Source of the DNA: Halobacteriales archaeon YIM A00010
GTDB taxonomy: Archaea > Halobacteriota > Halobacteria > Halobacteriales > Haloarculaceae
Assembly: GCA_025041175.1 (NCBI GenBank)
Contig: JAKCFJ010000001.1
Location: 2,497,526 to 2,561,525, forward strand
Direction: 5' to 3'
Length of the DNA stretch: 64,000 nucleotides
Positions 1 to 64,000 of this stretch are shown piece after piece (position 1 is the first letter of the stretch; the number at the start of each line of letters is the position of its first letter). The notes under the pieces were generated by a model. That model had not been told where the DNA came from and did not search any database. It worked only from the letters and a program-made list of their open reading frames with translations. A program made the translations under genes and the position numbers.

Positions 1-1886
1 ACATGGAGAGTGCTCGCGCCGACATCGCGGCCGAACTTGACGTCGATGTCGACCGGCTTCGAGGGCTGATGGAGCCGCTCGAAACGATCTACGCCATCGC
101 GGACCATTCACGGACGTTAGCGTACATGCTCGGTGACGGTATCGTGCCGAGCAACGTCGAGTCGGGTTATCTCGTTCGCATGGTGCTCCGGCGAACGAAA
201 CGGCTCGCTGACACCGTCGGAGTCAACGCGCCGCTCGACGAACTCGTCGACATGCAAGCAGAACGCCTCGGCTACACCAACCGCGATACTATCCGAGACA
301 TTGTCCGGACGGAGCTGGAAAAGTACCGAGAAACGCTCGACCGGGGAGGTCGACGGGTCAGGCAGCTCGCCGACGAGCACGCGGAGAAAGGAGAGCCGAT
401 TTCCACGGAGGAGCTCATCGAGCTGTACGACTCACACGGGATGCAGCCGGATATGGTCGCCGAGATCGCCGACGACTACGGCACGTCGGTCGACGTTCCG
501 GACGATTTTTTCTCGTTGGTCGCCGCGCGCCACGAGGAGCAGTCCGGTGCCGTCGACGAATCAATGAGTGCTCAGGAAGCGGAAGAAGCGACGCCCCAGG
601 AGGACACCACGCAGGGGACGCTCGAGGAACACATTGGGGAGCTTCCCCCAACCGAGCAGTTGTACTACGACGACCAGGACCGAATGGAGTTCGAGGCCAT
701 CGTCCTCGACGTGATCGAGCGCAAGGAGGGGTTTGACGTGGTGCTCGACCAGACGATGTTCTACCCGGAGGGCGGCGGCCAGCCGGCCGACATGGGAACG
801 ATCAGTACGGACGATGCGTCCGTCGACGTTCGTGATGTCCAACGACAGGACGGCGTCATCCTCCACCGGACCGACGACGACCCCGGAAAAGGCGAGTTTG
901 TCCGGGGACAGATCGACGCCGATCGCCGAAAACGGCTGATGGCCCACCACACCGCGACCCACATCATCGGTCACGCGGCCCGGCAGGTGCTCGGTGAACA
1001 CGTCAGGCAGGCCGGTGCACAGAAAGGGACCGACAGCTCGCGCCTCGACGTTACTCATTACGAGCGGATCTCCCGATCCGACCGCCAACGGATCGAGCGG
1101 ATCGCAAACCAAATCGTCCGCGAGAACACGCCTGTCGTGCAGGAGTGGCCCGACAGGCACGTGGCCGAAGAGCAGTACGGCTTCGACATTTATCAGGGTG
1201 GTATCCCGCCAGGAACGAACATCCGGCTGATCCACGTGGACGACGATGTGCAGGCGTGTGCGGGCACACACGTCGGTCGAACTGGTGATATCGGCTGTAT
1301 CAAGATCCGCTCGACCGAACGCGTTCAGGACGGCGTCGAGCGGATCGTCTTTTCGGCCGGTGATGGGGCGATCGAGACCACACAGCGCGTCGAATCCGCG
1401 CTGTTTGAGACCGCAGAGACGCTCGACGTGTCGCCCGTGGAGGTGCCAGAGACCGCAGAACGGTTCTTCGAGGAGTGGAAAGACCGCGGGAAACGGATCG
1501 AAGCGCTGAAAGAGGAGATCGCGGAGATCCGAGCCCAGGGCGGTGCCACCGAGGAAATCGCCATCAACGGCAACGGGACGACAGCGGTGGTCGAACGGAT
1601 CGACGCTGACGTGGACGAACTCCGCGCGACCGCGACCGCGATCGCGGAGGAGGAGTCGGTTGCGGTGCTGGGAAGCGGCCGGGAGAGCGCCCAGTTTGTG
1701 GTCGCTGTGCCCGAGGGCGTGGACGTGAACGCCGGAGAGGTGGTGAGCGAACTCGCTGATCGCGTCGGCGGTGGCGGCGGCGGTCCACCGGATTTCGCAC
1801 AGGGCGGCGGTCCCGACGTCGATGCGCTCGATTCGGTGCTGGCGGACGCTCCGACGATCCTCCAACAGAAGCTGAACGCACAGTGA
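1..1886 (+). CDS. alaS: alanyl-tRNA synthetase, C-terminal two thirds (5' end outside window)
   Basis: Cytosolic enzyme that charges tRNA(Ala) with alanine. The open frame enters from the left edge, so the aminoacylation core is missing; the family is about 900 residues and 627 or more are visible. The editing domain is clear: an HxxxH zinc motif (HHTATH, about residue 315 of the visible part) and the CAGTH motif near residue 419, which together hydrolyse mischarged Ser/Gly-tRNA(Ala). The C-terminus has a coiled stretch (about 480-520), then the glycine-rich segment with PPDFAQGG (about 590-610) that closes archaeal AlaRS. Housekeeping gene. A long antisense ORF over it is a codon-bias shadow. 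Confidence 0.97.
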
Positions 1887-1931
1887 CGCAGGCGGCGAAA
1901 GCGTTGTCACCGGGTGGGTCCAACGGTGGGT

Positions 1932-2693
1932 ATGCCGGTCGTGTCCGCCGGGGACTGTTCGCTCTACTATGAGGCACGCGGCTCCGGCCAGACGGTGGCG
2001 TTTCTGAATGACATTGGGTACGGCGCGTGGCTGTGGGGCTGGCAACACCCCGCTCTCTCTGGTCTCTTCGAGACGCTCGTGTTCGATCCGCGGGGGACGG
2101 GCCGCTCCGCGGTCGAGGGGGTATCGGGCGGTATCGACGTGTTCGCTAGTGATGTCGAGCGCGTGCTGTCGGCCCACGGCGCTCGTCGGGTGCATCTCGT
2201 GGGTGCCGGATTCGGGGGGATGGTCGCGCTCGCGTACGCCCGCGAGTACGATCGCGCCCGGAGCCTGACGCTCGTGGGAACCGCGCTGGACGGTGAACGG
2301 GTGTCGAACGACGTGCTGGATCTGATGGGCGGTCGGGGGCGTCGGGCGCTCGAACCGTGTTTTAGCGAGGCGTTTCTGGAGGAGCAGGAGATCATCGAGC
2401 GGATTCAGGAGTGGCGACGTTCGGATGACGCCGATCCGGCGGCGCGGGCAGCCCAAGCCGACGCATTGCGTGGATTTTCGTGTGACGCGCCGTACGAGAT
2501 CACGGTGCCCGCGCTCGTGATGCACGGGGTGGACGATCCGCTGATTTCGGTGATGAAGGGGCGAGAGCTTGCGGAGGCGCTGCCTAATGGGCGGTTCGTG
2601 GAGGTGGCCGGGAAACATCTCGCGTTCATCGAATCCGCGAAGCCCGTGAACGATGCGATCGTCGGGTTTTTGGAATCGGTCGAGGGGGAATGA
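1932..2693 (+). CDS. alpha/beta-hydrolase fold protein lacking the usual nucleophile serine
   Basis: 253 residues, start chosen at the ATG giving MPVVSAGDCS, 45 nt after alaS and so possibly co-transcribed with it. The fold is recognised from the oxyanion region (DPRGTGRS, about residues 54-61), the nucleophile elbow, an acid-loop motif (HGVDDPL, about 198-204) and a C-terminal histidine (GKHLAF). The elbow reads VGAGFGG where active hydrolases have GxSxG, so glycine replaces the catalytic serine. Either it is non-hydrolytic or it uses another chemistry. The substrate is unknown. The fold is secure and the function is not. Confidence 0.8.
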   Translation: MPVVSAGDCSLYYEARGSGQTVAFLNDIGYGAWLWGWQHPALSGLFETLVFDPRGTGRSAVEGVSGGIDVFASDVERVLSAHGARRVHLVGAGFGGMVALAYAREYDRARSLTLVGTALDGERVSNDVLDLMGGRGRRALEPCFSEAFLEEQEIIERIQEWRRSDDADPAARAAQADALRGFSCDAPYEITVPALVMHGVDDPLISVMKGRELAEALPNGRFVEVAGKHLAFIESAKPVNDAIVGFLESVEGE

Positions 2694-2766
2694 GGTCTGT
2701 CGAGGGTGGGGCTGTCGTAGTAATGACTCAAAAATAATAAGTGTTGGTGCACAGAATCGGGGATAC

Positions 2767-3012
2767 ATGCTGAAAGAAGCCCTGTCGTACCCGCTGGAAG
2801 CCGACCACAAATTCAAAACCGTTGGGATTGGTGCGGGATTGCAATTCAGTGCGGTAATTATTCTCAGTGTCAGTGCTTTGTTTGGTGGACTGATTTTTGT
2901 GCCTGCATTCGTGATTGCGTTACTGTTGATGACAGCTTTCTGGGGATATTATGTCCGAGTACTGCTCCCACGCGTGGTCCAATATCCGAACTACCACGTC
3001 AATCCTTCATAG
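2767..3012 (+). CDS. DUF4013-like membrane protein, apparently C-terminally truncated
   Basis: 81 residues beginning [18 protein letters not shown], which resembles the N-terminus of haloarchaeal DUF4013 membrane proteins; from memory these are usually above 200 residues. Two hydrophobic segments (about 22-40 and 43-65) are followed by the YYVRVL motif, and then the protein stops. An AT-rich TATA-like box about 27-34 nt upstream of the ATG suggests a leaderless transcript. The 3' end overlaps the convergent UDP-sugar dehydrogenase gene by 22 nt, so its tail is encoded by the complement of that gene. This looks like a gene cut by insertion of the polysaccharide island. Family assignment is moderate. 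Confidence 0.6.
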
Positions 3013-4283
3013 ACGATACCGTTGCGACGAGTGATGACGCGACGCCCATCGACGACGACGGGATCCGCCATTCGATCGAACTCCTCGTCTAGCGCGGCGA
3101 ACTCGTCCCAGTCAGTAACGACGACCGCACCATGCGCATCAGCGAGGGCCTCTCGCGCCGATTCTGCGTATTCGATCTCCGGGAACCGTTCCCGCATGTT
3201 CTCGGCTGCGACAGGGTCGTACGCGGTGATCTCCGCTCCGCGTTCCCGAAGCCCTTCGATCGTCGGCAGTGCTCGTGAATTGCGGATATCGTCCGTTCCT
3301 GGTTTGAACGCCAGACCGAGCACAGCGATTCGATTCCCACCCGGATCGACGTGCGCTTCGAGCAGGTTCAGCAGGCGAACTGGTTGTTTATCGTTCACCT
3401 CGATGGCCGCCTCGACGAGCGACGGCTCGTATCCCGCATCGCGAGCAGCAGCGACGAACGCCTTCGTGTCCTTCGGAAAACAGCTGCCACCCCAACCGAC
3501 ACCGCTCTGAAGAAACCGCTCACAGATGCGATCGTCCAATCCGATAGCGTCTGCTACCTCGTACGCGTCGACAGCGTACTCCTTGCAAACGTTCCCGAGC
3601 TCGTTGATGAGGCTTATTTTCGTCGAAAGAAAGACGTTGTTGGCGTATTTTATCATCTCCGCCTCGCGGATGCCTGTTTCGACGACCGCCGTATCGGACT
3701 CCGCAAGGAACGGCTCGAACACGCTCGTGAGCCGCTGATGGGACTCGGTGGTGTCTGTACCCAACACGATCTTATCGGGATCCTTGAAATCAGAAATCGC
3801 ACTACCTTCGCGGAGAAATTCGGGATTTACGGCCACCTGGTGGCGTGTCGTTTCTTCCGTTGCTGTCGCGTCGAGTATCGGTAGCAACACCTCTTCAGTC
3901 GTTCCCGGGATGACTGTGCTCTTGATAACGACGAGATGAGATTCTTCCTTGTCAGCCAGTGCATCAGCGAGCGATCGTGTGCTCGTCTCGATGATCGAGG
4001 TGTCGATAGAGCCACTGTCGGTCGATGGCGTCGGGAGCGCGAGGAAGGTGACAGCAGTCTCTCGCACGGCAGCGTAGTCGGTCGTCGCCCGTAAACGGTT
4101 GCCACCGTGCTCTGCGACGAGATCCTCGAGTCCAGGCTCGTGAATCGGCGTTTTCCCTGCGTTGATCTTTTCAACGACTGTCTCGTCAATGTCGATATTC
4201 GTTACCTCGTGTCCGAAGTCGGCCAAACAAGCAGCGATTGTGGTGCCGACGTAGCCGCTTCCGACGATACTAATGTTCATCAC
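2991..4283 (-). CDS. UDP-glucose/UDP-ManNAc-type 6-dehydrogenase
   Basis: 430 residues, full length for the nucleotide-sugar dehydrogenase family. It oxidises the C6 hydroxyl of a UDP-hexose to the uronate using NAD+ twice. An N-terminal Rossmann motif ([11 protein letters not shown]) starts near residue 7, the central dimerisation helix follows, and the catalytic cysteine lies in [11 protein letters not shown] (about residues 255-265); the C-terminal UDP-binding domain includes [10 protein letters not shown]. In haloarchaea such enzymes (AglM-like) supply hexuronic acids for S-layer N-glycans. It opens the island and probably feeds uronate to the glycosyltransferases here. Confidence 0.93.
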
Positions 4284-4425
4284 TGCTCTTTTTTGTGCCC
4301 GTCAATGTTAGCGTTCGGATACAATCCCTGCCACGTGTTATGGACACTGAACGCGGAATTCTGCTCGCCCGACCGATGAAAACCATTATTATAAAGTCCA
4401 CTGAAATCGATACTGTTAAAGCTAC

Positions 4426-5595
4426 ATGATAGAGACGTTGATCACCCTGATTGGTTTGTTCGCGTTTTGGGGAGCGGCTCTCGGTCTTGTGCAGACGTAT
4501 TTTCTTTATCCAATCATTTTATTCACAGCTAGTCGGTTCCGAAGACCGTCGCAGCTCACCACGTCGATCGACGAATATCCATCAGTTTCGTTGATCATTG
4601 CTGCGTACAACGAGGAGGACATCATCGCTGAGAAGATCGAAAACAGCCTCGAATTGAGCTATCCGAGCGAGAAGCTCGACATCATCGTGTTTTCTGACGC
4701 CTCATCCGATCGGACCGACGAAATCGTTAGTTCCTACGCCGATGAGGACGTCAAATTGATGCGCATCGAGGGTCGTGTTGGTAAAACAGAGTGTCAGAAT
4801 CAGGTCGCTGCGGCGGTCGAAAGCGATATATTAGTCTTTTCGGACGCAAACAGCATGTACGATCCGAACGCGATCACTTCCCTCGTTCGGACCTTTTCTC
4901 CGGAGGTTGGGTGTGTTGTCGGGGAGCTCCGGTACTCCGTCGAAGGCGGGGTAGAGGGTGAATCCGTTTACTGGAAGTACGAACAGTATATCAAGCGATT
5001 AGAGTCAGCTGTCAATTCGCTCGTGGGAGCCAACGGGTCGATCTATGCGGTCAGAGCGTCCTCGTACGTACCACTGCCGAGGGGCGAAACCAGCGACTTT
5101 GCGGAGCCGCTTTCGATCGTCGAGAACGGTGACGCCGTCAGATACGCAGCTAACGCGGTAGCATGGGAACAAACTGGTGACTCCACGCAATCAGAACTGA
5201 ACCGACGGAAACGAATCGTCACCCGTACCTGGAACACACTCTCTAACTACACGAAGCTACTGAACCCGTTCGAATATCCAGTATTCTCGTTTCAGCTCAT
5301 TTCACATAAACTTCTTCGATGGCTCTCGCCGGTGTTTTTACTCCTCGTGTTCGTCTCGAATGCGCTTCTTGCAGCGCTCTCTTCGAGCCCGGTGTATGAC
5401 GTCACGTTCGTGCTCCAACTCCTGTTCTATGGTCTGGCTATCGTCGGCTCTATCACTGATCGTCTCTCGATAGATTCCCTGCCGTATATACGGATTCCGT
5501 ACTACTTCATCGTGGCAAACTACGGCATGTCGGTCGGTTTGTATCGGTTTTTGGGCGGAACGAACATCGTTACGTGGGAAACGGAAAGCCGGTGA
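4426..5595 (+). CDS. membrane family 2 glycosyltransferase
   Basis: 389 residues. One N-terminal membrane segment (about 5-35) precedes a GT-A catalytic domain (about 48-270) with the metal/nucleotide-binding aspartates in VFSDASSD and a second aspartate in VFSDANS; the RRKRIVTRTW segment fits the family's (Q/R)xxRW site. Two or three membrane helices close the protein (about 290-375). It probably transfers a sugar to a lipid carrier at the inner face of the membrane during glycan assembly. A TATA-like TTATAAAG lies about 33 nt before the ATG. Donor and acceptor cannot be read from sequence. Confidence 0.9.
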   Translation: MIETLITLIGLFAFWGAALGLVQTYFLYPIILFTASRFRRPSQLTTSIDEYPSVSLIIAAYNEEDIIAEKIENSLELSYPSEKLDIIVFSDASSDRTDEIVSSYADEDVKLMRIEGRVGKTECQNQVAAAVESDILVFSDANSMYDPNAITSLVRTFSPEVGCVVGELRYSVEGGVEGESVYWKYEQYIKRLESAVNSLVGANGSIYAVRASSYVPLPRGETSDFAEPLSIVENGDAVRYAANAVAWEQTGDSTQSELNRRKRIVTRTWNTLSNYTKLLNPFEYPVFSFQLISHKLLRWLSPVFLLLVFVSNALLAALSSSPVYDVTFVLQLLFYGLAIVGSITDRLSIDSLPYIRIPYYFIVANYGMSVGLYRFLGGTNIVTWETESR

Positions 5596-5656
5596 TACTC
5601 ATCATCTCGAAGAAGTGTTCGGGATTCGATACCTCATCACTCTCCAAATCCTATCG

Positions 5657-6808
5657 TCAGTCCTGATCCTGCAGCGCCGCTCGATAAATCGGAAGAAGCT
5701 CATTCTCGACGATGTTGCGGTAGTCGAATTTTGAGACGGAATTGCGTGCTCGTGCGCTGTATCGTTCGCGTTCCGCGGAAGACTCGATCAACTCGGCGAG
5801 TGCATCCGCGTACGCCTCGATGTCGTCGGGGGCGAGGCGTCCGTTTTCATCGTCCGTAAGGAATCGTTTGTTCCCCGGCGTATCAGTTCCGACGACTGGA
5901 AGTCCACTGGCTAGATACTCGACCGTTTTCAGCGGCGGCTGGTCGCGGTACTGGACGCTGTCACGAATGTACGCCAGCCCGATATCGAACGCCCAGAGAT
6001 ACTCGGGGACGTCCTCGAACGGAATCTCTCCCGTGAAGATCACGCTCTCCTCGATGTCGAGTTCGGTCACGAGTCGCTCGAGTTCGGAGCGCGCGTCGCC
6101 GTCCCCAACGACGACGAGCGTGCTTTGGGGATGGTCGGCAACGACGCGCGAAAACGATCGAACGAGCCGATCGAGATCACGCGTGGGGTACAGAAGACCC
6201 GTGTAGCCCAGCACAATCTCTTCGGAGCCAACGCCCCACTGTTCGCGCAACGACTCGTTTTCCCCCGGACTGAATTTCTCGAAATCGGCTCCTAATGGCA
6301 GTATATTAACATCATTATCGTCGCCGAGTACGTTAGTCGCAACGTTTTCGTCGACGGTTATCATTTCGTCAACGAGCGTGCTCTGCGCCCGAATACCGAC
6401 CCGAGAGATGTAATCGAAAAATTCGTTGCTGATCGCAGTGCCACGAGCGTCGGCGATCGTCACGGGAGGGCTATCGAACCACGGCACCGTTCGGAGAATC
6501 AGCCCTAGATTGGGAAACGCACGCATATGGAGTATATCGATCTCTTCTCGTTTACACAGCTCGTCGATCTTCCTGAGACCCCGGTAGCCGAACACCGTCG
6601 GTCCGATCGAGACGGCTGTCGTCGTGTCGGCGTCGATCCGATAGACATCCACGCCCTCGATCCGTTCGAACGTCGGCTGTTCCGTCGTGTTCCTGCCAGC
6701 GATCACCGAGACATCGACGCCGAGATCCGCGAGCGTTCGTGTGTACTCGTTGATCGCGGTAACGAACGTTTCTGGATACTCCTGATGACAGAGGAAACAG
6801 ACATGCAT
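5657..6808 (-). CDS. family 4 glycosyltransferase
   Basis: 383 residues with GT-B architecture and no membrane segment. The N-terminal half starts MHVCFLCHQEYP; the C-terminal Glycos_transf_1 domain has the GYTGLLYPTRDLD loop (about 190), the VVGDGDARSEL strand-turn, and the EX7E-type region PLKTVEYLASGLPVVG (about 305-320) that binds the sugar-nucleotide donor. It converges with the upstream GT2 gene and diverges from the gene at 6979. Probably adds a sugar from UDP-, GDP- or dTDP-activated donor in the cytoplasm. Specificity unknown. Confidence 0.92.
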   Translation of the reverse strand: MHVCFLCHQEYPETFVTAINEYTRTLADLGVDVSVIAGRNTTEQPTFERIEGVDVYRIDADTTTAVSIGPTVFGYRGLRKIDELCKREEIDILHMRAFPNLGLILRTVPWFDSPPVTIADARGTAISNEFFDYISRVGIRAQSTLVDEMITVDENVATNVLGDDNDVNILPLGADFEKFSPGENESLREQWGVGSEEIVLGYTGLLYPTRDLDRLVRSFSRVVADHPQSTLVVVGDGDARSELERLVTELDIEESVIFTGEIPFEDVPEYLWAFDIGLAYIRDSVQYRDQPPLKTVEYLASGLPVVGTDTPGNKRFLTDDENGRLAPDDIEAYADALAELIESSAERERYSARARNSVSKFDYRNIVENELLPIYRAALQDQD

Positions 6809-6978
6809 ACGTCAAACAGTTCTTCGGGTGGTATTATGCGTTATGTTCGAGGAGTGGGGTGGCTCTCTCCGTTCAACGGGAAGTCGTTCTGGGGTGAGCG
6901 AGATCGGACGCATCACTGCCAGATACGAGCCACAACCTTTCAGAACATTTTTATGGTCTATCGCTGTTCTTAATTGGT

Positions 6979-7953
6979 ATGTGGCCAGGGAGAAAGATGG
7001 GCCAGCGACTCGCGGAAGCTTTCTACGAGAGTAATATTACGAGCCGTCTCTATCGTGCGTATCAAGCTGGGTGGGCGATCGGCATGTCTCGATATCCGAT
7101 GGGGACCAACGTCTACGACCGGCCGTGGGACGCACTCATCTTGCTCGATACCTGCCGTGTCGACGCGCTGCGTGAAGTCGCACCCGAATACGATTTTCTC
7201 TCCGAACACGAGATCGGCGCGATCACATCGCGGGGAAGCACGTCGAAAGAGTGGATCGCAAACACGTTCACGACGGAGCACATAGACCAGGTCCATCAGA
7301 CAGCCTGCGTCTCGGTAAACGCTTTCATGGAACGCGTGTTGGCTGATCGGAAATATCCGTACGAGGGCTTCTCATCCCGACTGTTGGATTGGCAGCCTGT
7401 TTCCTCAGAGGATTTTCTCGTTCTCGATCAGCCATGGCAGTATATCTCAGAAGAGGACAAACATTTCGCACACACCCCTCCAGCGTATCTCACGGACCGG
7501 GCTATCGCCGTGGGACGTGAGTACGACGCAGAGAGACTCATCGTTCATTATTCACAGCCTCACTTCCCATATACCGTCGCTGCCCACGCTGAAGGCCGTG
7601 AGATGTACGACTACGAAGCCACTCCATTCGAATATTTGCGAAATGGAGGCGATCGCGAGACCGTCTGGAACGTCTACATAGACTGTTTACGAGAAGTGCT
7701 CGATGAGATTGGCGTCTTACTCGAGAATTTGGACGCCGAGCGAGTGGTCATCTCGGCCGATCACGGCGAAGCGTTCGGCGAATTCGGACTGTATCAGCAC
7801 CCGATGGGAATTCCCCATCCAGTAGTGCGGAGGGTTCCATGGGCAATTACGTCGGCGAACGATGACCACACGTACACACCGACAGTAGAGCCACCAACCG
7901 ATACGACTACGGAGGCAACGAAGGAACATTTGAAAGATCTAGGATATTTTTAA
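6979..7953 (+). CDS. alkaline phosphatase/sulfatase-fold protein, GSxSKEW type
   Basis: 324 residues. It has a metal-binding first strand (LLDTCRVDAL, about 53-62), a short element SRGSTSKEWI (about 84-93) where this superfamily places its Ser/Thr nucleophile, and the ADHGEAFGE plus downstream histidine signature (about 256-270) of sulfatases and phosphoglycerol transferases. There is no CxPSR formylglycine motif, so a classical sulfatase reaction is doubtful; transfer or hydrolysis of a phospho-group on a glycan or lipid is as likely. Closely related in layout to the gene at 10315. A TATA-like ATTTTTATGG about 28 nt before the ATG predicts a leaderless mRNA. Confidence 0.8.
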   Translation: MWPGRKMGQRLAEAFYESNITSRLYRAYQAGWAIGMSRYPMGTNVYDRPWDALILLDTCRVDALREVAPEYDFLSEHEIGAITSRGSTSKEWIANTFTTEHIDQVHQTACVSVNAFMERVLADRKYPYEGFSSRLLDWQPVSSEDFLVLDQPWQYISEEDKHFAHTPPAYLTDRAIAVGREYDAERLIVHYSQPHFPYTVAAHAEGREMYDYEATPFEYLRNGGDRETVWNVYIDCLREVLDEIGVLLENLDAERVVISADHGEAFGEFGLYQHPMGIPHPVVRRVPWAITSANDDHTYTPTVEPPTDTTTEATKEHLKDLGYF

Positions 7954-8114
7954 TTAAATGACTTCTGAACAGCACAACAACCAATTCACGATGGTACGGA
8001 CCGTCAGATCCACCACGAGGTAGATTCGAACATTCCCACCACGTGTGCGTGCCTTCGGTTCCGACTAGTAACGAATCGGAAGCACTTTGTTCTGAGACTT
8101 GAAACGGAGGGTAT

Positions 8115-9341
8115 ATGGCTACAGTAGAAGGGTCACTAGGGGAAATTTCATCCAACTCCCAAACTGAAAACGTGGCAATTTTCATTGCTGACAGTATGCG
8201 GTTCGACGCGCTCCCTTCGACCATCGCCGATCGTGGTGTTTCTGCCAGAGCTATCGCGCCGAGTACCTATACCGGTTCTAGTATTCCTTCGCTGATTTCC
8301 GGACTGTATCCCGCAGAGCACAAGGTGTGGGATTTTAACGGCCGACTCACCCGGAAGCCGGTGTTATTACAGTCTGTTGAAAACACAGCTTTCAACGCTG
8401 AAACCATTTGGACGGATCTCGATCCGGCTGATAAACCGCCGCTTCGAATGGTGCGGGCAACGCCGGGTGAACCACTGGAACGACTTCCCGAACCGTTCGT
8501 GTATATCGAACACGATAAAGGTGGTCACACACCCTACGGCCATTCTTTTGATGAATATGACTCACAAACATTCTACGCTGAGCAAATAGACGACGCCTCT
8601 GAAATCCCAGAATTATACGCTGATAGCATTGATACTGCGTGTGAGCGCTTTGAGCGAATGCTCGATACGCTAGAAGACCGAGACCTCCTCGAAAACACCC
8701 TCGTCATATTCACTGCTGATCACGGCGAATTGCTTGGCGAGTCGGATCGAGGCGGCGTATACGGTCACGGCCGTCCAATGACACCCGAGGTTGTTGACGT
8801 TCCACTGGTGTTCATTGGTGGCGGTCTCTCCGAGGGCGATTCGTATTCGAACGTCCTTTCGGGTGTCGATATCGTCCCCACGGCACTTGGAGCACAGGGA
8901 CGAGCCGTTCCAAACCAGCTCCCTGGACGAGATCTGTGGTCGAATCCCCCTGACGCCCGCGCACACAGATCCGATGTCTGGTTCCAAACGATGCTAAAAG
9001 GGCACGAGATCGGGAGTTACAAAGCTACTTCACTCTGGAGTGATACTGGTGGGCTCGTGCGACACGGGGATTCTCGGGGGAAGCGCTTGATCCATTCGCA
9101 TAATTTCCATTGCAGAACTGCACCCCACTCCGATATCTTCTGGTCCCAGTGGTCGGTGCGAACACACGCGAAACTCTTGAAAACGTATCTTCCATCCACA
9201 GTTCGATACGGCACGATCGATTCGACGATTACCGATCAGATGGGAACCCTCTCCACAGAATTTGATAAAGGTACACGATCAACCGATGAGGAGATAGAAG
9301 ATTACAGCAAAGAGCAACTCGAAAAGCTCGGGTATGTTTAG
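8115..9341 (+). CDS. sulfatase-family protein with serine at the nucleophile site
   Basis: 408 residues. The first metal ligand is in IADSMRFDALP (about 28-38). The segment SSIPSLISGLYP (about 55-66) lines up with the sulfatase (C/S)xPSR...G.YP signature but has leucine in place of arginine. FTADHGELLGE (about 200-210) and a following GHGRP supply the remaining metal and His ligands. It overlaps no neighbour, ends 9 nt before the next glycosyltransferase start and is probably co-transcribed with it. It may add or remove sulfate or phosphate on the island's polysaccharide. No signal peptide is obvious. Confidence 0.85.
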   Translation: MATVEGSLGEISSNSQTENVAIFIADSMRFDALPSTIADRGVSARAIAPSTYTGSSIPSLISGLYPAEHKVWDFNGRLTRKPVLLQSVENTAFNAETIWTDLDPADKPPLRMVRATPGEPLERLPEPFVYIEHDKGGHTPYGHSFDEYDSQTFYAEQIDDASEIPELYADSIDTACERFERMLDTLEDRDLLENTLVIFTADHGELLGESDRGGVYGHGRPMTPEVVDVPLVFIGGGLSEGDSYSNVLSGVDIVPTALGAQGRAVPNQLPGRDLWSNPPDARAHRSDVWFQTMLKGHEIGSYKATSLWSDTGGLVRHGDSRGKRLIHSHNFHCRTAPHSDIFWSQWSVRTHAKLLKTYLPSTVRYGTIDSTITDQMGTLSTEFDKGTRSTDEEIEDYSKEQLEKLGYV

Positions 9342-9350
9342 TGATTGTCA

Positions 9351-10274
9351 ATGGTAGCAATTAGTGTTGTCCTTCCGACGTACAACCGCGAAGAAACGCT
9401 CGCTCGGAGCATCGACAGCGTTCTTGAGCAGACGTTCCAAGATTTCGAGTTGATCGTCGTCGACGACGCCTCCACTGACGATACGACCACTGTCATAGAT
9501 CAGTACGACGATTCTCGAATACAGTTCGTCTCTCACGAGGAAAACAGGGGGGGAAGTGCAGCGAGAAACACGGGTATCGATAGGGCCGAAGGTGAGTATA
9601 TTGCCCTCCTCGATTCGGATGATGAGTGGAAACCGTCGAAGCTACAACGACAGCTCGACCGTCTCGAATCTAGTTCGGATGAGTGGGTAGCAGCGTACTG
9701 TGGCTATCGTACCCGCACCCAGGGCGCTACGAAACACGTCAAAAACGGTCTGAAGCGCGTCCTTGGATCGGCTACGAGGAGTACCCATGGCGCTGAAGGG
9801 GGGGAAGAACTGATCCCTGAGGTTTTGATGATGCAGCTATCAGCCGGCGCAGGATCGACACTCCTGATCAACGCCGAAACAGTGGACGAAATCGACGGCT
9901 TCGATGAGACGTTCGAACGACACCAGGACTTGGAGTTCCTTGTCCGTCTCCTACACGCCGGAAAGTTGGCGTACGTGGAGGAGACTCTAGTGACGTTACA
10001 CGATACGGGCGCTCCCTCGCTGGGTCCTGTAAAGAAATCGAAGGAAAAATACCTATCCAAGTTCGAAACGGAGATCGAACGGGCCGAAAACATCGGATAC
10101 GATGTTACGACCCAGCACCGGTTCGACCTCGCACGGTATCACTTCCGGGCTGGAAAGTTCCGAGAAGGAACATCCTTTATCGATGGAACTGAAATGCTGT
10201 ATCAACAGAATCTTTCGTTGGTTCGGTGTGCGCTGGCTGGTTCTATCCGCACGGTGACCGAGGCGATATCATAA
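9351..10274 (+). CDS. family 2 glycosyltransferase
   Basis: 307 residues from the ATG giving MVAISVVLPTYNRE; a TTG two codons earlier is possible but less likely. The classical GT-A domain has VVDDASTDDT (about 36-45) and LLDSDDEWK (about 85-93, the DXD-like metal site), followed by a helical C-terminal half without membrane spans. It lies 9 nt after the sulfatase-family gene. Probably cytoplasmic, adding a sugar to the growing lipid-linked glycan. Donor unknown. Confidence 0.9.
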   Translation: MVAISVVLPTYNREETLARSIDSVLEQTFQDFELIVVDDASTDDTTTVIDQYDDSRIQFVSHEENRGGSAARNTGIDRAEGEYIALLDSDDEWKPSKLQRQLDRLESSSDEWVAAYCGYRTRTQGATKHVKNGLKRVLGSATRSTHGAEGGEELIPEVLMMQLSAGAGSTLLINAETVDEIDGFDETFERHQDLEFLVRLLHAGKLAYVEETLVTLHDTGAPSLGPVKKSKEKYLSKFETEIERAENIGYDVTTQHRFDLARYHFRAGKFREGTSFIDGTEMLYQQNLSLVRCALAGSIRTVTEAIS

Positions 10275-10314
10275 CACCCGATCTCGTCGCTACTCTATTC
10301 CACAACTGACGGTG

Positions 10315-11244
10315 TTACTCCCGATAGCCAAGGGCACGAAGCCGTTCCGTGACGGTTTCATCGGATGGTTTTTCGTGGGTAAGTGGGGGATCCGCCGTGA
10401 TCTCTCGGCGCGATTCGGCGTCAATAACGTGCCAGGGAACGGTCACGAGTTCGGGGACGCGAATTCTGGGAGGATGGCCGTAACCCCGAACAGGAACTGG
10501 TCGTAATCGTTCACCAATGAGATTTCCGTGATCTGCGGTGATAACTGACCTGCCCGTGAGCTCTTTCAACAGTTCCTCCACGTGAGACAGGACGATGTCG
10601 AGGTTCTCCCGATAGGCTTCCCACACTTCGTCAATCGAAAGTTCATCGCTGTTGATTCGGAGCTGTCCCCACACGTTTTTTCCAGACAGATTATTATCTT
10701 CTCCTTTACTGTATCCTTTATGGTCTATACTTCGTCCCTTCTGTCCGATGAATGGGTAGTGAGGCTGCATGAAATGGATTAGCAGCCGTTTGTCTGGGTG
10801 CTCGGCGTGCACCTGTTTGGCTGTATCCACAACCACCTCGGGATGAACGGTTTGTAGCTCCGAATCCCACTCATCAAGGAGATTCACAACGGTGTGAAAC
10901 GTCCCGTCTTCGATTCGTGTTACGAACGGATTGCACGTGACGTAGACGGTGTCGTGGAATTCGTTGCCAACGAAGTTCTGTTCGATGAACTCCTTGCTCG
11001 CGCTTCCGAGCGACGTTTTCGATCGCAGTTCTCCATCAATTCGATTTCGATCGGAAAATATATCGTACCGACATCCATCGAGAATGATCAAATTATCCCA
11101 ATCTTCCTCCATGATCGCAACCCCGTCACGATCACCAATACGTTTATTATACTCCATATTCATCCTGAGTCCTGTCCACCGAAGCCGCCCAACGAGGAGC
11201 GACGGATTGAGTAACAGCTTCTTTATTTTGGATATTGATATCAT
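10315..11244 (-). CDS. alkaline phosphatase/sulfatase-fold protein, GSxSKEF type
   Basis: 309 residues, a paralogue in architecture of the gene at 6979. Shared features are LILDGCRYD (about 53-61), SLGSASKEFIEQNF (about 79-92), MQPHYPF (about 160), TADHGNLIGE (about 240) and a final LRALGY, a tail also seen as LKDLGY and LEKLGY in the other two. It lacks the formylglycine CxPSR motif. Together with the genes at 6979 and 8115 it makes three members of one superfamily in a single island. The role is inferred to be decoration of the surface glycan with a charged group or its removal. Confidence 0.78.
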   Translation of the reverse strand: MISISKIKKLLLNPSLLVGRLRWTGLRMNMEYNKRIGDRDGVAIMEEDWDNLIILDGCRYDIFSDRNRIDGELRSKTSLGSASKEFIEQNFVGNEFHDTVYVTCNPFVTRIEDGTFHTVVNLLDEWDSELQTVHPEVVVDTAKQVHAEHPDKRLLIHFMQPHYPFIGQKGRSIDHKGYSKGEDNNLSGKNVWGQLRINSDELSIDEVWEAYRENLDIVLSHVEELLKELTGRSVITADHGNLIGERLRPVPVRGYGHPPRIRVPELVTVPWHVIDAESRREITADPPLTHEKPSDETVTERLRALGYRE

Positions 11245-11545
11245 GTGTTTTATAATTGTTTTTTGATACTATGGTTGGCTTGTCGATATAACAATTGTAT
11301 TGAGAACAGAAAAGGAAACGATTTCGAACGAGGATGCCGTCTTTCTTTTTTCGTATTCGATACTGAATCGTAGCGTCTCCAACTAAATGATGGTGTTTTT
11401 TCTTTGGAGGTTCACATACCTTGCATACTCGTGGGTATCGCTGCCTCTTTCACCAGTTTGTTGTGATCGTACGAACTGTGAGACATGCACACAGGTGAAG
11501 ATCTAGTGGTTGCCGGACCATCGTTATCGAGTAGATCTGTCCCGG
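11245..11545. other. AT-rich spacer inside the polysaccharide island
   Basis: 301 nt between the sulfatase-fold gene and the flippase gene. It holds T-rich tracts (for example near 11341-11350) and no convincing ORF or RNA gene. The promoter for the sulfatase-fold gene should lie near 11270. I see nothing else in it. Confidence 0.5.
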
Positions 11546-13042
11546 TCAGGAAGATGAAATCACACGATCAAAGAAGTCCTTATCCTCATCCTCGATCCCC
11601 AGCACGAACAACATCGCGAAATAAACGACGCTTCCAGCGCCCCCGCCGACGATGAGGAGAGGTATATCCGATAGATACTGCCCAGCAAACATCATCGTCG
11701 CACCCGCACCGACCCCGGCGAGCATGGGCTTAATGAACCCGAGCGAGTACGGGAACAGCCCTTCCAGGTACCAGATTTCGAGAATACGAACGATATTCAG
11801 CGCGCCGAGAACGGAGGCTGTCGCGAGTGCAGCCCCTATAATTCCAAACGAGGTGATGAAAATGTAGTTCAATATAACGTTAAGCACGCCGAACGTTGTC
11901 TGATTTATCGACGAGAGGTACTGGTGTTCGGTCATCATCAACACGTATCCGCTCGGTCCAACGGCGTTGTTCAGCAATTGGCCGCCGATGAACAGCGCAA
12001 GGACGGTAGCCCCACCCGCAAATTCGCTGCCAAAAATCGAGAGGGCTTCCACTCGATAGACGAACGCACCGATCGCGAGCAGCAACGACAGGGTGAACGT
12101 CCACCGGGTAACGATCGTAAACACGGAGTTGAGTTCGTCCATCTGTTCGTTAGTGTAGAGACGGGACGCAACTGGGGGAAACAGTTGGTTAAAGGCCGAA
12201 AGTGGAAGGGCTAACAACGTTGCTAGGATCACGGCAATATTGTATATTCCAACCGAAGATGATGAAAGAAAAATACCAACCATTAGAATATCGACGCGAT
12301 TGTACAGAAACGATCCCGCGTCTTTGACGGTGAGCGGGACCGAAAAGTTGTAATACTCCTTCGCATCCTGTTTCGAGATGTCGAGCGTTGGGGTGAGGTG
12401 GGTGTACCGGAGTAACAACACACCAGAGGCGATGAACACGACCATACTGGCCACCGCGAGCGCAGCCATCACCCCAACGAAGGAAAATCCGACGTACAAC
12501 GCAAATCCTCCGGCAAGTAGCCGTGCTGTCGGCCGAATAATCTTATCTATCAATACGTGGTATTCCATGAGCTCAAGCCCCCGAAACGAGCTAGCCACCA
12601 TTTTCACCAGCGTATCGAACACGAGGACGAGAACGAACACCCGAAGCGAATCGACTAGCAACGAATCTTCGAGCGTGTAGTGCGAAATTGTGGGCGCGAA
12701 ATAGAACACGCATACGCCGACGAACCCAGCTCCAGCCAACGAAGTCACGAATGCGATGCCGAGTGTGCTGTTCTGCTCCCCGTGTTCGTCTTCATATTCC
12801 GGAATGTACTTGAGTATGGATTTATCCGATCCGAGGTTAGTGAAGACCTTACTGGCCGATACCACTGTCTTCGTGAACGCATAAATCCCATAGAGGCTCG
12901 CCCCGAGACCGTGAGTCAAAATATAATTTACTAGGAATGTAAGTATATTATATATCATCTTTCCCACGATAAACAGCGACGCTCCTCGTGTGATAGATCG
13001 GAGCGATGAAAACTCGATATTTGTCTCTGAGGAGTCGGTCAT
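11546..13042 (-). CDS. polysaccharide/lipid-linked oligosaccharide flippase (Wzx/AglR type)
   Basis: 498 residues, almost wholly hydrophobic, with about 12-14 membrane helices starting at residue 18 (GASLFIVGKMIYNI). The polysaccharide-biosynthesis (MATE-like) layout is visible: an N-terminal bundle, a loop with SFRGLELMEYH (about 150-160) and a C-terminal bundle. It probably moves the lipid-linked glycan from the cytoplasmic to the outer face of the membrane. It lies 73 nt downstream of the O-antigen-ligase-like gene on the same strand, so the two probably form an operon. Confidence 0.92.
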   Translation of the reverse strand: MTDSSETNIEFSSLRSITRGASLFIVGKMIYNILTFLVNYILTHGLGASLYGIYAFTKTVVSASKVFTNLGSDKSILKYIPEYEDEHGEQNSTLGIAFVTSLAGAGFVGVCVFYFAPTISHYTLEDSLLVDSLRVFVLVLVFDTLVKMVASSFRGLELMEYHVLIDKIIRPTARLLAGGFALYVGFSFVGVMAALAVASMVVFIASGVLLLRYTHLTPTLDISKQDAKEYYNFSVPLTVKDAGSFLYNRVDILMVGIFLSSSSVGIYNIAVILATLLALPLSAFNQLFPPVASRLYTNEQMDELNSVFTIVTRWTFTLSLLLAIGAFVYRVEALSIFGSEFAGGATVLALFIGGQLLNNAVGPSGYVLMMTEHQYLSSINQTTFGVLNVILNYIFITSFGIIGAALATASVLGALNIVRILEIWYLEGLFPYSLGFIKPMLAGVGAGATMMFAGQYLSDIPLLIVGGGAGSVVYFAMLFVLGIEDEDKDFFDRVISSS

Positions 13043-13115
13043 TGATTCGTTTTCACTGCTAGGTGCTCGTTCTATTCATATAGATCCAACCATATCGTGT
13101 GGACGTAAAACCGCA

Positions 13116-14729
13116 CTACTGAGAGCCGTTTCCGATTCGTGATTGCCGGAGCACGTTTCGGTCGGCTGCGAGGGCCATCCCACAGACGGCCCAAAACGTG
13201 CTAAACGCGACCACACTGTTGTGGATCGTCACCCAGAACGAGAGTGCGTGAAACCCGATCATTCCGGCTGCGAGCAGTCCCCAGAACGCCCCCGCTTCTC
13301 CGTGGGCGAAAACGGCACGGCGAAGCACGACAAACAGAACCGTACCGATGCCGAGGATGTAGGCAATTGCTCCTGGGAATCCTGTCGCAGCAAGATGGGC
13401 CAAAAACGTATTGTGGACAGCAAACGCTCGGGGAAGACCGAGCGACTCGGAAAGGAGATAAAAATTGTGTCCTCCCACTCCGAACAACGGATACATGCTC
13501 ACCAGCTCGACCGACGCGACCCACTGTTGTATCCGGATCGGAAACGTACTCGCCTGGACGATCGGGACACTCGCTATGACGTTGGTCGCCGATTCTTGTG
13601 CACTTGGGGCCTGACTACCGGTTGAGCCACCAGTTCCACCCGATGGATCGGGATCGGCACCATCTGTGGATGGCCCAATAAAGCGGGACGTGTACATACC
13701 GATACTGATGGCGATGCTCAAAACACAGTACGAAATGCCGGGATAATACCGTCGATCGGATTCTCGATACGCGTAGTACGACAACACCACGATCGATAAC
13801 ACCAACGTCAGTAACAACGATGCCCACCCTGCATCCGATTCACTCATCCGGACGATGAAAGCGGCAGAGAGCACAAAACAACCGGTCAGGATCGTTTTCC
13901 AGCGGGATCGGCTCAGGGAGAGAAAAACGACGAGCGGAACGACGAGCAAAAGAACCCCAGCGAACAGCCGAGACTGACCGGTGAACCCACCGACGTACAT
14001 CCCCGAACGAGTTACGAGCGGGCCAAGCACGACAGGACTAATGTATCCCGGTCCAACTTCTCCGAGATAGCTCAGTCCGAGCGGCCCATCATTTACTGCC
14101 TGTGTGAGCGCGACGAGGACGTTTCCACTGACGGCGATGATGAGCGGATAGATCCCACACCAGACGTTGGTCCGTCGTACGATGAGCACGGACGCAACCA
14201 ATATCAACCCGTACCGTAATTGGGTCGTAGCGAACATGACCGCAGCGGACTGAGACGGACCGTTTGCCACGACCGCCGAGATGAACGACCAAAGCACGAA
14301 AAACCCGAGCGATCCGACAGCGATGGCCGTTTCCGTACGGAAGCGAGTTCGTGATTCGGTGTACTCCCACCACAGCAAGACCGCAAGAGTCAGCACTAAC
14401 GGCAGATCCATCATAAATACGTCAAACTGGGCGGGTCCGGGGGCGTTAAATAGTGGGATGTCCGCGTTGAACACGACGAGGACAAACAGCGCGCTGCTCA
14501 CCCCCTCGAACAGCATATCGGTTACGACGACGAACGCTGCGTAGACCAGCCCTGTTAGAGCGACCAGTGGTAATACCGGTAGCCCTCCGACAGCCGCCAA
14601 AAAAGGAGTAATGACCGTTAATAAAACAGTCAAAACCAACGAAGTAGAAATGTAATTTTTCGTATGTCCGGCCTTCGGTGGTAAAAAGGTATCAAAGTCA
14701 CTGTAATCACTATCTAATAACGACCCCAT
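13116..14729 (-). CDS. O-antigen ligase/polymerase-like membrane protein
   Basis: 537 residues with about 12 membrane helices and a large outer loop (about 350-410, rich in Gly, Ser, Pro and Asp). The Wzy_C/WaaL signature histidine is in VHNTFLAHLAATGFPG (about residue 430). Such proteins either polymerise repeat units or transfer the finished glycan to a lipid or protein on the outer face. First gene of a two-gene operon with the flippase. Which of the two activities applies is not decidable from sequence. Confidence 0.85.
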   Translation of the reverse strand: MGSLLDSDYSDFDTFLPPKAGHTKNYISTSLVLTVLLTVITPFLAAVGGLPVLPLVALTGLVYAAFVVVTDMLFEGVSSALFVLVVFNADIPLFNAPGPAQFDVFMMDLPLVLTLAVLLWWEYTESRTRFRTETAIAVGSLGFFVLWSFISAVVANGPSQSAAVMFATTQLRYGLILVASVLIVRRTNVWCGIYPLIIAVSGNVLVALTQAVNDGPLGLSYLGEVGPGYISPVVLGPLVTRSGMYVGGFTGQSRLFAGVLLLVVPLVVFLSLSRSRWKTILTGCFVLSAAFIVRMSESDAGWASLLLTLVLSIVVLSYYAYRESDRRYYPGISYCVLSIAISIGMYTSRFIGPSTDGADPDPSGGTGGSTGSQAPSAQESATNVIASVPIVQASTFPIRIQQWVASVELVSMYPLFGVGGHNFYLLSESLGLPRAFAVHNTFLAHLAATGFPGAIAYILGIGTVLFVVLRRAVFAHGEAGAFWGLLAAGMIGFHALSFWVTIHNSVVAFSTFWAVCGMALAADRNVLRQSRIGNGSQ

Positions 14730-15161
14730 GTCTGGCCAAGACTCGTTGGAGACCGACCATAGTTGTTATGATTCCATCTTTATTGATCATATTTACTTAT
14801 CCCCAATAATATCGCAAAAATATGATATCTAGGACTAGTATCGACTAGTAGATGCTGAAAATAGATGATGACAAATATACCGAATAGAACGACCACTGTC
14901 GGCTGTACTCCGACAAAGAACGACGATCACTGCTGGAAAGACGGTGACCGATCGTAGGTGAGTGACGTTCATCAGACCAACGGTCTGATGAGCCAGCCAA
15001 AACGCTTCGCGTGTTGGTGACGCGCAAGATCGAAGATCGCGAGACCAACTGGTAGGCAGGTGTATTCGAGTGGGAATATATAATACACTCATGTTGTTTA
15101 TTATGCAATATAAACTACGGGGGAAAAGCATTTACCTCTCGTATATAGTTAGAAGCATACT
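14730..15161. other. intergenic spacer with degenerate hairpin cluster and promoters
   Basis: 432 nt between divergent genes. The left part is AT-rich and should carry the promoter of the O-antigen-ligase-like gene. The middle (14971-15037) has a perfect 8-bp-arm hairpin (ATCAGACC, loop AAC) followed by two shorter ones with loops TTC and GAA, matching the hairpin grammar found elsewhere in this window. The right part has TATA-like GTATATAG at 15141-15148 ahead of the nucleotidyltransferase. No ORF looks real. Confidence 0.55.
14971..15037. repeat. cluster of three short hairpins
   Basis: Hairpin 14971-14989 has arms ATCAGACC/GGTCTGAT and loop AAC. Next come ACGC/GCGT around TTC and GATC/GATC around GAA. 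All three close with C-NNN-G. The last two have short arms in degenerate surroundings, so this may be an old, decaying double-hairpin unit. Confidence 0.55.
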
Positions 15162-15881
15162 ATGAAGGCTGTAGTTTTGGCTGCTGGCAAAGGAACTCGT
15201 CTCCGTCCGTTGACGGAGAACAAACCCAAAGGGTTGGTCGAAGTCGATGGTGCGCCCATTCTCACACATTGCTTTGAACGACTTGCTGGGCTTTCAGTGG
15301 ACGAGCTCGTCGTCGTCGTCGGCTACCGCAAGCAAGATATTATCGATCATTACGGGGACGAGTTCGACGGGATTCCCATTACGTACACCCACCAACGCGA
15401 ACAGAAGGGGCTTGCCCACGCGTTGCTCACCGTTGAATCCCACATCGATGGCGATTTCATACTGATGCTCGGCGACAACGTCTTCCACGCAAACCTACAG
15501 GATGTCGTCAGTCGTCAGCAGAAAGATCACGCGGACGCTGTGTTCCTCACCGAAGCGGTACCATACGAGGAAGCGAGTCGCTACGGTGTCTGTGTGACTA
15601 ACGGCGACAGCGAGATCACAGAAGTCGTCGAAAAGCCGGAGGATCCACCGTCGAACGTCGCAATGACTGGGTTCTACACGTTCTCGCCTGCTATCTTCCA
15701 CGCCTGTCACCTCGTTCAGCCGTCAGACCGTGGTGAGTACGAAATCAGCGATGCTATCGATCTACTCATCCAAAGCGGTCGCACGATCGACGCGCTGCAC
15801 ATGGACGGCTGGCGAGTCGACGTCGGCTACCCCGAAGATCGTGACGAGGCCGAGCGTCGACTACAGGAAATCTCCTCCTGA
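15162..15881 (+). CDS. sugar-1-phosphate nucleotidyltransferase
   Basis: 239 residues. The N-terminal signature GKGTRLRPLTENKPKGL (about 9-25) is the NTP-binding and catalytic site; LGDNVF (about 106) is the magnesium-binding aspartate and VEKPEDPPSN (about 157) the sugar-binding motif. It activates a hexose 1-phosphate with UTP or dTTP. The length matches the nucleotidyltransferase domain alone, with no C-terminal hexapeptide-repeat acyl/acetyltransferase domain. In haloarchaea AglF-like enzymes of this type make UDP-glucose for the dehydrogenase, which is encoded at the other end of this island. Last island gene on this side. Confidence 0.92.
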   Translation: MKAVVLAAGKGTRLRPLTENKPKGLVEVDGAPILTHCFERLAGLSVDELVVVVGYRKQDIIDHYGDEFDGIPITYTHQREQKGLAHALLTVESHIDGDFILMLGDNVFHANLQDVVSRQQKDHADAVFLTEAVPYEEASRYGVCVTNGDSEITEVVEKPEDPPSNVAMTGFYTFSPAIFHACHLVQPSDRGEYEISDAIDLLIQSGRTIDALHMDGWRVDVGYPEDRDEAERRLQEISS

Positions 15882-15970
15882 TCGAAGGCGAATTCGAGAA
15901 TCGCCAACGAATGCGAATGAGAGCAGTGTCAGCTAGATCGGTCTTCGAACGGGATCGGTAGCCAAGCCGA

Positions 15971-17092
15971 TCACTGCCGATTGGAAGCGTCCTCAGTGGC
16001 GGGCGTTCGCACGCGCGAGGTGAGCACCACACCGAGCAGGCTGACGAGCACGCCGGCGACCACGAACCCGAGGAGCCGGGTGCCGGTGCGAAGCACCACT
16101 CCCTCCGTAGCGACGGGACCGACCGTGGTCGGCGGGAGTTCGAGCGGCCCGATAACCCCAGCGTTTTCGAGGAAGAACGCCCCAAACCCCCTGATAACCA
16201 GCCCGAGAGCGACGATACCGAACGGAGCGTTCAAAATCGCGGTGGGCACCCCGTCGTCGGTGAGCAGTGTATCGAACAGACGGCCGGTGCTGGCGGCGAG
16301 TGCGGCGAGCGCGAGCCATGGAACGCTTTCGAAGACGAATTTGATCCCCATCAACACGCCGGGGTCCATCCCGGAGACTCCGATCACGCCGGCGAACACG
16401 CCGATGAGCGCCAATCCCGCCCCGACCACGTAGGTGACGAACGACACCTGGCCGGAGTAAAACGCCGCTCGAACGACGCTTGGAACCTGCTCGACGGCGT
16501 CGTCGATCCCGAGTCCTTTGTACAGCAAAAACGCCCCGATTCCGGCGGTCACGACAGCCACCACGGCTGTCACGTTGTGGGTGATCGAGACGATCACCGG
16601 AACGGCGAGCAGGGCAATCCCCAACGGAATGAACAGCGTGCGCCGAAGCTCCTCGTCGACGAGGAGGCGTTTCAGGAGGTAGTACGTCGACTCGATGTCT
16701 CGGGCCTGCTGGACGATGACCCGATCGACGGCGTCCACACGCAGGCGGCTCTCGATGATCGGAACGGCCTGCTCGTCGGCAACGCTGTCGACGACGACGA
16801 CCGCCGATCGTGGATCGTGTTCGTCCACCAGCGCATCGACCTGCTGGGCGATGTCCCGATCGACGCCGACGGAGCTACCCGTCCCGGAAACGACCACAGC
16901 GACCGCATCCGTACACTCCGCTCGGAGACTGCGCGAGACCCGGAGCGTTTCGAGGAGACTGTTGACCCGGCTGTCTTCGGGGTCGGCAACGCCTGCCGAG
17001 GTGATGAGATCGACGATTGCTTGCTCACCGACAACCGGCGTCTCGCACTCGAAATCGCCGGCCCGGTCGACACACAGTACCAGCGTGGTCAC
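15971..17092 (-). CDS. DUF373 family membrane protein
   Basis: 373 residues, GTG start. The N-terminal soluble half (1-165) begins TLVLCVDRAGD and contains the SGTGSSVGVDRDIAQQ segment typical of DUF373; the C-terminal half has about six membrane helices (170-365). The family is conserved in archaea and its function is not established. It lies 31 nt downstream of sppA on the same strand, which suggests an envelope- or proteolysis-linked operon. Confidence 0.88.
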   Translation of the reverse strand: MTTLVLCVDRAGDFECETPVVGEQAIVDLITSAGVADPEDSRVNSLLETLRVSRSLRAECTDAVAVVVSGTGSSVGVDRDIAQQVDALVDEHDPRSAVVVVDSVADEQAVPIIESRLRVDAVDRVIVQQARDIESTYYLLKRLLVDEELRRTLFIPLGIALLAVPVIVSITHNVTAVVAVVTAGIGAFLLYKGLGIDDAVEQVPSVVRAAFYSGQVSFVTYVVGAGLALIGVFAGVIGVSGMDPGVLMGIKFVFESVPWLALAALAASTGRLFDTLLTDDGVPTAILNAPFGIVALGLVIRGFGAFFLENAGVIGPLELPPTTVGPVATEGVVLRTGTRLLGFVVAGVLVSLLGVVLTSRVRTPATEDASNRQ

Positions 17093-17123
17093 AGTGAATC
17101 GGATGCCCTACCGAAATAAAAGC

Positions 17124-18140
17124 TTATAGGCGAGCCTCGAATCGCTCGTCGACGCGGCTCCACACGCCGGCACCGAACGCGAAGGCGATGCCCTGTGCGC
17201 CGCGTTGGACCCGCTGGCGCAGCCCTCGTTTCGGCTCGAATTCGGTGTGAACCACTTCGACGCCGAGCAGATCACTCGCGCGTTCGAGCACGTCTTCGCG
17301 GGTACCGATGCTGTCGATGAGATCGAGATCGCGCGCCTCGTTGCCCAGATACACGCGCGCTTCGGTGTCACGGATCGCGTCCGGGTCGAGATTGCGTCCC
17401 GCAGCAACCCGCTCCACGAACTGCTCGTAGTAGTCGTCGATCAACCCCTGGAGATACGCCCGCTCGTCGTCGTCGATCTCTTTCAGCGCCCGCCCGGCGT
17501 CCTTGTACCGGCCGGCGGCAAACCGTTCGTAGGAAAGCCCGAGCTCCTCGGCGAGCTCGCTCGCGTTGAGTCGGGAGCCGATCACGCCGATCGACCCGAC
17601 GATGCTCGTCTCGCGCACCCAGATCTCATCGCAGGCGCTGGCGATCCAGTATCCGCCGCTCGCACACGTATCCGTCGCGTAGGCGATCGTCGGTCCGTCG
17701 AACGCAAGCACAGCGTTCCGGATGTCGTCGCTCGGGACGACCTCCCCACCCGGCGTGTTGAGCTTCACGACGAGCGCGTTCGCGTTGCGGTCCGTCTCGG
17801 CACGCTCGATCTGCTCGACGACGTCATCAGCAGGAACCGCGCGCCCTTGCCCCGGAACCGGGCCGAAATCACCGTCACGGGTGATGGGTCCCTCGACGGC
17901 CACCTCCGCGACGTTGTAGGATGGAACCACAGCCGTTGCGATCCGAACGGAGATCCGAGCGCCGACCAGCGTCGTTACGACCGCCAACAACACGCCGAAA
18001 ACGCTCGTCCCTGCGGGAATCGATACGAACAGGAACACACCAACTGCCGCTCCGAGAGCGGTCCCAACCATTCCGATCACGAACCGACCGATGGTTGCGG
18101 CCGTGCTGTCCGGGTGTACCACAGTGTCTCGATCTGGCAT
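17124..18140 (-). CDS. sppA: signal peptide peptidase SppA-like serine protease (S49)
   Basis: 338 residues. Two membrane segments at the N-terminus (about 15-65) are followed by the Clp/crotonase-like S49 fold. The catalytic serine is in TCASGGYW (about 155-162) and the general-base lysine in AAGRYKDAGR (about 210). It degrades leftover signal peptides or other membrane peptides, with the active site probably outside the membrane. Short S49 form, as usual in archaea. Co-directional with the DUF373 gene downstream. Confidence 0.92.
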   Translation of the reverse strand: MPDRDTVVHPDSTAATIGRFVIGMVGTALGAAVGVFLFVSIPAGTSVFGVLLAVVTTLVGARISVRIATAVVPSYNVAEVAVEGPITRDGDFGPVPGQGRAVPADDVVEQIERAETDRNANALVVKLNTPGGEVVPSDDIRNAVLAFDGPTIAYATDTCASGGYWIASACDEIWVRETSIVGSIGVIGSRLNASELAEELGLSYERFAAGRYKDAGRALKEIDDDERAYLQGLIDDYYEQFVERVAAGRNLDPDAIRDTEARVYLGNEARDLDLIDSIGTREDVLERASDLLGVEVVHTEFEPKRGLRQRVQRGAQGIAFAFGAGVWSRVDERFEARL

Positions 18141-18222
18141 ACACCCGTCTACGAGCGGAATGATAAAAATGAGATGGGAAACGCGATCGTCGAGAGCGGA
18201 CGCGCCGAACGCCCGACACGGA

Positions 18223-18471
18223 TCAATCGGTATCGGGCGCCCACGACAACGTTACCGTCACTTCCTCGCGATCGTTTCCGATCAGGGAGGAGCGTTCGGT
18301 CACCGTGGTCTCACACGAAACGGTCGGGGGTGGTCGCAGCGTGACCTCCTTGTTCCCGACGGGCACTGTCATCGGTGACTCATCGTCGACGAACTCGCCT
18401 GCAAGCTCGCGGAGATACTCTGCGACCTCGTTTCTGCTTAGCTCCGATTCGAATTCTGTCGTATCGGACAT
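18223..18471 (-). CDS. amphi-Trp domain protein
   Basis: 82 residues from the ATG giving MSDTTEFESELSRNEVAEYL; an ATG three codons upstream is possible. An N-terminal helix is followed by VPVGNKEVTLRPP and a terminal VTLSWAPDTD carrying the tryptophan, as in the haloarchaeal amphi-Trp domain family of small acidic proteins. No enzymatic residues are visible and the role is unknown. It lies upstream of sppA on the same strand. Confidence 0.75.
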   Translation of the reverse strand: MSDTTEFESELSRNEVAEYLRELAGEFVDDESPMTVPVGNKEVTLRPPPTVSCETTVTERSSLIGNDREEVTVTLSWAPDTD

Positions 18472-18724
18472 CGGTACCACCCACTACAAGTACGAACGCG
18501 ATCAATAAATATCCGCTCGTCAATTATTGATTTATTTGTGGTGTGTTCGGTGTGGTCTACAACTATTCTCGACGGTATTGGTACGAATTCAGTTGGGTAG
18601 TTCCACATCTTGCCGTCGAATACAGCATATATTTCTACATACGTTATGATATATTATTGGAGTAGAAATATGGTATGAGATATCATTAATGTTGTTTTGT
18701 GATGTATTGCGTTCAATCCCGGCG

Positions 18725-18731
18725 TTTATAC
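18725..18731 (+). promoter_or_regulatory. TATA box of the transcription factor S gene
   Basis: TTTATAC centred about 27 nt before the ATG at 18755. This predicts transcription starting at or next to that ATG and decides it over the in-frame upstream start codons. Confidence 0.65.
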
Positions 18732-18754
18732 AGTCCGACCTATTCCGGGGAGGT

Positions 18755-19075
18755 ATGAAGTTCTGCGACGAGTGTGGTTCGATCATGCACAAGGAGGGCG
18801 ATACGTGGGTGTGTCGCTCCTGTGGATACGAAACAGGGGGGGACGCCGAGGCGGAGCAGGCGATGGTGACCACCCAAACTCAGGAGGACGGTGGCATCGT
18901 CGACGTGAGCGACGCCGAAGATAAGGGGCTTCCCACGACCTCCGTCGTCTGTCCGAACTGTGAAAACGACCGGGCGTACTGGTACATGCAACAGATCCGG
19001 TCGGCCGATGAGTCCGAAACGCGATTTTTCATCTGCACCGAGTGCGAACACCGCTGGCGAGAAGACGACCACTGA
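18755..19075 (+). CDS. tfs: transcription factor S (RPA12/TFIIS-like, RNA polymerase subunit M homologue)
   Basis: 106 residues. The N-terminal zinc ribbon starts MKFCDECGS with a second pair CRSCGYE (about 19-25); the C-terminal TFIIS-type ribbon has CPNC (about 68-71) and CTEC (about 95-98), with the intervening RSADESETRFF loop containing the D-E pair that stimulates transcript cleavage by RNA polymerase. It rescues backtracked polymerase and aids fidelity. A TATA box about 27 nt upstream supports this start. Confidence 0.95.
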   Translation: MKFCDECGSIMHKEGDTWVCRSCGYETGGDAEAEQAMVTTQTQEDGGIVDVSDAEDKGLPTTSVVCPNCENDRAYWYMQQIRSADESETRFFICTECEHRWREDDH

Positions 19076-19168
19076 GCCGGATTCCTGATCTGTTTCGATC
19101 GCCTCGGAGCGACCACTATGGTCATGGCCCGGGCGAGGGAAGACGAATCGAAGAGCGCCGACTCCCGC

Positions 19169-19933
19169 TTAGCGGCGCGTATCCGTCCCGTACATCGCTT
19201 CGTGCTCGGGACAGAACGCCGGTTCCCGGAGCTGGGCAGCGATGAGGGCGGGGTGTCTGTGTGGGTTCGAAAGACGACACTGCTCCTCGTCACAGAACGC
19301 CTCGCCGGTGGTGAGGTAATGGACCGCGCTCAGCACGTAGCCCTGTAGTGCTTCGGTCGTCCGTGGATCGTCTTCGACGAGGAACTCGCCGTCGACCTCG
19401 TTTTCGAGCACCTCACGGGGTGGGGTATCCCCGGAAAGGAGCGCGTGGCGCTGTTGTTCTTTGTAGTAGGCTTCGGGTTTCGCAGGCGCTTCGTACAGTC
19501 CGGGAACGGAGACGAGCGCCGGTTGGCCGAGCACGCTCACCCGCTTGTGCCACCGCCCGTCGTGATCCCCCCACGTGCCGAGCACGCGATCGAGCAGGAC
19601 GACGTGGGCGTGGTCGAGCGATCCGGCCGGCAATCGCTTCCGGAGCGCGTCCTGTACCGCCTGTCCATCGTAGAGCACGCCACCAGCCCGTTCGGGGTGG
19701 GACAGCGCGCGCTCCTCGTACCGGACGACGCCGAGCATCTCCGATCCGGTTTCGCGTTCGTAGGGCGAGCGGACCCGTGCCCGGGCGAACGCCCTCGGAA
19801 GCGCCTCGTCCGTCCGATCGAGAAACCGCTCTCGAACCGTCACGTCGGCGGCGCGCTCGCCGAGCCACGACGCAATGGTCTCCACGTTGGCGACCGTCGT
19901 GGGAGCGCGATAGAGCGAAATCTGCTCGACCAT
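19169..19933 (-). CDS. DUF6775-like putative metallopeptidase
   Basis: 254 residues. The C-terminal quarter carries a Cys/His cluster, CDEEQC followed by HRH and then CPEHEAMYG (about 215-248), resembling the metal-binding tail of archaemetzincin-like proteins; I recall this arrangement from the haloarchaeal DUF6775 family. The middle has basic and tyrosine-rich helices (YYKEQQRHALLSG). Its stop is 6 nt after the start side of nothing else; upstream lies thi4, 6 nt away on the same strand, so the two are probably one transcript. Family name moderate, activity unproven. Confidence 0.55.
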   Translation of the reverse strand: MVEQISLYRAPTTVANVETIASWLGERAADVTVRERFLDRTDEALPRAFARARVRSPYERETGSEMLGVVRYEERALSHPERAGGVLYDGQAVQDALRKRLPAGSLDHAHVVLLDRVLGTWGDHDGRWHKRVSVLGQPALVSVPGLYEAPAKPEAYYKEQQRHALLSGDTPPREVLENEVDGEFLVEDDPRTTEALQGYVLSAVHYLTTGEAFCDEEQCRLSNPHRHPALIAAQLREPAFCPEHEAMYGTDTRR

Positions 19934-19939
19934 TCGGTC

Positions 19940-20872
19940 TCAGTCGTCGGCGGGCGCTGTTCGGGACGTCAGCTCCACCGGCTCGGCGTCGACACCGAGT
20001 TCGTCGATGGCGATTTGGGCGGCCCGCTTGCCCGAGAGCAGCATGGCACCGAACGTCGGGCCCATGCGCGGCAGGCCGTACGTCGTGGCGACAGCCATCC
20101 CGGTGGCGATGAGTCCGTCGTGAACCAGCCCGGTGTGCTCGACGACCGCATCTTCGCTTTTTCCGACCCACATCGAGTCGTGACCCGGCGAGTCGTGACC
20201 CGGCGCGCCGTACTGGCCGTCCTCGGTCTGGTCCATCCCGGTGTTCGTCTTCGCGTCCTCGAGTCCCGGGGCGTTCAACACGCCGCGCTCGTCGAGCTTC
20301 TTCACCGCCATGGCGTCGTGGCCCGTCGCGTCGATGACCAGATCCGACTCGACCGCGATCGGGTCCACACACGTCAGCTCGCGCGGCAGCGCGTGCACCG
20401 GCGTCCAGTTCATCACAATCCCGCCGATGCGGTGGTCTTCACGGATCACGATGTCCGTGAACTCGGTCATGTTCTGGATCTTCGCACCCGCGTCACACGC
20501 CGCCTTGATCATCGCAGAGCACGCGTGTGGCCCGTTTGCCACGTACAATCCTTCGCTGTCGGCCGCTGGCTTGTAGTCGACGTCGTAATCGTCAAAAACC
20601 GCCTCGGCGGGCGATCGGACGGTCACCTTGTTCATTAGAAAGCCACCGAGCCAAAAGCCTCCACCGAGGTAGTTGTTCTTCTCGACGATCATCGTCTTTA
20701 CCCCACGCGATGCCAGCTCCGTCGCTGCCATCAACCCCGATGGCCCACCGCCGACGATGATCACGTCGCTGTCGGAAAAATCCATGAACTCCTCGGTCCA
20801 CTCCTGACCGATCGCGCGCGTTACGTCTGCCTCGCCGACCTCGCTGAACGTGCCGAACTCGGAATCGGACAT
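19940..20872 (-). CDS. thi4: thiazole synthase Thi4 (sulfide- or cysteine-dependent ADP-thiazole synthase)
   Basis: 310 residues from the ATG giving [11 protein letters not shown]; an upstream in-frame start would add 16 residues unlike the family. The FAD/NAD-binding motif [14 protein letters not shown] is at 37-50 and a conserved cysteine lies in PRELTCVDP (about residue 168), the position of the sulfur-relay or sulfur-donor cysteine. [10 protein letters not shown] near the C-terminus matches the glycine-binding region. It makes the thiazole part of thiamin from NAD and glycine. The cysteine means a suicide mechanism is possible, but haloarchaeal enzymes may instead be catalytic. Confidence 0.93.
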
Positions 20873-21017
20873 ACAACTCAGTGGTATCTCCGAGTGGTGA
20901 TGGATGTTTCGGTTTTTCATACTGAGGAAACAACCACATTATTTTGTATTACATACCCCGAGGGAAAGAGGAAACAAGCCGCTCAGCGGGTGGTTTCACG
21001 GAGAGAGGCAAAACGGT

Positions 21018-21764
21018 TCAGTCGTCGTTGGTTCGGATTGCGCGTTCGGCCGCTTGTAGAGTAGCGTCCGGATCGAACGCGTCGACGATGTGGTCTAACT
21101 CCTCGGCAGAAGCGTCGGTAAGATCGCGCGCGTGGGCGGTGATGTTCGGGAGTGCCCGGATGACGTTGTCCACGATGGGGACGGCAGCCGACCGTGGCGA
21201 GCGAGACAGCGGATTCAGATCAATGACGAGTTCGGTTTTGCCCATCTCCGCGAGCGCGTGGGCGCGATCGCCGTCTTCGAGCGGGACGAGCACCACGTCG
21301 GCGTCGTAGATCCCATCGGCATCGACTTTCGCGCGCTCGTGATCGAGTCCGGGAATGCGTTCGTCGGCAGTCGTTCCTTTCACCTCGTGTGCACCGTGCT
21401 CGCGGAGGTGCTCGGCAATGGTGTGTATGCGTTCTTCGGTCCGGTTGAACAGGTTCACCTCGAGATCGGCGTCCGTCACCCCCGCGAGCTCGATGAGTTC
21501 CTCGGGAGCGAGCGCAGCGACGTTGCCGTTCACCGATAGGACGGGGTGACGAGCACGGAGGAGGTGGGCAGCAGCCACGCGTTCGGCCTCGTCGGCGCTC
21601 GGGAGCGTCCGTTCCCCGAGGAGATAGTCGAACGCTTCTCCGCGCCCTTGGGCGATGAGACCCTGTGGGCTGGTGATACCCTTTTCCACTCCCGTTTCGA
21701 TCCGGTGGCGGGTGAGAAGCGACTGGTAACGGGGGTGGCTCTCGGGCACCTCGGTATCGCTCAT
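21018..21764 (-). CDS. 4-phosphopantoate--beta-alanine ligase (archaeal phosphopantothenate synthetase)
   Basis: 248 residues, the usual length of the archaeal DUF137/PPS family. Recognisable parts are ITSPQGLIAQGRGEAFDYLLGE (shown here only in part: QGLIAQGRGEAFDY, about 33-46), VNGNVAALAP (about 78) and VIDLNPLSRSPR (about 178). It couples 4-phosphopantoate and beta-alanine with ATP in the archaeal route to CoA. It follows pantoate kinase on the same strand with a 36-nt gap, so the two successive enzymes of the pathway form an operon. Confidence 0.93.
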   Translation of the reverse strand: MSDTEVPESHPRYQSLLTRHRIETGVEKGITSPQGLIAQGRGEAFDYLLGERTLPSADEAERVAAAHLLRARHPVLSVNGNVAALAPEELIELAGVTDADLEVNLFNRTEERIHTIAEHLREHGAHEVKGTTADERIPGLDHERAKVDADGIYDADVVLVPLEDGDRAHALAEMGKTELVIDLNPLSRSPRSAAVPIVDNVIRALPNITAHARDLTDASAEELDHIVDAFDPDATLQAAERAIRTNDD

Positions 21765-21800
21765 GAATCGGGTTTACCGAGCACTCGGAAAAATCGTGCG

Positions 21801-22631
21801 TTACGCTCGTTCGACCCGTGCACCGCCGTCGATGTGGCAGACGCTCGGATCGTAGCCCGCCGTCGAAAGCCCCTCACCCAGTGCGAACACCGTTTCACCG
21901 AGCATCGCCATCGACGCCTCGCCACCGGCGTTTCGGACGTCCTCGATGGTTTCCTCGACGCGGTCTGTGAGAAGACCAGCCTCGCGGGCGAACCGCCGGG
22001 ATTCGGCCATGAACCGGTCGAGTGTGGGTCGTTCGAGCAGGGCGGCGAGCGCCTCCTCGCCCGCCCGCGAGAGGGTGGCAGTGTCCCCTCCGATGATCGT
22101 GGCCGTGTCCAACCCGCCAAAGGAGACGTATTCGATCCGCGAACGGACGGGTAACCCGTCGAATCGGCCGTGGGGTGGGCCACCGGGTTCGAGCCGGATC
22201 GGTACGCCTCCCCGTGCCTGACCGACCACGTCGCCGAGACCGGTTCCCGCCTCGACCTCCGCGGCGTGGGCGAGCGTGATCAGCTCGTTTTCGGTTCGCT
22301 TGCCGTCGGTGACGGCGTTGACGGTCAACGCGGTCCCGAGCGCGCTCGCCCCGGAGACGCCGAAGCCGGCGCTCACCGGAAGCTCCGTTCGGGCAGTCAC
22401 CCGTGCTGTCACGCCGAGCCGGTCGAGTACCCCCTCGACAGCCGCCATCGACACCCGCTGGTCGTTCAACACCAACGTGGTTTCTCGGGCACGTTCGACG
22501 CTGACGCGAACGCCGTCCGAAAGGGTGAGTCCCGCTCCCCGTGACCCCGCTTTCTCGGGATTTTCGTGGGAATGAGTGCTGAAGAAGCCGGTTATGTGGC
22601 CGGGAACGAACGCGCTCGGACTACTCGCCAT
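21801..22631 (-). CDS. pantoate kinase (GHMP family)
   Basis: 276 residues. The start region SAFVPGHITGFF and the glycine/serine-rich phosphate loop PVSAGFGVSGASALG (about 85-99) mark a GHMP kinase; GTGLGDVVGQARGG (about 130-143) is typical of pantoate kinase. It phosphorylates pantoate, the step before the ligase encoded directly downstream. Archaeal CoA biosynthesis in the cytoplasm. Confidence 0.93.
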   Translation of the reverse strand: MASSPSAFVPGHITGFFSTHSHENPEKAGSRGAGLTLSDGVRVSVERARETTLVLNDQRVSMAAVEGVLDRLGVTARVTARTELPVSAGFGVSGASALGTALTVNAVTDGKRTENELITLAHAAEVEAGTGLGDVVGQARGGVPIRLEPGGPPHGRFDGLPVRSRIEYVSFGGLDTATIIGGDTATLSRAGEEALAALLERPTLDRFMAESRRFAREAGLLTDRVEETIEDVRNAGGEASMAMLGETVFALGEGLSTAGYDPSVCHIDGGARVERA

Positions 22632-22814
22632 CGATCCCGATTCGGGGGGTCGATCCCTTGAACCTTACAGTTCGTATTCGGGGTGGTTAATGGTCGCATG
22701 TCGTGCTCCCTGTTGACGACTGCGGCGACTCCCGACCGGCGTATCAATACTGGTCTCGTCGTCGGTACCTCGTCAACAGGTTCGAGTTCGATTACGTTGT
22801 AGTACAATGTATAC

Positions 22815-23115
22815 ATGACATCGATCAGTGCTCGTATTTCCGATGGGGAGGCCGAGACGCTGGAGGAGGTTGCCGCGCTTTTGGATGAGGATCGAAGCAC
22901 GTCGATCCGGCGCGCACTCGCAGAGATTGCACGACTTGCGGGTGCGTGTCGCCGTCGAACGGTACCAATCCGGCGATGTCTCGGTGAATCAGGCGGCCCG
23001 AATCGGGGACGTGAGCCTCGAGGAATGGTTCGAAATCGCCAGCGAACGCAATCTCACCACCCAACTGTCTCCGGACGATCTGGAAACTGATGCCGAAGCT
23101 GCCCGCGATCTATGA
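22815..23115 (+). pseudogene. UPF0175-type antitoxin, frameshifted
   Basis: The first frame reads MTSISARISDGEAETLEEVA and continues to about 22925; the second half is in the +1 frame and reads LRVRVAVERYQSGDVSVN then ARIGDVSLEEWFEIASERNL to the stop. Joined, they match the UPF0175 antitoxin layout: an N-terminal DNA-binding half and a C-terminal VSVNEAA/DVSLAEW-type half. The shift lies between about 22915 and 22935. The stop codon overlaps the start of the PIN gene (ATGA), as in intact toxin-antitoxin pairs. Non-functional as it stands unless recoded. Confidence 0.8.
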
Positions 23116-23920
23116 GGATCTACGTCGGTGCAAGCACGCTCATTGCGCTCGGGACCGTTGGTACCCTCTATCTTTTGTGTGACTTCGATGGTCGGGTCAC
23201 CGTTCTCCCTGCTGTCGCCAGAAGCCTCTGGCTTCTGGCTGCTAACCGAGCTTCGCTCGGTGATGTCGTCGGACTGTGTCCGACTGTCACCGGCCGTAGG
23301 CCGGTTGCCCGAGGAACGGTTGTTCCTCGCTGCTTGAGGCGCGTAGCGCCTCTCTGTCACCGGGCTTTGCCCGGTTGCTTGCGGAGTCCTCGAAAACGCG
23401 TTGCGTTTTCGGGAGCGCGAAAATCGAAGATTTTCGCAGCCTTCGCTCCGCTCTGTCGCCGGGCTACGTCCGGTTGCTTTTCGAGCATCGCTCGACTCTG
23501 TTGTCAAAGAAGTCACGACCGAACCCGCCGAGACGAATCTGGAGCGGTTCATCGAAACGAACGACGCCCGAAGCCGTTTTCCTGCGGCGGAGACCGACTG
23601 TAAACGGGCGCTGTCGTACTGGACGAGTCCGAACGAAACGGCGACGTTCATCTCACAGCGTGCGTCCTCCATCATAGGAGAGGGATGAGTCGGTCGGGAT
23701 CGTCTCCGGCGACCGGCGCGTCCGCACCGTCGCTCGTGGGTTCGGGGCAACGGTCACCGGGACGATCGGGGTGCTCGTTCGTGCTGTCGAGGAAGGATAC
23801 GACGGACAGGACGCCAAAACGCTCCTCCGGCGCATCGACAGCAACGGGCTTCACACGACCGGCGAACTCCGCGAGACGGCGACGCAACTCATCGAGGAGG
23901 CGGCAGAACGAACAAAATAG
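23112..23920 (+). pseudogene. PIN-domain (DUF3368-type VapC-like) toxin, interrupted by a hairpin array and frameshifted
   Basis: N-terminal part: MRIYVGASTLIALGTVG, where the first catalytic aspartate of the PIN active site is glycine (family VDAS). The frame runs to VTVLPAV (23215) and is then broken by 286 nt of hairpin array. It resumes at about 23502 with VKEVTTEPAETNLERF and shifts frame again near 23690 before the C-terminal part DRRVRTVARGFGATVTG to the TAG at 23920. Three lesions (lost acidic residue, insertion, frameshift) make this a dead ribonuclease toxin. Its partner antitoxin just upstream is also broken. Confidence 0.85.
23217..23495. repeat. array of 12 short perfect hairpins
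   Basis: Hairpins at 23217-23239, 23245-23261, 23268-23284, 23289-23305, 23310-23329, 23336-23352, 23359-23375, 23391-23411, 23417-23437, 23381-23451 (interrupted, see findings), 23459-23473 and 23481-23495. Arms are 6-10 bp and nearly all perfect; loops are 3 nt (TCT, TTC, TGT, GTA, TTT, GTT, GAA, TAC, ATC) except one of 4, always closed by C-G. Linkers between hairpins alternate loosely between TGTC-like and TGCT-like. No conserved direct repeat, so not CRISPR. It sits inside the PIN pseudogene. Confidence 0.92.
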
Positions 23921-24011
23921 CACCGGGAGTCGAAACAGTGCGCTACCCGAAAATGGACCAACTTCGTCGTATCGAGAAACTATTTATGGCAATGTGGTAT
24001 AAACGTCACAC

Positions 24012-24668
24012 ATGCGCAATGCCCTCCTTCGGACAGCGCGACAGCAGCTGACTGCCAGACACCTCCTCGGTCTCGCCGTTTTTCTCGGATTTTTCGCGGT
24101 CGTCCTCGACGTTTCACGTGAGATGTTCATCGGCCTGACGATAGCGATCGTCATCGGAGAGGGTTTCACCGTGTTGCAGAACACGCCCGAGGTCGACCAG
24201 CGGTACGTGAAAGGAGCAATGGGTGTGGGCGTGGTGGGAGGCAGTCTGGTAATGGGTTACTCTATCGTGGCTGGCGGCTCAGGCGCGGCGTGGTTCCCGA
24301 TTCTCACACTGCTGGGTGGCCTCTGGTTACTCGCCGACGTACACGCCGACTTCCGTCACGGGCGCGGTGCCGACGCCGGCCAGTCCGAGGATCTCTCCTC
24401 GGAGGAGGTAATGCTCCTGATGAACCACGGTCATCTCGTTGCGACAGCGCTTGAAGACGGGCCAAGCACCGTCGAGCAGCTCGCCACCGACTGTGACCTG
24501 ACCGAGTCGCGCGTCCGGGAGGCGCTCAACTTCATGGAACGGTCCGGAACCGTCTCACACGACGGCGACCGATACGTCCTCCGAGAAGAGAACGTGGGTC
24601 CGTGGGCGTTCGTTCGAAACCTCGCCACTGGAACGGTCCGCCGGATTGCTCGTCCGTTTCGGATCTGA
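24012..24668 (+). CDS. membrane-anchored winged-helix protein
   Basis: 218 residues. Four membrane segments (about 17-110) precede a cytoplasmic winged-helix-like domain (about 130-200; MLLMNHGHLVATALEDGPS then LTESRVREALNFMERSG). The layout suggests a membrane-tethered transcription regulator or sensor, a combination common in haloarchaea. No ligand domain is visible. It follows the toxin-antitoxin remnants after 91 nt and is separate from them. Confidence 0.7.
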   Translation: MRNALLRTARQQLTARHLLGLAVFLGFFAVVLDVSREMFIGLTIAIVIGEGFTVLQNTPEVDQRYVKGAMGVGVVGGSLVMGYSIVAGGSGAAWFPILTLLGGLWLLADVHADFRHGRGADAGQSEDLSSEEVMLLMNHGHLVATALEDGPSTVEQLATDCDLTESRVREALNFMERSGTVSHDGDRYVLREENVGPWAFVRNLATGTVRRIARPFRI

Positions 24669-24744
24669 CTACTAGAAGCACAAGAAATAAATCGATTGGT
24701 ACTATCACCCATACGACTTTCTTCTCACAGCCGCTTCGATTCGT

Positions 24745-25383
24745 ATGGGAATCGATTACACCACTACAGAGATCCAAGCGAGATACGACGAGTTCGCGAG
24801 AAAGTACGCTGTCATGGAGCGTGTGCAGGAGTTGTTGGGCGTGCGACGACTCAGACGGCGGCTACTCCGGCGGGCTTCAGGATCGGTGCTCGAGGTTGCC
24901 TGTGGGACGGGCGCAAACTTCTCTCACTATCCCCAAGGATGTGAGATCACGGCCATCGACGCGAGTCGGGCAATGATGGACATTGCCGACCACACGGCGG
25001 CGGATCACGGGGTTGATATCGAATTCGGGCTCATGGACGCACAAACGCTCGCGTTTCCAGAGGACTGTTTCGACACGGTGGTGTCCTCGTTGACGCTGTG
25101 TACTTTTCCAGATCCCATCGCTGCGCTCGAAGAGATGCAGCGCGTCTGCCGGGAGGACGGCAGAATTCTCCTCTTAGAACACGGTCGGAGCAGCAATCGA
25201 CTGATCGGCCGGTTCCAGGACGTTCGAGAGAACTCTCACGCGAAACAGCTCGGCTGTCACTGGAACCGGGAACCGCTCGAACTCGTCGAACGAGCCGGAC
25301 TGCATCCGGTCACGGCACACCGAACGTTCTTCGAGATCTTCCACGAAATCGAGGCAGTATCCCATTCCGGGGATGTGACCTGA
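24745..25383 (+). CDS. class I SAM-dependent methyltransferase (UbiE-like)
   Basis: 212 residues. The SAM-binding motif I is LEVACGTGANFSHY (about 49-62); IDASRAMMDIA and FGLMDAQTLAFPEDCFDTVV give motifs II and III (about 73-115). Length and motif spacing fit the UbiE/Coq5 or cyclopropane-type group of small-molecule methylases. It lies 76 nt after the membrane regulator on the same strand. Substrate unknown (a quinone or lipid is plausible). Confidence 0.88.
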   Translation: MGIDYTTTEIQARYDEFARKYAVMERVQELLGVRRLRRRLLRRASGSVLEVACGTGANFSHYPQGCEITAIDASRAMMDIADHTAADHGVDIEFGLMDAQTLAFPEDCFDTVVSSLTLCTFPDPIAALEEMQRVCREDGRILLLEHGRSSNRLIGRFQDVRENSHAKQLGCHWNREPLELVERAGLHPVTAHRTFFEIFHEIEAVSHSGDVT

Positions 25384-25396
25384 CAGTACAGCCCCG

Positions 25397-26701
25397 CTAC
25401 GGCGAGAGCCGTTGGCGGTCCCGGGGGAAGAGGACAGCCTCGCGGATGTTCGGAAGACCGAGCATCGTCATGACGAGGCGCTCGACGCCGTAGGCCCAGC
25501 CGGCGTGTGGCGGCATCCCGTATTTGAACATCTTCGTGTAGTACTCGAACGCCTCGGGATCGAGACCCTGCTGTTCGAACCCGGTGACGAGCTCGTTGTG
25601 GCGGTGTTCGCGCTGTCCACCGGAGACGAGCTCCATCCGCGGGTGCATGAGATCGAAGCCCTTCGAGAGCTCGGGATCGTCGTCGTAGTCCTGGATGTAG
25701 AACGGCTTGATCTCGCTTGGCCAGTCAGTGATGAAGTAGTGTCCGCCCACGTCGTTCCCGAGGGCCTTCTCGCCCTCTGTCGGGAGATCGTCGCCCCAGA
25801 CCAACTGCTCCTCGAGCTCGCCGGTGGCGTTGATGCGTTCGATCGCCTCCTCGTAGCTGAGCCGAGGAAAGCTGGCGTCGGGCACCGCGAAGCTATCACC
25901 GAAGCCGAGGGTTTCGAGCTGTTCCTGACAGGTTTCGTCGACGGCTTCGTACGCCGCCCGAAGCGTCCCTTCACACACGTCCATCGCCTCGTGGTGGTCG
26001 ATGAACGCGCTCTCGAAGTCGATCATTGTCGCCTCGTTGAGGTGCCGGGGGGTGTTGTGCTCCTCGGCCCGGAAGATGGGACCGATCTCGAACACGCGTT
26101 CGAGTCCGGAGCCGACCATTAGCTGCTTGAACAGCTGTGGCGACTGGTTCATGAACGCCTCCTGTCCGAAGTAGGTGAGCGGGAACAGCTCCGTTCCGCC
26201 CTCCGTCCCGGTGGCGACGATCTTGGGGGTGTTGATCTCCGTGCAGCCGACTGACCGGAAGTAGTCCCGAACGGCTTTCAGCACCGCCGAACGGATCTCG
26301 AAAATCGCCTTGCTCTCCTCGTTGCGGAGATCGAGCGTCCGGTTGTCCAGCCGCGTCGAGAGGTCGGCGTCGACCTTCCCAGTCGGGTCGAGAGGCAGCT
26401 CGGGATCGGCCGGTGCCAACACTTCGATCGATTCCGGCACGATCTCGACGCCGGTCGGCGCGCGCGGCTCTTCCTCGACGGTGCCGGTCACGCTGACGAC
26501 GCTCTCGCGGCTCACGTTCGTTCCGGTTTCGACGAGCGACTCGTCCATCTCGTCGGTAGCGAATTTGACCTGGATCTTTCCCGTTCGATCCCGGACGATG
26601 AGGAAGGCGATCCCCCCGAGATCCCGGATCTCGTGCGCCCAACCGGCGACAGTGATGCGTTCGCCCGGCTCGGCGTCTGCAGTGTGCGTTCGATCGTCCA
26701 T
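25397..26701 (-). CDS. aspS: aspartyl-tRNA synthetase (class IIb, archaeal type)
   Basis: 434 residues. An N-terminal OB-fold anticodon-binding domain (about 10-105; [17 protein letters not shown]) is followed by the class II catalytic core: motif 2 [14 protein letters not shown] (about 208-221) and motif 3 [11 protein letters not shown] near residue 405. Archaeal AspRS of this size is often non-discriminating and also charges tRNA(Asn); the residues that decide this were not resolved here. A TATA-like box lies 26 nt upstream of the ATG, so the mRNA is probably leaderless. Confidence 0.96.
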
Positions 26702-26722
26702 ATCCGGATCTGGCGGTCGGAT

Positions 26723-26730
26723 GCCTTAAG
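26723..26730 (-). promoter_or_regulatory. TATA box of aspS
   Basis: CTTAAGGC on the minus strand, centred about 26 nt upstream of the aspS ATG at 26701, the spacing expected for a leaderless archaeal promoter. Confidence 0.55.
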
Positions 26731-26808
26731 CCCGGTCAATTCTCCCTGTACGAAAACGGTGACTGCAGCCGACGCTACCACACTACGTTCGAAGCAGGTC
26801 TCCCCGGA

Positions 26809-27528
26809 TCACAACGCTTCGTGCTGTCGTTTTGCGTCGTGAACTCCCCGAACAGTCTCACGGACCGCTTCGATTCCCTCGTCGTGGATGAGATCGCCCA
26901 CGATCACGGTGTCGGCGTGCTGTGCCATCTCGTGTGCGGACTCGTAATCGTGGACCCCACCGCCGTAAAACAGCGTTGCCGACTCGGTTGCCTCGCTCGC
27001 GGCAGCCACGACTTCCGGCTCGCCGAGCATCCCCGAGTACTCGATGTAGACGATCGACTGCCCGAACAGTTGCTCTGCGACCTCGGCGTAGGCAGCGACT
27101 TCGTCCGGTTCGAGATCACAATCGGCCGACGTTAGCTCCCCAACCGACGAGTCGGGATTCAACACGATGTACGCCTCCGGAAACGTCCGGTCCCAGTCGA
27201 TACCGCTGTCGAGACGAACCCACTCTTTGTGAACCCCCGTCATCCAGGAGATGTCGCCGGCGTTGATCACCACCGGAATGAGAGAGCCCGCAAGCGCGTC
27301 GTCGTGAACGACGACACCCGCGTGGCTCGGTTCGATGTACACTGGCACGGAAACACCGCTACACGCCTCGATGACGCGGGCCATTTTCTCCTCTGTCATC
27401 CCCATCGTCCCACCGACCATGATGGCGTCGGTCCCCGTCTCACCAATGTCCTCGACGGATTCGCCGTCGAGGAGCGTTTTGTCGGGATCGATCTTGATGA
27501 TGTGATCCCAATCCTCCCACGGCTGCAT
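26809..27528 (-). CDS. geranylgeranylglyceryl phosphate synthase (GGGP synthase)
   Basis: 239 residues from the ATG giving [17 protein letters not shown]; the in-frame start 27 nt upstream lacks family similarity and a good Shine-Dalgarno. TIM-barrel prenyltransferase: KIDPDKTLL (about 10-18) and the phosphate-binding end with VGGTMGM (about 42-48), YIEYSG (about 165) and [12 protein letters not shown] (about 190-201). It joins sn-glycerol 1-phosphate and geranylgeranyl diphosphate, the first committed step of archaeal ether lipids. Short group I type found in haloarchaea. Confidence 0.93.
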
Positions 27529-27538
27529 ATCACCCTCC
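27529..27538 (-). promoter_or_regulatory. ribosome-binding site deciding the GGGP synthase start
   Basis: GGAGGGTGAT immediately upstream of the ATG at 27528 on the minus strand; the GGAGG core is 5 nt from the ATG. Confidence 0.6.
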
Positions 27539-27650
27539 ACCCGACCACCGAACAAAACGGCTTCGAAACGGTGCGCACGGCGACGGAGACGCTACCAACC
27601 GCGGAATCGGGATCGTAGTATCAGCTGTTGTGATCGATGGTGAAAAGCAC

Positions 27651-27794
27651 TCACAGCTGTCGCGGTACACCGATGTTCTGTAGGTAGCCGCCACACTCCG
27701 AGCAAAGACGCCCCTCCACGTCACCCTTCACGCGCCGACCGCAGTCGATGCACTCGTAGTAGGGTTCCCCTTGCGGGGCGGGATCACGGGGCAT
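27651..27794 (-). CDS. rubrerythrin-like-domain small zinc protein
   Basis: 47 residues, starting MPRDPAPQGE. Two cysteine pairs, CIDCGRR (about 15-21) and CSECGGYLQNIGVPR (about 31-45), form a rubredoxin/rubrerythrin-type zinc ribbon. Small proteins with exactly this CSECGGYLQN ending are widespread in haloarchaea; their function is unknown. It sits in the gap between GGGP synthase and the tRNA methylase genes on the same strand. Confidence 0.8.
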   Translation of the reverse strand: MPRDPAPQGEPYYECIDCGRRVKGDVEGRLCSECGGYLQNIGVPRQL

Positions 27795-27859
27795 GCTAAC
27801 TACCAAGAGTGGAATGTGTATAACTGTTACCATTACACACACCCGGGCCGTTCGTGCTG

Positions 27860-28840
27860 TCAGTGAAGAACGAGGATGTGGCGCGTCAGCGACGCGTGGA
27901 CGCGCCGTATAAACGCGCTTTCGACGGTCCATCCAGCCGCTGTTGCAGCGTTCTCCCACGACCGATCGGCCACGAGCACCGCCCGATCGGCGACGCGGTT
28001 GGCTTCCTCGAGCGTCGATCGCACGAGTCGCTCGAGTCCGCTGTCGGCGTCGCCAACGATCTTCGATTGGCGGCCGTAGGGTGCATCGAAGACGACAGCG
28101 TCGATCGCGTCGTCGGGAAACGGCAATCGCGTCGCGGTTCCAGTGAGAACCTCGCCAGCGCTGCCGAGATACTGCGTGAGGTTTTCTTGGGTCCCGCGGG
28201 TCATCTTGGGCTGTGCGTCGAGTCCGATCACGTCCGCGCCGCTCAACCCGGCCTCGATGAGCAGTCCGCCGGTGCCACACATCGGATCGAGCACACACGC
28301 GCCGGGGCGTGCCCCCGCGATGTTGGCGAGAGCGCGGGCGAGCAGCGGTCCCATGCTGCCCGGCTGGAAGAACGGTCGCTTCGAAGGCATGCGTTCCCCG
28401 AACCCGCGGACGCTGCGCGCGACGAGCCAGCCGAGCACACAGTTGTTGCCCGAAAACAGCGCCCGCAGCTCGTGGTCGGGAGCGTCGAGATCCACGTCGA
28501 ACCCTCGTCCTGTGAGCACGCTGCCTAGCTCGCGCTCCGCACGCTGGGTGTCGACGCCGGCCGTCCCCCGAACGTCCCGCGCGCGGACGGCAACCGTTCC
28601 GCGCCGGTCGATGGTCGTCTCCCCCAAGAGCGTCAACGCGGATTCGATGTCGGCGTCCGTCTGGCCGATCTGCACGCTCGCACGCCGCGTGAACGCGAGC
28701 GGCTCGATCCGATCGATGCCGGTCGCGCTCGCCACGCCCGGCGCTACGCGGGCAACGTCGGAGCAGCCGCTCGCCGCCTCGCGGGCGGCAAACGCGTCGT
28801 CTTCGCCGGCTAACTCCAGCACGTACACACGTACACTCAC
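27860..28840 (-). CDS. tRNA (guanine(10)-N2)-methyltransferase
   Basis: 326 residues from the GTG giving SVRVYVLELAGEDD; a TTG three codons upstream is the alternative. The N-terminal half is a THUMP-like RNA-binding region (about 45-145). The C-terminal Rossmann methylase has motif I DPMCGTGGLLIEAG (about 190-203), and the catalytic motif IV reads DAPYGRQSK (about 260-268), as in the Trm-G10 family instead of NPPY. It makes m2G/m22G at position 10 of tRNAs. An antisense ORF of 436 codons over it is a shadow. Confidence 0.92.
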   Translation of the reverse strand: MSVRVYVLELAGEDDAFAAREAASGCSDVARVAPGVASATGIDRIEPLAFTRRASVQIGQTDADIESALTLLGETTIDRRGTVAVRARDVRGTAGVDTQRAERELGSVLTGRGFDVDLDAPDHELRALFSGNNCVLGWLVARSVRGFGERMPSKRPFFQPGSMGPLLARALANIAGARPGACVLDPMCGTGGLLIEAGLSGADVIGLDAQPKMTRGTQENLTQYLGSAGEVLTGTATRLPFPDDAIDAVVFDAPYGRQSKIVGDADSGLERLVRSTLEEANRVADRAVLVADRSWENAATAAGWTVESAFIRRVHASLTRHILVLH

Positions 28841-28904
28841 TGGCCACAACCAATGAGCACACCGATCTCTCGGCGACTGGATCTATCAACGGAACCCCCG
28901 TACC

Positions 28905-28912
28905 TTTATAAG
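28905..28912 (+). promoter_or_regulatory. TATA box of tbp
   Basis: TTTATAAG about 32 nt upstream of the tbp ATG, followed closely by a second AT element (CTTAAATAC, 28914-28922). Together they predict a very short leader or two start sites. Confidence 0.6.
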
Positions 28913-28939
28913 CCTTAAATACGTTCTTTAAGTCGAACG

Positions 28940-29500
28940 ATGACCGATCCAAAGGAAACAATCAACATCGAGAACGTCGTTGCGTCGACGGGCATCGGCC
29001 AGGAGCTTGATCTACAGAGTGTCGCCATGGATTTGGAGGGGGCGGACTACGACCCCGAGCAGTTCCCGGGACTCGTTTACCGGACGCAGAGTCCGAAGTC
29101 GGCGGCACTCATCTTCCGGTCGGGAAAGATCGTCTGTACTGGGGCCAAATCGACCGACGACGTTCACGAGAGTCTTCGTATCGTTTTCGATAAGCTTCGT
29201 AATCTCAATATTCAGGTGGACGAAAGCCCGGAGATCGTCGTCCAGAACATCGTCACTAGCGCCGATCTCGGTCGGACGCTGAATCTGAACGCCATTGCGA
29301 TTGGTCTCGGACTGGAGAACATCGAGTACGAACCCGAACAGTTCCCGGGGCTGGTGTACCGGCTCGACAATCCGGACGTGGTTGCACTGCTGTTTGGCTC
29401 CGGAAAGCTCGTCATCACGGGGGGCAAACAGCCCCAGGACGCCGAAGAAGCCGTGGACAAGATCGTCTCTCGCCTGTCCGAACTCGGTCTGTTGGACTAG
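28940..29500 (+). CDS. tbp: TATA-box-binding protein
   Basis: 186 residues, normal archaeal length. Two imperfect direct repeats form the saddle: NIENVVASTGIGQELDL (about 10-26) with PEQFPGLVYR (about 43-52), and VQNIVTSADLGRTLNL (about 100-115) with PEQFPGLVYRL (about 134-144). The phenylalanines and VxR motifs that insert into the TATA minor groove are present. General transcription initiation factor; haloarchaea often have several TBPs, and this one has a strong own promoter. It is followed by a T-tract inside repeat A. Confidence 0.97.
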   Translation: MTDPKETINIENVVASTGIGQELDLQSVAMDLEGADYDPEQFPGLVYRTQSPKSAALIFRSGKIVCTGAKSTDDVHESLRIVFDKLRNLNIQVDESPEIVVQNIVTSADLGRTLNLNAIAIGLGLENIEYEPEQFPGLVYRLDNPDVVALLFGSGKLVITGGKQPQDAEEAVDKIVSRLSELGLLD

Positions 29501-29511
29501 GCTCTCAATCA

Positions 29512-29667
29512 ACCACCACCTTTTTTACGTTCGGGTGGCCGAAGGCCACCCTCACGAAAAAAATCTGGACCAAAAAAAGCCGCTCGCTCCGCTCGCAGTG
29601 GGTGTACTCACCGCCACCGCTCCCGCTCTGCCACCGCAACTGCACGCTACGATTCCTTGTCAGTCGT
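29512..29667 (+). repeat. repeat A: ~155-bp intergenic repeat with terminator-like hairpin
   Basis: Near-identical, in inverted orientation, to 33400-33568. It holds a T-tract (29521-29526), a perfect 8-bp-arm hairpin at 29533-29551 (GGGTGGCC, loop GAA), an A-tract (29557-29563), a second A-tract (29572-29578) and a CGCTCG-rich stretch. The flanking T and A tracts would give poly-U ends on both strands, so it can serve as a bidirectional terminator for tbp and the convergent gene. Its far end overlaps the last codons (TTDKES) of the gene ending at 29647. Confidence 0.85.
29519..29526 (+). terminator. T-tract terminator of tbp
   Basis: Run of six T starting 20 nt after the tbp stop codon, immediately before a stable hairpin. 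Archaeal RNA polymerase terminates at such T-tracts. Confidence 0.55.
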
Positions 29668-30213
29668 CTGAGTAGATCCGTCGGCCTCACCGACGACGTG
29701 TGCCAGCTCGGGGTAGCGCTGCCGTAAGCCAGCGAGATCACCGCGCTGGCGGTACTGGCAGTACGTGACGAGCGTTGCGACCAGACAGGTGGAAGCGTTC
29801 TCAGCATCCGATTTCTCGGTCATGGCGGCTGGCTCGCGCGAATCCTCGGGCGCGAACACGGACTGAACCACGTCGCCATCGCGCTGCTCGTGGACGCGCA
29901 GGCACGCGCCGTTGTCGAACCAGCATTCCACGATCGTCTCGCCTGCGGCGCAGTAACGCGTGAACCGCGCGATTCCGGGGAGTTCGTCGTAACCACCTGC
30001 TCGGGTCCTGCCAAGCCCCGCTGTTGCCAGTATCTGCTCAATCTGCGTAGCGTGTGCGCAACCGGTGGACTGACACGGTCTACACCACAGTCCCTCGCTC
30101 ACGTCAATAATGTGGTACAGTTCGGCTTTCGTCACCGCCGCCCGATCCTCGACGGCCGAGAGGTTCAGCACCTCACCCCGCCGATTCCGGAACTGGAACA
30201 GCGGTAGCGTCAT
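29647..30213 (-). CDS. uncharacterised Cys-containing haloarchaeal protein
   Basis: 188 residues from the ATG giving MTLPLFQFRNRRGEVL; an upstream in-frame start reads through the overlapping small gene. A cysteine cluster WCRPCQSTGCAHA (about 44-56) could bind zinc; it is followed by a globular part with CWFDNGACLRV (about 97-107). The C-terminal 45 residues are polar with YRQRGDLAGLRQRYPEL. Translationally coupled (ATGA) to a 48-residue zinc-ribbon-like protein upstream. Function not recognised. Its last codons lie in repeat A. Confidence 0.7.
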   Translation of the reverse strand: MTLPLFQFRNRRGEVLNLSAVEDRAAVTKAELYHIIDVSEGLWCRPCQSTGCAHATQIEQILATAGLGRTRAGGYDELPGIARFTRYCAAGETIVECWFDNGACLRVHEQRDGDVVQSVFAPEDSREPAAMTEKSDAENASTCLVATLVTYCQYRQRGDLAGLRQRYPELAHVVGEADGSTQTTDKES

Positions 30214-30356
30214 CGCCACCACCGCCCCAACGGGCAGCCGATGCGGTGGTCGAGGCGCGTGCGAACCGGCTGGCCACACACCCGACACCGATGGCGCTGT
30301 TCGGTTTCCTGATACGATGCGACACCGTTACATGCCTCTGATTCGTTCCCTGTCAT
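30210..30356 (-). CDS. small zinc-finger-like protein coupled to the downstream gene
   Basis: 48 residues, MTGNESEACNGVASY at the start and CRVCGQPVRTRLDHRIG then CPLGRWWR at the end. The CxxC...H...C pattern suggests one metal site. The stop TGA overlaps the ATG of the next gene (ATGA), a strong sign that both are real and translated together. No family name is certain. Too short for routine ORF lists. Confidence 0.6.
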   Translation of the reverse strand: MTGNESEACNGVASYQETEQRHRCRVCGQPVRTRLDHRIGCPLGRWWR

Positions 30357-30717
30357 GGGACTCTCTCATCATGGAGAACCCCAGCGTCGGGTGTCTTGAC
30401 CACCCGGCGCGTTCCAATGAACGCGCGGTCGGCACACGCTGGCGTCCTCATCTATCGTTGCCTTCCCCATCACACATAAAGGTACTGATGGAACGGATAA
30501 TGTTATATTATACTAACAACTCATTGTGCCAGCTGTTGCTCGGAGCATAGTAACGAACCACTGAAATCAGGCGTTGCTGCCGGGATTGTACCGGTAGCAG
30601 TGGATTTCTGTCCGGCGATCACGTCAGACAGCGAGACGCCTGAGGTGTCGAACGAGCGAGTCACTCAGACCACCGACCGCGACGAATGACCCGGTCAGAG
30701 CAGGCTGGACACCAGCC
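30357..30717. other. intergenic spacer with a perfect hairpin
   Basis: 361 nt between the zinc-finger-like gene and the 3' end of the coiled-coil operon. It contains a perfect inverted repeat, GCGCGTTC/GAACGCGC around CAAT, near 30408-30427, and an AT-rich stretch near 30501-30520 that could be the promoter of a transcript. No convincing ORF. Confidence 0.45.
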
Positions 30718-32112
30718 CTACACGAGGCCGCCCCGTTCTCCGTCGCCTTTCTCGGAATTTTCCTCGCGGGTGGGTTCGTCGGGTTCGTTCGTTTGGTCGG
30801 GATCATCGGTAGGGTAGGACCCGTTTCTGGGTTGATTGTACTGCGACCAGTCGCTGTTGAGTTCTAGCTCCCTGATCTCTTCGTCACTGAGGGTTCTGTT
30901 GGGATCGAATCCCGATGTCGATACGTCGGTGGTCTGCGTGCTCTCACCGTCCTGTCCGGATTCGGTAGACAAGTCGCTCCCTGGTGAACTGGCCGCTCCG
31001 TTGCCAGCTCCACCGTTTGCCACCGCACCGGTTGGCTCTCCGGCCGGTTCCGAGCGGTCTGCGTTGTCGTTTTCCTGTTCGATCGTCGCGGTTCCTGGTA
31101 GAGAATCTCCCCGTCCAGACGGTCCACTCACACCAGCTTCCCCATCACGGTCTCGCTTAGTGGACGTTTCGATGGTTGTGTCCTCGTCCTGCTCGTGCAG
31201 TTCCGTGAGCCGATCCCGTCGCTCATCGATCCGCGCCTCGTACTCGTCTCTGATCCCCGTGATCTGTTCGGCGTACTCGTCTCGAATCTCCGCGATTCGC
31301 TCTCTAGTTTCCTCGATCTGCTTGTCGTACGTCTCCCTGGTCTCCGTGATCTGCTCGCCGTACGTCTCTCTGGTCTCCTCGATCCGCTCTCGTCGCGTAT
31401 CGATCTGGTCCTCCTTCTCTTTTCTAATCTCCCAGATCTGCTCTTGTAGCTCCTCGATTTGTTCCTCTTCTTCCTCGCTAAGCCCATCGATCTCATCTTC
31501 ACGCCACTCGGTTCGGTTTTCTCGCTCCGCTTTCAGCTCGTCAATCCCTTCGTTCCGTTCCCCGATCCGATCATCTTTCTCATCTTTCAGCTCTCCTATC
31601 TTCTCTTGTTGCTCCTCTTTCAGCTCGTCAACCTCCGCTTTCAGCTCTCCGATCCTCGTTTCTCGTTCCGCTTTCCGTTCTTCGATCCGCTCTTCTTTCT
31701 CTTCTTTCAGCGTCTCTATCTCCGCTTCCACCCTCTCGGCCGGTCCTTGTTCCTCCTCTTCGTCGTTTTCGTTCGGGACCGTTTCCACATCAGCAGCCAC
31801 TTCTGGTTCGATTCTGCTTCGCAATCCGGTTAGATTTTCGAGCGAGCTTGCCGTTTCGGGTAATTTACCGATCCCCGGATTTGGGGTTCCACGCAGACTA
31901 TGAAGGAATGCCGTGTACTCTGCTGCAGGTTCGAAGTTCTCCTCAAAATCATCGATCTGATCTTCGATCTTTTTCCATCCAATCTGTTTTTCGACACCTT
32001 GCCACTCGATTCCCTGCTCATCAACCCGATCGAGTGCGCCCTCACTGAGCTGTGCTAGCTGTTCGACTTTGCTTTTATCTATATGGCTCCAGTCATTGTC
32101 CGAGCAACATCC
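30718..32112 (-). CDS. long coiled-coil protein with disordered acidic tail; start unresolved (frameshift likely)
   Basis: Open frame of about 464 codons with no ATG, GTG or TTG in its first ~95 codons. The N-terminal part (VEQLAQLSEGALDRVDEQG onward) is a helical segment. Residues about 120-300 are an almost uninterrupted charged coiled coil with units such as RIGELKAEVDELKEE and RETYGEQITE; the last ~150 residues are Gly/Ser/Thr/Asp-rich and probably disordered, ending EKGDGERGGLV. The frame overlaps the 97-codon ORF upstream in the -1 frame, so the two may be one ~551-residue gene broken or recoded between 32079 and 32112. Not recognised. Confidence 0.65.
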   Translation of the reverse strand, partial: GCCSDNDWSHIDKSKVEQLAQLSEGALDRVDEQGIEWQGVEKQIGWKKIEDQIDDFEENFEPAAEYTAFLHSLRGTPNPGIGKLPETASSLENLTGLRSRIEPEVAADVETVPNENDEEEEQGPAERVEAEIETLKEEKEERIEERKAERETRIGELKAEVDELKEEQQEKIGELKDEKDDRIGERNEGIDELKAERENRTEWREDEIDGLSEEEEEQIEELQEQIWEIRKEKEDQIDTRRERIEETRETYGEQITETRETYDKQIEETRERIAEIRDEYAEQITGIRDEYEARIDERRDRLTELHEQDEDTTIETSTKRDRDGEAGVSGPSGRGDSLPGTATIEQENDNADRSEPAGEPTGAVANGGAGNGAASSPGSDLSTESGQDGESTQTTDVSTSGFDPNRTLSDEEIRELELNSDWSQYNQPRNGSYPTDDPDQTNEPDEPTREENSEKGDGERGGLV

Positions 32113-32372
32113 TCAAGACTTTCGTTGATATTATCCAGTGTTCTTCCAATATCTTCCTGCCATTCGCCACAGGCAGGGTTCACACAAGCTTCTTTGTATT
32201 CACTGGGATCCCACATTTTCCCTGCAGAAATTGTTGGGTTAATGGGATTTTGGAAGGTTATAGCCTTGCCAAGATCAAGACTTACACTTATGTGTGATAA
32301 TCGAGACTTCGATGTTTCTATCTCTTCCTCATCCTCCAAGCATTCGAGACATCCATCGAAATCGTCGCTCAC
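32079..32372 (-). CDS. 97-residue acidic protein, or N-terminus of the coiled-coil gene
   Basis: GTG start overlapping the stop of the HEAT-like gene (GTGA), so translation is coupled. The start reads MSDDFDGCLECLEDEEE with a CxxC pair, then ITFQNPINPTISAGKMWDP and a second cysteine pair in CVNPACGEW (about 63-71); the four cysteines could hold one zinc. The C-terminal helix DIGRTLDNINESLEDVARTM runs into the stop, and the sequence continues naturally in the -1 frame into the coiled-coil ORF. Function unknown. Confidence 0.6.
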   Translation of the reverse strand: MSDDFDGCLECLEDEEEIETSKSRLSHISVSLDLGKAITFQNPINPTISAGKMWDPSEYKEACVNPACGEWQEDIGRTLDNINESLEDVARTMTGAI

Positions 32373-33124
32373 GCTGTGATCTCCTTGAGCGCTTGCTCGA
32401 CGAGTTGGTTTTCCCGCCGAACCGTCTCGGCGTTCGCCGTGATAATGTCTCGGGCGGTGTCTTCGTCGGGAACACTGTCACTGAGAACGAGTTCCGCGAC
32501 GGCGACCGTCGCCTCGGAGGTAAGTGTCTCATCGCCTTCCTCCGCCAGCACAGCGATGCCTTGGAACGCTTTCTCTCTCATCGAACTACCTGAGGCAACG
32601 GCGGCCTGCAACACATCAAGGATTCGCAGCAGGGTGCTGGGATCCGCGATTTTGGATATCCCAATCGCACGTTTCACCACGATCTCCGGGACTGGCTCAC
32701 CCATCGCTGCCACGTCAGTCCATCCGTTCAATCCTTTTCGAATATTCTGCAACTCATCCTCTGGTTGGTCTTCCCAGTATTCAGTTTCGTCCCGTACGCG
32801 CGTCGCCTCGGTCAATGCCGGGCCGGCGTCTCCCGGAGGAATGGCTCGGTGTTCGAGCAACTCGTTCACCGCATCGGCCAAGTTAAGACGAGCGTAATTC
32901 CCCTCAGCTGTTTTCAGTGCGCTTTCGAACCGGTCCGTCTGGCCGGTGAAGGCCTCTGGAGCGCGTCCCGCAACCAACGAGAGCGACACCGCAGCATCGC
33001 GGACCTCGTCCCCACCGTCATCTACGAAGTCGAACAGCGTTTGAATCGCCCCAAAGGCATCATCGGGATTGTCGAGCGCCGTTTGAGCAGCAGTACCGGG
33101 CGACATCGACGTATTGTTACTCAT
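32369..33124 (-). CDS. HEAT/armadillo-like helical repeat protein
   Basis: 251 residues, start at the ATG giving MSNNTSMSPG, which lies 26 nt from a TATA box. The protein is entirely helical: amphipathic helices of about 35-40 residues repeat, for example DAFGAIQTLFDFVDDGG and VRDAAVSLSLVAG, then AFQGIAVLAEEGDE and ATVAVAELVLSD. This fits an ARM/HEAT-type scaffold. First gene of an operon with the 97-residue and coiled-coil ORFs. The trio looks structural rather than enzymatic. No catalytic motif is seen. Confidence 0.7.
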   Translation of the reverse strand: MSNNTSMSPGTAAQTALDNPDDAFGAIQTLFDFVDDGGDEVRDAAVSLSLVAGRAPEAFTGQTDRFESALKTAEGNYARLNLADAVNELLEHRAIPPGDAGPALTEATRVRDETEYWEDQPEDELQNIRKGLNGWTDVAAMGEPVPEIVVKRAIGISKIADPSTLLRILDVLQAAVASGSSMREKAFQGIAVLAEEGDETLTSEATVAVAELVLSDSVPDEDTARDIITANAETVRRENQLVEQALKEITA

Positions 33125-33144
33125 ATGTGACGACGACACGCCAC

Positions 33145-33154
33145 AAATTAATAA
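33145..33154 (-). promoter_or_regulatory. TATA box of the HEAT-like/coiled-coil operon
   Basis: TTATTAATTT on the minus strand, centred about 26 nt before the ATG at 33124, consistent with a leaderless transcript and with that start codon. Confidence 0.6.
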
Positions 33155-33399
33155 CTCTTGTTCTCGGGTGATAAAAACACCACTCGAAACGGCTGCTCTC
33201 CAGTTCGGATGCGTCGACGGTCGTCGGGCGTCGAATCGTCGACCTCTAGCGAAGGCCATCGATCGGCGTGAGAGTCAAAAGTCGAAACGGTCGTGGGGTA
33301 CTGCAAGCATCGACAGATCGGCGATCTCGATGAGCTCCGCCAGCGTCATCTCGAGCTGGTGCGCATCGTCGGCGGTCCCGACGCTGCGCACACCACTAA

Positions 33400-33568
33400 C
33401 GACTGACAGGGAATCGTAACGTGCGGTGGCGGCGCGGTCGCGGTGGCAGTAGCGGGGTGGAGCGGTCGCGGTGAGTACACCCACCGCGAGCGGAGCGAGC
33501 GGCTTTTTTTGGTCCAGATTTTTTGCGTGAGGGTGGCCTTCGGCCACCCGAACGTAAAAAAGGTGGTG
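33400..33568 (-). repeat. repeat B: inverted copy of repeat A
   Basis: Matches 29512-29667 in reverse orientation over its whole length: the same hairpin (GGGTGGCC/GGCCACCC with loop TTC on this strand, 33531-33549), the same T and A tracts (33503-33509, 33520-33525, 33556-33561), the same GAGCGAGCGG stretch and the same short end ACTGACAGGGAATCG. The variable part is the GC-rich stretch 33421-33470. Confidence 0.85.
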
Positions 33569-33606
33569 CCGAAATTGCAAAACGTCTCGGGATGGTAGAA
33601 TAGATA

Positions 33607-34311
33607 ATGGCACAGTTGCGTTTTGCGTTGTTGAACGCATCCACGACGGATGCGGCGATCCCTTCGACCAACCGGAACTTCCGGCGGGAGTTGGACGCCG
33701 ATCTCACGGAGTTTCTGGTTTCTCGCGGGCAGCTCCCCGCATCGTTCGACTTCGATGGGGTGGTCGTCACGGGATCGGCTGCGTCGACGTACTGGGACGA
33801 ACAGTGGATTCACGACAGCCGCGCGTGGGTACAGGAGGCCCACGAGCGGGAGCTTCCGATCCTCGGCGTCTGTTTCGGCCACCAGCTGCTCGCCTCGGCG
33901 CTCGGCGGGCGGGTCGCGGAGATGGACGACTACGAGATCGGCTATCAGGAGATTTCCCACGCGGATTCACCGCTGTTTTCGGGGATCGAAGACCGGTTCA
34001 CGGTGTTCACCACCCACGGGGACAGCGTGGTCGAACTCCCCGACGGAGCGGAACGGACCGCGGAAAACGAGTACGGTATCCACGGCTTTCGGGTGGGCAA
34101 CGCGTTCGGCGTGCAGTTCCACCCCGAGTACGACACGGAATCCGCTCAGGCAGTGACCCGGCGCAAGGAGTTCCTTGGAGCGGAACGCATCGAATCCGTG
34201 TTGGCCGACATCACCGACGACCGGTACGCCGACGCTTGTGAAGCGAAACAGCTGTTCGATAACTTCACCGAATACGCGGCCGAGGTGCAAAGCACACCGG
34301 CTGAGTGTTGA
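33607..34311 (+). CDS. class I glutamine amidotransferase-like protein
   Basis: 234 residues, single domain. The nucleophile elbow is GVCFGHQ (about 94-100), with the catalytic histidine and acid in FHPEYD (about 176-181). TGSAAS (about 57) supplies the oxyanion region. Resembles GMP-synthase-type amidotransferase domains that act alone in haloarchaea. It may hydrolyse glutamine for a partner or cleave a gamma-glutamyl compound; no partner is adjacent. Repeat B lies directly upstream. Confidence 0.85.
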   Translation: MAQLRFALLNASTTDAAIPSTNRNFRRELDADLTEFLVSRGQLPASFDFDGVVVTGSAASTYWDEQWIHDSRAWVQEAHERELPILGVCFGHQLLASALGGRVAEMDDYEIGYQEISHADSPLFSGIEDRFTVFTTHGDSVVELPDGAERTAENEYGIHGFRVGNAFGVQFHPEYDTESAQAVTRRKEFLGAERIESVLADITDDRYADACEAKQLFDNFTEYAAEVQSTPAEC

Positions 34312-34535
34312 CGATACGTACGGTTCTATCGTTGTGCAACTCAGCGGAGAAATGATCTCGGATCGATCCAACGCCCATCGATCGTTGCCTGCAACGGCTC
34401 TGTCGGTGTTGTCATCGATGTCCGCTGGCATCTCATCAGGAGAGCACATGACACCTCAATACTATAAATGCGCAACCCACTGATACATAATACTATACAC
34501 ATTCATATTGAATAGATTATAAGAATTGATCCATA

Positions 34536-34543
34536 TTTATATA
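34536..34543 (+). promoter_or_regulatory. TATA box of the acyl-CoA synthetase gene
   Basis: TTTATATA centred 27 nt before the ATG at 34567, which supports a leaderless start there rather than at the ATG at 34546. Confidence 0.65.
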
Positions 34544-34566
34544 TCATGGTGTCATCAGTGGAGAGT

Positions 34567-36231
34567 ATGGTAGCAACCCACAATATGGAGGGCTACGAGA
34601 CGGAGCGGGCAACTTTTTCGTGGGACGATATCTACAAAGAGACCGACTGGGACGCTCCCGGGGAATTGAATATCGGGCACGAGACTGTCGATCGGCACGC
34701 GACCGACCGGGAGCGTGTGGCGCTGTATCAGGTCGGGGTGGACGATGAACTCACGAAGACGACGTTTTGGGAGCTGTCGGCCCGGTCGAGTCAGTTTGCG
34801 AACGTCCTCGAGGAGTTGGGCGTCGAGCAGGGTGACCGCGTGTTCTCGTACATGCCCCGGATTCCCGAGCACTACGTGGCGCTGATCGGGACGCTCAAAC
34901 ACGGAGCTGTCTGGGGGGGCGTCAACGAGCGATTCGGACCGGACGGCGTTTCCTACCGACTGAACGACTGCGACGCGACGGTGCTCGTTACGACGACGGA
35001 CAACCGGGAGACGGTTGGGGCCGCGCTCGAAGACGCACCGTCCGTCGAGCACGTGCTCACCGTCGACCGCGGTGGTGGTGCACCTCCACAAGACACCACG
35101 TTCAACACGGCACTCGACGCCGCGAGCACGGAGTACGACGCTGTCCAGACCCACGGGGAGGACGATGCGCTGTTGTACTACACGTCGGGGACGACAGGTC
35201 CGGCAAAAGGCGTCCTTCACAAACAGCGCTGGATCGCTGGCGTCGCCGCCACCCAGAAGTTCGCGGTCGATCTTCAGCCCGGCGATCTCTACTGGTCAAC
35301 CGCTGACCTCGGATGGCTGACGGGACCGATCAACACCCTCGGAGCATGGTTTTGGGGAGCGTCGTTGTTCACCTACGAGGGTGAATTCGATCCTGAGGCG
35401 TGGGCTGGGCTTCTCGACGACTACCCGATTACGATCCTGTTTTCGGTCCCGACAGCCTACCGGACGCTCCGAGAGAACGAGTCGGTCCTGGCGGACGTGG
35501 ATATCGATCTCCGGCATGCGCTTTCGATCGGTGAACCACTCAGCGGTGGTGTCGTCGAGTGGGGGCAACAGAAACTCGGCGTTACTATCCTCGACACGTA
35601 CGGGCAGACCGAAACGGGCAACATGATCATCAACAACTACCCGACGATGGACCTCCGGCCGGGGTCGATGGGCAAACCGCTTCCCGGGATCGAAGCCGAA
35701 ATCGTCGATCCCGAGACCGGGTCCGTCCTCGACCCCGGTGAAACCGGTGAGGTCGCCCAGCGCGGCGATTATCCCTGCTTTTTCGCCGAATACTGGGAGA
35801 AACCGGAAAAAACCGAGCGCTGCTTCATCGAGGGGACCGAGGGCGAGTGGTATCTGTCGGGCGATCTCGCCTACAAAGACGAAGCGGGATACTTCTGGTT
35901 CGAAGGCCGCGCCGATGATGTCATCCTCTCCTCGGGGTATCGCATCGGTCCCTTCGAGGTCGAGAGCTCGCTCGGCGAACACGAGGGTGTCGCCGAGGCG
36001 GCGGTCGTTCCCAAGCCCCACCCCGAGCGGGGGAACGTCGTGAAAGCGCACATCGTGCCCAGCAACGATGTGACACCCTCGGAGGATCTCAAAGAAGACA
36101 TCAAAGGCCATGTGAAACGGACACTAGCAGCCCACGAGTACCCCCGCGAGATCGAATTCCGGAACACGCTGCCCAAGACGGTGACCGGAAAGATCCGTCG
36201 AACAGAGCTACGAGAGGAACAGCAGGAGTGA
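34567..36231 (+). CDS. AMP-forming acyl-CoA synthetase
   Basis: 554 residues from MVATHNMEGYETE, chosen because the TATA box lies 27 nt upstream. The P-loop-like A3 motif YYTSGTTGPAKG is near residue 198-209; DTYGQTETGNM (about 347), the YxxGD motif YLSGDLAY (about 429) and the C-terminal lysine in PKTVTGKIRR (about 538) complete the adenylate-forming family set. It activates a short- or medium-chain carboxylate with ATP and CoA. It is followed after 74 nt by an acyl-CoA dehydrogenase, which suggests a beta-oxidation or amino-acid catabolic unit. Confidence 0.93.
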   Translation: MVATHNMEGYETERATFSWDDIYKETDWDAPGELNIGHETVDRHATDRERVALYQVGVDDELTKTTFWELSARSSQFANVLEELGVEQGDRVFSYMPRIPEHYVALIGTLKHGAVWGGVNERFGPDGVSYRLNDCDATVLVTTTDNRETVGAALEDAPSVEHVLTVDRGGGAPPQDTTFNTALDAASTEYDAVQTHGEDDALLYYTSGTTGPAKGVLHKQRWIAGVAATQKFAVDLQPGDLYWSTADLGWLTGPINTLGAWFWGASLFTYEGEFDPEAWAGLLDDYPITILFSVPTAYRTLRENESVLADVDIDLRHALSIGEPLSGGVVEWGQQKLGVTILDTYGQTETGNMIINNYPTMDLRPGSMGKPLPGIEAEIVDPETGSVLDPGETGEVAQRGDYPCFFAEYWEKPEKTERCFIEGTEGEWYLSGDLAYKDEAGYFWFEGRADDVILSSGYRIGPFEVESSLGEHEGVAEAAVVPKPHPERGNVVKAHIVPSNDVTPSEDLKEDIKGHVKRTLAAHEYPREIEFRNTLPKTVTGKIRRTELREEQQE

Positions 36232-36305
36232 GGTGCGTACTCGGTTCGATCGACCGTCGATTCGAATTGGCGAGCGTTTTTACCGGATGGTCCCGGAGAA
36301 CCCAC

Positions 36306-37478
36306 ATGCTCGACTACGTGGATTTGGCGGACGATCTCTCAGCAGAGGAGCGGATGATCCGCGACACGGCGCGGGAGTTCGTGGACGATACACTCGACTC
36401 GGAGATCGGCGACCACTGGATCGAGGGGACGTTCCCGACCGAACTCATCCCCGAGATGGGCGAGCTTGGCTTTTACGCACCCAATCTGGAGGGCTACGGT
36501 CTTCCCGGTGTGAGCGAAACGGCCTACGGGCTGTTGATGGCCGAACTCGAAGCCTGCGATTCGGGGCTGCGGTCGATGGCAAGCGTTCAGGGCGCGCTCG
36601 TGATGTACCCGATCCACGCCTTCGGATCCGAGGCCCAGAAAGACGAGTGGTTAGAGCCGCTTGGCGCCGGCGAGGCGGTCGGCTGTTTCGGGCTGACGGA
36701 ACCACAGCAAGGCTCGAACCCCTCGGGAATGGAAACCACCGCGGTTCCCGACGAGGACGGCTACCGCCTGAACGGCTCGAAAACGTGGATCACCAACGCC
36801 CCGATCGCTGACGTGGCGCTCGTCTGGGCGCGCGTGAAGGAGGACGACGGCTCCGAGCCGGGACCGATCCGGGGCTTTCTGGTCGAGAGCGACCGCGACG
36901 GCGTCACCACGAACGAGATCAAAGAGAAGCTCTCGTTGCGAGCGTCCATCACTGGCGAGATCGGGCTGAACGACGTTCGCGTTCCCGAGGCGAACGTGCT
37001 GCCGGGCGTCGAGGGAATGAAGGGACCGCTCTCCTGTCTGACACAGGCGCGGTACGGCATCGCGTGGGGCACCGTCGGCGCGGCGCGGGACTGTTTCGAA
37101 ACCGCGCGTCAGTACGCGCTCGACCGGGAGCAGTTCGGCGGGCCGATCGCGCGGTTCCAACTCCAACAGGAGAAGCTCGCGGAGATGGCGACCCAGATCA
37201 CGCTCGCCCAACTGCTCGCCCACCGACTGGCCGATCTCAAAGAGCGCGGCGACCTCCGGCCACAACAGGTTTCGATGGCAAAGCGCAACAACGTGCGCAT
37301 GGCCCGCGACCAATCACGGATCGCCCGAGAAATCCTCGGCGGCAACGGCATCACCGCCGACTACTCGCCCATGCGCCACCTCACGAACATGGAAACCGTC
37401 TACACGTACGAGGGCACCCACGACATCCACTCGCTCATCCTCGGACAGGACTTGACCGGCCTCGCGGCGTTCGAATGA
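36306..37478 (+). CDS. acyl-CoA dehydrogenase (glutaryl-CoA dehydrogenase-like)
   Basis: 390 residues from the ATG giving MLDYVDLADDLSAEE. N-terminal helical domain, then the FAD-contact motif CFGLTEPQQGSNP (about 124-136) and WITNAPIADVALVWA (about 160-174), and a C-terminal helical domain with the catalytic glutamate region METVYTYEGTHDIH (about 363-376) matching glutaryl-CoA dehydrogenase. Cytoplasmic flavoenzyme oxidising an acyl-CoA and passing electrons to ETF. Likely works with the synthetase upstream. Confidence 0.94.
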   Translation: MLDYVDLADDLSAEERMIRDTAREFVDDTLDSEIGDHWIEGTFPTELIPEMGELGFYAPNLEGYGLPGVSETAYGLLMAELEACDSGLRSMASVQGALVMYPIHAFGSEAQKDEWLEPLGAGEAVGCFGLTEPQQGSNPSGMETTAVPDEDGYRLNGSKTWITNAPIADVALVWARVKEDDGSEPGPIRGFLVESDRDGVTTNEIKEKLSLRASITGEIGLNDVRVPEANVLPGVEGMKGPLSCLTQARYGIAWGTVGAARDCFETARQYALDREQFGGPIARFQLQQEKLAEMATQITLAQLLAHRLADLKERGDLRPQQVSMAKRNNVRMARDQSRIAREILGGNGITADYSPMRHLTNMETVYTYEGTHDIHSLILGQDLTGLAAFE

Positions 37479-37502
37479 CGGCTGCTATTTATTGATATTT
37501 AA

Positions 37503-37886
37503 TCACTTCAGCGATTCGACCGGGGGTTCGGCGCTACAGACCCGTCCGAACCACGCTCGGTTGTCTGCGACCCACTCGTACAGCCGCTCGCGGAGCCTCG
37601 CGTAGCCCGGAATCCGATCGAGCACCCCGAACGGCCGCCGTAGATCGGGATAGGCGCGGATCAAGGCCTGTTCGACGGCCTCGCCGCAGGAGTAGACCCC
37701 GGCGTCGGTGAGCAGGTGGGTGCAGTCAGTGAAGTCGGCCGGCAGCCGTGCGTGTTGCTCCGGCGTCAGGTTGGCGAACCCGACGGTGTCGAACGCTCCA
37801 CGGCGGACGATCCACTCCGCACACCACGTGCAAAATCCACAGTCGTCGTCGTAGACGACCACAGGACGATCGCCGGTCATAGTCAC
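37503..37886 (-). CDS. DCC-family thiol-disulfide oxidoreductase-like protein (DUF393)
   Basis: 127 residues. The start VVVYDDDCGFCTWCAEW (about 9-25) contains the DxxCxxC motif that names the DCC family (thioredoxin-like fold). LLTDAGVYSCGEA follows near residue 60 and a helical C-terminal part with GYARLRERLYEWVADNR near 97-113. Its ATG overlaps the stop of the cupin gene upstream (ATGA), so both are translated from one mRNA. Redox role inferred. Confidence 0.85.
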   Translation of the reverse strand: MTMTGDRPVVVYDDDCGFCTWCAEWIVRRGAFDTVGFANLTPEQHARLPADFTDCTHLLTDAGVYSCGEAVEQALIRAYPDLRRPFGVLDRIPGYARLRERLYEWVADNRAWFGRVCSAEPPVESLK

Positions 37887-38344
37887 GTGAACCGGCCGGT
37901 TTCTGTGTCACAGTTCTCACAGAGCGTGCGGAGGGCATCGTCGGCCGGCTCGATGCGCTGTGGCGTTCGTTCTCCACAGTCGGGACAGTCCCGACGGATC
38001 TCCGTTTCGCCCGGCTCCGCCGGACCGCCGAGTGCTACCGCTATGACGCGGTCGTCGCTGTGGTTCGTCCCCTGCTGGAACTCGCCGGATTCGAACCGAA
38101 TCGCCTCACCGGTCCCGACAGCCACGTCGCCCGCTTCGGTCTCGAAGGTGACTGTCCCCGACTGGATGTAAAACACCTCCTCCTGTTCCGTATGCCGGTG
38201 GTAACCGAACGCGAAGCTCTCTCCCGGCGCGAGTTCGTAGTAGTTGATCGCCATCTCCATCGTCCCGAGCGCCCGGCCGAGTGGCCGTTTGATCGACGCT
38301 GGTCCCATCCAGTCCTCGACCGCATCGATTCGGACGTGCTCCAT
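37883..38344 (-). CDS. cupin-domain protein with C-terminal zinc ribbon
   Basis: 153 residues. A cupin barrel (about 35-110) has the metal-binding GYHRHTEQEEVFYIQSG motif (about 47-63), and a small C-terminal zinc ribbon has CPDCGER (about 119-125) and CENCDTE (about 141-147). Cupin enzymes or sensors bind a small ligand through the metal; the ribbon is an unusual addition. Coupled to the downstream DCC-family gene, which suggests a joint redox or small-molecule role. Confidence 0.85.
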   Translation of the reverse strand: MEHVRIDAVEDWMGPASIKRPLGRALGTMEMAINYYELAPGESFAFGYHRHTEQEEVFYIQSGTVTFETEAGDVAVGTGEAIRFESGEFQQGTNHSDDRVIAVALGGPAEPGETEIRRDCPDCGERTPQRIEPADDALRTLCENCDTETGRFT

Positions 38345-38463
38345 GCCAGTGGTTAGGAAGTGTGGTGGTAAAAGTCATGTTCGAGTCACCACAGCCTGCT
38401 GGGCATCGTCCTCCCGGGTGGTCCCGTCGGTGTGGATCTACAGAACTACAAGGAGAGTGCCTC

Positions 38464-38531
38464 GGGGTCGCGCAAATCGCGTAGCGATTTGCTGGATACG
38501 GGAAATCGAAGATTTCCCTTGACTTGACCCC
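38464..38531. repeat. double-hairpin unit at the tnpA end of the IS605-type element
   Basis: Hairpin 38472-38492 (arm GCAAATCGC, loop GTA) and hairpin 38500-38518 (arm GGGAAATC, loop GAA), linker TGGATAC, enclosed by GGGGTC/GACCCC (38464-38469, 38526-38531). The arms are identical to those of the unit at 48532-48586, in inverted orientation, while the loops differ. Confidence 0.88.
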
Positions 38532-38552
38532 GATGGTGAATCCGACATGAGC

Positions 38553-38969
38553 CTACACGTACTCCGTGCGTTCGATATACTGTTCAATCGTCTCGCTTGA
38601 AACCTCATCTGCCGTTCCGATGTAGTACGATCCCTCCCAGAATCCTCCACTCCATAGAAATTCCTCCAAGTACGCTTCGTGTTGCTTCCACATCTCACGG
38701 GCAGTTATGCTCTTGATCGTCCGCACGATCTCGCTCGGCGCATACCTTGGATGTGCCGACACGAACAGGTGTATGTGATCGGGCGAGATATGGAGTGACT
38801 GTATTTCGTATCCGTAATCGTCGCAGACCTCGCGGAAACTTGTTTCCAGAGACTTCTTGATTGAGTCCAGTATTGCATGGCGATACTTTGGACATCGCAA
38901 ATCGGAGATTTGCGAGCAGTAAATCTTCGATTTACGACACCACACGAAGTGATAGTTGACGTTGTACAC
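38553..38969 (-). CDS. tnpA: IS200-type HUH (Y1) transposase TnpA with an in-frame hairpin insert
   Basis: 138 residues; the GTG start is uncertain because the frame stays open upstream. The HUH motif is SPDHIHLFVS (about 63-72) and the catalytic tyrosine lies in EGSYYIGT (about 113-120). The enzyme cuts and rejoins single-stranded DNA at hairpin-marked ends. Between NYHFVWC and CPKYRHAIL, where relatives read VWCPKYR, there are 15 extra residues encoded by a 45-nt double-hairpin unit (38892-38936). The insert keeps the frame, so the protein may be active. Confidence 0.9.
   Translation of the reverse strand: MYNVNYHFVWCRKSKIYCSQISDLRCPKYRHAILDSIKKSLETSFREVCDDYGYEIQSLHISPDHIHLFVSAHPRYAPSEIVRTIKSITAREMWKQHEAYLEEFLWSGGFWEGSYYIGTADEVSSETIEQYIERTEYV
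38892..38936. repeat. 45-nt double-hairpin insert within tnpA
   Basis: Hairpin 38896-38914 (arm CGCAAATC, loop GGA) and hairpin 38919-38935 (arm GTAAATC, loop TTC) with linker AGCA. In the tnpA sense the insert is flanked by TGT on both sides. Removing it restores the usual VWCPKYR reading. Confidence 0.88.
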
Positions 38970-39049
38970 TGTGTGGTTCGAGTGCTTCTTACTTACATTT
39001 CCACCATCCAGTCGACATTCTTATGTATATCCAAAATATATACCCTAAT

Positions 39050-39205
39050 ATGGGGGAGTACTTTGAGATCGACGGTCAGGAAGTGATCGTCCGAGAGGTC
39101 AAACCCTTCGGGAACAGTGCTCACGTTACTGTTCCCAAACGCTGGCGCGGTGCGGACGTGAAAGTCGTCCGCACCTCACCCCCCGATCCGCAGGACGACC
39201 CATGA
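39050..39205 (+). CDS. DUF2080 transposon-associated protein
   Basis: 51 residues, start MGEYFEIDGQEVIVREVKP, then GNSAHVTVPKRWRGADVKVV. The AbrB-like small protein regularly precedes tnpB in haloarchaeal IS605-family elements. Its stop overlaps the tnpB ATG (ATGA). Possibly a DNA-binding regulator of the element; role unproven. The 50-residue counterpart at 47126 shares the REVKPFG and PKRW.GADVKVVR blocks. Confidence 0.85.
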   Translation: MGEYFEIDGQEVIVREVKPFGNSAHVTVPKRWRGADVKVVRTSPPDPQDDP

Positions 39206-40407
39206 CCGACACAGTAGAACTCACAAAGACGCTTGTCTTTCAGCTTGATATTCAGAGTGACAATGTTGAACTGCTTGAGGAGGCGCGTCTGGAGTGTCGC
39301 CGTGTGTTTAACGAAGTGCTTCGTCTTGACCGCGAAGGCTGGGACTGGGACGATATCGATGACACCGTGACACAGAACGCCGACCTGGTGAACAATACAG
39401 CCCAGCGGATCATCAACAAGGCTTTTGACGCTATCCAAGCCTACTACGACAACGACGATTGGGGACGACCATGGTACAAACACGAATCGTTCCCACTCCG
39501 TATGAACTACGGTGAAGGCTATAACCTCTTTCTCGAAGACGACGAGTCGGTACGGTTTCGCCTCTCCGCGAAACCGTACAAACATGTCAAAGGCGAACTT
39601 CGTGGGAGTCCCGACCAGCACGAGTTGCTCGAACGAGCGATGGAGTCGGATGAGTGGCGGGTCGGAACAGCTGAAGCGCTCGTTCGCAATGGGGGAAACG
39701 AACTTCACGTCACCATCACCCACGAGTCCGCCGAAGTGCGGGAGAAATCCACCGCCGAAACGGTCGTCGGTGTCGATATCAACGAGGACTGTATCGCATT
39801 AGCGGCACTGACCGAATCAGGGATTGAGGACTCTATTGTCATCGACTTTCCCGAGATCAAAGCCCAGCGCCATCGGTATTTCACACGGCGCAAACGGATG
39901 CAACAGGCCGATCAAACGGCGTTCAATGAGCTGTTCCGAACTAAGGAACAGCGGTTCGTGCACGATCAGCTCCACAAGGTTTCCCGGCTTGTAGTGAGGT
40001 GGATACAGCGGTTCGAGCGTCCCATTGTCGTCTTTGAAGACCTCAAAGACATGCGAGACGACATCGAGTACGGGACGCGGATGAACCGCCGCCTCCACTG
40101 CCTGCCATTTGCCCACCTTCGGAAATTCATCACATACAAAGCGGCGTGGTGTGGGATTCCAACCGACGACGTTGATCCAGCGTACACGTCCCAACGGTGT
40201 ACGCGGACGTCATGCGAACACACCGAACGTGCAAACCGGAACAGGAAACGGTTCAAATGCTGTGCGTGTGGTCGCCAAGATCACTCTGATCGTGGCGCTG
40301 GAATCAGCGTGGCGAAAAACTGGTTGTATCGTTCCAACAGAAATGTGCCTGCTCTCAACACGCTCCCACAAGTGCGCAAGTGGAAGCTGCGATGTTCACA
40401 AGAGTGA
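39202..40407 (+). CDS. tnpB: TnpB RNA-guided nuclease, IS605 family
   Basis: 401 residues. N-terminal helical REC/WED region, RuvC I VVGVDINED (about 191-199, catalytic Asp), RuvC II VVFEDLKDM (about 275-283, Glu), zinc finger CTRTSC...CCACG (about 332-357) and RuvC III SDRGAG with the last Asp (about 362). All three catalytic acids are present. Family members are programmable nucleases that keep the transposon at its site, guided by an omega RNA from the right end. Its stop codon lies inside a hairpin (40398-40416), so the C-terminus was probably reshaped by a hairpin unit. Confidence 0.93.
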   Translation: MTDTVELTKTLVFQLDIQSDNVELLEEARLECRRVFNEVLRLDREGWDWDDIDDTVTQNADLVNNTAQRIINKAFDAIQAYYDNDDWGRPWYKHESFPLRMNYGEGYNLFLEDDESVRFRLSAKPYKHVKGELRGSPDQHELLERAMESDEWRVGTAEALVRNGGNELHVTITHESAEVREKSTAETVVGVDINEDCIALAALTESGIEDSIVIDFPEIKAQRHRYFTRRKRMQQADQTAFNELFRTKEQRFVHDQLHKVSRLVVRWIQRFERPIVVFEDLKDMRDDIEYGTRMNRRLHCLPFAHLRKFITYKAAWCGIPTDDVDPAYTSQRCTRTSCEHTERANRNRKRFKCCACGRQDHSDRGAGISVAKNWLYRSNRNVPALNTLPQVRKWKLRCSQE

Positions 40408-40682
40408 AGCTCTTGTACAGCCCGCAAAGTCGCGTAGCGACTTTGAGACGGCAGGGATCGGGGCCGGTGGACGGCCCGACCGTGACCCAAACCACCGCGA
40501 GAGGTCATCATACCGACGGTGGCGCGGGAGTGCTTGAATAATCCACGGGAAGACTGCGAAAAGCTTCGCTTTTCGCGTTGCCAAGGAGCTTCACTCCTTG
40601 AGCATCCCGGGGTCGTCCGAGACGGCTTCGCCGTCTCGTGATGACGAGAGACCTTCGGTCTCTCGAACCACTTAACCCCGGG
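40398..40682. repeat. hairpin-rich right end of the IS605-type element (possible omega-RNA region)
   Basis: Six hairpins: 40398-40416 (arm ACAAGAG), 40425-40445 (CAAAGTCGC, loop GTA), 40556-40576 (GCGAAAAGC, TTC), 40582-40600 (CAAGGAG), 40618-40638 (CGAGACGGC, TTC) and 40645-40665 (CGAGAGACC, TTC). They fall into three pairs, i.e. three double-hairpin units. The outer pair CCCGGGGT/ACCCCGGG encloses the last two. TnpB omega RNAs come from this position in known elements. Confidence 0.85.
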
Positions 40683-40688
40683 CGCAGT

Positions 40689-40853
40689 TCACTCGATGCG
40701 GTTGGTGTTCAACTTCTCCTGAAGCTCTTCGAGCCACCCCTCCGATTGCAGCTCTTCGAACCGAGCGCGGAAGTGCTGCTGGCACAGTCCGACCTTTACA
40801 CCGTCTTTCTCGACGGACATGGCAGCCTCTTCCTCGCAGTAATGACACTGCAT
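40689..40853 (-). CDS. DUF6757-like small zinc protein
   Basis: 54 residues from the ATG giving MQCHYCEEEAAMSVEKDGV. CxxC (about 3-6) and a later CQQHF (about 27-31) make one probable zinc site; the C-terminal half is a charged helix ending KLNTNRIE. Similar small proteins (MQCHYC start, VEKDGVKVGLC core) recur in haloarchaea. Function unknown. Its stop lies 7 nt from the IS end, so the element inserted right behind it. Confidence 0.75.
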   Translation of the reverse strand: MQCHYCEEEAAMSVEKDGVKVGLCQQHFRARFEELQSEGWLEELQEKLNTNRIE

Positions 40854-41183
40854 ACGACTTCTTCGGGACCGAGGATACTGAACGCTACGGCTGTCCGGTG
40901 TCCCCAGCTCCCCGCTCGATCTATTCGCCCACGGAAAATATGACGCCAATCACCATGGCTAATGCGGCCGGTGACTAGTCGATTGGTCAAGGGACCATCC
41001 AGATACGTCCGTCGATCGGTATGGGATGCCATTCCTTTCCCCGTTCGTTCGGTCCCTTGGGGCGGGGATCAATTCGTTCGATGCTAGTTGTGCTACCGAA
41101 CCCGTCGTACACCGTGTCCCTCTCCAATACCAACTATTCGGTGAATTTCGCGTCTACAAGGCTCGCGTCGGGCAGGGAGGACG
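40854..41183. other. intergenic spacer upstream of the DUF6757-like gene
   Basis: 330 nt between aCPSF1 and the small zinc protein gene, both on the minus strand. It should contain the aCPSF1 terminator and the promoter of the small gene. I see no ORF, RNA gene or repeat. Confidence 0.45.
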
Positions 41184-43097
41184 TTAACGGAATCGGAACG
41201 TCTCCAAGTTCTTCGGTGCGAACGTTCTCATATCGAATTTGTGGTACAGCGCCGAGGAGAGGTCCTGCACGGACGACTCATCGCCGTGGACACACAGCAC
41301 CTTCTCGGGGCGGGGGTTCATCGTTCGGACGTAATCGACGAGTCCCTGCCGTCCGGAGTGTCCGGAGAAGCCATCGACGGTTTCGACGGACAGATCCAGC
41401 GACAGCGTGTCCGAGCGCCCGCCACGACCGTTCATCGGGATTTCGTCCCACCCGCTCTGGATGCGTCGACCGAGCGTGCCCTGGGCCTGGTAGCCGACGA
41501 ACACCATCGTGGTGTCCGGATCCGGGCCGAGGTGTTCGAGCCACGACATGATCGGGCCGCCGGTGACCATCCCCGAGGTAGAGAGGATGATACAGGGACC
41601 GCCGTCGGTGACGTCGCGGCGTTCGTCCTCGCCCCCATCGATGTGGTTGAACTGCGGGGAAAGGAACGGATTCTCGTTTTCGTGGAAGATCCGATCGCGC
41701 AGATCGTCGCGGAGATACTCGGGGTAGGTGGTGTGAATGGCCGTCGCCTCCCAGATCATTCCATCGAGGTGGACTGGCATCTCGGGGATCTTCCCCTCAC
41801 GCATCGCCTCCTCGATGACGAGCATGATCTCCTGGGAGCGACCGACCGCAAAGGCCGGGATGAGGATCTTCCCGTCCCGGTCGTACGTCTCTTGGATGAC
41901 TTCCATCAGTTTCTGCTCGGAATCGGCTTGGTCGGTTTGGTAGTCGTTCCGACCGCCGTACGTCGATTCCATGACGAGCGTTTCGACGCGGGGGAACTCG
42001 TTGATAGCGCCGTTGAACAGCCGGGTGTCCTCGTAATGGATGTCGCCCGAAAACGCCACGTTGTACAGCCCGTCACCGATGTGGAAGTGTGAAACCGCGC
42101 TCCCGAGGATGTGGCCGGCGTTGTGCAGCGTGAGCTTCACGTCGGGTGCGATGTCCGTGACGTCGCCGTACTCCAGCGGGATCGTGTGTTTCAGCGCCTC
42201 GCGGACCATCTCGCTTTCGTACGGCGGCGTCCGTCCCTCCTTGGCGGCGACATCGAGGTAATCGAGCGTCAACAGTCCCATCAGATCGCGGGTCGGCTCC
42301 GTGCAGTAAATCGGCCCGTCGTAGCCGTATTTGAACAACAGCGGAATGAGCGCCGAGTGATCGAGGTGGGCGTGAGTGAGCACCACCGCGTCGATGGAGT
42401 TGAGCGGGTTGGCCTCCGGCGCTTGGAGGTAGGGCACCTCGTCCTCTGCACCGGGCTTGTCGCCACAGTCGATGAGGATTCGGGTTTCGGCCGTCGAGAG
42501 AATGAAACTCGCGCGGCCGACCTCACGACAACAGCCCAGCGTGCTGATCCGAACCCACTGCTCGTCAGCGAGCTCCTCGCGGTGGATCTGCCGACCAACG
42601 CGCTCTAAGATCTCCCGTCGCTCTTCGCGCTCCTGTTTCAGGAAGTTTCGGACGTTCGAGACGGTTGCGGATTCGATCGGCGGCGTCCGCACGACTTCGG
42701 GAGTCCATCCGATCTTCTGGGTGATTTCGCGCAGCGTCGATCCGTGGCGACCGATCACCATCCCAGGCTTTTGGGCTTCGATCACGACCTCGCCGGTGTC
42801 GGCGTGGAAGTCGAGATCGGTCACGCCCGCCTCGTCCGGAATGATGGCCCGAATCTGTGCTTCTGCGTCCGTAGGCCGTGCGAGCACGTCGGGATCGGGC
42901 CGGACAGTGATTCGTTTTCGAAGCTTACCCGCAAGCGTCCGAATCAGATCGCCGTTCTGTGCGAACTTCTTCGGATCCCGCGTGTAAATGACGAGTTCGG
43001 GACCCTCGTACGTCACATCAGAAACGGAGATGTCGTTCGGTATCTCGGCTGCAATCTCTGCTTTCAAATCGTCAAGTTGCTTCTCTACCGTGCTCAT
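41184..43097 (-). CDS. beta-CASP ribonuclease aCPSF1 (FttA), transcription termination factor
   Basis: 637 residues, standard length. Two N-terminal KH-type RNA-binding domains (about 1-150; PGMVIGRHGSTLREI near 110-124) are followed by the metallo-beta-lactamase domain with LTHAHLDHS (about 239-247), later ligands in NAGHILGSAV (about 330) and STYGG, and a beta-CASP insertion (about 395-520). It cuts 3' ends of transcripts at U-rich sites and releases archaeal RNA polymerase. Conserved essential archaeal protein. Confidence 0.97.
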   Translation of the reverse strand: MSTVEKQLDDLKAEIAAEIPNDISVSDVTYEGPELVIYTRDPKKFAQNGDLIRTLAGKLRKRITVRPDPDVLARPTDAEAQIRAIIPDEAGVTDLDFHADTGEVVIEAQKPGMVIGRHGSTLREITQKIGWTPEVVRTPPIESATVSNVRNFLKQEREERREILERVGRQIHREELADEQWVRISTLGCCREVGRASFILSTAETRILIDCGDKPGAEDEVPYLQAPEANPLNSIDAVVLTHAHLDHSALIPLLFKYGYDGPIYCTEPTRDLMGLLTLDYLDVAAKEGRTPPYESEMVREALKHTIPLEYGDVTDIAPDVKLTLHNAGHILGSAVSHFHIGDGLYNVAFSGDIHYEDTRLFNGAINEFPRVETLVMESTYGGRNDYQTDQADSEQKLMEVIQETYDRDGKILIPAFAVGRSQEIMLVIEEAMREGKIPEMPVHLDGMIWEATAIHTTYPEYLRDDLRDRIFHENENPFLSPQFNHIDGGEDERRDVTDGGPCIILSTSGMVTGGPIMSWLEHLGPDPDTTMVFVGYQAQGTLGRRIQSGWDEIPMNGRGGRSDTLSLDLSVETVDGFSGHSGRQGLVDYVRTMNPRPEKVLCVHGDESSVQDLSSALYHKFDMRTFAPKNLETFRFR

Positions 43098-43380
43098 AGG
43101 TCACGTAGATAGGCGGGGTTCCAGAGCACACCACACCACATCACTCCACACGATACATCGCCCAACACTGATCCGATCGGACGTGGAACCAGGACTGAAA
43201 TCGAACAACAGGTCATATGTGACATCACGACCGTTCACGACGGCCCGGAAAACCCGCGTTACTCATTCTACTACACGGTCATTATAAAACCCTTCGCAAC
43301 CACGCAGGATATACGCCCCCGCGTCGTAACTCGTTTCAGCCGTTCGTGCATTCGATAAAAGAACGTCAATCCACACAATC

Positions 43381-43851
43381 ATGCGTCTGACGCCGACCCG
43401 TGTTCGAGCGGAGTATGTGTACGTCCGCGACCGTCCGATCGCCTCGTTGATCACTGACGTTCGGGACGCCCTCGGCGAGCAGTTCGGAACGACTGTCGAT
43501 CCGATCAGCGACGAGCAGTACCGCGCGGAGGTCGATGTCGTGTTCGCAGACGGCGACCGCGCCGTGAACGTCGCCGCCCTCGTCGCTATCCTTCGGGACC
43601 TCGACGTCGAGGGCGATTATCCGGGCTTCGTCGTCGACGAACTGCTCGGGCGGGAACTCGCCGCTACGATCGCTGGCGGTCAGCCCCGATCGCTGCTGGC
43701 TGAAGCCACGTTCCACTACGCCGACATCCACCACCACGACGGCGAAACGGCCGGGATCGACGATCTGGATGCCGCACTCGCTGCCGGTTTTCAGACGCGC
43801 CTGCCCGGTTGGGACTGGACCGAAGGGAAATCGCCGTTTGGTGTAGAGTAG
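43381..43851 (+). CDS. uncharacterised conserved haloarchaeal protein
   Basis: 156 residues, not recognised. An alpha/beta protein without membrane segments; the start MRLTPTRVRAEYVYVRDRP is basic, followed by acidic strands (EVDVVFADGD). ATFHYADIHHHDG near residue 117-129 has a histidine cluster that could bind metal, and the end reads TRLPGWDWTEGKSPFG. It lies upstream of carbonic anhydrase on the same strand, 73 nt apart. Codon use and composition look like a real gene. Confidence 0.65.
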   Translation: MRLTPTRVRAEYVYVRDRPIASLITDVRDALGEQFGTTVDPISDEQYRAEVDVVFADGDRAVNVAALVAILRDLDVEGDYPGFVVDELLGRELAATIAGGQPRSLLAEATFHYADIHHHDGETAGIDDLDAALAAGFQTRLPGWDWTEGKSPFGVE

Positions 43852-43924
43852 GTGCAGCTCGGGGCACGTGTGCGTGGTTCGCAACGCGTTTATCGGTCGC
43901 CCGTGTGGTCCGCCGTGTTCAACG

Positions 43925-44608
43925 ATGCCGGATTCAGTGAGCGAGCTGTTACAACGCAACGAGCGCCACGCGCGTCGGTTCGAAAACGAGCGCTTCGAGG
44001 GGGTGCAAGACGGCCAAGCACCGGGAGCCGTCACAGTGTGTTGTTCCGATTCGCGCGTGTTGCAGGACGAAATGTTCGAAAACCGCACGCCGGGAGACAT
44101 CTTCACGGTGGGAGCGATCGGTAACCGGGTGTTCGAGGAGACAGCCGAAGGGCTGGCGGTGTCGGGTGATGTGCTGTATCCGCTTGTCCACGCCGACACG
44201 TCGACGGCCGTCGTGATCGGGCACACCGGCTGTGGGGCCGTGACGGCTACCTACAAGGATATACGAGGAGAAATCGAGGAGCCAGCGGGAATCCGCCACT
44301 GTATTGATCTGTTAAAACGGCGGCTCACCGACGGCGTGGCAGCGCTGCCCGATGGTTTCGAAGAAAGTGAGGCGATCAACCGCCTCGTGGAGTACAACGT
44401 CGACCAACAGGTCGCGTTCCTGCGTGAGAGCGACGACGTACCCGTGGACATCGATGTCGTCGGTGTGGTGTACGACTTCCAGGACGTGTATTCGGACGAG
44501 CGCGGGTTGGTCCACGTTGTCAACGTCGACGGCGTGCGCGATCCTGATCGGATCGAAGAAGAACGGCCCGAACTCGCCGGTCGCGTCCGACGGCTCTGGA
44601 CGTACTGA
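43925..44608 (+). CDS. beta-class carbonic anhydrase
   Basis: 227 residues from the ATG giving MPDSVSELLQRNERH; an in-frame earlier start adds a cysteine-rich stretch that is not family-like. Zinc ligands are in CCSDSRV (CxDxR, about 38-44) and HTGCGAV (HxxC, about 98-104). It interconverts CO2 and bicarbonate. Soluble, no signal peptide. Fits the beta-CA family well. Confidence 0.93.
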   Translation: MPDSVSELLQRNERHARRFENERFEGVQDGQAPGAVTVCCSDSRVLQDEMFENRTPGDIFTVGAIGNRVFEETAEGLAVSGDVLYPLVHADTSTAVVIGHTGCGAVTATYKDIRGEIEEPAGIRHCIDLLKRRLTDGVAALPDGFEESEAINRLVEYNVDQQVAFLRESDDVPVDIDVVGVVYDFQDVYSDERGLVHVVNVDGVRDPDRIEEERPELAGRVRRLWTY

Positions 44609-44754
44609 TCGGCGATTCCTCGGCTCTCGGTGACTATCCGTCGGTACGAAAATCGAATTCACGGCGTCTCCGGTCCGTATCTACGGAGCTGGCCCCGTTA
44701 AAATCTCTATTCATACGATACTTTCCACGTGGGAATCGTCGTACAATCGTACAC

Positions 44755-45051
44755 ATGGATCTCTCAGTCTGTGCGGAACGGCACGCGATCAATAACATGC
44801 AGTACGCCGAGACGGAGGCCACGAAACTCGATGTTATCCTCATCGTTGGTCCTGTCCCCGATACGGACGAAACCGTGACAACCCCGTGTGGCGCGTGTCG
44901 TCACGCTATTCACCAGTTTAGTGACAACGCAACCGTGTTCTGTTCAAACTTCGTCCGCCAAGCGGACGGCTGGACGATGTTCCCAACGATAGAACGCTAC
45001 ACGGCCGAAGAACTGTACTCTCACCACCGGAGCCATCCGACGTGGGAGTGA
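44755..45051 (+). CDS. cytidine-deaminase-like protein lacking the N-terminal third
   Basis: 98 residues. The zinc-site signature is CAERHAINN (about 6-14) and TPCGACRHAI (about 43-52), exactly the CAE and PCxxC motifs of cytidine deaminase. The normal ~50 residues before CAE, which bind the nucleoside and contain the FxxG...NxE region, are missing, and I found no matching frame upstream. The C-terminal end MFPTIERYTAEELY is family-like. Either a truncated remnant or a diverged small deaminase. Confidence 0.65.
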   Translation: MDLSVCAERHAINNMQYAETEATKLDVILIVGPVPDTDETVTTPCGACRHAIHQFSDNATVFCSNFVRQADGWTMFPTIERYTAEELYSHHRSHPTWE

Positions 45052-45224
45052 ACTCCCCCACTCAACCGCACTTGGCTCCGTTCGCACTACTGTCCTGTTC
45101 TTCGGTCGGTTCACGTCCGGTGACTTGTGGAGGGCCAACAACGCGTCCCAACGACCGTCGAAGCCCTGTAGCCCCGAAATCTGAGACACGTCGGACTTAA
45201 TAGGGGTGTCCGTCACGTTCCTAC

Positions 45225-46673
45225 ATGAGCAGCGAGCAGGATCTTGGAATAACAGCCAGTAAGGAACACGAGACCGGCGACTGGTACGCCCAGGTCGTCC
45301 AGAAGGCCGAGCTCGCAGATTACGCCCCCATGGGCGGGTTCATCGTCACGCGCCCGCGCGGGTACGCGCTGTGGGAGTCGATCCAGGACCACCTCGACGG
45401 CTGGTTCAAAGACAGCGGCGTGCAGAACGCGTATTTCCCCATGTTCATCCCCGAGTCGTACCTCCAACAGGAGAAAGAGATCGTGGAGGGGTTCGATCCG
45501 GAGGTGGCGTGGGTGACCCACGGCGGCTACGACGAACTCGAAGAGCGGCTTGCCGTCCGTCCCACCAGCGAATCGATCATCACACCCTACATCTCCCAGT
45601 GGGTGCGCAGCCACCGGGATTTGCCGCTCAGAGTGAACCAGTGGTGTTCGGTGGTGCGGTGGGAGGCCACCGAGACCAAGCCCTTTTTCCGGACCAAGGA
45701 GTTCCTCTGGCAGGAGGGCCACACCGCCCACCACGACCGGAGCGACGCGTGGGACGAGACGATGCTCCGGCTCGACCAGTACGAGCGGCTGTACACTGAC
45801 GTGCTCGCGCTGCCCCCGCTCCGCGGGAAAAAGCCCGAACACGACAAGTTCCCCGGCGCGGACACGACGACGACGCTGGAAGTGTTGATGCCCGACGGAA
45901 AGACCGTGCAAGCCGCGACGAGCCACCACCTCGGGACGAGCTTCGCCGAGGCGTTCGACATCACCTACGTCGATGAAGACGAGGACGAACGGCTCGCACA
46001 CACCACCTCGTGGGGGCTGTCGTGGCGCGCGCTCGGGGCGCTCATCATGACCCATTCGGACGACCAGGGACTCGTTCTCCCACCAACCATCGCCCCCAAA
46101 CAGGTCGTGATCGTTCCCATCTGGCAGGAGGACACCCGGCAGGAGGTGCTCGGATACGCCGAGCGCATCCGTGCGGAGCTCGAAGCGGCGGGCGTCCGCG
46201 TCCACCTGGATGACCGCGACGAGCGCAATCCCGGATTCAAGTTCAACGAGTGGGAGCTGAAGGGCGTGCCCGTCCGGTTCGAGATCGGACCGAACGAGGT
46301 CGAAGACGAACAGGTGTCGGTCGTCCACCGACCCGACGGGGAGACAACGGCCGAACCCCGGGAGAACGTCGCCGAAGCGACGCGCGAGCACCTCGATACG
46401 GTGTACGCGAAGCTGTATGCTGCCGCGGAGGAAACCCGCGACGAGAACGTCCGCGAAGCCGAGTCCCGCGAGGAGATCCTCGGGACGATCGGCCAGCACG
46501 GCGGCTACGTCAAAACCGGCTGGTGTGGCGACGAAGCCTGCGAAACCGAGATCAAAGACCAGATCGCCGCCGAAATCGTGCTGACTCCGATGGACGACGA
46601 CCCGATCCACGACACCTGCGGTATCTGTGGCGAAAGCGCGGAAACGACTGCCTACTTCGCCAAATCCTACTGA
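45225..46673 (+). CDS. proS: prolyl-tRNA synthetase (archaeal/eukaryotic type)
   Basis: 482 residues. Class II core with motif 1 around YFPMFIPESYL (about 66-76), motif 2 RWEATETKPFFRTKEF (about 144-159) and the anticodon-binding domain beginning near residue 280 (PKQVVIVPIW). The C-terminal archaeal/eukaryotic extension has CGDEACE and CGICGES, a probable zinc site, and ends YFAKSY. It charges tRNA(Pro). The stop overlaps by 7 nt the convergent HTH gene. Confidence 0.97.
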   Translation: MSSEQDLGITASKEHETGDWYAQVVQKAELADYAPMGGFIVTRPRGYALWESIQDHLDGWFKDSGVQNAYFPMFIPESYLQQEKEIVEGFDPEVAWVTHGGYDELEERLAVRPTSESIITPYISQWVRSHRDLPLRVNQWCSVVRWEATETKPFFRTKEFLWQEGHTAHHDRSDAWDETMLRLDQYERLYTDVLALPPLRGKKPEHDKFPGADTTTTLEVLMPDGKTVQAATSHHLGTSFAEAFDITYVDEDEDERLAHTTSWGLSWRALGALIMTHSDDQGLVLPPTIAPKQVVIVPIWQEDTRQEVLGYAERIRAELEAAGVRVHLDDRDERNPGFKFNEWELKGVPVRFEIGPNEVEDEQVSVVHRPDGETTAEPRENVAEATREHLDTVYAKLYAAAEETRDENVREAESREEILGTIGQHGGYVKTGWCGDEACETEIKDQIAAEIVLTPMDDDPIHDTCGICGESAETTAYFAKSY

Positions 46674-47020
46674 TCGTCGCTCGTAGCGACGCCGACAGTG
46701 TTCATCGCCCCGTCGAGCCGGATGATGGCCGTGCTGACCGGACTCTCTTCGTCGAATCGGTAGCGCTGAGGACTCGTGTTCCCGATCGGCTCGATGACAC
46801 CAGTTTCTAAGAGTAGCTCCAGATGTCGACCGACCGACTGCCGACTCACCCCTGCGAGTTCTGCTAGCTCCGTTTGATTGAACTCGCGGTGCGGTTGAAG
46901 ATCGAGCAGCGCATCGATCATGTACAGAACGCTCTCGTTCCGAGTGAGAGCGATCCATCCGGAGGGATGTTCATCCCGAAACGCCCGACCCTCGTTGCTC
47001 GGTTGTGGAGCGTTTGTCAT
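46667..47020 (-). CDS. winged-helix transcription regulator (MarR/ArsR-like)
   Basis: 117 residues. The helix-turn-helix lies at about 45-75 (FNQTELAELAGVSRQSVGRHL), followed by a wing with GVIEPIGNTSPQRYRFD (about 74-90). Single domain with a short C-terminal helix, no ligand-binding part seen. A common layout for haloarchaeal repressors. It converges on proS and lies next to the broken IS element. Confidence 0.85.
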   Translation of the reverse strand: MTNAPQPSNEGRAFRDEHPSGWIALTRNESVLYMIDALLDLQPHREFNQTELAELAGVSRQSVGRHLELLLETGVIEPIGNTSPQRYRFDEESPVSTAIIRLDGAMNTVGVATSDDQ

Positions 47021-47098
47021 GGATAGTCACCCGATGTAGGTATGCTGTGTTAATTCGTCCTATACAACCGGCCCGCAGGCCCACGCACCGAAACACTT

Positions 47099-47121
47099 AC
47101 CTATATGTTCAGCATATAGGT
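47099..47121 (+). promoter_or_regulatory. left-end palindrome overlapping the DUF2080 promoter
   Basis: ACCTATATG/CATATAGGT around TTCAG, ending 4 nt before the DUF2080 ATG. It can fold as a subterminal hairpin for a Y1 transposase and contains the only TATA-like sequence near the gene. Confidence 0.6.
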
Positions 47122-47125
47122 TGGT

Positions 47126-47278
47126 ATGGCATCGTTCACAGTCGAGGGCGAAGAAGCTCTCGACCGCGAAGTGAAGCCCTTCGGGAGCGGCGGTGCTCAT
47201 ATCACCATCCCGAAGCGGTGGCTCGGGGCGGACGTGAAAGTCGTCCGAATCTCCGACCCTACCGACTCCGAGGAGTAA
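47126..47278 (+). CDS. DUF2080 transposon-associated protein
   Basis: 50 residues starting MASFTVEGEEALDREVKP and continuing GSGGAHITIPKRWLGADVKVV. It shares the REVKPFG, IPKRW and GADVKVVR blocks with the 51-residue protein at 39050, so it is the same family from a diverged element. It lies 6 nt upstream of the broken tnpB. Reading frame intact. Confidence 0.85.
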   Translation: MASFTVEGEEALDREVKPFGSGGAHITIPKRWLGADVKVVRISDPTDSEE

Positions 47279-47626
47279 CGTAGCATGGACTTCGCCTACA
47301 GGTTCCGGCTCAACCCCACGTCCGACCAGCAGGAGCGACTGGCGTGGACGCTGGATACCTGTCGGCAAGTCCGCAACCACTTTCTCCACCGCATGAATCG
47401 CATGGAGAACTCGACATACACGCCCGAACAGAACCGTCTCCCCGACCTCAAGAAGTGGTGGACTGACCTCCGAAAAATCAACTCGAAAGTGCTTCAGATG
47501 GTCATCCGACGGCTCTACACCGACCGCTCCAACCTCAAGAAAAAGAAAGACAAGGGCCACAAAGTCGGCGAGCTGAAATGGAAGGGCAAAGGGTACTACC
47601 ACTCCTTTGAGTACAATCAATCCGGT

Positions 47627-47684
47627 CACCAGAAGCCGTCGGCTTCTGGTTGGCAGCCAGAAATCGCAGATTTCTGGCGACGGC
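47627..47684. repeat. 58-nt double-hairpin insert in tnpB
   Basis: Hairpin 47629-47649 (arm CCAGAAGCC, loop GTC), linker TTGGCAG, hairpin 47657-47677 (arm CCAGAAATC, loop GCA). The first arm is identical to that of the first hairpin in the PIN-gene array (23218-23238). The insert shifts the tnpB frame by one. Confidence 0.9.
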
Positions 47685-48531
47685 TTCGAACTCAAGAAAA
47701 CGAGTGGCCGAGATAGGTTGTATCTCAACAAGATTGGCGACGTACCCGTTGTTGCCCACCGCGACTTGCCCGACGATGCCGAGGTGAAAGGCGTCGTCGT
47801 CAAACGCGAGCCTACCGGCCGCTGGTATGCTTCGCTCCAACTCGAAACACCCGACGACCCACCCGAGAAACCCGACGAGTTGACCGAAACGGTCGGTATC
47901 GACGTGGGCATACTCAACTACGCCACCGATACCGATGGAACCGCCGTCGGCTCACTCGACCTTTCAGACGAACGCGAGCGGTTGGAACGGGCTCAGCGCG
48001 ACCTCTCGCGGAAAGAACACGGGTCGAACAACTGGGAGGACCAACGCAAGACCGTTGCCCGGCGTCACGCCGACTTGAAACGGAAACGCCGCGACTTCTT
48101 GCACAAACTCTCGAACTACTACGCCCGCAACTACGACCTCGTGGCCGTGGAGGATTTGGACGCGAAGGGATTGATCGAACTCCCCGGCAACTCACGGAAC
48201 CGCGCGGGCGCGGCGTGGGGGACGTTCCTGCGGATGCTCAAATACAAGTGCGAGCGGGAAGGGGCGCACTTCGTCGCGGTGGACCCGCGTGGAACGACCA
48301 AAGAATGCGCGGCGTGTGGCGTCGCAACCGAGAAACCGTTGTGGGTCCGCGAACACTCGTGTCCGGCGTGTGGCTTTTCTGCGGACAGAGATTGGAACGC
48401 GGCCTACAACATCCTCGTACGAGGACTCGAGCAAGTAGGGACGGGCTGTCCCGAATCAACGCCTGCGGAGACTGCGCTCCCTACGGGAACCACTTCGGTT
48501 CCTGCACAGCGCGTCGTGGAAACAGGAAGTC

Positions 48532-48586
48532 AAGGGAAATCGTAGATTTCCCGTATCCAGCAAATCGCTCCGCGATTTGCGCGACC
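48532..48586. repeat. 55-nt double-hairpin insert in the tnpB 3' end
   Basis: Hairpin 48534-48552 (arm GGGAAATC, loop GTA), linker GTATCCA, hairpin 48560-48580 (arm GCAAATCGC, loop TCC). Same arms and linker as 38464-38531 in inverted orientation, different loops. Confidence 0.9.
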
Positions 48587-48799
48587 CCGCCCTCAAGGAG
48601 CGAACCGCGCAAGCGGTGAGCGAGTAGGGCGGGGAGGAAGTCACCAGCCCACATCTGTGAGTACAGCGAATTCCGCATCACAGCGACGTTTTCTCATTTC
48701 GGGGGGGTTTGATTGAATCCGTTCGATCCCCGACGAGTGGAGAGAATATATATGACCTAATGTGTCTTCAACATGCCCTTATCCCTTGAGGAGAAACGA

Positions 48800-48806
48800 C
48801 TTAAGA
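48800..48806 (+). promoter_or_regulatory. TATA box of gltB
   Basis: CTTAAGA centred about 25 nt before the ATG at 48828; predicts a leaderless transcript and supports this start over earlier in-frame codons. Confidence 0.55.
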
Positions 48807-48827
48807 AGCTATCGGTCAGGTAGCGGT

Positions 48828-51800
48828 ATGACGCAGAGACAGTCACCCACGTTCGCGGGCGGTGCCGGGCTCGCGGACCCAACAGACACCCGTGCGAGCT
48901 GTGGCGTCGGCGTCGTCATGGATCTTGACGGCGGCGTCTCCCACCAGCCGGTTTCGGACGGGCTCGATTTGCTCGCCAATCTCGAACACCGGGGGACGAC
49001 GGGCGCAGAGGAAAACACCGGCGACGGTGCCGGCATCCTGCTCCAGACGCCCCACGACTTTTTCGTCTCCGAGCTCGATTTCTCGCTTCCGGAGCTGTAC
49101 GCCGTCGGTTCGATCTTTTTCCCACGGGACACGGCAGCGGCGACGACGCTGCAAGAGACGATGACCGACGTGCTCGAGCGCCAGGGCGTATCGGTGCTGG
49201 GGTGGCGCGACGTTCCCACCGACAACGCGGGACTCGGAGACACCGCGCTCGACGGCGAGCCCGACGTTCAACAGGTCGTCGTCGCGCCGACCGACGACTG
49301 CGATCCCGAAACGTTCGATCGCCGGCTGTACGTCGGCCGTCGCGCGGTCGAAACCGAGATCGAGGAGCGAGGACTGGCTGGAGCCGGACAGTTTTACGTT
49401 TGCTCGCTCGACCGGAAGACGCTCGTGTACAAGGGGCTACTCACCGCCGAACAGCTCCCCGACTACTACCCCGATCTCCGCAACGAACGGCTCGAATCGA
49501 CGTTTGCGATGGTCCACGCTCGTTTCTCGACGAACACGCTCGGCGCGTGGCACCTCGCTCACCCCTACCGGACGGTCGTCCACAACGGCGAGTTCAACAC
49601 CATCCAAGGAAACATCAACTGGATGCGCGCGCGCGAAAACGATCTCGCGGCAGGGCCATTCGGTGATGAGATTGACGCGCTGAAACCGATCATCAACGAC
49701 GAGGAGCAATCGGACACCGCGAGCGTCGACAACGCGCTCGAACTCCTCACGAAAACCGGTCGTGATCTTCCACACGCGCTCCGGATGTTGATCCCCGAGG
49801 CGTGGCGTGGAGCGGCGACCGGCGTCGACGAGCGCCGCGAGGAGTGGTACGACTTTCACGCCTCGCTCATTGAGCCGTGGGACGGTCCCGCGTTGGTCGC
49901 CGCGACCGACGGCGATCGCGTCGGCGCGGTGCTCGACCGCAACGGACTCAGGCCGTGTCGGTACGACGTGCTCGACGACGACACGCTCGTCGTGGCGAGC
50001 GAGGTCGGCGCGCTCGACGCCCAACACGACGCGAGCCGGGTCACGACCCGCGGCCGCCTCCAACCCGGACAGCTGTTTCTCGCCGATCCCGAGGAGGGGC
50101 GGATCGTCCCCGACGACGCTGTGTTCGACGATCTCGTCGACGAGAAGTACGGCCGGTGGGTCGATGAGGAACAGCTCCGGCTCGAGGAAATTGCGGACGA
50201 GCAGGCGACTGTCCGCGATCCAGTCGACGGGCTCCGTTCCCACCAGGCGCTGTACGGCTACACCCACGACGAGCTCGACCACCTGATCGAACCCATGGCC
50301 CGCGACGGGAAAGACCCGGTTGGATCGATGGGTGACGACACCCCGTTGTCCGTCCTCAGCGAGCACAACCGGCCGTTGTCATCCTATTTCAAACAGCTGT
50401 TCGCGCAGGTGACGAACCCGCCGCTGGATTACATCCGTGAGGAGCTCGTTACCTCGATGGAGTGCCGGCTCGGAAACCAGCGCAACCTTCTCGACGAGTC
50501 GCCCGCCCACGCCCGCCAGCTCGTCCTCGATTCGCCGTTTCTCACCGACGAGGAGCTGGCGACGATCACCGAGCTAGACGATCGGATCTCCAGTGCGGTC
50601 ATCGACATCACGTACCCGGTCGATGGAGATCTCGAAACGGCCATCGAAACCGTGCGAGCGCGGGCGTCTTCGCTCGCGGACGAACACGACATACTCGTGC
50701 TGTCCGATCGCAACGCCGGTCAGGGACGGCTGCCGATTCCGAGCCTGTTCGCCACGGCTGGTGTCCACCATCGTTTGGTCCGGACGGGTCAGCGCAACCG
50801 CGTCGGGCTGGTCGTCGAATCCGGCGATCCGCGAACGGTCCACCAGATGGCGACGCTCGTCGGCTACGGAGCGGGCGCGGTCAATCCGTATCTCGCGTTC
50901 CAGACGATCGAGGAGATCGTTGCCGGACCGGACGGTGCCGACACCGAAGAAGCGGTCGAGGCGTATCTCCACGCGCTCGAAGACGGGCTGTTGAAGACGA
51001 TGGCGAAAATGGGGATCTCCACCGTCGAGAGCTACCGCGGCGCGCAGATTTTCGAGGCAGTCGGTCTCGATTCGTCGTTCGTTGCGGAGTACTTCGAGGG
51101 CACGACGGCCAGAACGGGCGGGATCGGGATCCCCGAACTCGAAACCGACCTCCGAAAGCGGTACGCGAGCGCCTTTCCCGACGCGACCGACGAGGACGCC
51201 GACATCGAGCGACAAGGTGTGTTCGAGAACCGTTCGGACGGAATGTTCCACCAGTGGAACCCCCAGACCGTCGGAACGCTCCAGAAAGCCGTCAGGCAGG
51301 GCGATTACGACCAGTACCGGGAGTTTGCGAAGCAGATCAACGATCAGAACGAACGCCTCCAAACGCTCCGTGGGTTGTTGGCCTTTGACTCCGACCGCGA
51401 TCCCGTCCCGGTCCAGGAGGTCGAGCCGGTTTACGAGATCGTCACGCGGTTCTCGACCGCCGCGATGAGTCTCGGTTCGCTCTCACCGGAAGCCCACGAG
51501 AACAACGCCATTGCGATGAACCGGCTCGGCGGGAAATCAAACACCGGCGAGGGGGGCGAACCACCCGAACGGTTCGACACCGAAACGGAGTGCAACGTCA
51601 AACAGGTGGCCTCGGGTCGGTTCGGCGTGACGAGCGAGTATCTCTCCTCGGCGGAGGAACTCCAGATCAAGATGGCGCAGGGATCAAAGCCCGGCGAGGG
51701 CGGACACCTCCCTGGCCAAAAGGTCAATGAGATGATCGCGCACGTCCGCTGTTCGACGCCCGGCGTCGGACTCATCTCGCCCCCACCGCTGCACGACATC

Positions 51801-53366
51801 TACTCCATCGAGGATCTCAAACAGCTCATCCACGACCTCAAGACGGCAAACCCCGAGGCGGACATCAACGTGAAACTCGTCTCGGAGGCTGGGATCGGTA
51901 CCATCGCGGCCGGGGTTGCCAAGGCCAACGCCGACGTGGTCCACGTCTCCGGTCACTCGGGCGGAACCGGTGCGTCACCCAAAACGTCGATCAAAAACGC
52001 CGGCCTGCCGTGGGAGCTGGGGCTCGCGGAAGCCAACCAGATGCTCCGGCACACGGATCTGCGCTCGCGCATCAGGGTCACCGTCGACGGCGGAATGAAA
52101 ACCGGCCGCGACGTTGCGGTTGCGGCGCTTCTCGGTGGCGAGGAGTTCGTGTTCGGAACCGCGAGCCTCGTCTCCTCCGGCTGCGTGATGGCTCGTCAGT
52201 GCCACGAAAACACCTGCCCGGTCGGCGTCGCCACACAGGACGAGGAGCTGCGAAAGCGGTTCCCCGGACAGCCCCAACACGTCATCAACTACATGACGTT
52301 CATCGCCGAGGAGCTGCGCGAGATCATGGCCCAACTCGGCTTCCGGTCCGTCGAGGAGATGGTCGGCCGCGTCGAGTGTCTCGCCCAGCGCGAGGATATC
52401 ACCCACGAGAAGGCCGAACAGCTCGACCTCTCGGCGGTGCTCGCGCTCGCGGAGGGTGCCCGAACGAAATCTATCGAGCAGTCCCACGACATCGATGAAG
52501 CGCTCGATCACGAACTCATCGCCGAGGCTGCCCCCGCGCTCGACCGGGAGGAGCCGGTGAACATCGACGCCGAAATCGACAACACCCACCGAGCAGTGGG
52601 TGCCATGCTCTCGAATCGCATCTCGAATGAGTACGGCGGCGATGGATTGCCCGACGACACCATCACAGTCGATTTCGACGGCATTGCGGGCCAGAGCTTC
52701 GGCGCGTTCCTCGCTTCGGGGGTGACGATGTCGCTCACCGGCACCGCCAACGACTACGTCGGCAAAGGACTGTCGGGCGGAAAGCTCCTCGTCACGACGC
52801 CCGAGGAAGCGCCGTACGAACCGGAGGACAACACCCTCATCGGCAACGTCGCGCTGTACGGCGCAACCGATGGGGAGCTGTACGTCAACGGCATGGCCGG
52901 CGAACGGTTTGCCGTGCGCAACTCCGGCGTGAAAGCCGTCGTCGAAAGCGTGGGCGACCACGGGTGTGAGTACATGACCGGTGGCGTCGTCGCCGTCCTC
53001 GGGGACACCGGTCGGAACTTCGCAGCCGGAATGTCTGGCGGCGTCGCCTACGTGCTCGACCGCGACGGCGACTTCGAGGAGCACGCCAACCACGGCATGG
53101 TCTCGACCACGCGGGATCTCGACCCCAAAGACGAACAGATGCTCCGTCGACTGGTCGAAAACCACGTCGCCTACACCGACAGCGATCGCGGCGAGTACGT
53201 CCTCGAACACTGGGAGGAGGAACTCGACCGGTTCGTGAAAGTGATGCCCGACGCGTACGCCGACGTCATCGCCGAACGGGAACGCGAGGACGTTCGTCAC
53301 GATCTCCCAGCACGCTACTCGGTCGCTACCGACGACACCGCCGCGATCAGGGGCGGCGCGGACTGA
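48828..53366 (+). CDS. gltB: glutamate synthase large subunit (probably ferredoxin-dependent)
   Basis: 1512 residues. The mature N-terminal nucleophile cysteine is in RASCGVG (residue 25) after a propeptide. Class II amidotransferase domain to about 420, central domain to about 790, FMN-binding synthase domain about 850-1240 with PPPLHDIYSIEDL and the iron-sulfur cysteines CVMARQCHENTCP (about 1122-1134), then the GXGXG beta-helix domain (about 1260-1480). It turns glutamine and 2-oxoglutarate into two glutamates. No small NADPH subunit gene is adjacent, which favours ferredoxin as donor. Confidence 0.96.
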   Translation: MTQRQSPTFAGGAGLADPTDTRASCGVGVVMDLDGGVSHQPVSDGLDLLANLEHRGTTGAEENTGDGAGILLQTPHDFFVSELDFSLPELYAVGSIFFPRDTAAATTLQETMTDVLERQGVSVLGWRDVPTDNAGLGDTALDGEPDVQQVVVAPTDDCDPETFDRRLYVGRRAVETEIEERGLAGAGQFYVCSLDRKTLVYKGLLTAEQLPDYYPDLRNERLESTFAMVHARFSTNTLGAWHLAHPYRTVVHNGEFNTIQGNINWMRARENDLAAGPFGDEIDALKPIINDEEQSDTASVDNALELLTKTGRDLPHALRMLIPEAWRGAATGVDERREEWYDFHASLIEPWDGPALVAATDGDRVGAVLDRNGLRPCRYDVLDDDTLVVASEVGALDAQHDASRVTTRGRLQPGQLFLADPEEGRIVPDDAVFDDLVDEKYGRWVDEEQLRLEEIADEQATVRDPVDGLRSHQALYGYTHDELDHLIEPMARDGKDPVGSMGDDTPLSVLSEHNRPLSSYFKQLFAQVTNPPLDYIREELVTSMECRLGNQRNLLDESPAHARQLVLDSPFLTDEELATITELDDRISSAVIDITYPVDGDLETAIETVRARASSLADEHDILVLSDRNAGQGRLPIPSLFATAGVHHRLVRTGQRNRVGLVVESGDPRTVHQMATLVGYGAGAVNPYLAFQTIEEIVAGPDGADTEEAVEAYLHALEDGLLKTMAKMGISTVESYRGAQIFEAVGLDSSFVAEYFEGTTARTGGIGIPELETDLRKRYASAFPDATDEDADIERQGVFENRSDGMFHQWNPQTVGTLQKAVRQGDYDQYREFAKQINDQNERLQTLRGLLAFDSDRDPVPVQEVEPVYEIVTRFSTAAMSLGSLSPEAHENNAIAMNRLGGKSNTGEGGEPPERFDTETECNVKQVASGRFGVTSEYLSSAEELQIKMAQGSKPGEGGHLPGQKVNEMIAHVRCSTPGVGLISPPPLHDIYSIEDLKQLIHDLKTANPEADINVKLVSEAGIGTIAAGVAKANADVVHVSGHSGGTGASPKTSIKNAGLPWELGLAEANQMLRHTDLRSRIRVTVDGGMKTGRDVAVAALLGGEEFVFGTASLVSSGCVMARQCHENTCPVGVATQDEELRKRFPGQPQHVINYMTFIAEELREIMAQLGFRSVEEMVGRVECLAQREDITHEKAEQLDLSAVLALAEGARTKSIEQSHDIDEALDHELIAEAAPALDREEPVNIDAEIDNTHRAVGAMLSNRISNEYGGDGLPDDTITVDFDGIAGQSFGAFLASGVTMSLTGTANDYVGKGLSGGKLLVTTPEEAPYEPEDNTLIGNVALYGATDGELYVNGMAGERFAVRNSGVKAVVESVGDHGCEYMTGGVVAVLGDTGRNFAAGMSGGVAYVLDRDGDFEEHANHGMVSTTRDLDPKDEQMLRRLVENHVAYTDSDRGEYVLEHWEEELDRFVKVMPDAYADVIAEREREDVRHDLPARYSVATDDTAAIRGGAD

Positions 53367-53734
53367 TTTTCCCCGCCCACCGATCGCTGGGACTGTATCC
53401 ACCGCTACACCACGGTACCAGCTGAGTACGTGCTGCTTACCAACTACATATCGCAATCATTTATCTTTAAATTATCAATAATAGTAATATTTTTATCTAT
53501 GGAGGCGATGAATATGTGATGAAGCGCGCGAAGCGCTCCGGGAGGAACACTCCAGGTAAGATCAGGCCAGGTCAGATAACCCAATGACACACGCTAGTGG
53601 GTAGAAAGGTCGGACACAGACCTTCCCCCCGCGTTGTCTACTTCGTGCATTCAGCGGTTCATGGTCAGTGGTTCGGGAGGTTGGTGCCCCTCCCTGGGCT
53701 GTTGATTCTAGTAGGCTTCTTTTCATCTGTTTGT

Positions 53735-54151
53735 ATGGTCGCTAGACGGATTCGTGATGCTCGAGAAGCATCCAGGGAATACGTTGTATCAGAAGTGTAT
53801 CCTCTCAACCGGTATCAGTCTCCCTTTGCGTTCGCCAGCGACGAATCACTAGTTAGTGAACTATCACAACATCCTAGCGCATACCGGTACGTCGCCTTGA
53901 ACGACGCCACCTACCGGGATATTCTTCGGAAGACCTGCGACCGAAATGGTCTCACGCGCGTCGTGCCACCAACGTACCTGCTCTACGTTCTTTACGACAA
54001 TGGTGAACTTAGCAAAGCCGAGTTTTGTCTGGGATGTAGTGGCATGATGAAGGGAGAAGGCTGGACGAACGTTGGAGCTGTCCACGAGATGTGGCGTTCG
54101 ATTCCCGTCGATTGTAGCGAACACGTCGCGGACCGTCTCCTACCGGAATGA
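53735..54151 (+). CDS. uncharacterised 138-residue protein
   Basis: Start chosen at the ATG giving MVARRIRDAREASREYVV; a GTG at 53597 would add 46 residues including one hydrophobic segment (PGLLILVGFFSSV), so a membrane-anchored form is possible. The soluble part has VYPLNRYQSPFAFAS, YVALNDATYRDILRKTC, YLLYVLYDNGELSKAEFCLGC and MWRSIPVDCSEHVADRL. No family recognised. Codon use is less GC-biased than its neighbours, which hints at acquisition. Confidence 0.5.
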   Translation: MVARRIRDAREASREYVVSEVYPLNRYQSPFAFASDESLVSELSQHPSAYRYVALNDATYRDILRKTCDRNGLTRVVPPTYLLYVLYDNGELSKAEFCLGCSGMMKGEGWTNVGAVHEMWRSIPVDCSEHVADRLLPE

Positions 54152-54282
54152 CGCGTTCGCCCGCTATATCACCGTCCCCGTTTTCGGACAGCACCGGCAG
54201 TTTTTGATCGTTTCGTGCGAGTAGACAGCGCCCAGCCACGGCGTTTGAGAGGCTTTTTGCCGTCGCGGTTGCAAGCGGGGAT

Positions 54283-55149
54283 ATGGCAATGGAGACATCG
54301 GAAGAGAACGGTGACCATCACCACCACTTGCCCGCGGTCGAGGACTGGCCGCGCGGGTTCGGTGAGGCGAGTTGGTGGCCGTTCGTCGCCGCTCTCGGCG
54401 GAGCCGGCTTCTATGTGGGTGCCGGACTGTTCATTCTCGGCAACGGCGATGAGCCGCTCGTCGGCCCGCTCGCCGGCCCGATCGTATTCATCGCAAGCAC
54501 GTTCGTCTTCCTCGCCGGTCTCTACGGCTGGCTGTACCACGCGTTCGTCGTCGACTTCTGGAGCGGTGAGGCGACCGAATCGAGCGGCAGCGGACTCCGT
54601 ATGGGGATGTTGCTCTTTCTCGGTAGTGAGATCGCGACGTTCGGTGCCGGCTTCGTCTACTACTTTTTCGTCCGCGCCGGCGGCAACTGGGCGGGTGCGC
54701 ACGTCCCTGAAGGGCTGCTCGGGCTGCTCGTGCTCGGCAACACGGCCATCCTCGTCGTGAGCAGTGTCACCCTCCATTTCGCACATCTCTCGCTGTTGAA
54801 CGGCAACCGGTCGCGGTTCGTCCGACTCCTCGGGCTGACGCTCTTTCTGGGCGTCATCTTCATCGGCGGACAGGTGTACGAGTACTACGAGTTCATCGTT
54901 CACGAGGGCTTTACCCTCACCGAAGGCGTCTTCGCCAGCGCCTTTTTCGGCCTGACGGGACTCCACGGGCTCCACGTCACGCTCGGGGGCGTTCTGCTAG
55001 CCATCATCTTCATCCGAGCGCTGTACGGCCAGTACTCCGCCGAACGCCACGTTTCGGTCAGCACCGTCTCTATGTACTGGCACTTCGTTGATGCCGTCTG
55101 GATCTTCCTCGTCGTCGTTATCTACGTGGGCTCGGTCGTCGACATCTGA
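54283..55149 (+). CDS. heme-copper oxidase subunit III-like protein
   Basis: 288 residues with seven membrane helices. The family signature is in the last part: GLHGLHVTLGGVLLA (about 222-236) and VSMYWHFVDAVWIFLVVVIYV (cited here as SMYWHFVDAVWIFLV, about 263-277); the glutamate of helix III is in FLGSEIATF (about 110). Part of a terminal oxidase at the membrane. No subunit I or II gene lies nearby in the window, which is common for haloarchaeal subunit III genes. Confidence 0.92.
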   Translation: MAMETSEENGDHHHHLPAVEDWPRGFGEASWWPFVAALGGAGFYVGAGLFILGNGDEPLVGPLAGPIVFIASTFVFLAGLYGWLYHAFVVDFWSGEATESSGSGLRMGMLLFLGSEIATFGAGFVYYFFVRAGGNWAGAHVPEGLLGLLVLGNTAILVVSSVTLHFAHLSLLNGNRSRFVRLLGLTLFLGVIFIGGQVYEYYEFIVHEGFTLTEGVFASAFFGLTGLHGLHVTLGGVLLAIIFIRALYGQYSAERHVSVSTVSMYWHFVDAVWIFLVVVIYVGSVVDI

Positions 55150-55573
55150 CTGGCTACAATCCAACTACTCTCTTTTTCCGCGCGCATCCCGCCGTTGCGC
55201 CTCACAGTTATACCGTCGGTCATATCCATTGATACGCTACGATCGCTTGTTGGGTGAGTCGCGGTCGATCCCGTGGTGAACAGGCAACCGAGTGTTCCAA
55301 GGCCCATGACTGACGGTATACCATCCCCTTTTCGACGCCCCCATCATCGGTTCAGGTTCGACGACACGGTCTTCATCTAATTATAGTTGTTTGGTATGTC
55401 TGTTGAAAATCGACGTTGATGATGTTTATCTTGTGCATCTAACACCAACGACCACCATATTTCATTACTAAGAACGTCAAACACCACCTGTGATGTATCC
55501 CGTTGGAAAGTGCGATGAAACGTCATATCCTTCCGAATAAAATTCAACAATGACACCAAACCTACCATACATA
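55150..55573. other. spacer containing a family II MITE-like element
   Basis: 424 nt. The element at 55209-55320 takes up about a quarter. The rest is AT-rich and ends with a TATA-like AATAAAATT (about 55537-55545) in the right place for the channel gene. No ORF seems real. Confidence 0.55.
55209..55320. mobile_element. MITE-like element, family II (112 bp)
   Basis: Terminal inverted repeats TATACCGTCGGTCAT and ATGACTGACGGTATA (14 of 15 pairs). Its right half is homologous, in inverted orientation, to 63583-63689 (shared GTGGTGAAC and GAGTGTTC blocks). No coding capacity. Confidence 0.75.
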
Positions 55574-56605
55574 ATGGGAGAACAACTTCAATTGAGTGAC
55601 CAAAACGTCATCGGGGATACTATTTCTCAAGTAGTATCATATATTCCTCAGATAGTCGGAGCGATCCTCGTGCTACTCGTGGGGTGGATCGTCGGCCGTC
55701 TGTTGGGAATGGTCGTGACGACGGTGCTCAAAAAAGCGGACATCGGTCGGTTCGTTCGGGGATCCGCGTTGGGCGGGGCGGACGAGGAAGACGGCGGCGT
55801 CGGACTCGCGAGTGGTCTCGGGAAGCTGGTGAAATACTACGTGTACTACCTCGCCGTGTTGGCCGCTGCGGACGTCCTCTCCATTCCGATCCTCACGGAG
55901 CTGCTTTCGGACATCGGTGGATACCTTCCGGTCATTCTGGGCGCGGTGCTCATTCTCGTGCTCGGATTCGTGGTGGGGCGCATTCTCGAAGACGTCATCG
56001 CCGACATCATCGGCGGCTTCGGGTTCGACGCGCACCTCAGGGGGACTCCGCTCGAACGGCTCACTGCACGACGGGGGATCGGCGGATTCATCGGATGGAT
56101 CGTGGCGCTGTACGTGTACTTCATCGCGTTGTTGGCGGCTGCGGACACCCTCAACATAGCGATCCTCTCGGATCTGCTCGCCACCATCACTGCGTACATT
56201 CCCCAGCTCATCGGTGGGTTGGTGGTGTTGCTGGTCGGCGTCTGGATCGGTGATTGGCTCGGGGGGCTAGTCGCGGACACGGACCGCAGCCGGCTGACCG
56301 ACTACGTCGGTATCGGTGTGAAGGTGTTCGTTTATTACCTCGTGATCACGATCGCGCTCCAGACCGCCGGATTCGGCGCGTCGATCCTGAACGCGCTGTT
56401 CGTCATCGTTATGACCGCGTTGTTCGGCTCGCTCGCGCTCGCGTTCATCATCGCCGTCGGTGTCGGCGGCGCGCTCGGCTCGAAGGATTACATCGCGGAC
56501 AACATCGCCGGCTGGATGGGCAGCGCCCGAGAGTCCGTCTCGATCGAAGACGAGGATTCTGAGGGCCTGGGCGATTCCGGCTTCGAACCGCCAGATAGCA
56601 GCTAA
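55574..56605 (+). CDS. CmpX/TM-helix-repeat mechanosensitive-channel-like protein
   Basis: 343 residues from the ATG giving MGEQLQLSDQNVIGD. Two to three copies of the conserved-TM-helix module (PF05552 type) are visible: PQIVGAILVLLVGWIVGRLLG (about 25-45), LPVILGAVLILVLGFVVGR (about 116-134) and PQLIGGLVVLLVGVWIGDWL (about 205-224). The cytoplasmic MscS beta-domain is absent; this is the small CmpX-like form. Possible role in osmotic adaptation. A TATA box about 30 nt upstream favours this start. Confidence 0.85.
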   Translation: MGEQLQLSDQNVIGDTISQVVSYIPQIVGAILVLLVGWIVGRLLGMVVTTVLKKADIGRFVRGSALGGADEEDGGVGLASGLGKLVKYYVYYLAVLAAADVLSIPILTELLSDIGGYLPVILGAVLILVLGFVVGRILEDVIADIIGGFGFDAHLRGTPLERLTARRGIGGFIGWIVALYVYFIALLAAADTLNIAILSDLLATITAYIPQLIGGLVVLLVGVWIGDWLGGLVADTDRSRLTDYVGIGVKVFVYYLVITIALQTAGFGASILNALFVIVMTALFGSLALAFIIAVGVGGALGSKDYIADNIAGWMGSARESVSIEDEDSEGLGDSGFEPPDSS

Positions 56606-56699
56606 CGAACCCCGTTTCGAACCGCGTGGCGGACCGTCTCCACGACGGTCTCGTTCGATGTCGCAACCAGGATGTATCCCACGCCCGTAGCTGTAGGTA

Positions 56700-57170
56700 G
56701 TGCCACTCTCCGAGGAAGCAAAAGAACGGCTTGCGGACATTGTGGAACTTCAGCCGACCAAGAACAAGGAACTACAGGAACGCTGGGGGATCGACAGCGG
56801 GAGCGAGATTCACCAGTATCTCGAATCGGAGCTGAAGGAGTTCTACTACCGCGATGAGAACAGCTTGATCCGGACGACGCCGGAGGCGGCGGAGCTGGTG
56901 GGAATCGACACCGACGAGACGACGCTCACCGTTCCGGAGCTACAGGCGCGCATCATCGATGTCGTCGCAGATCCTGACGAGGATCCGGAAAGCGTCGTTT
57001 CGGTGCTCCACGTGGTTCGGGACGCTGGCCTGGATCCGACAGTGGATGAAGTCCGCTCCGGGCTTCGGAAGCTCCAGGACCGGGGTGTCGTCGAGGTGGT
57101 ACAGACGACCGTTCCGACGTTCCGACTCGCTGTCGACCGGGAAGAGATCGCTGTCGACGTGCTCGAGTAG
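56700..57170 (+). CDS. DUF5797 family protein
   Basis: 156 residues, GTG start, LSEEAKERLADIVELQPTKN then ELQERWGIDSGSEIHQYLES. Two winged-helix-like modules (about 15-70 and 80-140) suggest nucleic-acid binding; VPTFRLAVDREEIAVDV closes the protein. Conserved in haloarchaea, function not established. A MITE-like element begins 16 nt after its stop. Confidence 0.85.
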   Translation: MPLSEEAKERLADIVELQPTKNKELQERWGIDSGSEIHQYLESELKEFYYRDENSLIRTTPEAAELVGIDTDETTLTVPELQARIIDVVADPDEDPESVVSVLHVVRDAGLDPTVDEVRSGLRKLQDRGVVEVVQTTVPTFRLAVDREEIAVDVLE

Positions 57171-57185
57171 CGCGTCGGCGGAGTC

Positions 57186-57282
57186 ATACTGTCGGACAGA
57201 GGTGATCGAATAGCAGATGTTGGTGAACCGACAGACAGCAGCTGGATATTCCGTCGCAATCCGTCCATCGGTCCGACAGTAT
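57186..57282. mobile_element. MITE-like element, family I (97 bp)
   Basis: Perfect 12-bp terminal inverted repeats ATACTGTCGGAC/GTCCGACAGTAT. The interior shares AGCAGCT.GATA.TCCGTCGC.ATCCGTC with 63441-63540. It lies between convergent genes and overlaps the stop codon of the DUF5787 gene by one base. Confidence 0.8.
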
Positions 57283-58340
57283 CACCGGCGGTCAGTCTCA
57301 GACCGGTTGCGGCGTCGCTGCTCGGCGAGCAGTCGTTTGACGGCGGCGCCAGGGCCGCCTTCGAGCGGCCAGCCGCGAGTGCGCCAGTTGGGTGGCTCTG
57401 GTTCGAACGAGGGACAGTTTTGGGAACAGTCGGCCGACGGCTGTGAGCATTCTTTAGCCCCGCACCACGGGAGGGTGTCGCCGCCGATCGAACGGAGCGA
57501 GAACCACCGACAGTCCGGCCGCATCGAGTCGACGTAGGAGCGCCAGCCGCGTTCGTAGGCCCGTTCTGCGATTTCGAGCCGCTTTGTGGCCTTCCATTCG
57601 GGTTCGGCGTACTCAAAACGCGCCGCCGACGGGTCCCGACCGCGTTCGAGGATTCGGGTGCCGACAGCCGATCGGTCGAGCGATCGGGGGTGCCACGCCA
57701 CGCGTGCGTCGGTTCGTTTTCCCGTGGCTTCCCGATCAGCGGTCGTCACGGTGAGGATCCCGGTTTCGATCGGGAGCCGTTCGAGCAACGCGGGTTCGAC
57801 CGTCTCCTCGGTCGTCCGGGTTGCAACCCACACCTCATCAGCGAGCGCGAGCGCGACGTCGCGCTGGAGCTGATCGGTGAGCGATTCCGCGGCGCTCGCG
57901 TCGAGATCGGGTTTGTTCTCGATCGCAATGATTCGGTCTACCCACGCCGGATACTCCCACTTGCGTCGGATCTCGATGCGGTTTCCGCGCCGCCTCGCGT
58001 CGAGGATTCCCCTGTCGGCGGCGGTGTGGATCGTCTCCCGAACGTACCGCCACGGGTAGCCCGGATCGGGGAGTGCGTCGCGGTAGTACGCCCATTCCGC
58101 CGGCGCGTGCCGAACCACGCCCAACAGATCACTATCGAGACGAGCGGATCCGAACCGCGACCGGGCGGCGAGTCGACGCGCATCGGTCTCGACGACGATG
58201 GTGTCCCACCGGCGGTGTTTCGTGCCGAGCTGACGGGCGACGAGCACGCGCCCGCCCGATCGGGCGTCACTGCTCGGTGGCCAGTTGCGTTCGGCCCACT
58301 GACAAACACGAAGCTCGAACGTGAACTCGGGCGTCTCCAC
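57282..58340 (-). CDS. DUF5787 family protein
   Basis: 352 residues from the GTG giving ETPEFTFELRVCQWAE; the frame stays open upstream but only as a shadow of the Nudix gene. A nuclease-like N-terminal half has VVETDARRL and IIAIENKPDLDASAAESL (about 165-182), a D/E-x-K arrangement suggestive of a PD-(D/E)xK fold. A cysteine cluster near the end (CRWFSLRS, CGAKECSQPSADCSQNC) resembles an iron-sulfur or zinc site. Restriction- or repair-nuclease-like role is inferred only. Conserved in haloarchaea. Confidence 0.8.
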   Translation of the reverse strand: METPEFTFELRVCQWAERNWPPSSDARSGGRVLVARQLGTKHRRWDTIVVETDARRLAARSRFGSARLDSDLLGVVRHAPAEWAYYRDALPDPGYPWRYVRETIHTAADRGILDARRRGNRIEIRRKWEYPAWVDRIIAIENKPDLDASAAESLTDQLQRDVALALADEVWVATRTTEETVEPALLERLPIETGILTVTTADREATGKRTDARVAWHPRSLDRSAVGTRILERGRDPSAARFEYAEPEWKATKRLEIAERAYERGWRSYVDSMRPDCRWFSLRSIGGDTLPWCGAKECSQPSADCSQNCPSFEPEPPNWRTRGWPLEGGPGAAVKRLLAEQRRRNRSETDRR

Positions 58341-58431
58341 GGTCGGATGACTCTTCGACCGGGAATCCGTGTTTCGGTCCAAACCGACACACCCGTCGCT
58401 GGACGACGCAAGACAGGCTTGGAGGAACCGT

Positions 58432-58866
58432 TCAGTGGTGTCCGTGCAGCCCGCCGTTATCGAGAAACACGTGTGCGTTTTCCAGCACCGATCGTGGACC
58501 CTGCTGGGTAATGGTGTTGATCGCCTGCTCGTAATCGCGCCACTGCAGATCGTTGTGCTCCGAAGAGAGCTCTGCGCTCGCCTCGAACGATTTCGCGATG
58601 AACAGATGGACCGTTTTGTGGATCGTTGCGCTTCCCGCCTGGAAGACGTAATCGTAGTCCTCTCGGAACCCATCGATGAGCCGGATGTCGTCGATTCCGG
58701 CTTCCTCTTCGATTTCGCGGATGGCCGTCTGCTGTAGCTCCTCTGTGCCCTCAACGCCACCTTTGGGGAACTCCCAATCACCGGTGCGGCTTTTGAGGAG
58801 CAAATACTCTCGACGGCCACGTGTATCACGGAACAGGATTGCTCCGGCGCTCGTGGCCTCAATCAT
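58432..58866 (-). CDS. Nudix hydrolase (diadenosine tetraphosphatase-like)
   Basis: 144 residues from the ATG giving MIEATSAGAILFRD. The Nudix box GGVEGTEELQQTAIREIEEEAG is present (here its ends: GGVEGTEE at about 36-43 and REIEEEAG at about 50-57) and fits Gx5Ex7REUxEExGU. W.FPKG before it and the length match bis(5'-nucleosyl)-tetraphosphatases. It would clean up Ap4A or related nucleotides. Alone on its strand, 91 nt upstream of the DUF5787 start. Confidence 0.9.
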   Translation of the reverse strand: MIEATSAGAILFRDTRGRREYLLLKSRTGDWEFPKGGVEGTEELQQTAIREIEEEAGIDDIRLIDGFREDYDYVFQAGSATIHKTVHLFIAKSFEASAELSSEHNDLQWRDYEQAINTITQQGPRSVLENAHVFLDNGGLHGHH

Positions 58867-59073
58867 GCTTATTGATACTCTACCCGTGGTTAAGAGAATG
58901 TCGGCCTGTCTATCTCCTTCATTCGTAGGTGGTACGTTCACTGTTAGAAACAATCACTTCCCGCCTGCCAAGTGGGTAGTACGTGTGACATCCCGATGAA
59001 ACCCACAGAGACGATCGACAGCACGGAACGACACGACCGTTCGACGCGAATGAACTGTTGGATAGTAAATGAA

Positions 59074-59469
59074 TCACACCGAAAGGACCGGTTCTGACGT
59101 GTACTGGACGACGTAGTCGGCGGCTTGACCGAGCGCGTTCGGTGATCGTTCGCGCGGGATGACGATGAGGTCGGCTTCGAGATCGTTGCTCACGTCGAGC
59201 ACGACGCTGCCGGGGTGGTGTGTGAGATGCTCCGTGGAGAATCCGTAGATTATCGAGTGTGAGAGCGGAACGTCGGCGTCGCCGGCAGCGTCGCGGGTCG
59301 TCTCCATGAGCTGTTGGCTCCGATCGTTGGTGTCGGTTTCATCGCTGTCGAGGACGTACAGCACGTGGATTCCAGCGCCATACTGCTCGGCGATCGCAAC
59401 CGCGTACCCGACCACGCGTGGTACGGTGTCGGCTTCAGCGATCGGCACCAGCACCGTGTCGATCTCCAT
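59074..59469 (-). CDS. universal stress protein (UspA)
   Basis: 131 residues, one USP domain. Start MEIDTVLVPIAEADTVPRVV, later IYGFSTEHL and LIVIPRERSP, the strand-loop that usually carries the ATP-binding G-x2-G-x9-G(S/T). Here the motif is degenerate (RERSPNALGQAADYV), so nucleotide binding is doubtful. Divergent from a second UspA gene with 69 nt between starts, so they may share a regulatory region. Confidence 0.88.
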   Translation of the reverse strand: MEIDTVLVPIAEADTVPRVVGYAVAIAEQYGAGIHVLYVLDSDETDTNDRSQQLMETTRDAAGDADVPLSHSIIYGFSTEHLTHHPGSVVLDVSNDLEADLIVIPRERSPNALGQAADYVVQYTSEPVLSV

Positions 59470-59538
59470 ACGTAGGTTCTCGTACAGCGAGCGGAAAAAC
59501 CCACGGAGTACTTGGCGGGGCGGGCAGTAGTCGGTGAC

Positions 59539-59943
59539 ATGTTCGAGACGGTGGTCGTCGCAACGGATGGGAGTGAGTCCACTGAGCGGGCGGTCGAGGC
59601 GTCGTTTGATCTGGCAGATCGGTTCGACGCGGGGCTACACGCGCTCACCGTCGTCGAATCGGACGACCCAGCCCACAACACGGCCCAGTCGTTGCTCGAC
59701 GATCTCGTCAGCGGGACGGATCGGGCGATTACCACCGCCATCGAGGACGGTGACCCGGCCGACGCCATCAGTTCGTACGCGACCCGGGTCGACGCCGACG
59801 TGGTGGTCATGGGGATCCGCGGCCGGGGTGGTCCCTACCAGTACCACCTCGGGAGCGTGGCCGAAACCGTCGTGTACGAGTGTCCGGTTCCCGTGTTGAC
59901 TGTCCGTCATCTCGGCGTTGGTGCCGACGAAGAGACGGAGTAA
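59539..59943 (+). CDS. universal stress protein (UspA)
   Basis: 134 residues from the ATG giving MFETVVVATDGSEST. The ATP-binding loop is recognisable: MGIRGRGGPYQYHLGSVAETVV (about 93-114; GxRGRGG...GS). The C-terminal strand is CPVPVLTVR. Divergently paired with the USP at 59074. Its TAA is directly followed by the right end of the tnpB element, so the insertion touched but spared the coding region. Confidence 0.92.
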   Translation: MFETVVVATDGSESTERAVEASFDLADRFDAGLHALTVVESDDPAHNTAQSLLDDLVSGTDRAITTAIEDGDPADAISSYATRVDADVVVMGIRGRGGPYQYHLGSVAETVVYECPVPVLTVRHLGVGADEETE

Positions 59944-61290
59944 ACTACCCCTCCCTACTCCCTCGGTCCATACGGTCCTCGGTCCTTGAGGGAGGGGCTT
60001 TGATGTGGACACCCAGACCACGACTTAGCCCGCAAGAATCTGTTGCGGGCCGTCGTCGGTCAGGGTCCCACCATGTATACGCACGTTTACTGGTGCGTCT
60101 CCGCCCGCCGACTTTTGCGCCGAGCGGAGGCGGTGGGCTTCTTGCCGGGCATACCGAAGCCCGACGTTCTTCGCGCCGTTGTAATCCGCGTTGATCTCGT
60201 AGCCACACGACAGACATTCGAACTGGTCGCCGTCGCGGTTATCCTCGTGGGTAAACCCACATTTCGAACACCGTTGACTGGTGTGGTTCGGGTCGACCCG
60301 TTCGACCGAAATGCCGCGTTCGGGTGCTTTGTATTCGACGTACTCGTACAGCCGCCGAAACGCCCAGATATGGTGCCACTCCGCGAACGGAAGTCGCTCG
60401 CGGATATCAGTCAAATCCTCGAACACAATGGTATCGCAGTTGGTGTCGGCGGCTTCCCCGACGATCTCGTTGGCGATGGTGTGGATATACTGTTTCCGCC
60501 ATGCTCGTTCGCGCTTCCCGAGACGAAGCAGGGCGTTGTACGCGGCTTGCGTTCCACGCTGTTGCATATCAGCACGGCGCTGTTCGAGTTCGGTGACCCA
60601 GTGGTCGTAGTCGTCACCATGCCAGAACGCACCCGTCGAAGCAACGGCAAGGCTGTTGACACCGAGATCGATACCGAGAACTGTTCTGTTCTCCGTATCA
60701 TCCGTATCATCGGCGGTAGCATCGCCATCGCTATCGTATCTGCGGGTTGAGATATGGCAATAGAACGCATCAGTAATGGCGTCGTACTGAAGCGTGGCCA
60801 TCCGAAATTCGTAGTCCTCGTTCAGAACGTACCGCTCATAGGGCGTCGGGCTCTCCGCGGGAAGAACAAACGGACATTCGACTCGTCCGTCCGGTGTAGA
60901 TAGCGAGACGGAGGAACGGTGAAACGTTGCACTTCGCTTATCGTACACGACACTCCATGAGTCGAAGTGTGGTTGGTTCGCCCGTTTGCCCTTCTTCCAG
61001 CGGTCAACACCACTTTTGACGGCTTCGACCGCCCGACGAATCCCCTTTTGAACGAGGTTCGCGGTGAGGCCCGTCTCCTCACGGAGGGCATCGTAAAGTA
61101 TCCCCTCGGCTTTCGCTTTCGTGGTAATACAATCAGCATGGTCGGTATTATCCCAACAGACTTCGGCGGCACGGTTTGCACAGTGAAGGAATTGGCGAGC
61201 GGTATCGTGGAGATCGTCGCGGTGCTCGTCGGGAACGGCGAGTTTCACGACAGCGGTTCGACGGATCCCCATATTTCACATTACAGCATG
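59944..61290 (-). mobile_element. tnpB-only IS605/IS1341-type element
   Basis: Right end at 59944-60000: a CCCCTCCCT/AGGGAGGGG stem with AAGGACCGAGGACC inside, the same layout as the right end of the element at 47-48.6 kb. Left end near 61290, upstream of the tnpB start. A second stem of the same style lies at 61361-61404, outside the probable left end. No hairpin units inside it. Confidence 0.75.
60025..61272 (-). CDS. tnpB: TnpB RNA-guided nuclease
   Basis: 415 residues, intact. RuvC I VLGIDLGVNSLAVAS (about 197-211), RuvC II IVFEDLTDIR (about 283-292), zinc finger CSKCGF...CLSCGY (about 337-360) and RuvC III INADYNGAKN (about 361-370) supply all catalytic acids. Only distantly like the other two TnpBs here. 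With no tnpA beside it, it depends on one in trans to move. Its guide RNA should come from the region just past its stop (59944-60024). Confidence 0.94.
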   Translation of the reverse strand: MGIRRTAVVKLAVPDEHRDDLHDTARQFLHCANRAAEVCWDNTDHADCITTKAKAEGILYDALREETGLTANLVQKGIRRAVEAVKSGVDRWKKGKRANQPHFDSWSVVYDKRSATFHRSSVSLSTPDGRVECPFVLPAESPTPYERYVLNEDYEFRMATLQYDAITDAFYCHISTRRYDSDGDATADDTDDTENRTVLGIDLGVNSLAVASTGAFWHGDDYDHWVTELEQRRADMQQRGTQAAYNALLRLGKRERAWRKQYIHTIANEIVGEAADTNCDTIVFEDLTDIRERLPFAEWHHIWAFRRLYEYVEYKAPERGISVERVDPNHTSQRCSKCGFTHEDNRDGDQFECLSCGYEINADYNGAKNVGLRYARQEAHRLRSAQKSAGGDAPVNVRIHGGTLTDDGPQQILAG

Positions 61291-61360
61291 GGGGTACTTA
61301 TAGATATAGGTGGTGGGGAAGCCTGTTGGTCGTGGATTGTGGCATCAACTGTCGGCTCCT

Positions 61361-61404
61361 CCCCTCCCTTGCTCGCTCGGTTCGTTCGCTCGCTAAGGAA
61401 GGGG
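61361..61404. repeat. isolated IS right-end-like hairpin
   Basis: CCCCTCCCTT/AAGGAAGGGG (61361-61370, 61395-61404) enclosing GCTCGCTCGGTTCGTTCGC. It is similar in style to the right ends at 59944 and 48584 but stands alone, in opposite orientation to the tnpB next door. Possibly the relic of another IS copy. Confidence 0.5.
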
Positions 61405-61477
61405 CATCCGCCTCGAATACTTAGGTGAACGGGCTCGAAACCACGGACTTCATTGGGTGTTATCTCCTCTGGGGCGT

Positions 61478-62731
61478 ATGAAGGAGTCACTCATTGACGC
61501 TGATCAGCTTCCCCTCGCACGGAAGTCTCTCCTCCCCGGGACTGGGTTTTTCACGCTCGACGACGGTGAGGACGAGCCGAGCCCCAAGCGGATTGCAGCG
61601 CTCACGCGCGCTGAGTCGGTCGTTATCGCCGATAGCGACGCCGATGGACTCGGGTGTGGAGCGCTCATCCGGACCCTCCACGACGACGCGCTCACGACGG
61701 CGGTCGATCCCACGATGGCGGTGGACGAGCTGCCCGACCACGATGTCGCGATCGTCCCCGCCGCGCCACACAGCCTCACCGACGCCCAACGGCAAGTCAT
61801 CGAGTACGCGCCCGCGGGCGTGACTGTCTATATCTGCGATCTCTGTCCGGATCGGGAGAGCGACGTCGAACCGCTGTCAGCACTGGTCGACCACGCCGAC
61901 AGCGTGCGGTGGTTCGACCACCACCAGTGGTCCCAGGAGTACGAACGCCGCGTTCGGGAGGCGGGCGTCGACCTCGTTGTCGGTGATTCGGAGACGGAGT
62001 GTTCGACCGACGTGGCGCTGCGGAGCCTCGACCATGCGTTCGACCCGCGCTTTGAAGAGCTGGCAGTCGTCACGCGCGACCACGATCTGTGGCTGCGCGA
62101 GGACCCCCGGAGCGACGACCTCGCTGATTTTGCCCAGTGGGTCGCTCCGGAGATCTACGTTGGGGCCGTCCGCCTCCACGGCGTCGACTTCCCCGACGCT
62201 GTGGAAGCGTACATCAGACACCGTCGCGCCGAAAAGGAACGACTCATCGAGAAGGCCGTCGAACGCGCCGAGCTGCGCGAGGTGACGCTTCCCGCTGGCG
62301 AACCAGCCCAGAACCCAGCCGACTCGGAAGACGATGCCGATGAAGCCACTGAGAAAACGGACGATGCGGCCGGTGACGGAGCCCAAACGTCTCTCACGGT
62401 CGGCCTTGCGTACGGTCGGTGCTCCCAAAACGAGGTCGCAGAGGCCCTTCGCGAGCAGGGTGCGGACGCGGCGGTCGTCGTCAAGCCCAGCGGTCCCGTG
62501 AGCATTCGCGGGACGGAGGCGTTCGCCCGGTGCCACGAGGTGGCGGGAGCGATCGGCGGCGGCGGCCACCCGAAAGCCGCGGGCTGCAAACCGGACATCT
62601 ACGACGACATGCTCGATTACGCCCACCACTGGACCACCCGGGGTGCGGTCGCAAAACGGCTGGTTCTCGATGCGTTCCGATCGCTCTCCTCCGAACCGAA
62701 CTCGGAGGGTGGCAATGCGACCGACGCGTGA
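61478..62731 (+). CDS. DHH-family phosphoesterase (RecJ-like)
   Basis: 417 residues from the ATG giving MKESLIDADQLPL. Metal motifs: IADSDADGLG (about 51-60), a middle VRWFDHHQW (the DHH motif, about 141-149) and the DHHA1-type end GPVSIRGTEAF plus GGGGHPKAAG (about 352-381). An acidic linker (about 280-310) is haloarchaea-like. Probably a single-strand DNA/RNA or nanoRNA nuclease of the archaeal RecJ/GAN-like group; substrate not resolved. Confidence 0.88.
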   Translation: MKESLIDADQLPLARKSLLPGTGFFTLDDGEDEPSPKRIAALTRAESVVIADSDADGLGCGALIRTLHDDALTTAVDPTMAVDELPDHDVAIVPAAPHSLTDAQRQVIEYAPAGVTVYICDLCPDRESDVEPLSALVDHADSVRWFDHHQWSQEYERRVREAGVDLVVGDSETECSTDVALRSLDHAFDPRFEELAVVTRDHDLWLREDPRSDDLADFAQWVAPEIYVGAVRLHGVDFPDAVEAYIRHRRAEKERLIEKAVERAELREVTLPAGEPAQNPADSEDDADEATEKTDDAAGDGAQTSLTVGLAYGRCSQNEVAEALREQGADAAVVVKPSGPVSIRGTEAFARCHEVAGAIGGGGHPKAAGCKPDIYDDMLDYAHHWTTRGAVAKRLVLDAFRSLSSEPNSEGGNATDA

Positions 62732-62876
62732 CGGCGACTAGTCGATCCCGGCTGCTGTGGGCGTCTTTCGGTGTCTTCATGAGCACGCGCTCGATACCCC
62801 CGACTGTAGCTCATCCAACCATGCACGTTTCAGCTCGGGAGCAGACGCATCCAGTGTGTCCCTGGCAGCAGATCCA

Positions 62877-63437
62877 ATGAGCGACGATCGTGATCCTGGG
62901 GGTCGCCCTCCCTCGGTCTCTGAGGCTGGCCTCTCGACGCGCGATCGCGTGGCCCGCCGCGTGAGAACGGACCCCGGAATCCATTTCAACGAGCTCGTCC
63001 GAGCGCTCGATCTCGCGCCGGGGCAGGTGCAGTATCACACCCGGAAGCTCGTCCGCCAAGAGACCCTCGTGAGGTCATCGCTGTACGGCAAGACACACTA
63101 CTACCCGCCGGAGTTCGACACGACCGAGCGACGCGCGCTCGCGCTGCTTCGCCGGGAGACCGCGGGCGATATCGTCGCGTGTCTCATGTCCGATGGCCCA
63201 ACGCGTCCGGTCGACGTTGCCGACCGGGTCGGGATCGCTCGCAGCACGCTCTCATGGCACGTCAGCCGGCTCGTCACGGCCGGCATCGTCGAAAAACGCG
63301 AGGATGATGGGTTGTTGCTCGCGCTCTCCGATCCCGAGCGCACCGCGCGGTTGCTCAAAGCGGCCGATCCGTCGCTGGCCGACCGGCTCGTCGATCGCTT
63401 CACCAGGCTGGTCGACGCCCTGCTGTCTGAACCGTAG
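62877..63437 (+). CDS. two-module winged-helix transcription regulator
   Basis: 186 residues from the ATG giving MSDDRDPGGRPPSVSE. Two winged-helix units: RVARRVRTDPGIHFNELVRA...QYHTRKLV (start and end cited; about 25-60) and a second with VDVADRVGIARSTLSWHVSRL (about 110-130). This tandem wHTH layout is common in haloarchaeal regulators. No sensor domain. It may regulate itself or the neighbouring transporter. Upstream start codons in frame look like non-coding extension. Confidence 0.85.
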   Translation: MSDDRDPGGRPPSVSEAGLSTRDRVARRVRTDPGIHFNELVRALDLAPGQVQYHTRKLVRQETLVRSSLYGKTHYYPPEFDTTERRALALLRRETAGDIVACLMSDGPTRPVDVADRVGIARSTLSWHVSRLVTAGIVEKREDDGLLLALSDPERTARLLKAADPSLADRLVDRFTRLVDALLSEP

Positions 63438-63440
63438 CTC

Positions 63441-63540
63441 ATACTGTCGGACAGGGATGATTGACTGTCAGATGCTGGCGACCCGCCGGACAGCAGCTTG
63501 ATAGTCCGTCGCGATCCGTCGTGGTTCTGTCCGACAGTAT
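63441..63540. mobile_element. MITE-like element, family I (100 bp)
   Basis: Perfect 14-bp terminal inverted repeats ATACTGTCGGACAG/CTGTCCGACAGTAT. The interior matches 57186-57282. No coding capacity. Confidence 0.82.
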
Positions 63541-63582
63541 CAGAGACCCCAAAATCACGCGAACCCAGGCCCAGCGAGCACT

Positions 63583-63689
63583 TATACTGTCGGTCATGAA
63601 CCGTCGAACACTCAGTTGCCCGTTCACCACGCGTCCCATATCCGCGACACAGATCATCGTCGACTTTATGTGATTATGACTGACAGTAT
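63583..63689. mobile_element. MITE-like element, family II (107 bp)
   Basis: Ends TATACTGTCGGTCAT and ATGACTGACAGTAT form imperfect terminal inverted repeats. The left half matches the right half of 55209-55320 in inverted orientation. Confidence 0.75.
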
Positions 63690-63823
63690 GATGGTGGAAA
63701 CCGATGGATTTTACCAGCTCTGTATCGTTTCATTAGTGTGCGAGACACTGCTATTCGGCCACGTGACTGGCCGTATTCGTGTATTGCATCGGAACCATAT
63801 TCGACTGCTTCTCAATAATTCAT

Positions 63824-64000
63824 ATGGCAGAAACCAGTCAAGAATCCGCCAGAGAGCGGCTGCGCGACACGACGAGCGGATTCTTTCAGGATTACGGTCT
63901 CGCGTTCGTGATGGTTGCGAGCGTCGTTGGGTCGGGGTCAATTTTCATTGCGAGTTCGGTTGGTATCCAGTATGGGTACACGATGATTTGGGGCTTCGTG
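63824..64000 (+). CDS. Nramp-like divalent metal transporter, N-terminus (3' end outside window)
   Basis: 59 residues visible, running off the right edge. After a polar start (MAETSQESARERLRDTTSG) comes DYGLAFVMVASVVGSGSIF then ASSVGIQYGYTMIWGFV, which matches the first Nramp helix with its unwound metal-binding segment (family GPGxxxAA/GSG plus a second helix Y-x-Y). If full length it would import Mn2+ or Fe2+ across the membrane. Assignment rests on this segment only. Confidence 0.65.
   Translation, partial: MAETSQESARERLRDTTSGFFQDYGLAFVMVASVVGSGSIFIASSVGIQYGYTMIWGFV

What the first reader, a model, noticed from the sequence alone, without database searches (positions are those of the whole stretch)
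23217..23495. Array of 12 perfect short hairpins, each closed by C-NNN-G, inside a PIN toxin gene
Seen directly: in 279 bp there are 12 hairpins, arms 6-10 bp, nearly all perfect, loops 3 nt (one of 4 nt) and every loop closed by a C-G pair. Arms differ from hairpin to hairpin, so the array is not a direct repeat; only the structure recurs. Linkers alternate loosely between TGTC and TGCT, which divides the array into two-hairpin units. The array (23216-23501) splits a PIN-domain gene between VTVLPAV and VKEVTTEP. Established: GNA triloops closed by C-G make unusually stable DNA mini-hairpins, and HUH enzymes bind hairpins. Inference: a mobile or self-expanding structural element that spreads by fold, not by sequence. 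I cannot check whether it has been described.
Basis: partly seen in the sequence, partly recalled or inferred. Interest (0 to 1): 0.92.

Follow-up and report, generated by a model that had tools for sequence, protein, structure and literature searches.

The report
Frame-keeping hairpin insertions in haloarchaeal genes
The hairpin array is one copy of a DNA insertion family found throughout salt-loving archaea that lands even inside important genes, usually without shifting their reading frame, adding about 15 amino acids per unit, much like the palindromic elements known from Rickettsia bacteria.

Summary
The array is real: 12 C-NNN-G hairpins at window 23217-23495, 10 perfect, one with two G·T pairs, one split by a nested two-hairpin insert. 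It is not unique. The base unit is two hairpins with fixed tags, TGTC-hp-TGCY-hp-TGTC, usually 45, 51 or 57 nt. In 2.4 Mb of this Halocatena chromosome there are 64 hairpin clusters against none in shuffles. A model of the unit matches 102 of 116 related genomes. One hairpin type occurs 836 times in 292 Halobacteria genomes and in none of about 310 genomes from other classes of the phylum. Units are recent insertions: empty sites were read for PEPC (80 orthologues), purL, an epimerase, PEP synthase, two further enzymes and the PIN gene. Inside genes they mostly stay in one frame and orientation, adding a hydrophilic peptide (D-SEEQRSSGNRTQSG-D). Pairs covary, and 40 of 46 hairpins located by tags alone are perfect. 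I read this as an archaeal counterpart of Rickettsia palindromic elements and CGTC-tagged REPs. The copying route is unresolved; Y1 transposase abundance does not correlate (rho -0.07). In the window the array sits in an already decayed PIN gene.

The parts
23217..23502 (+). The inserted array, 286 nt (one more than a multiple of three; one loop has 4 bases), oriented with the TGTC/TGCY tags on the + strand
   Evidence: uninterrupted orthologues in two congeners
23213..23216 (+). TGTC tag at the left boundary; its GTC is a codon of the PIN gene
23503..23505 (+). GTC codon directly after the insertion, matching the second Val of VV in the G002 orthologue
23217..23239 (+). hairpin 1, 10-bp arms, loop TCT
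23245..23261 (+). hairpin 2, 7-bp arms, loop TTC
23268..23284 (+). hairpin 3, 7-bp arms, loop TGT
23289..23305 (+). hairpin 4, 7-bp arms, loop GTA
23310..23329 (+). hairpin 5, 8-bp arms, 4-nt loop GGTT (sister copies elsewhere in the genome have a 3-nt loop)
23336..23352 (+). hairpin 6, 7-bp arms, loop GTA
23359..23375 (+). hairpin 7, 7-bp arms, loop TTT
23381..23451 (+). outer hairpin split by a nested insert: GCGGAG 23381-23386 with CTTCGCTCCGC 23441-23451
   Evidence: intact GCGGAGC-NNN-GCTCCGC units elsewhere
23387..23440 (+). nested 54-nt two-hairpin element of another subfamily (hairpins 23391-23411 and 23417-23437); similar composite at L003, L007, L031, L032
23458..23474 (+). hairpin with two G-T pairs, 7-bp arms, loop TAC
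23481..23495 (+). last hairpin, 6-bp arms, loop ATC
23112..23920 (+). host: decayed PIN-domain toxin gene interrupted by the array, with a further frameshift downstream (end approximate)
   Evidence: orthologues in G001 and G002
22815..23115 (+). host locus: frameshifted antitoxin gene upstream of the PIN gene
38895..38938 (.). another two-hairpin unit, GACA-hp-GCA-hp-GACA, in frame inside the TnpA gene
47628..47678 (.). two-hairpin unit with 10-bp arms inside a TnpB gene whose frame is broken near this point

Best explanation
The array is a tandem run of a dispersed insertion element whose unit is a pair of DNA mini-hairpins (AG-hairpin-GCA-hairpin-GAC on the coding-compatible strand). SHOWN BY SEQUENCE: units were inserted at single points of older genes; most measure 45, 51 or 57 nt; inside genes most keep the reading frame and would add about 15 hydrophilic residues per unit; hairpins are kept by compensatory changes; units multiply head to tail; the family spans the class Halobacteria. 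INFERRED: whole units are copied from existing units into GAC / GAY-AG sites through a single-stranded, hairpin-forming intermediate. I think it most likely that this is template switching or gene conversion by the host's own enzymes, started at the shared GAC(AG) sequence; a structure-recognising enzyme acting in trans is the main alternative. Also inferred: the element persists as near-neutral selfish DNA because it has almost no stop codons in the usual frame and a length mostly divisible by three. In the window it lies inside a PIN toxin gene that is now a pseudogene.
For: Empty sites: PEPC in 80 of 80 orthologues, epimerase in G002, G003, G005, purL, NRDE/TANGO2-like, FAD oxidoreductase and pps, PIN gene; E. 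coli PEPC 1FIY aligns in two stretches meeting exactly at the insert. Lengths: 47 of 54 tag-defined units are multiples of three. Frame: all in-gene units among 30 class-wide loci read D-S...-D in the same frame and orientation; annotated enzymes of Haloterrigena, Halobacterium, Halolamina, Natronococcus and Natrinema carry similar peptides. Coding constraint: the loop GTA, which makes a stop in that frame, is absent from 17 in-gene hairpins A and present in 5 of 15 others, p = 0.015. Structure: 10 of 14 pairs covary; 40 of 46 hairpins located by tags alone are perfect; the reversed pattern, an equally perfect hairpin closed G-NNN-C, occurs 6 times against 836; loops are GNA on the GACA strand in 42 of 77 and 30 of 47 first hairpins against 31 of 195 isolated hairpins. 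Copying: near-identical units in unrelated genes; exact 45-nt periods; one against two units at an orthologous locus.
Against: No movement event has been caught between strains of one species. The copying machinery is inferred only, and translation is not shown. Units with 9-bp arms measure 49, 53 or 55 nt and break the rule of three. A few sites are occupied in two families (same gene in G110 and G018), so not all insertions are young. The copy in pps changes all three linkers together (GATA), which simple copying does not explain.
Confidence: 0.75

Rival explanations
1. The units are non-autonomous elements (PATE- or REP-like) moved in trans by an IS200/IS605-type Y1 (HUH) transposase that recognises the hairpins and the GACA/TGTC tag as single strands.
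For: Tag at the foot of a hairpin and insertion next to a short fixed sequence resemble IS200/IS605 and REP elements; this genome has four Y1_Tnp matches, one in the window, and the congeners richest in units, G003 and G005, have Y1 genes too; haloarchaeal PATEs are IS605-derived, and one family has a 52-bp terminal-only form (PMC3119063); loops are strand-biased GNA.
Against: Across 292 genomes the number of one hairpin type does not follow Y1 number (rho -0.07, p 0.25); 90 genomes without Y1 have as many copies (mean 3.0 against 2.8), some 10-18. No TGTC/TGCY unit was found as the ends of a Y1 element.
Confidence: 0.25
2. The copying is purely host-driven: replication template switching or gene conversion between an existing unit and a target sharing GACAG(CGAGG), with hairpins causing the switch and correcting their own mismatches. 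(This is the copying route favoured within the best explanation.)
For: No transposase link; targets share 3-10 bp with the element end; gain of a whole unit and a loop that is the reverse complement at an orthologous locus; mosaics shared between loci; mismatches rare and G-T about as frequent as A-C (3 and 2).
Against: Does not by itself explain why the closing pair is always C-G, why loops are GNA, or why triloops are kept so strictly; the mismatch numbers are very small.
Confidence: 0.4
3. Functional RNA or terminator: the hairpins act in mRNA (processing, termination, stability) and are kept for that.
For: Would explain conserved structure with compensatory change.
Against: They lie inside reading frames of enzymes that must be translated through, match no Rfam family in the window, and most insertion sites are not shared between relatives.
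Confidence: 0.08
4. The inserted peptides are selected because they help proteins (acidic, flexible linkers for high salt).
For: Peptides are Ser/Asp/Glu/Arg-rich; the PEPC site has independent hydrophilic inserts in Natrialbaceae.
Against: The same DNA also lies between genes, in transposase genes and in pseudogenes, and base pairing rather than peptide is the strictly conserved property.
Confidence: 0.1

Closest known systems
Rickettsia palindromic elements (RPE)
   Same: Short palindromic DNA inserted in frame into many unrelated protein genes; spread over a bacterial genus (PMC10969869, PMC3733652).
   Different: RPEs are described as about 150 bp and bacterial; here units of 45-57 nt made of two triloop hairpins, tandemly repeated, in archaea.
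CGTC-tagged REP repeats (including RPE-4, RPE-6, dRS3)
   Same: Tetranucleotide tag at the foot of a hairpin, dimers, clusters inside genes coding 43-82 residues, no dedicated transposase known (PMC3733652).
   Different: CGTC stems have loops of 4-5 nt, mostly CCA tails and four sequence families; here 3-nt loops closed C-G, tags TGTC and TGCY, head-to-tail order, arms varying by covariation.
PATEs and small mobile repeats of Haloquadratum
   Same: Haloarchaeal, transposase-free; PATEs are palindromic, insert beside a short target word without target duplication, and a 52-bp terminal-only PATE exists (PMC3119063).
   Different: PATEs are tied to IS605 ends; the present units show no tie to Y1 genes and often lie in frame in enzymes.
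REPINs / RAYT system
   Same: Paired short hairpins dispersed by copying.
   Different: REPINs have inverted GTAG-tagged partners and a cognate RAYT (general knowledge); no linked Y1 gene seen here.
Double-hairpin elements of fungal mitochondria
   Same: Two adjacent hairpins, dispersed, structure kept while sequence varies (general knowledge).
   Different: Mitochondrial; not compared here by sequence.

Membership tests
RPE (as a functional kind) | palindromic insertion absent from orthologues | tested here: met
RPE (as a functional kind) | in frame within otherwise intact genes | tested here: met
RPE (as a functional kind) | insert present in the expressed protein | not testable with these tools
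   needs proteomics
RPE (as a lineage) | sequence of the Rickettsia RPE families | not tested
   no RPE sequence was compared; within its phylum the hairpin was seen only in class Halobacteria
CGTC REP | loop of 4-5 nt and CCA tail | tested here: not met
   loops are 3 nt, right tail TGTC/TGCY; definition from PMC3733652
CGTC REP | tetranucleotide tag at stem foot | tested here: met
   YGTC precedes the first hairpin in most units
REPIN/RAYT | cognate Y1 transposase linked to the repeats | tested here: not met
   no correlation over 292 genomes; no TGTC/TGCY units as ends at nine Y1 loci inspected
PATE (IS605-derived) | termini match those of an IS605-type transposon | tested here: inconclusive
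   other two-hairpin modules lie near TnpA/TnpB, but the TGTC/TGCY unit was not seen as an IS end
PATE (IS605-derived) | no target duplication, insertion beside a short target word | tested here: inconclusive
   GAC/RAC target with element ending in GAC; 3-10 bp repeats explained by either reading
Rfam RNA families | match above gathering score | tested here: not met
   0 of 4227 families in the window

The most novel reading that the evidence does not exclude
A class of archaeal selfish DNA recognised by fold (C-GNA-G mini-hairpin pairs) and refined to be nearly invisible to protein genes: length divisible by three, almost stop-free in the Asp frame, landing at Asp codons, so that it has spread through the proteomes of a whole class and seeded repeats such as those in histidine-kinase N-boxes.
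Probability: 0.3. Interest if true: 0.92.

Novelty: new variant of a known kind. Interest (0 to 1): 0.82.

Why it matters
As far as the open library shows, it would be the first family of in-frame palindromic gene insertions described outside bacteria, and it covers a whole class of archaea, not one genus. It gives a natural source of new protein loops in enzymes as central as PEPC, PurL and the CCA-adding enzyme. Copy number, empty sites and exact units make the open question of how transposase-free palindromes spread testable in a genetically tractable group (Haloferax and relatives). It also offers an explanation for odd Ser/Asp-rich repeats in haloarchaeal proteins and matters for annotation and structure prediction.

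Tried and rejected
(1) HUH/Y1 link tested by co-occurrence over 292 genomes: no correlation. (2) Y1 loci inspected for units as element ends: none of the TGTC/TGCY kind. (3) Rfam: no match. (4) Viral contigs searched with a 21-nt unit core: none; phage records: none. (5) Codon-potential calls on all 64 clusters were noisy for short flanks, so orthologue reading was used instead. (6) A 35-aa tblastn of the peptide against plasmids found nothing, perhaps because the query is of low complexity; DNA search worked. (8) Searches for a prior description found RPE, CGTC REPs, PATEs and RepRanger (no haloarchaeon in its species table), not this family; subscription papers were not searchable. (9) One search was a mistaken look-up of a made-up accession and yielded nothing.

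Full report
WHAT WAS CLAIMED AND WHAT IS THERE. The finding describes 12 short hairpins between window 23217 and 23495 inside a PIN-domain gene. All are present. Ten are perfect; hairpin 23458-23474 has two G-T pairs; one is split by a nested two-hairpin insert (23387-23440). Loops are 3 nt, one of 4 nt, and every loop is closed by C-G. As single-stranded DNA the region folds far better than dinucleotide shuffles (z = -10.3).

A GENOME-WIDE FAMILY. Blastn of the array against its own genome gives 75 matching stretches on several contigs, the array itself included. In 2.4 Mb of the main contig there are 64 clusters of two or more perfect C-NNN-G hairpins lying at most 9 nt apart, and none in three first-order Markov shuffles; 50 of the 64 have exactly two hairpins. 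The commonest layout is TGTC-[hairpin A]-TGCY-[hairpin B]-TGTC. Of 54 tag-defined units, 47 measure 45, 51 or 57 nt; those with a 9-bp arm measure 49, 53 or 55. Tandem arrays are head-to-tail runs of this unit, often with exact 45-nt periods.

INSERTIONS IN GENES. The genome belongs to or near the genus Halocatena, judging by its closest named PEPC relatives (81% to H. pleomorpha). Many units lie in conserved enzymes: PEPC, an enolase-superfamily epimerase, a GH3 glycosidase, an acyl-CoA synthetase, an Fe-ADH-like protein, the CCA-adding enzyme, CofC, a MaoC-like protein, PurL and PEP synthase (these two named by recognising the sequence, not by a search). PEPC carries about 50 extra residues, absent from 80 of 80 haloarchaeal orthologues, and the E. 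coli PEPC structure 1FIY aligns in two stretches that meet at the insert. Empty sites were also read for the epimerase in three congeners, purL in four, a TANGO2/NRDE-like gene in four (one with what looks like a decayed hairpin of its own), a FAD oxidoreductase in three and pps in one. For the PIN gene two congeners are uninterrupted: own ...VLPAV | array | VKEVTTEP against ...ALPTVVDEVTSEP in G002. I read orthologues and did not join the flanks of the toxin gene.

FRAME. Among 30 class-wide loci, all in-gene units (about 14 loci) are in the same orientation and the same frame: an Asp codon GAC (or an Asn or Gly codon in a few), then AGC GAG ... and a final GAC, giving peptides such as D-SEERSSSGSRTQSG-D. 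In that frame hairpin B cannot make a stop through its loop, and hairpin A makes one only with loop NTA; GTA loops are absent from 17 in-gene hairpins A and present in 5 of 15 others (Fisher p = 0.015, classification by coding potential). Annotated, named cases: PpsA of Haloterrigena salifodinae, aconitase of Halobacterium sp. DL1, a phosphatase-family protein of Halolamina, CobN of Natronococcus occultus, a membrane protein of Natrinema. A few units in this genome read in other frames (CofC, Fe-ADH-like), and some break the frame of their host (TnpB at window 47628).

STRUCTURE. On 32 units chosen as perfect hairpins, 10 of 14 pairs change on both sides; because they were chosen for perfection, their 100% pairing means nothing. 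The unbiased test defines hairpin B by the tags alone: 40 of 46 are perfect, with 8 mismatches in all (3 G-T, 2 A-C, 3 other). The closing pair matters: the pattern CGAGGMRC-NNN-GYKCCTCG occurs 836 times in 292 Halobacteria genomes and its reversed form, an equally good hairpin closed G-C, 6 times. Loops are strongly GNA on the GACA strand: 42 of 77 and 30 of 47 for hairpin A against 31 of 195 isolated hairpins. C-GNA-G is the exceptionally stable DNA mini-hairpin (established knowledge, not tested here).

RANGE. The unit model R1 matches 102 of 116 genomes searched (own one included), with 55 matches here, 52 in G053, 43 in G063 (counts are lower bounds, as the search scored few candidates per genome). 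The single-hairpin pattern is found in 219 of 292 Halobacteria and in none of roughly 310 genomes of other classes of the phylum.

HOW IT SPREADS. Copying is clear: units in the epimerase and PEPC differ at 1 of 48 positions, epimerase and pps at 4 of 48. Expansion is seen at an orthologous locus, one unit here and two in G005, with loop aaa against ttt, as if the hairpin had flipped. The enzyme is unknown. Y1 transposase numbers do not correlate with hairpin numbers (rho -0.07, p 0.25), and 90 genomes without Y1 carry as many. I lean to template switching or gene conversion at GAC(AG) by host enzymes (0.4) over Y1-type transposition (0.25); neither is shown.

THE WINDOW COPY. The array has about six units, one loop with an extra base so that its length is not a multiple of three, and a nested insert of a second subfamily. 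Both the PIN gene and its antitoxin carry further frameshifts, so the array sits in a decaying locus and need not be coding. The same window holds an IS605-type TnpA with an in-frame two-hairpin insert (38895-38938; judged from the protein) and a TnpB broken near another (47628-47678).

VERDICT. A new archaeal variant of a known kind, in-frame palindromic insertion elements, with testable novelty in its range, its unit and its frame discipline.

Noticed in passing
L358 1490-1640, L361: Haloarchaeal histidine-kinase-like proteins have the N-box motif VEHGST repeated with the same 45-nt unit (SVEHGSTSSRTQSDD repeats); the native VEHGS coding sequence itself forms a CGTGGAGC-ATG-GCTCCACG hairpin, a possible birthplace of the element.
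   Followed up: no
window 38472-38518 and 48534-48580; C1:611978, 1165269, 1873741: A second two-hairpin family (GCAAATCGC / GGGAAATC, linker tggatac) near IS605/TnpB genes, flanked by GGGGTC...GACCCC in some copies.
   Followed up: partly
window 40556-40665; C1:1218502, 2025775, 2326329: Further two-hairpin families with other linkers (tcatca, tgatga, ggagcc, caagtgagt, agatgc), apparently mostly between genes.
   Followed up: no
C1:2178732-2178771 (pps): All three linkers of this unit read GATA where sister copies read GACA / GGCA / GACA, a concerted change that is unexplained.
   Followed up: no
L082, L089, L092, L109 (PEPC): Natrialbaceae PEPC genes carry a single hairpin (CGAGGAGC-CAC-GCTCCTCG or a near form) at the same loop as the Halocatena array.
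   Followed up: partly
window 29554-30542 and about 25 places of C1 (hits of L051): A repeated segment of roughly 1-1.5 kb, about 25 copies, often next to hairpin arrays; not identified.
   Followed up: partly
window 38553-38969, 39202-40407: IS605-type element: TnpA (Y1) and TnpB divergently arranged, TnpA interrupted in frame by a two-hairpin unit.
   Followed up: partly
G110 (L353) and G018 (L354): Same in-frame insert at the same site of one gene in two families, so some insertions are old or travelled with the gene.
   Followed up: no

Follow-up and report, generated by a model that had tools for sequence, protein, structure and literature searches.

Judged by sequence comparison, the 55-bp double-hairpin unit F1 is a precise site-specific insert at AAG|CCCC and not part of the transposon in which it sits. 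We consider it probably a very small non-autonomous mobile insert with AAG|CCCC as its target. This reading draws on its boundaries, its modularity, its empty sites, the site that it has in common with a sister family (F2) and the spread of a PATE carrying F2, all of which are read from sequence. The further step, movement by a Y1 (HUH) TnpA acting in trans, we regard as quite possible, if a little short of probable.

Anatomy of the F1 unit and its carrier transposons

The window, that is, the whole stretch of 64,000 nucleotides analysed (G000:C1:2497526-2561525, 59% G+C), is haloarchaeal to judge from its relatives, comes from a genome of 5.97 Mb in 7 contigs and holds two copies of F1. The first is an insert at 48530..48584 on the plus strand, at the 3' end of a tnpB gene, with the form TCAA-hp1-GTATCCA-hp2-GCGA at GGAAG|CCCC. 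Hairpin 1 (48534..48552, plus strand) reads GGGAAATC-GTA-GATTTCCC, hairpin 2 (48560..48580, plus strand) reads GCAAATCGC-TCC-GCGATTTGC, and between them lies the linker GTATCCA (48553..48559, plus strand), the best-conserved segment of the unit. The second copy is inverted (38468..38522, minus strand) and lies in an IS605-type element, within the loop of the palindrome near the tnpA-side terminus; the hairpins of this copy occupy 38472-38492 and 38500-38518, with loops TAC and TTC in matching orientation. The shared arms, the common linker and the differing loops of the two copies had been pointed out in a preliminary description of this DNA, and the sequence bears them out. That description had placed the first unit at 48532-48586; the unit is real, and its start and end each lie two bases lower.

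Aligned flanks gave the consensus TCAA-hp1-GTATCCA-hp2-G[C/A]GA, 55 bp long with exact ends. The hairpins begin 4 nt from each end, and there is no terminal inverted repeat beyond TC...GA. DNA folding predicted two hairpins on either strand (z of -5.5 and -4.5). The two hairpins travel as a pair: within the sampled stretches a single lone hp1-like place was the only half unit, and none of these stretches held a parent element in which hp1 and hp2 lie at a distance from each other. AAG precedes F1 in 16 of the 22 related places found by a search for the linker and the start of hp2; among the 6 without a left AAG, 5 have a lost or changed left end.

Counting perfect triloop hairpins whose arms measure at least 8, we found 18 in the window, forming 5 adjacent pairs, while 40 Markov-1 (dinucleotide) shuffles of the window gave a mean of 1.55 hairpins (maximum 4) and no adjacent pair. 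Nine blindly taken stretches of the same genome (180 kb) showed a mild excess of triloop hairpins, 13 vs 6.3, so the distribution of the units is clustered and not even. Rfam gave no match above the gathering score in the window.

The first carrier is a whole IS605-type element (38438..40692, CTACAG...TTCAC), delimited by analogy with mapped copies and with boundaries taken from a related PATE; it comprises a left end, tnpA, a DUF2080-like ORF, tnpB and a right end. The palindrome occupied by F1 has its 5' arm (CCTCGGGG) at 38460..38467, and the remnant CTTGA of its loop together with its 3' arm CCCCGATGG at 38523..38536. The tnpA gene (38553..38969, minus strand) encodes a Y1 transposase (PF01797) scoring 144.4 bits against the IS200 profile NF033573 (cut-off 55), and contains a 45-bp in-frame double-hairpin insert at 38895..38939 (minus strand). 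Downstream are tnpB (39202..40407, plus strand) and, in the right-end palindrome, a double-hairpin unit of the F2 family at an AAG|CCCC site (40613..40670, minus strand), so that F1 occupies one end of the element and F2 the opposite end.

The second carrier gene is an IS1341-type tnpB (47285..48545, plus strand). The preliminary description was right that the unit at 48.5 kb truncates TnpB, the frame stopping at a TAG inside the unit (48543-48545), and right about the old stop, an ancestral TAG at 48625-48627. The gene had already been frameshifted at 47.65 kb by another double-hairpin insert of 58 bp with the linker TGGCA (~47626-47683, plus strand; boundaries inferred from the expected protein). 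The right-end palindrome of this element, CCCCGCCC...GGGCGGGG (48585..48644, plus strand), is intact 3' of F1. Small DUF2080-like ORFs lie 5' of both tnpB genes, at 39050-39204 and 47126-47278; for the former the annotation was taken from related plasmids.

Insertion contexts and empty sites

F1 occurs in three mutually unrelated contexts. Class A, which includes the copy at 48.5 kb, has the form GGAAG|unit|CCCC at the 3' end of one tnpB type; class A2, ATCAAAG|unit, lies at the end of another tnpB type; and class B, which includes the copy at 38.5 kb, reads GTCAAG|unit|CCCCGAGG between two palindrome halves. Within class A, unit identity was 0.94 vs 0.66-0.67 for the 80-nt flanks, and the carriers' TnpB proteins showed 51-70% identity to the TnpB at 48.5 kb over the matched parts. 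Between classes A and B, the units were still 0.88 identical, while the flanks (0.57-0.59) were at the shuffled level of 0.58. The orientation of F1 relative to tnpB also varies, as in L125.

Empty counterparts exist for these contexts. Empty class-A sites were found in the same genome at L032, L120 and L117 and at ~60.1 kb in the window, and its unit-free tnpB ends read GGAAG|CCCC or ATCAAAG|CCCC, with no bases missing or duplicated. Class B predicts an unoccupied palindrome TCGGGGTCAAG|CCCCGA. Such an empty palindrome (TCGGGGTCAAGCCCCGA) was present, with at most 1 mismatch, in 53 of 77 related genomes, compared with 1 of 77 for the reversed control; the near-terminal palindrome has the form CTCGGGG-TCAAG-CCCCGAG. 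On contig C3 of the own genome, an empty copy lies directly 3' of another, uninterrupted Y1 tnpA. Nine of the 20 empty loci fetched adjoin tnpA or tnpB, and around those next to tnpA the surrounding letters are much like those at 38.5 kb in the window. The palindrome is empty at both ends of named IS605 elements on plasmids of Halobacterium salinarum R1 and Halorussus aquaticus; in Haloferax larsenii, the tnpA end is empty and the right end is occupied by F2. Comparison of occupied with empty sites showed no target duplication. Once empty sites had been found, in tnpB ends as well as in palindromes, we no longer regarded the unit as native to tnpB ends. Other double-hairpin inserts, within tnpA and tnpB reading frames, are not all at AAG|CCCC.

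A sister family at the same site

F2 units have the form TGGTT-hp-TCATCA-hp-xACGA and, on the TCAAG strand, are located at AAG|CCCC, as F1 is. A gapped search of the palindrome for unit-sized inserts returned 62 occupied palindromes, spread over 22 of 77 genomes, and none in the control. Four of them hold F1 (three in the own genome, one in the congener G387) and 58 hold F2-like units, a few of them degraded. Of 30 occupied loci fetched, 21 adjoin tnpA or tnpB. After removal of the 4 F1 cases and 4 identical repeats of listed rows, 54 entered the F2 analysis, whose statistics rest on the 41 units of 69 nt, the 13 of other lengths being left out; the F2 locus alignment contains 17 of the 30 fetched loci.

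In genome G221, a PATE of ~440 bp, extending from CTACAG to TTCAC, is present in three copies with different flanks. All three carry an identical F2 unit in the left palindrome, and the right palindrome is empty. The unit has thus travelled with the PATE, which counts against pure inactivation; judging from these sequences, occupied transposon ends can still move. At another locus (L053, G000:C2:102784), an F2-like hairpin and linker are joined to an F1 hp1-GTATCCA-hp2, which suggests an F1/F2 chimera formed by recombination between hairpins.

Distribution of F1

The own genome contains 13 F1 copies within 3 mismatches and none of the reversed control pattern. The linker with the start of hp2, at 1 mismatch, matched 23 places there, one of which (L067) is unrelated. 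Across 392 genomes of the order, the F1 core was found in two, with 15 copies in the own genome and one in G387. A second contig collection yielded 7 matches. Four are in haloarchaeal contigs and are units, hp1 being degraded in L078; the 3 matches in bacterial contigs have no hairpins and look like chance. Around the unit, one of these haloarchaeal contigs (YIM A00013) is identical in sequence to G387. Among named plasmids there was one weak, degenerate relative, in Halocatena salina. A viral source was considered and set aside, as there were no matches among viral contigs. Hairpins of the general GNA kind are far more widespread, turning up in 116 of 146 genomes from the order, where the control gave 2 of 146.

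Variation in arms, loops and linker

We quantified variation in the 22 core F1 copies with both hairpins recognisable (18 from the own genome, 4 from elsewhere). Mean pairwise differences per site were 0.31 for loop 1 and 0.59 for loop 2, 0.139 for arm 1 and 0.044 for arm 2, and 0.025 for the linker, the lowest of all parts. The unrelated L067 was removed before all F1 alignments; four copies with one unrecognisable hairpin (L046, L062, L065 and L066) are left out of these figures and are included in those for 26 rows; and L058, which has one extra base, is shifted by one base in the alignment. Of the 44 loops, 42 were GNA or TNC, so the loops are constrained too. The earlier picture of preserved arms and variable loops thus survives in the faster change of loops than of arms; it is the linker, not the arms, that is most conserved, and the loops are themselves restricted. 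Its account of the unit was in part supported, having missed that this is a site-specific insert in transposon ends and that loops also flip to the reverse complement.

Compensatory change, proposed in the preliminary description as a check, turned out modest in F1 and strong in F2. In F1 (26 rows), 91.2% of cells were paired and 14 were changed on both sides, vs 4.1 in shuffles; the covariation score was 0.123 vs 0.082 shuffled, and none of 500 shuffles scored as high. Yet double-sided changes fell at only 3 of 17 pairs, and changed cells comprised 15 broken pairs vs 10 Watson-Crick replacements. Four core copies (L060, L063, L075 and L077) have lost two hp2 pairs symmetrically. For the 17 F2 loci, 99.3% of cells were paired, with 34 double-change cells vs 12.6 and a covariation score of 0.314 vs 0.114 shuffled (again 0 of 500 as high); for the 41 distinct 69-mers, 98.9% were paired vs 88.3%, with 76 double-change cells vs 26.7. 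In all these pairing statistics, cells are not independent events. The F2 changes involve two neighbouring inner pairs that change as blocks (GA, CG, AT), and the hairpin tips show few alleles (GAC, ATC, CGC), likewise changing block-wise, so an exchange of tips may account for them just as well as compensation step by step. In none of the 41 F2 units of 69 nt did either hairpin vary in its closing C-G pair.

The loop preference extends beyond F1. Hairpins of the form AAATC-NNN-GATTT had GNA or TNC loops in 66 of 79 cases in the own genome and in 262 of 483 cases in 58 other Halobacteriales genomes, the expectation under equal use being 1 in 8. The same was true of 150 of 190 loops in 81 triloop-hairpin chains (1.264 Mb), and the preference was weaker in F2 (56 of 82). 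C-GNA-G is an extra-stable DNA mini-hairpin. The DNA folding energy model did not reproduce this extra stability and did not favour GNA over TNC, and the relevant text of PMC10527192 supports extra-stable mini-hairpins in general only. Of 71 paralogous hairpin pairs that match in their arms and are alike in their flanks, 44 had identical loops; the other 27 differed in the middle base (7), by exact reverse complementation (5), in both ways (4) or otherwise (11). L056 and L051 also differ by a pure loop flip.

The 45-bp insert in tnpA is common to the window and L075, a Haloferacaceae MAG contig, at the same codon, and is absent in L143. Six bases differ between the two inserts: four of them replace two base pairs completely, and the other two are the middle bases of loops. 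Since the encoded residues differ, it is on the hairpins that the constraint or mutational mechanism acts.

Other hairpin arrays and families

Further hairpin families were seen in passing. At 23217-23500 the window has about ten different triloop hairpins with the alternating linkers TGTC and TTGCT, an array that seems to interrupt a small gene lying between 23112 and ~23690; L031 (13593-13900) holds a similar array with modules in common. Single hairpins with arms GGGTGGCC lie at 29533-29551 and 33531-33549, their loops GAA and TTC being exact flips. One tnpB site carries a 2-hairpin unit in L116 (10420-10470) and a 4-hairpin version in L115 (8793-8900), the latter looking as if the first double hairpin had received a second one in its TGATCA linker. 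A fourth double-hairpin family, with the linker CAAGTGAGC, has GGTGGCC as one of its arms in L028. Five copies of a unit TGTC-[GCCGAGC]-TGCTA-[ACCAGAAATC]-GATGTC were found, in L020, L029, L127, L132 and L134; in the L132 copy, the first loop is flipped from GAA to TTC with the arms unchanged.

Competing explanations

The right ends of TnpB elements overlap the omega-RNA region. One alternative is that the hairpins belonged to the transposon end from the start, as a TnpA-binding site or omega-RNA scaffold maintained through selection and lost in some copies. Most F1 copies do sit in IS605-type ends, whose right ends have this overlap, and the covariation fits a selected structure. Nevertheless, units are near-identical where flanks and TnpB differ, empty palindromes (53 of 77 genomes) are far commoner than the F1 core (2 of 392), two different double-hairpin families occupy one point, and units lie in either orientation relative to tnpB (L125) and also inside reading frames. 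The empty sites largely refute an original end part, which we hold to be very unlikely. An account in which the unit spread mainly by gene conversion or homologous recombination among IS ends and hairpins, instead of transposition, draws on the chimera-like L053, on the F2 tip alleles GAC, ATC and CGC changing as blocks, and on the one site common to F1 and F2. It explains tip exchange better than site occupancy: the homology of class A and B flanks is at the shuffled level, so the first insertion in each context needs another route. We find it unlikely as the main mode, although part of the spread of F1 could be gene conversion between transposon ends.

We think it similarly improbable that the unit is a host weapon inactivating IS605 ends. 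Such a role has been proposed for SMR-A of Haloquadratum in the pertinent passages of PMC3119063, and in the window the IS605 element is occupied at both ends and the second tnpB is broken; against it, a PATE with F2 in its left-end loop lies at three places with different flanks, and insertion into the loop leaves the outer stem intact. A different question is whether the paired arms are kept by mutation and not by selection, through template switching within hairpins, one arm serving to correct the other and the loop becoming inverted. This is compatible with a mobile insert and we regard it as possible, though doubtful. The four arm differences between the tnpA inserts of the window and L075 form two complete compensations, the other two being loop middle bases, and pure loop flips make up 5 of the 27 differing pairs, besides L056 vs L051. 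Yet F1 has 15 broken-pair cells, and pure mutation predicts neither the invariant closing C-G in 41 F2 units nor the GNA/TNC preference. The mobile-insert reading has its own difficulties: there are few Y1 tnpA genes (four) in the own genome, and 6 of 22 places lack the left AAG.

Comparison with known elements

By analogy, the nearest known relatives of F1 are the SMR-A repeats of Haloquadratum and bacterial REP dimers. As described in PMC3119063, in its text on these repeats, SMR-A of Haloquadratum walsbyi (HqIRS42/43/55) is, like F1, short and transposase-free, makes no target duplication and inserts into near-terminal palindromes of PATEs and IS605-type transposons; its mobilisation is there called enigmatic. 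SMR-A is, however, ~110 bp long with prominent terminal inverted repeats, whereas F1 is 55 bp, ends in TCAA...GCGA and consists of two different hairpins. The PATEs of the same source are, like F1, non-autonomous, with hairpins near both ends and no target duplication, and are presumably moved by IS605 TnpA. In our data PATEs are the hosts of units, and F1 has about 1/8 of the length of one mapped PATE, with different ends and a different target. F1 also shares with non-autonomous IS200/IS605-type elements its subterminal hairpins at both ends, its lack of target duplication and its insertion 3' of a fixed short target (AAG|, in 16 of 22 places).

REP dimers, BIMEs and REPINs, in the portions of PMC3733652 that treat them, are paired short hairpins like F1, some inside palindromes and genes; CGTC-family stems are 8-9 bp with loops of 4-5 nt, GTAG REPs are linked to Y1 transposases and CGTC REPs to none known. 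REPs carry a tag (GTAG/GTGG or CGTC, in the corresponding text of PMC3733652 and PMC6006769); F1 has none, ending in TCAA and GCGA/GAGA, and has the defined target AAG|CCCC at transposon ends. The TnpA of the window, the one scanned of the four Y1 tnpA genes of the genome, scored 31.9 bits against the REP-associated tyrosine transposase (RAYT) profile NF047646, below the cut-off of 80. The section of PMC6006769 on Y1 subclasses gives IS200-type as the sole one seen in archaea, and the sections of PMC3733652 on REP families describe no archaeal one. The latter also name RPE-4 and RPE-6.

The in-frame tnpA insert has a counterpart in a different group. Rickettsia palindromic elements are palindromic repeats inserted in frame in genes, and the insert resembles them in this respect; those elements are bacterial and of other sequence. 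In the open-access literature, we found no paper on such two-hairpin units in haloarchaea.

Proposed mechanism and meaning

In the mobile-insert reading, two hairpins with 3-nt loops joined by a fixed linker insert precisely at AAG|CCCC. Most insertions fall within the near-terminal palindrome of IS200/IS605-type transposons and PATEs, in its loop; others lie immediately 5' of the palindrome at the right end of TnpB-only elements. The unit may move as folded single-stranded DNA, by a Y1 (HUH) TnpA in trans, with its two hairpins acting as minimal left and right ends. Hairpin-templated copying or exchange could then restore pairing and flip or replace loop and tip. More broadly, and only tentatively, F1 and other two-hairpin elements of ~45-60 bp may form a class of satellite DNA in haloarchaea. 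Taken jointly, such elements would reside in the ends of IS605-type transposons when these are folded and single-stranded, enter the loops of the end hairpins by means of the transposon's own Y1 enzyme and ride along with the transposon, and be renewed by hairpin templating that keeps arms paired, flips GNA/TNC loops and swaps tips; this combined reading falls somewhat short of being probable.

F1 supplies an exact unit, a target, an empty site and a sister family for short mobile repeats of the SMR-A kind, and links such repeats to the single-stranded transposition of IS200/IS605 elements. Because its arms are paired and its loops flip, mutation templated by hairpins can be measured directly in living genomes. 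Should the reading prove true, a parasite of ~55 bp whose landing place is the end structure of a transposon itself would be strikingly small for a mobile element.
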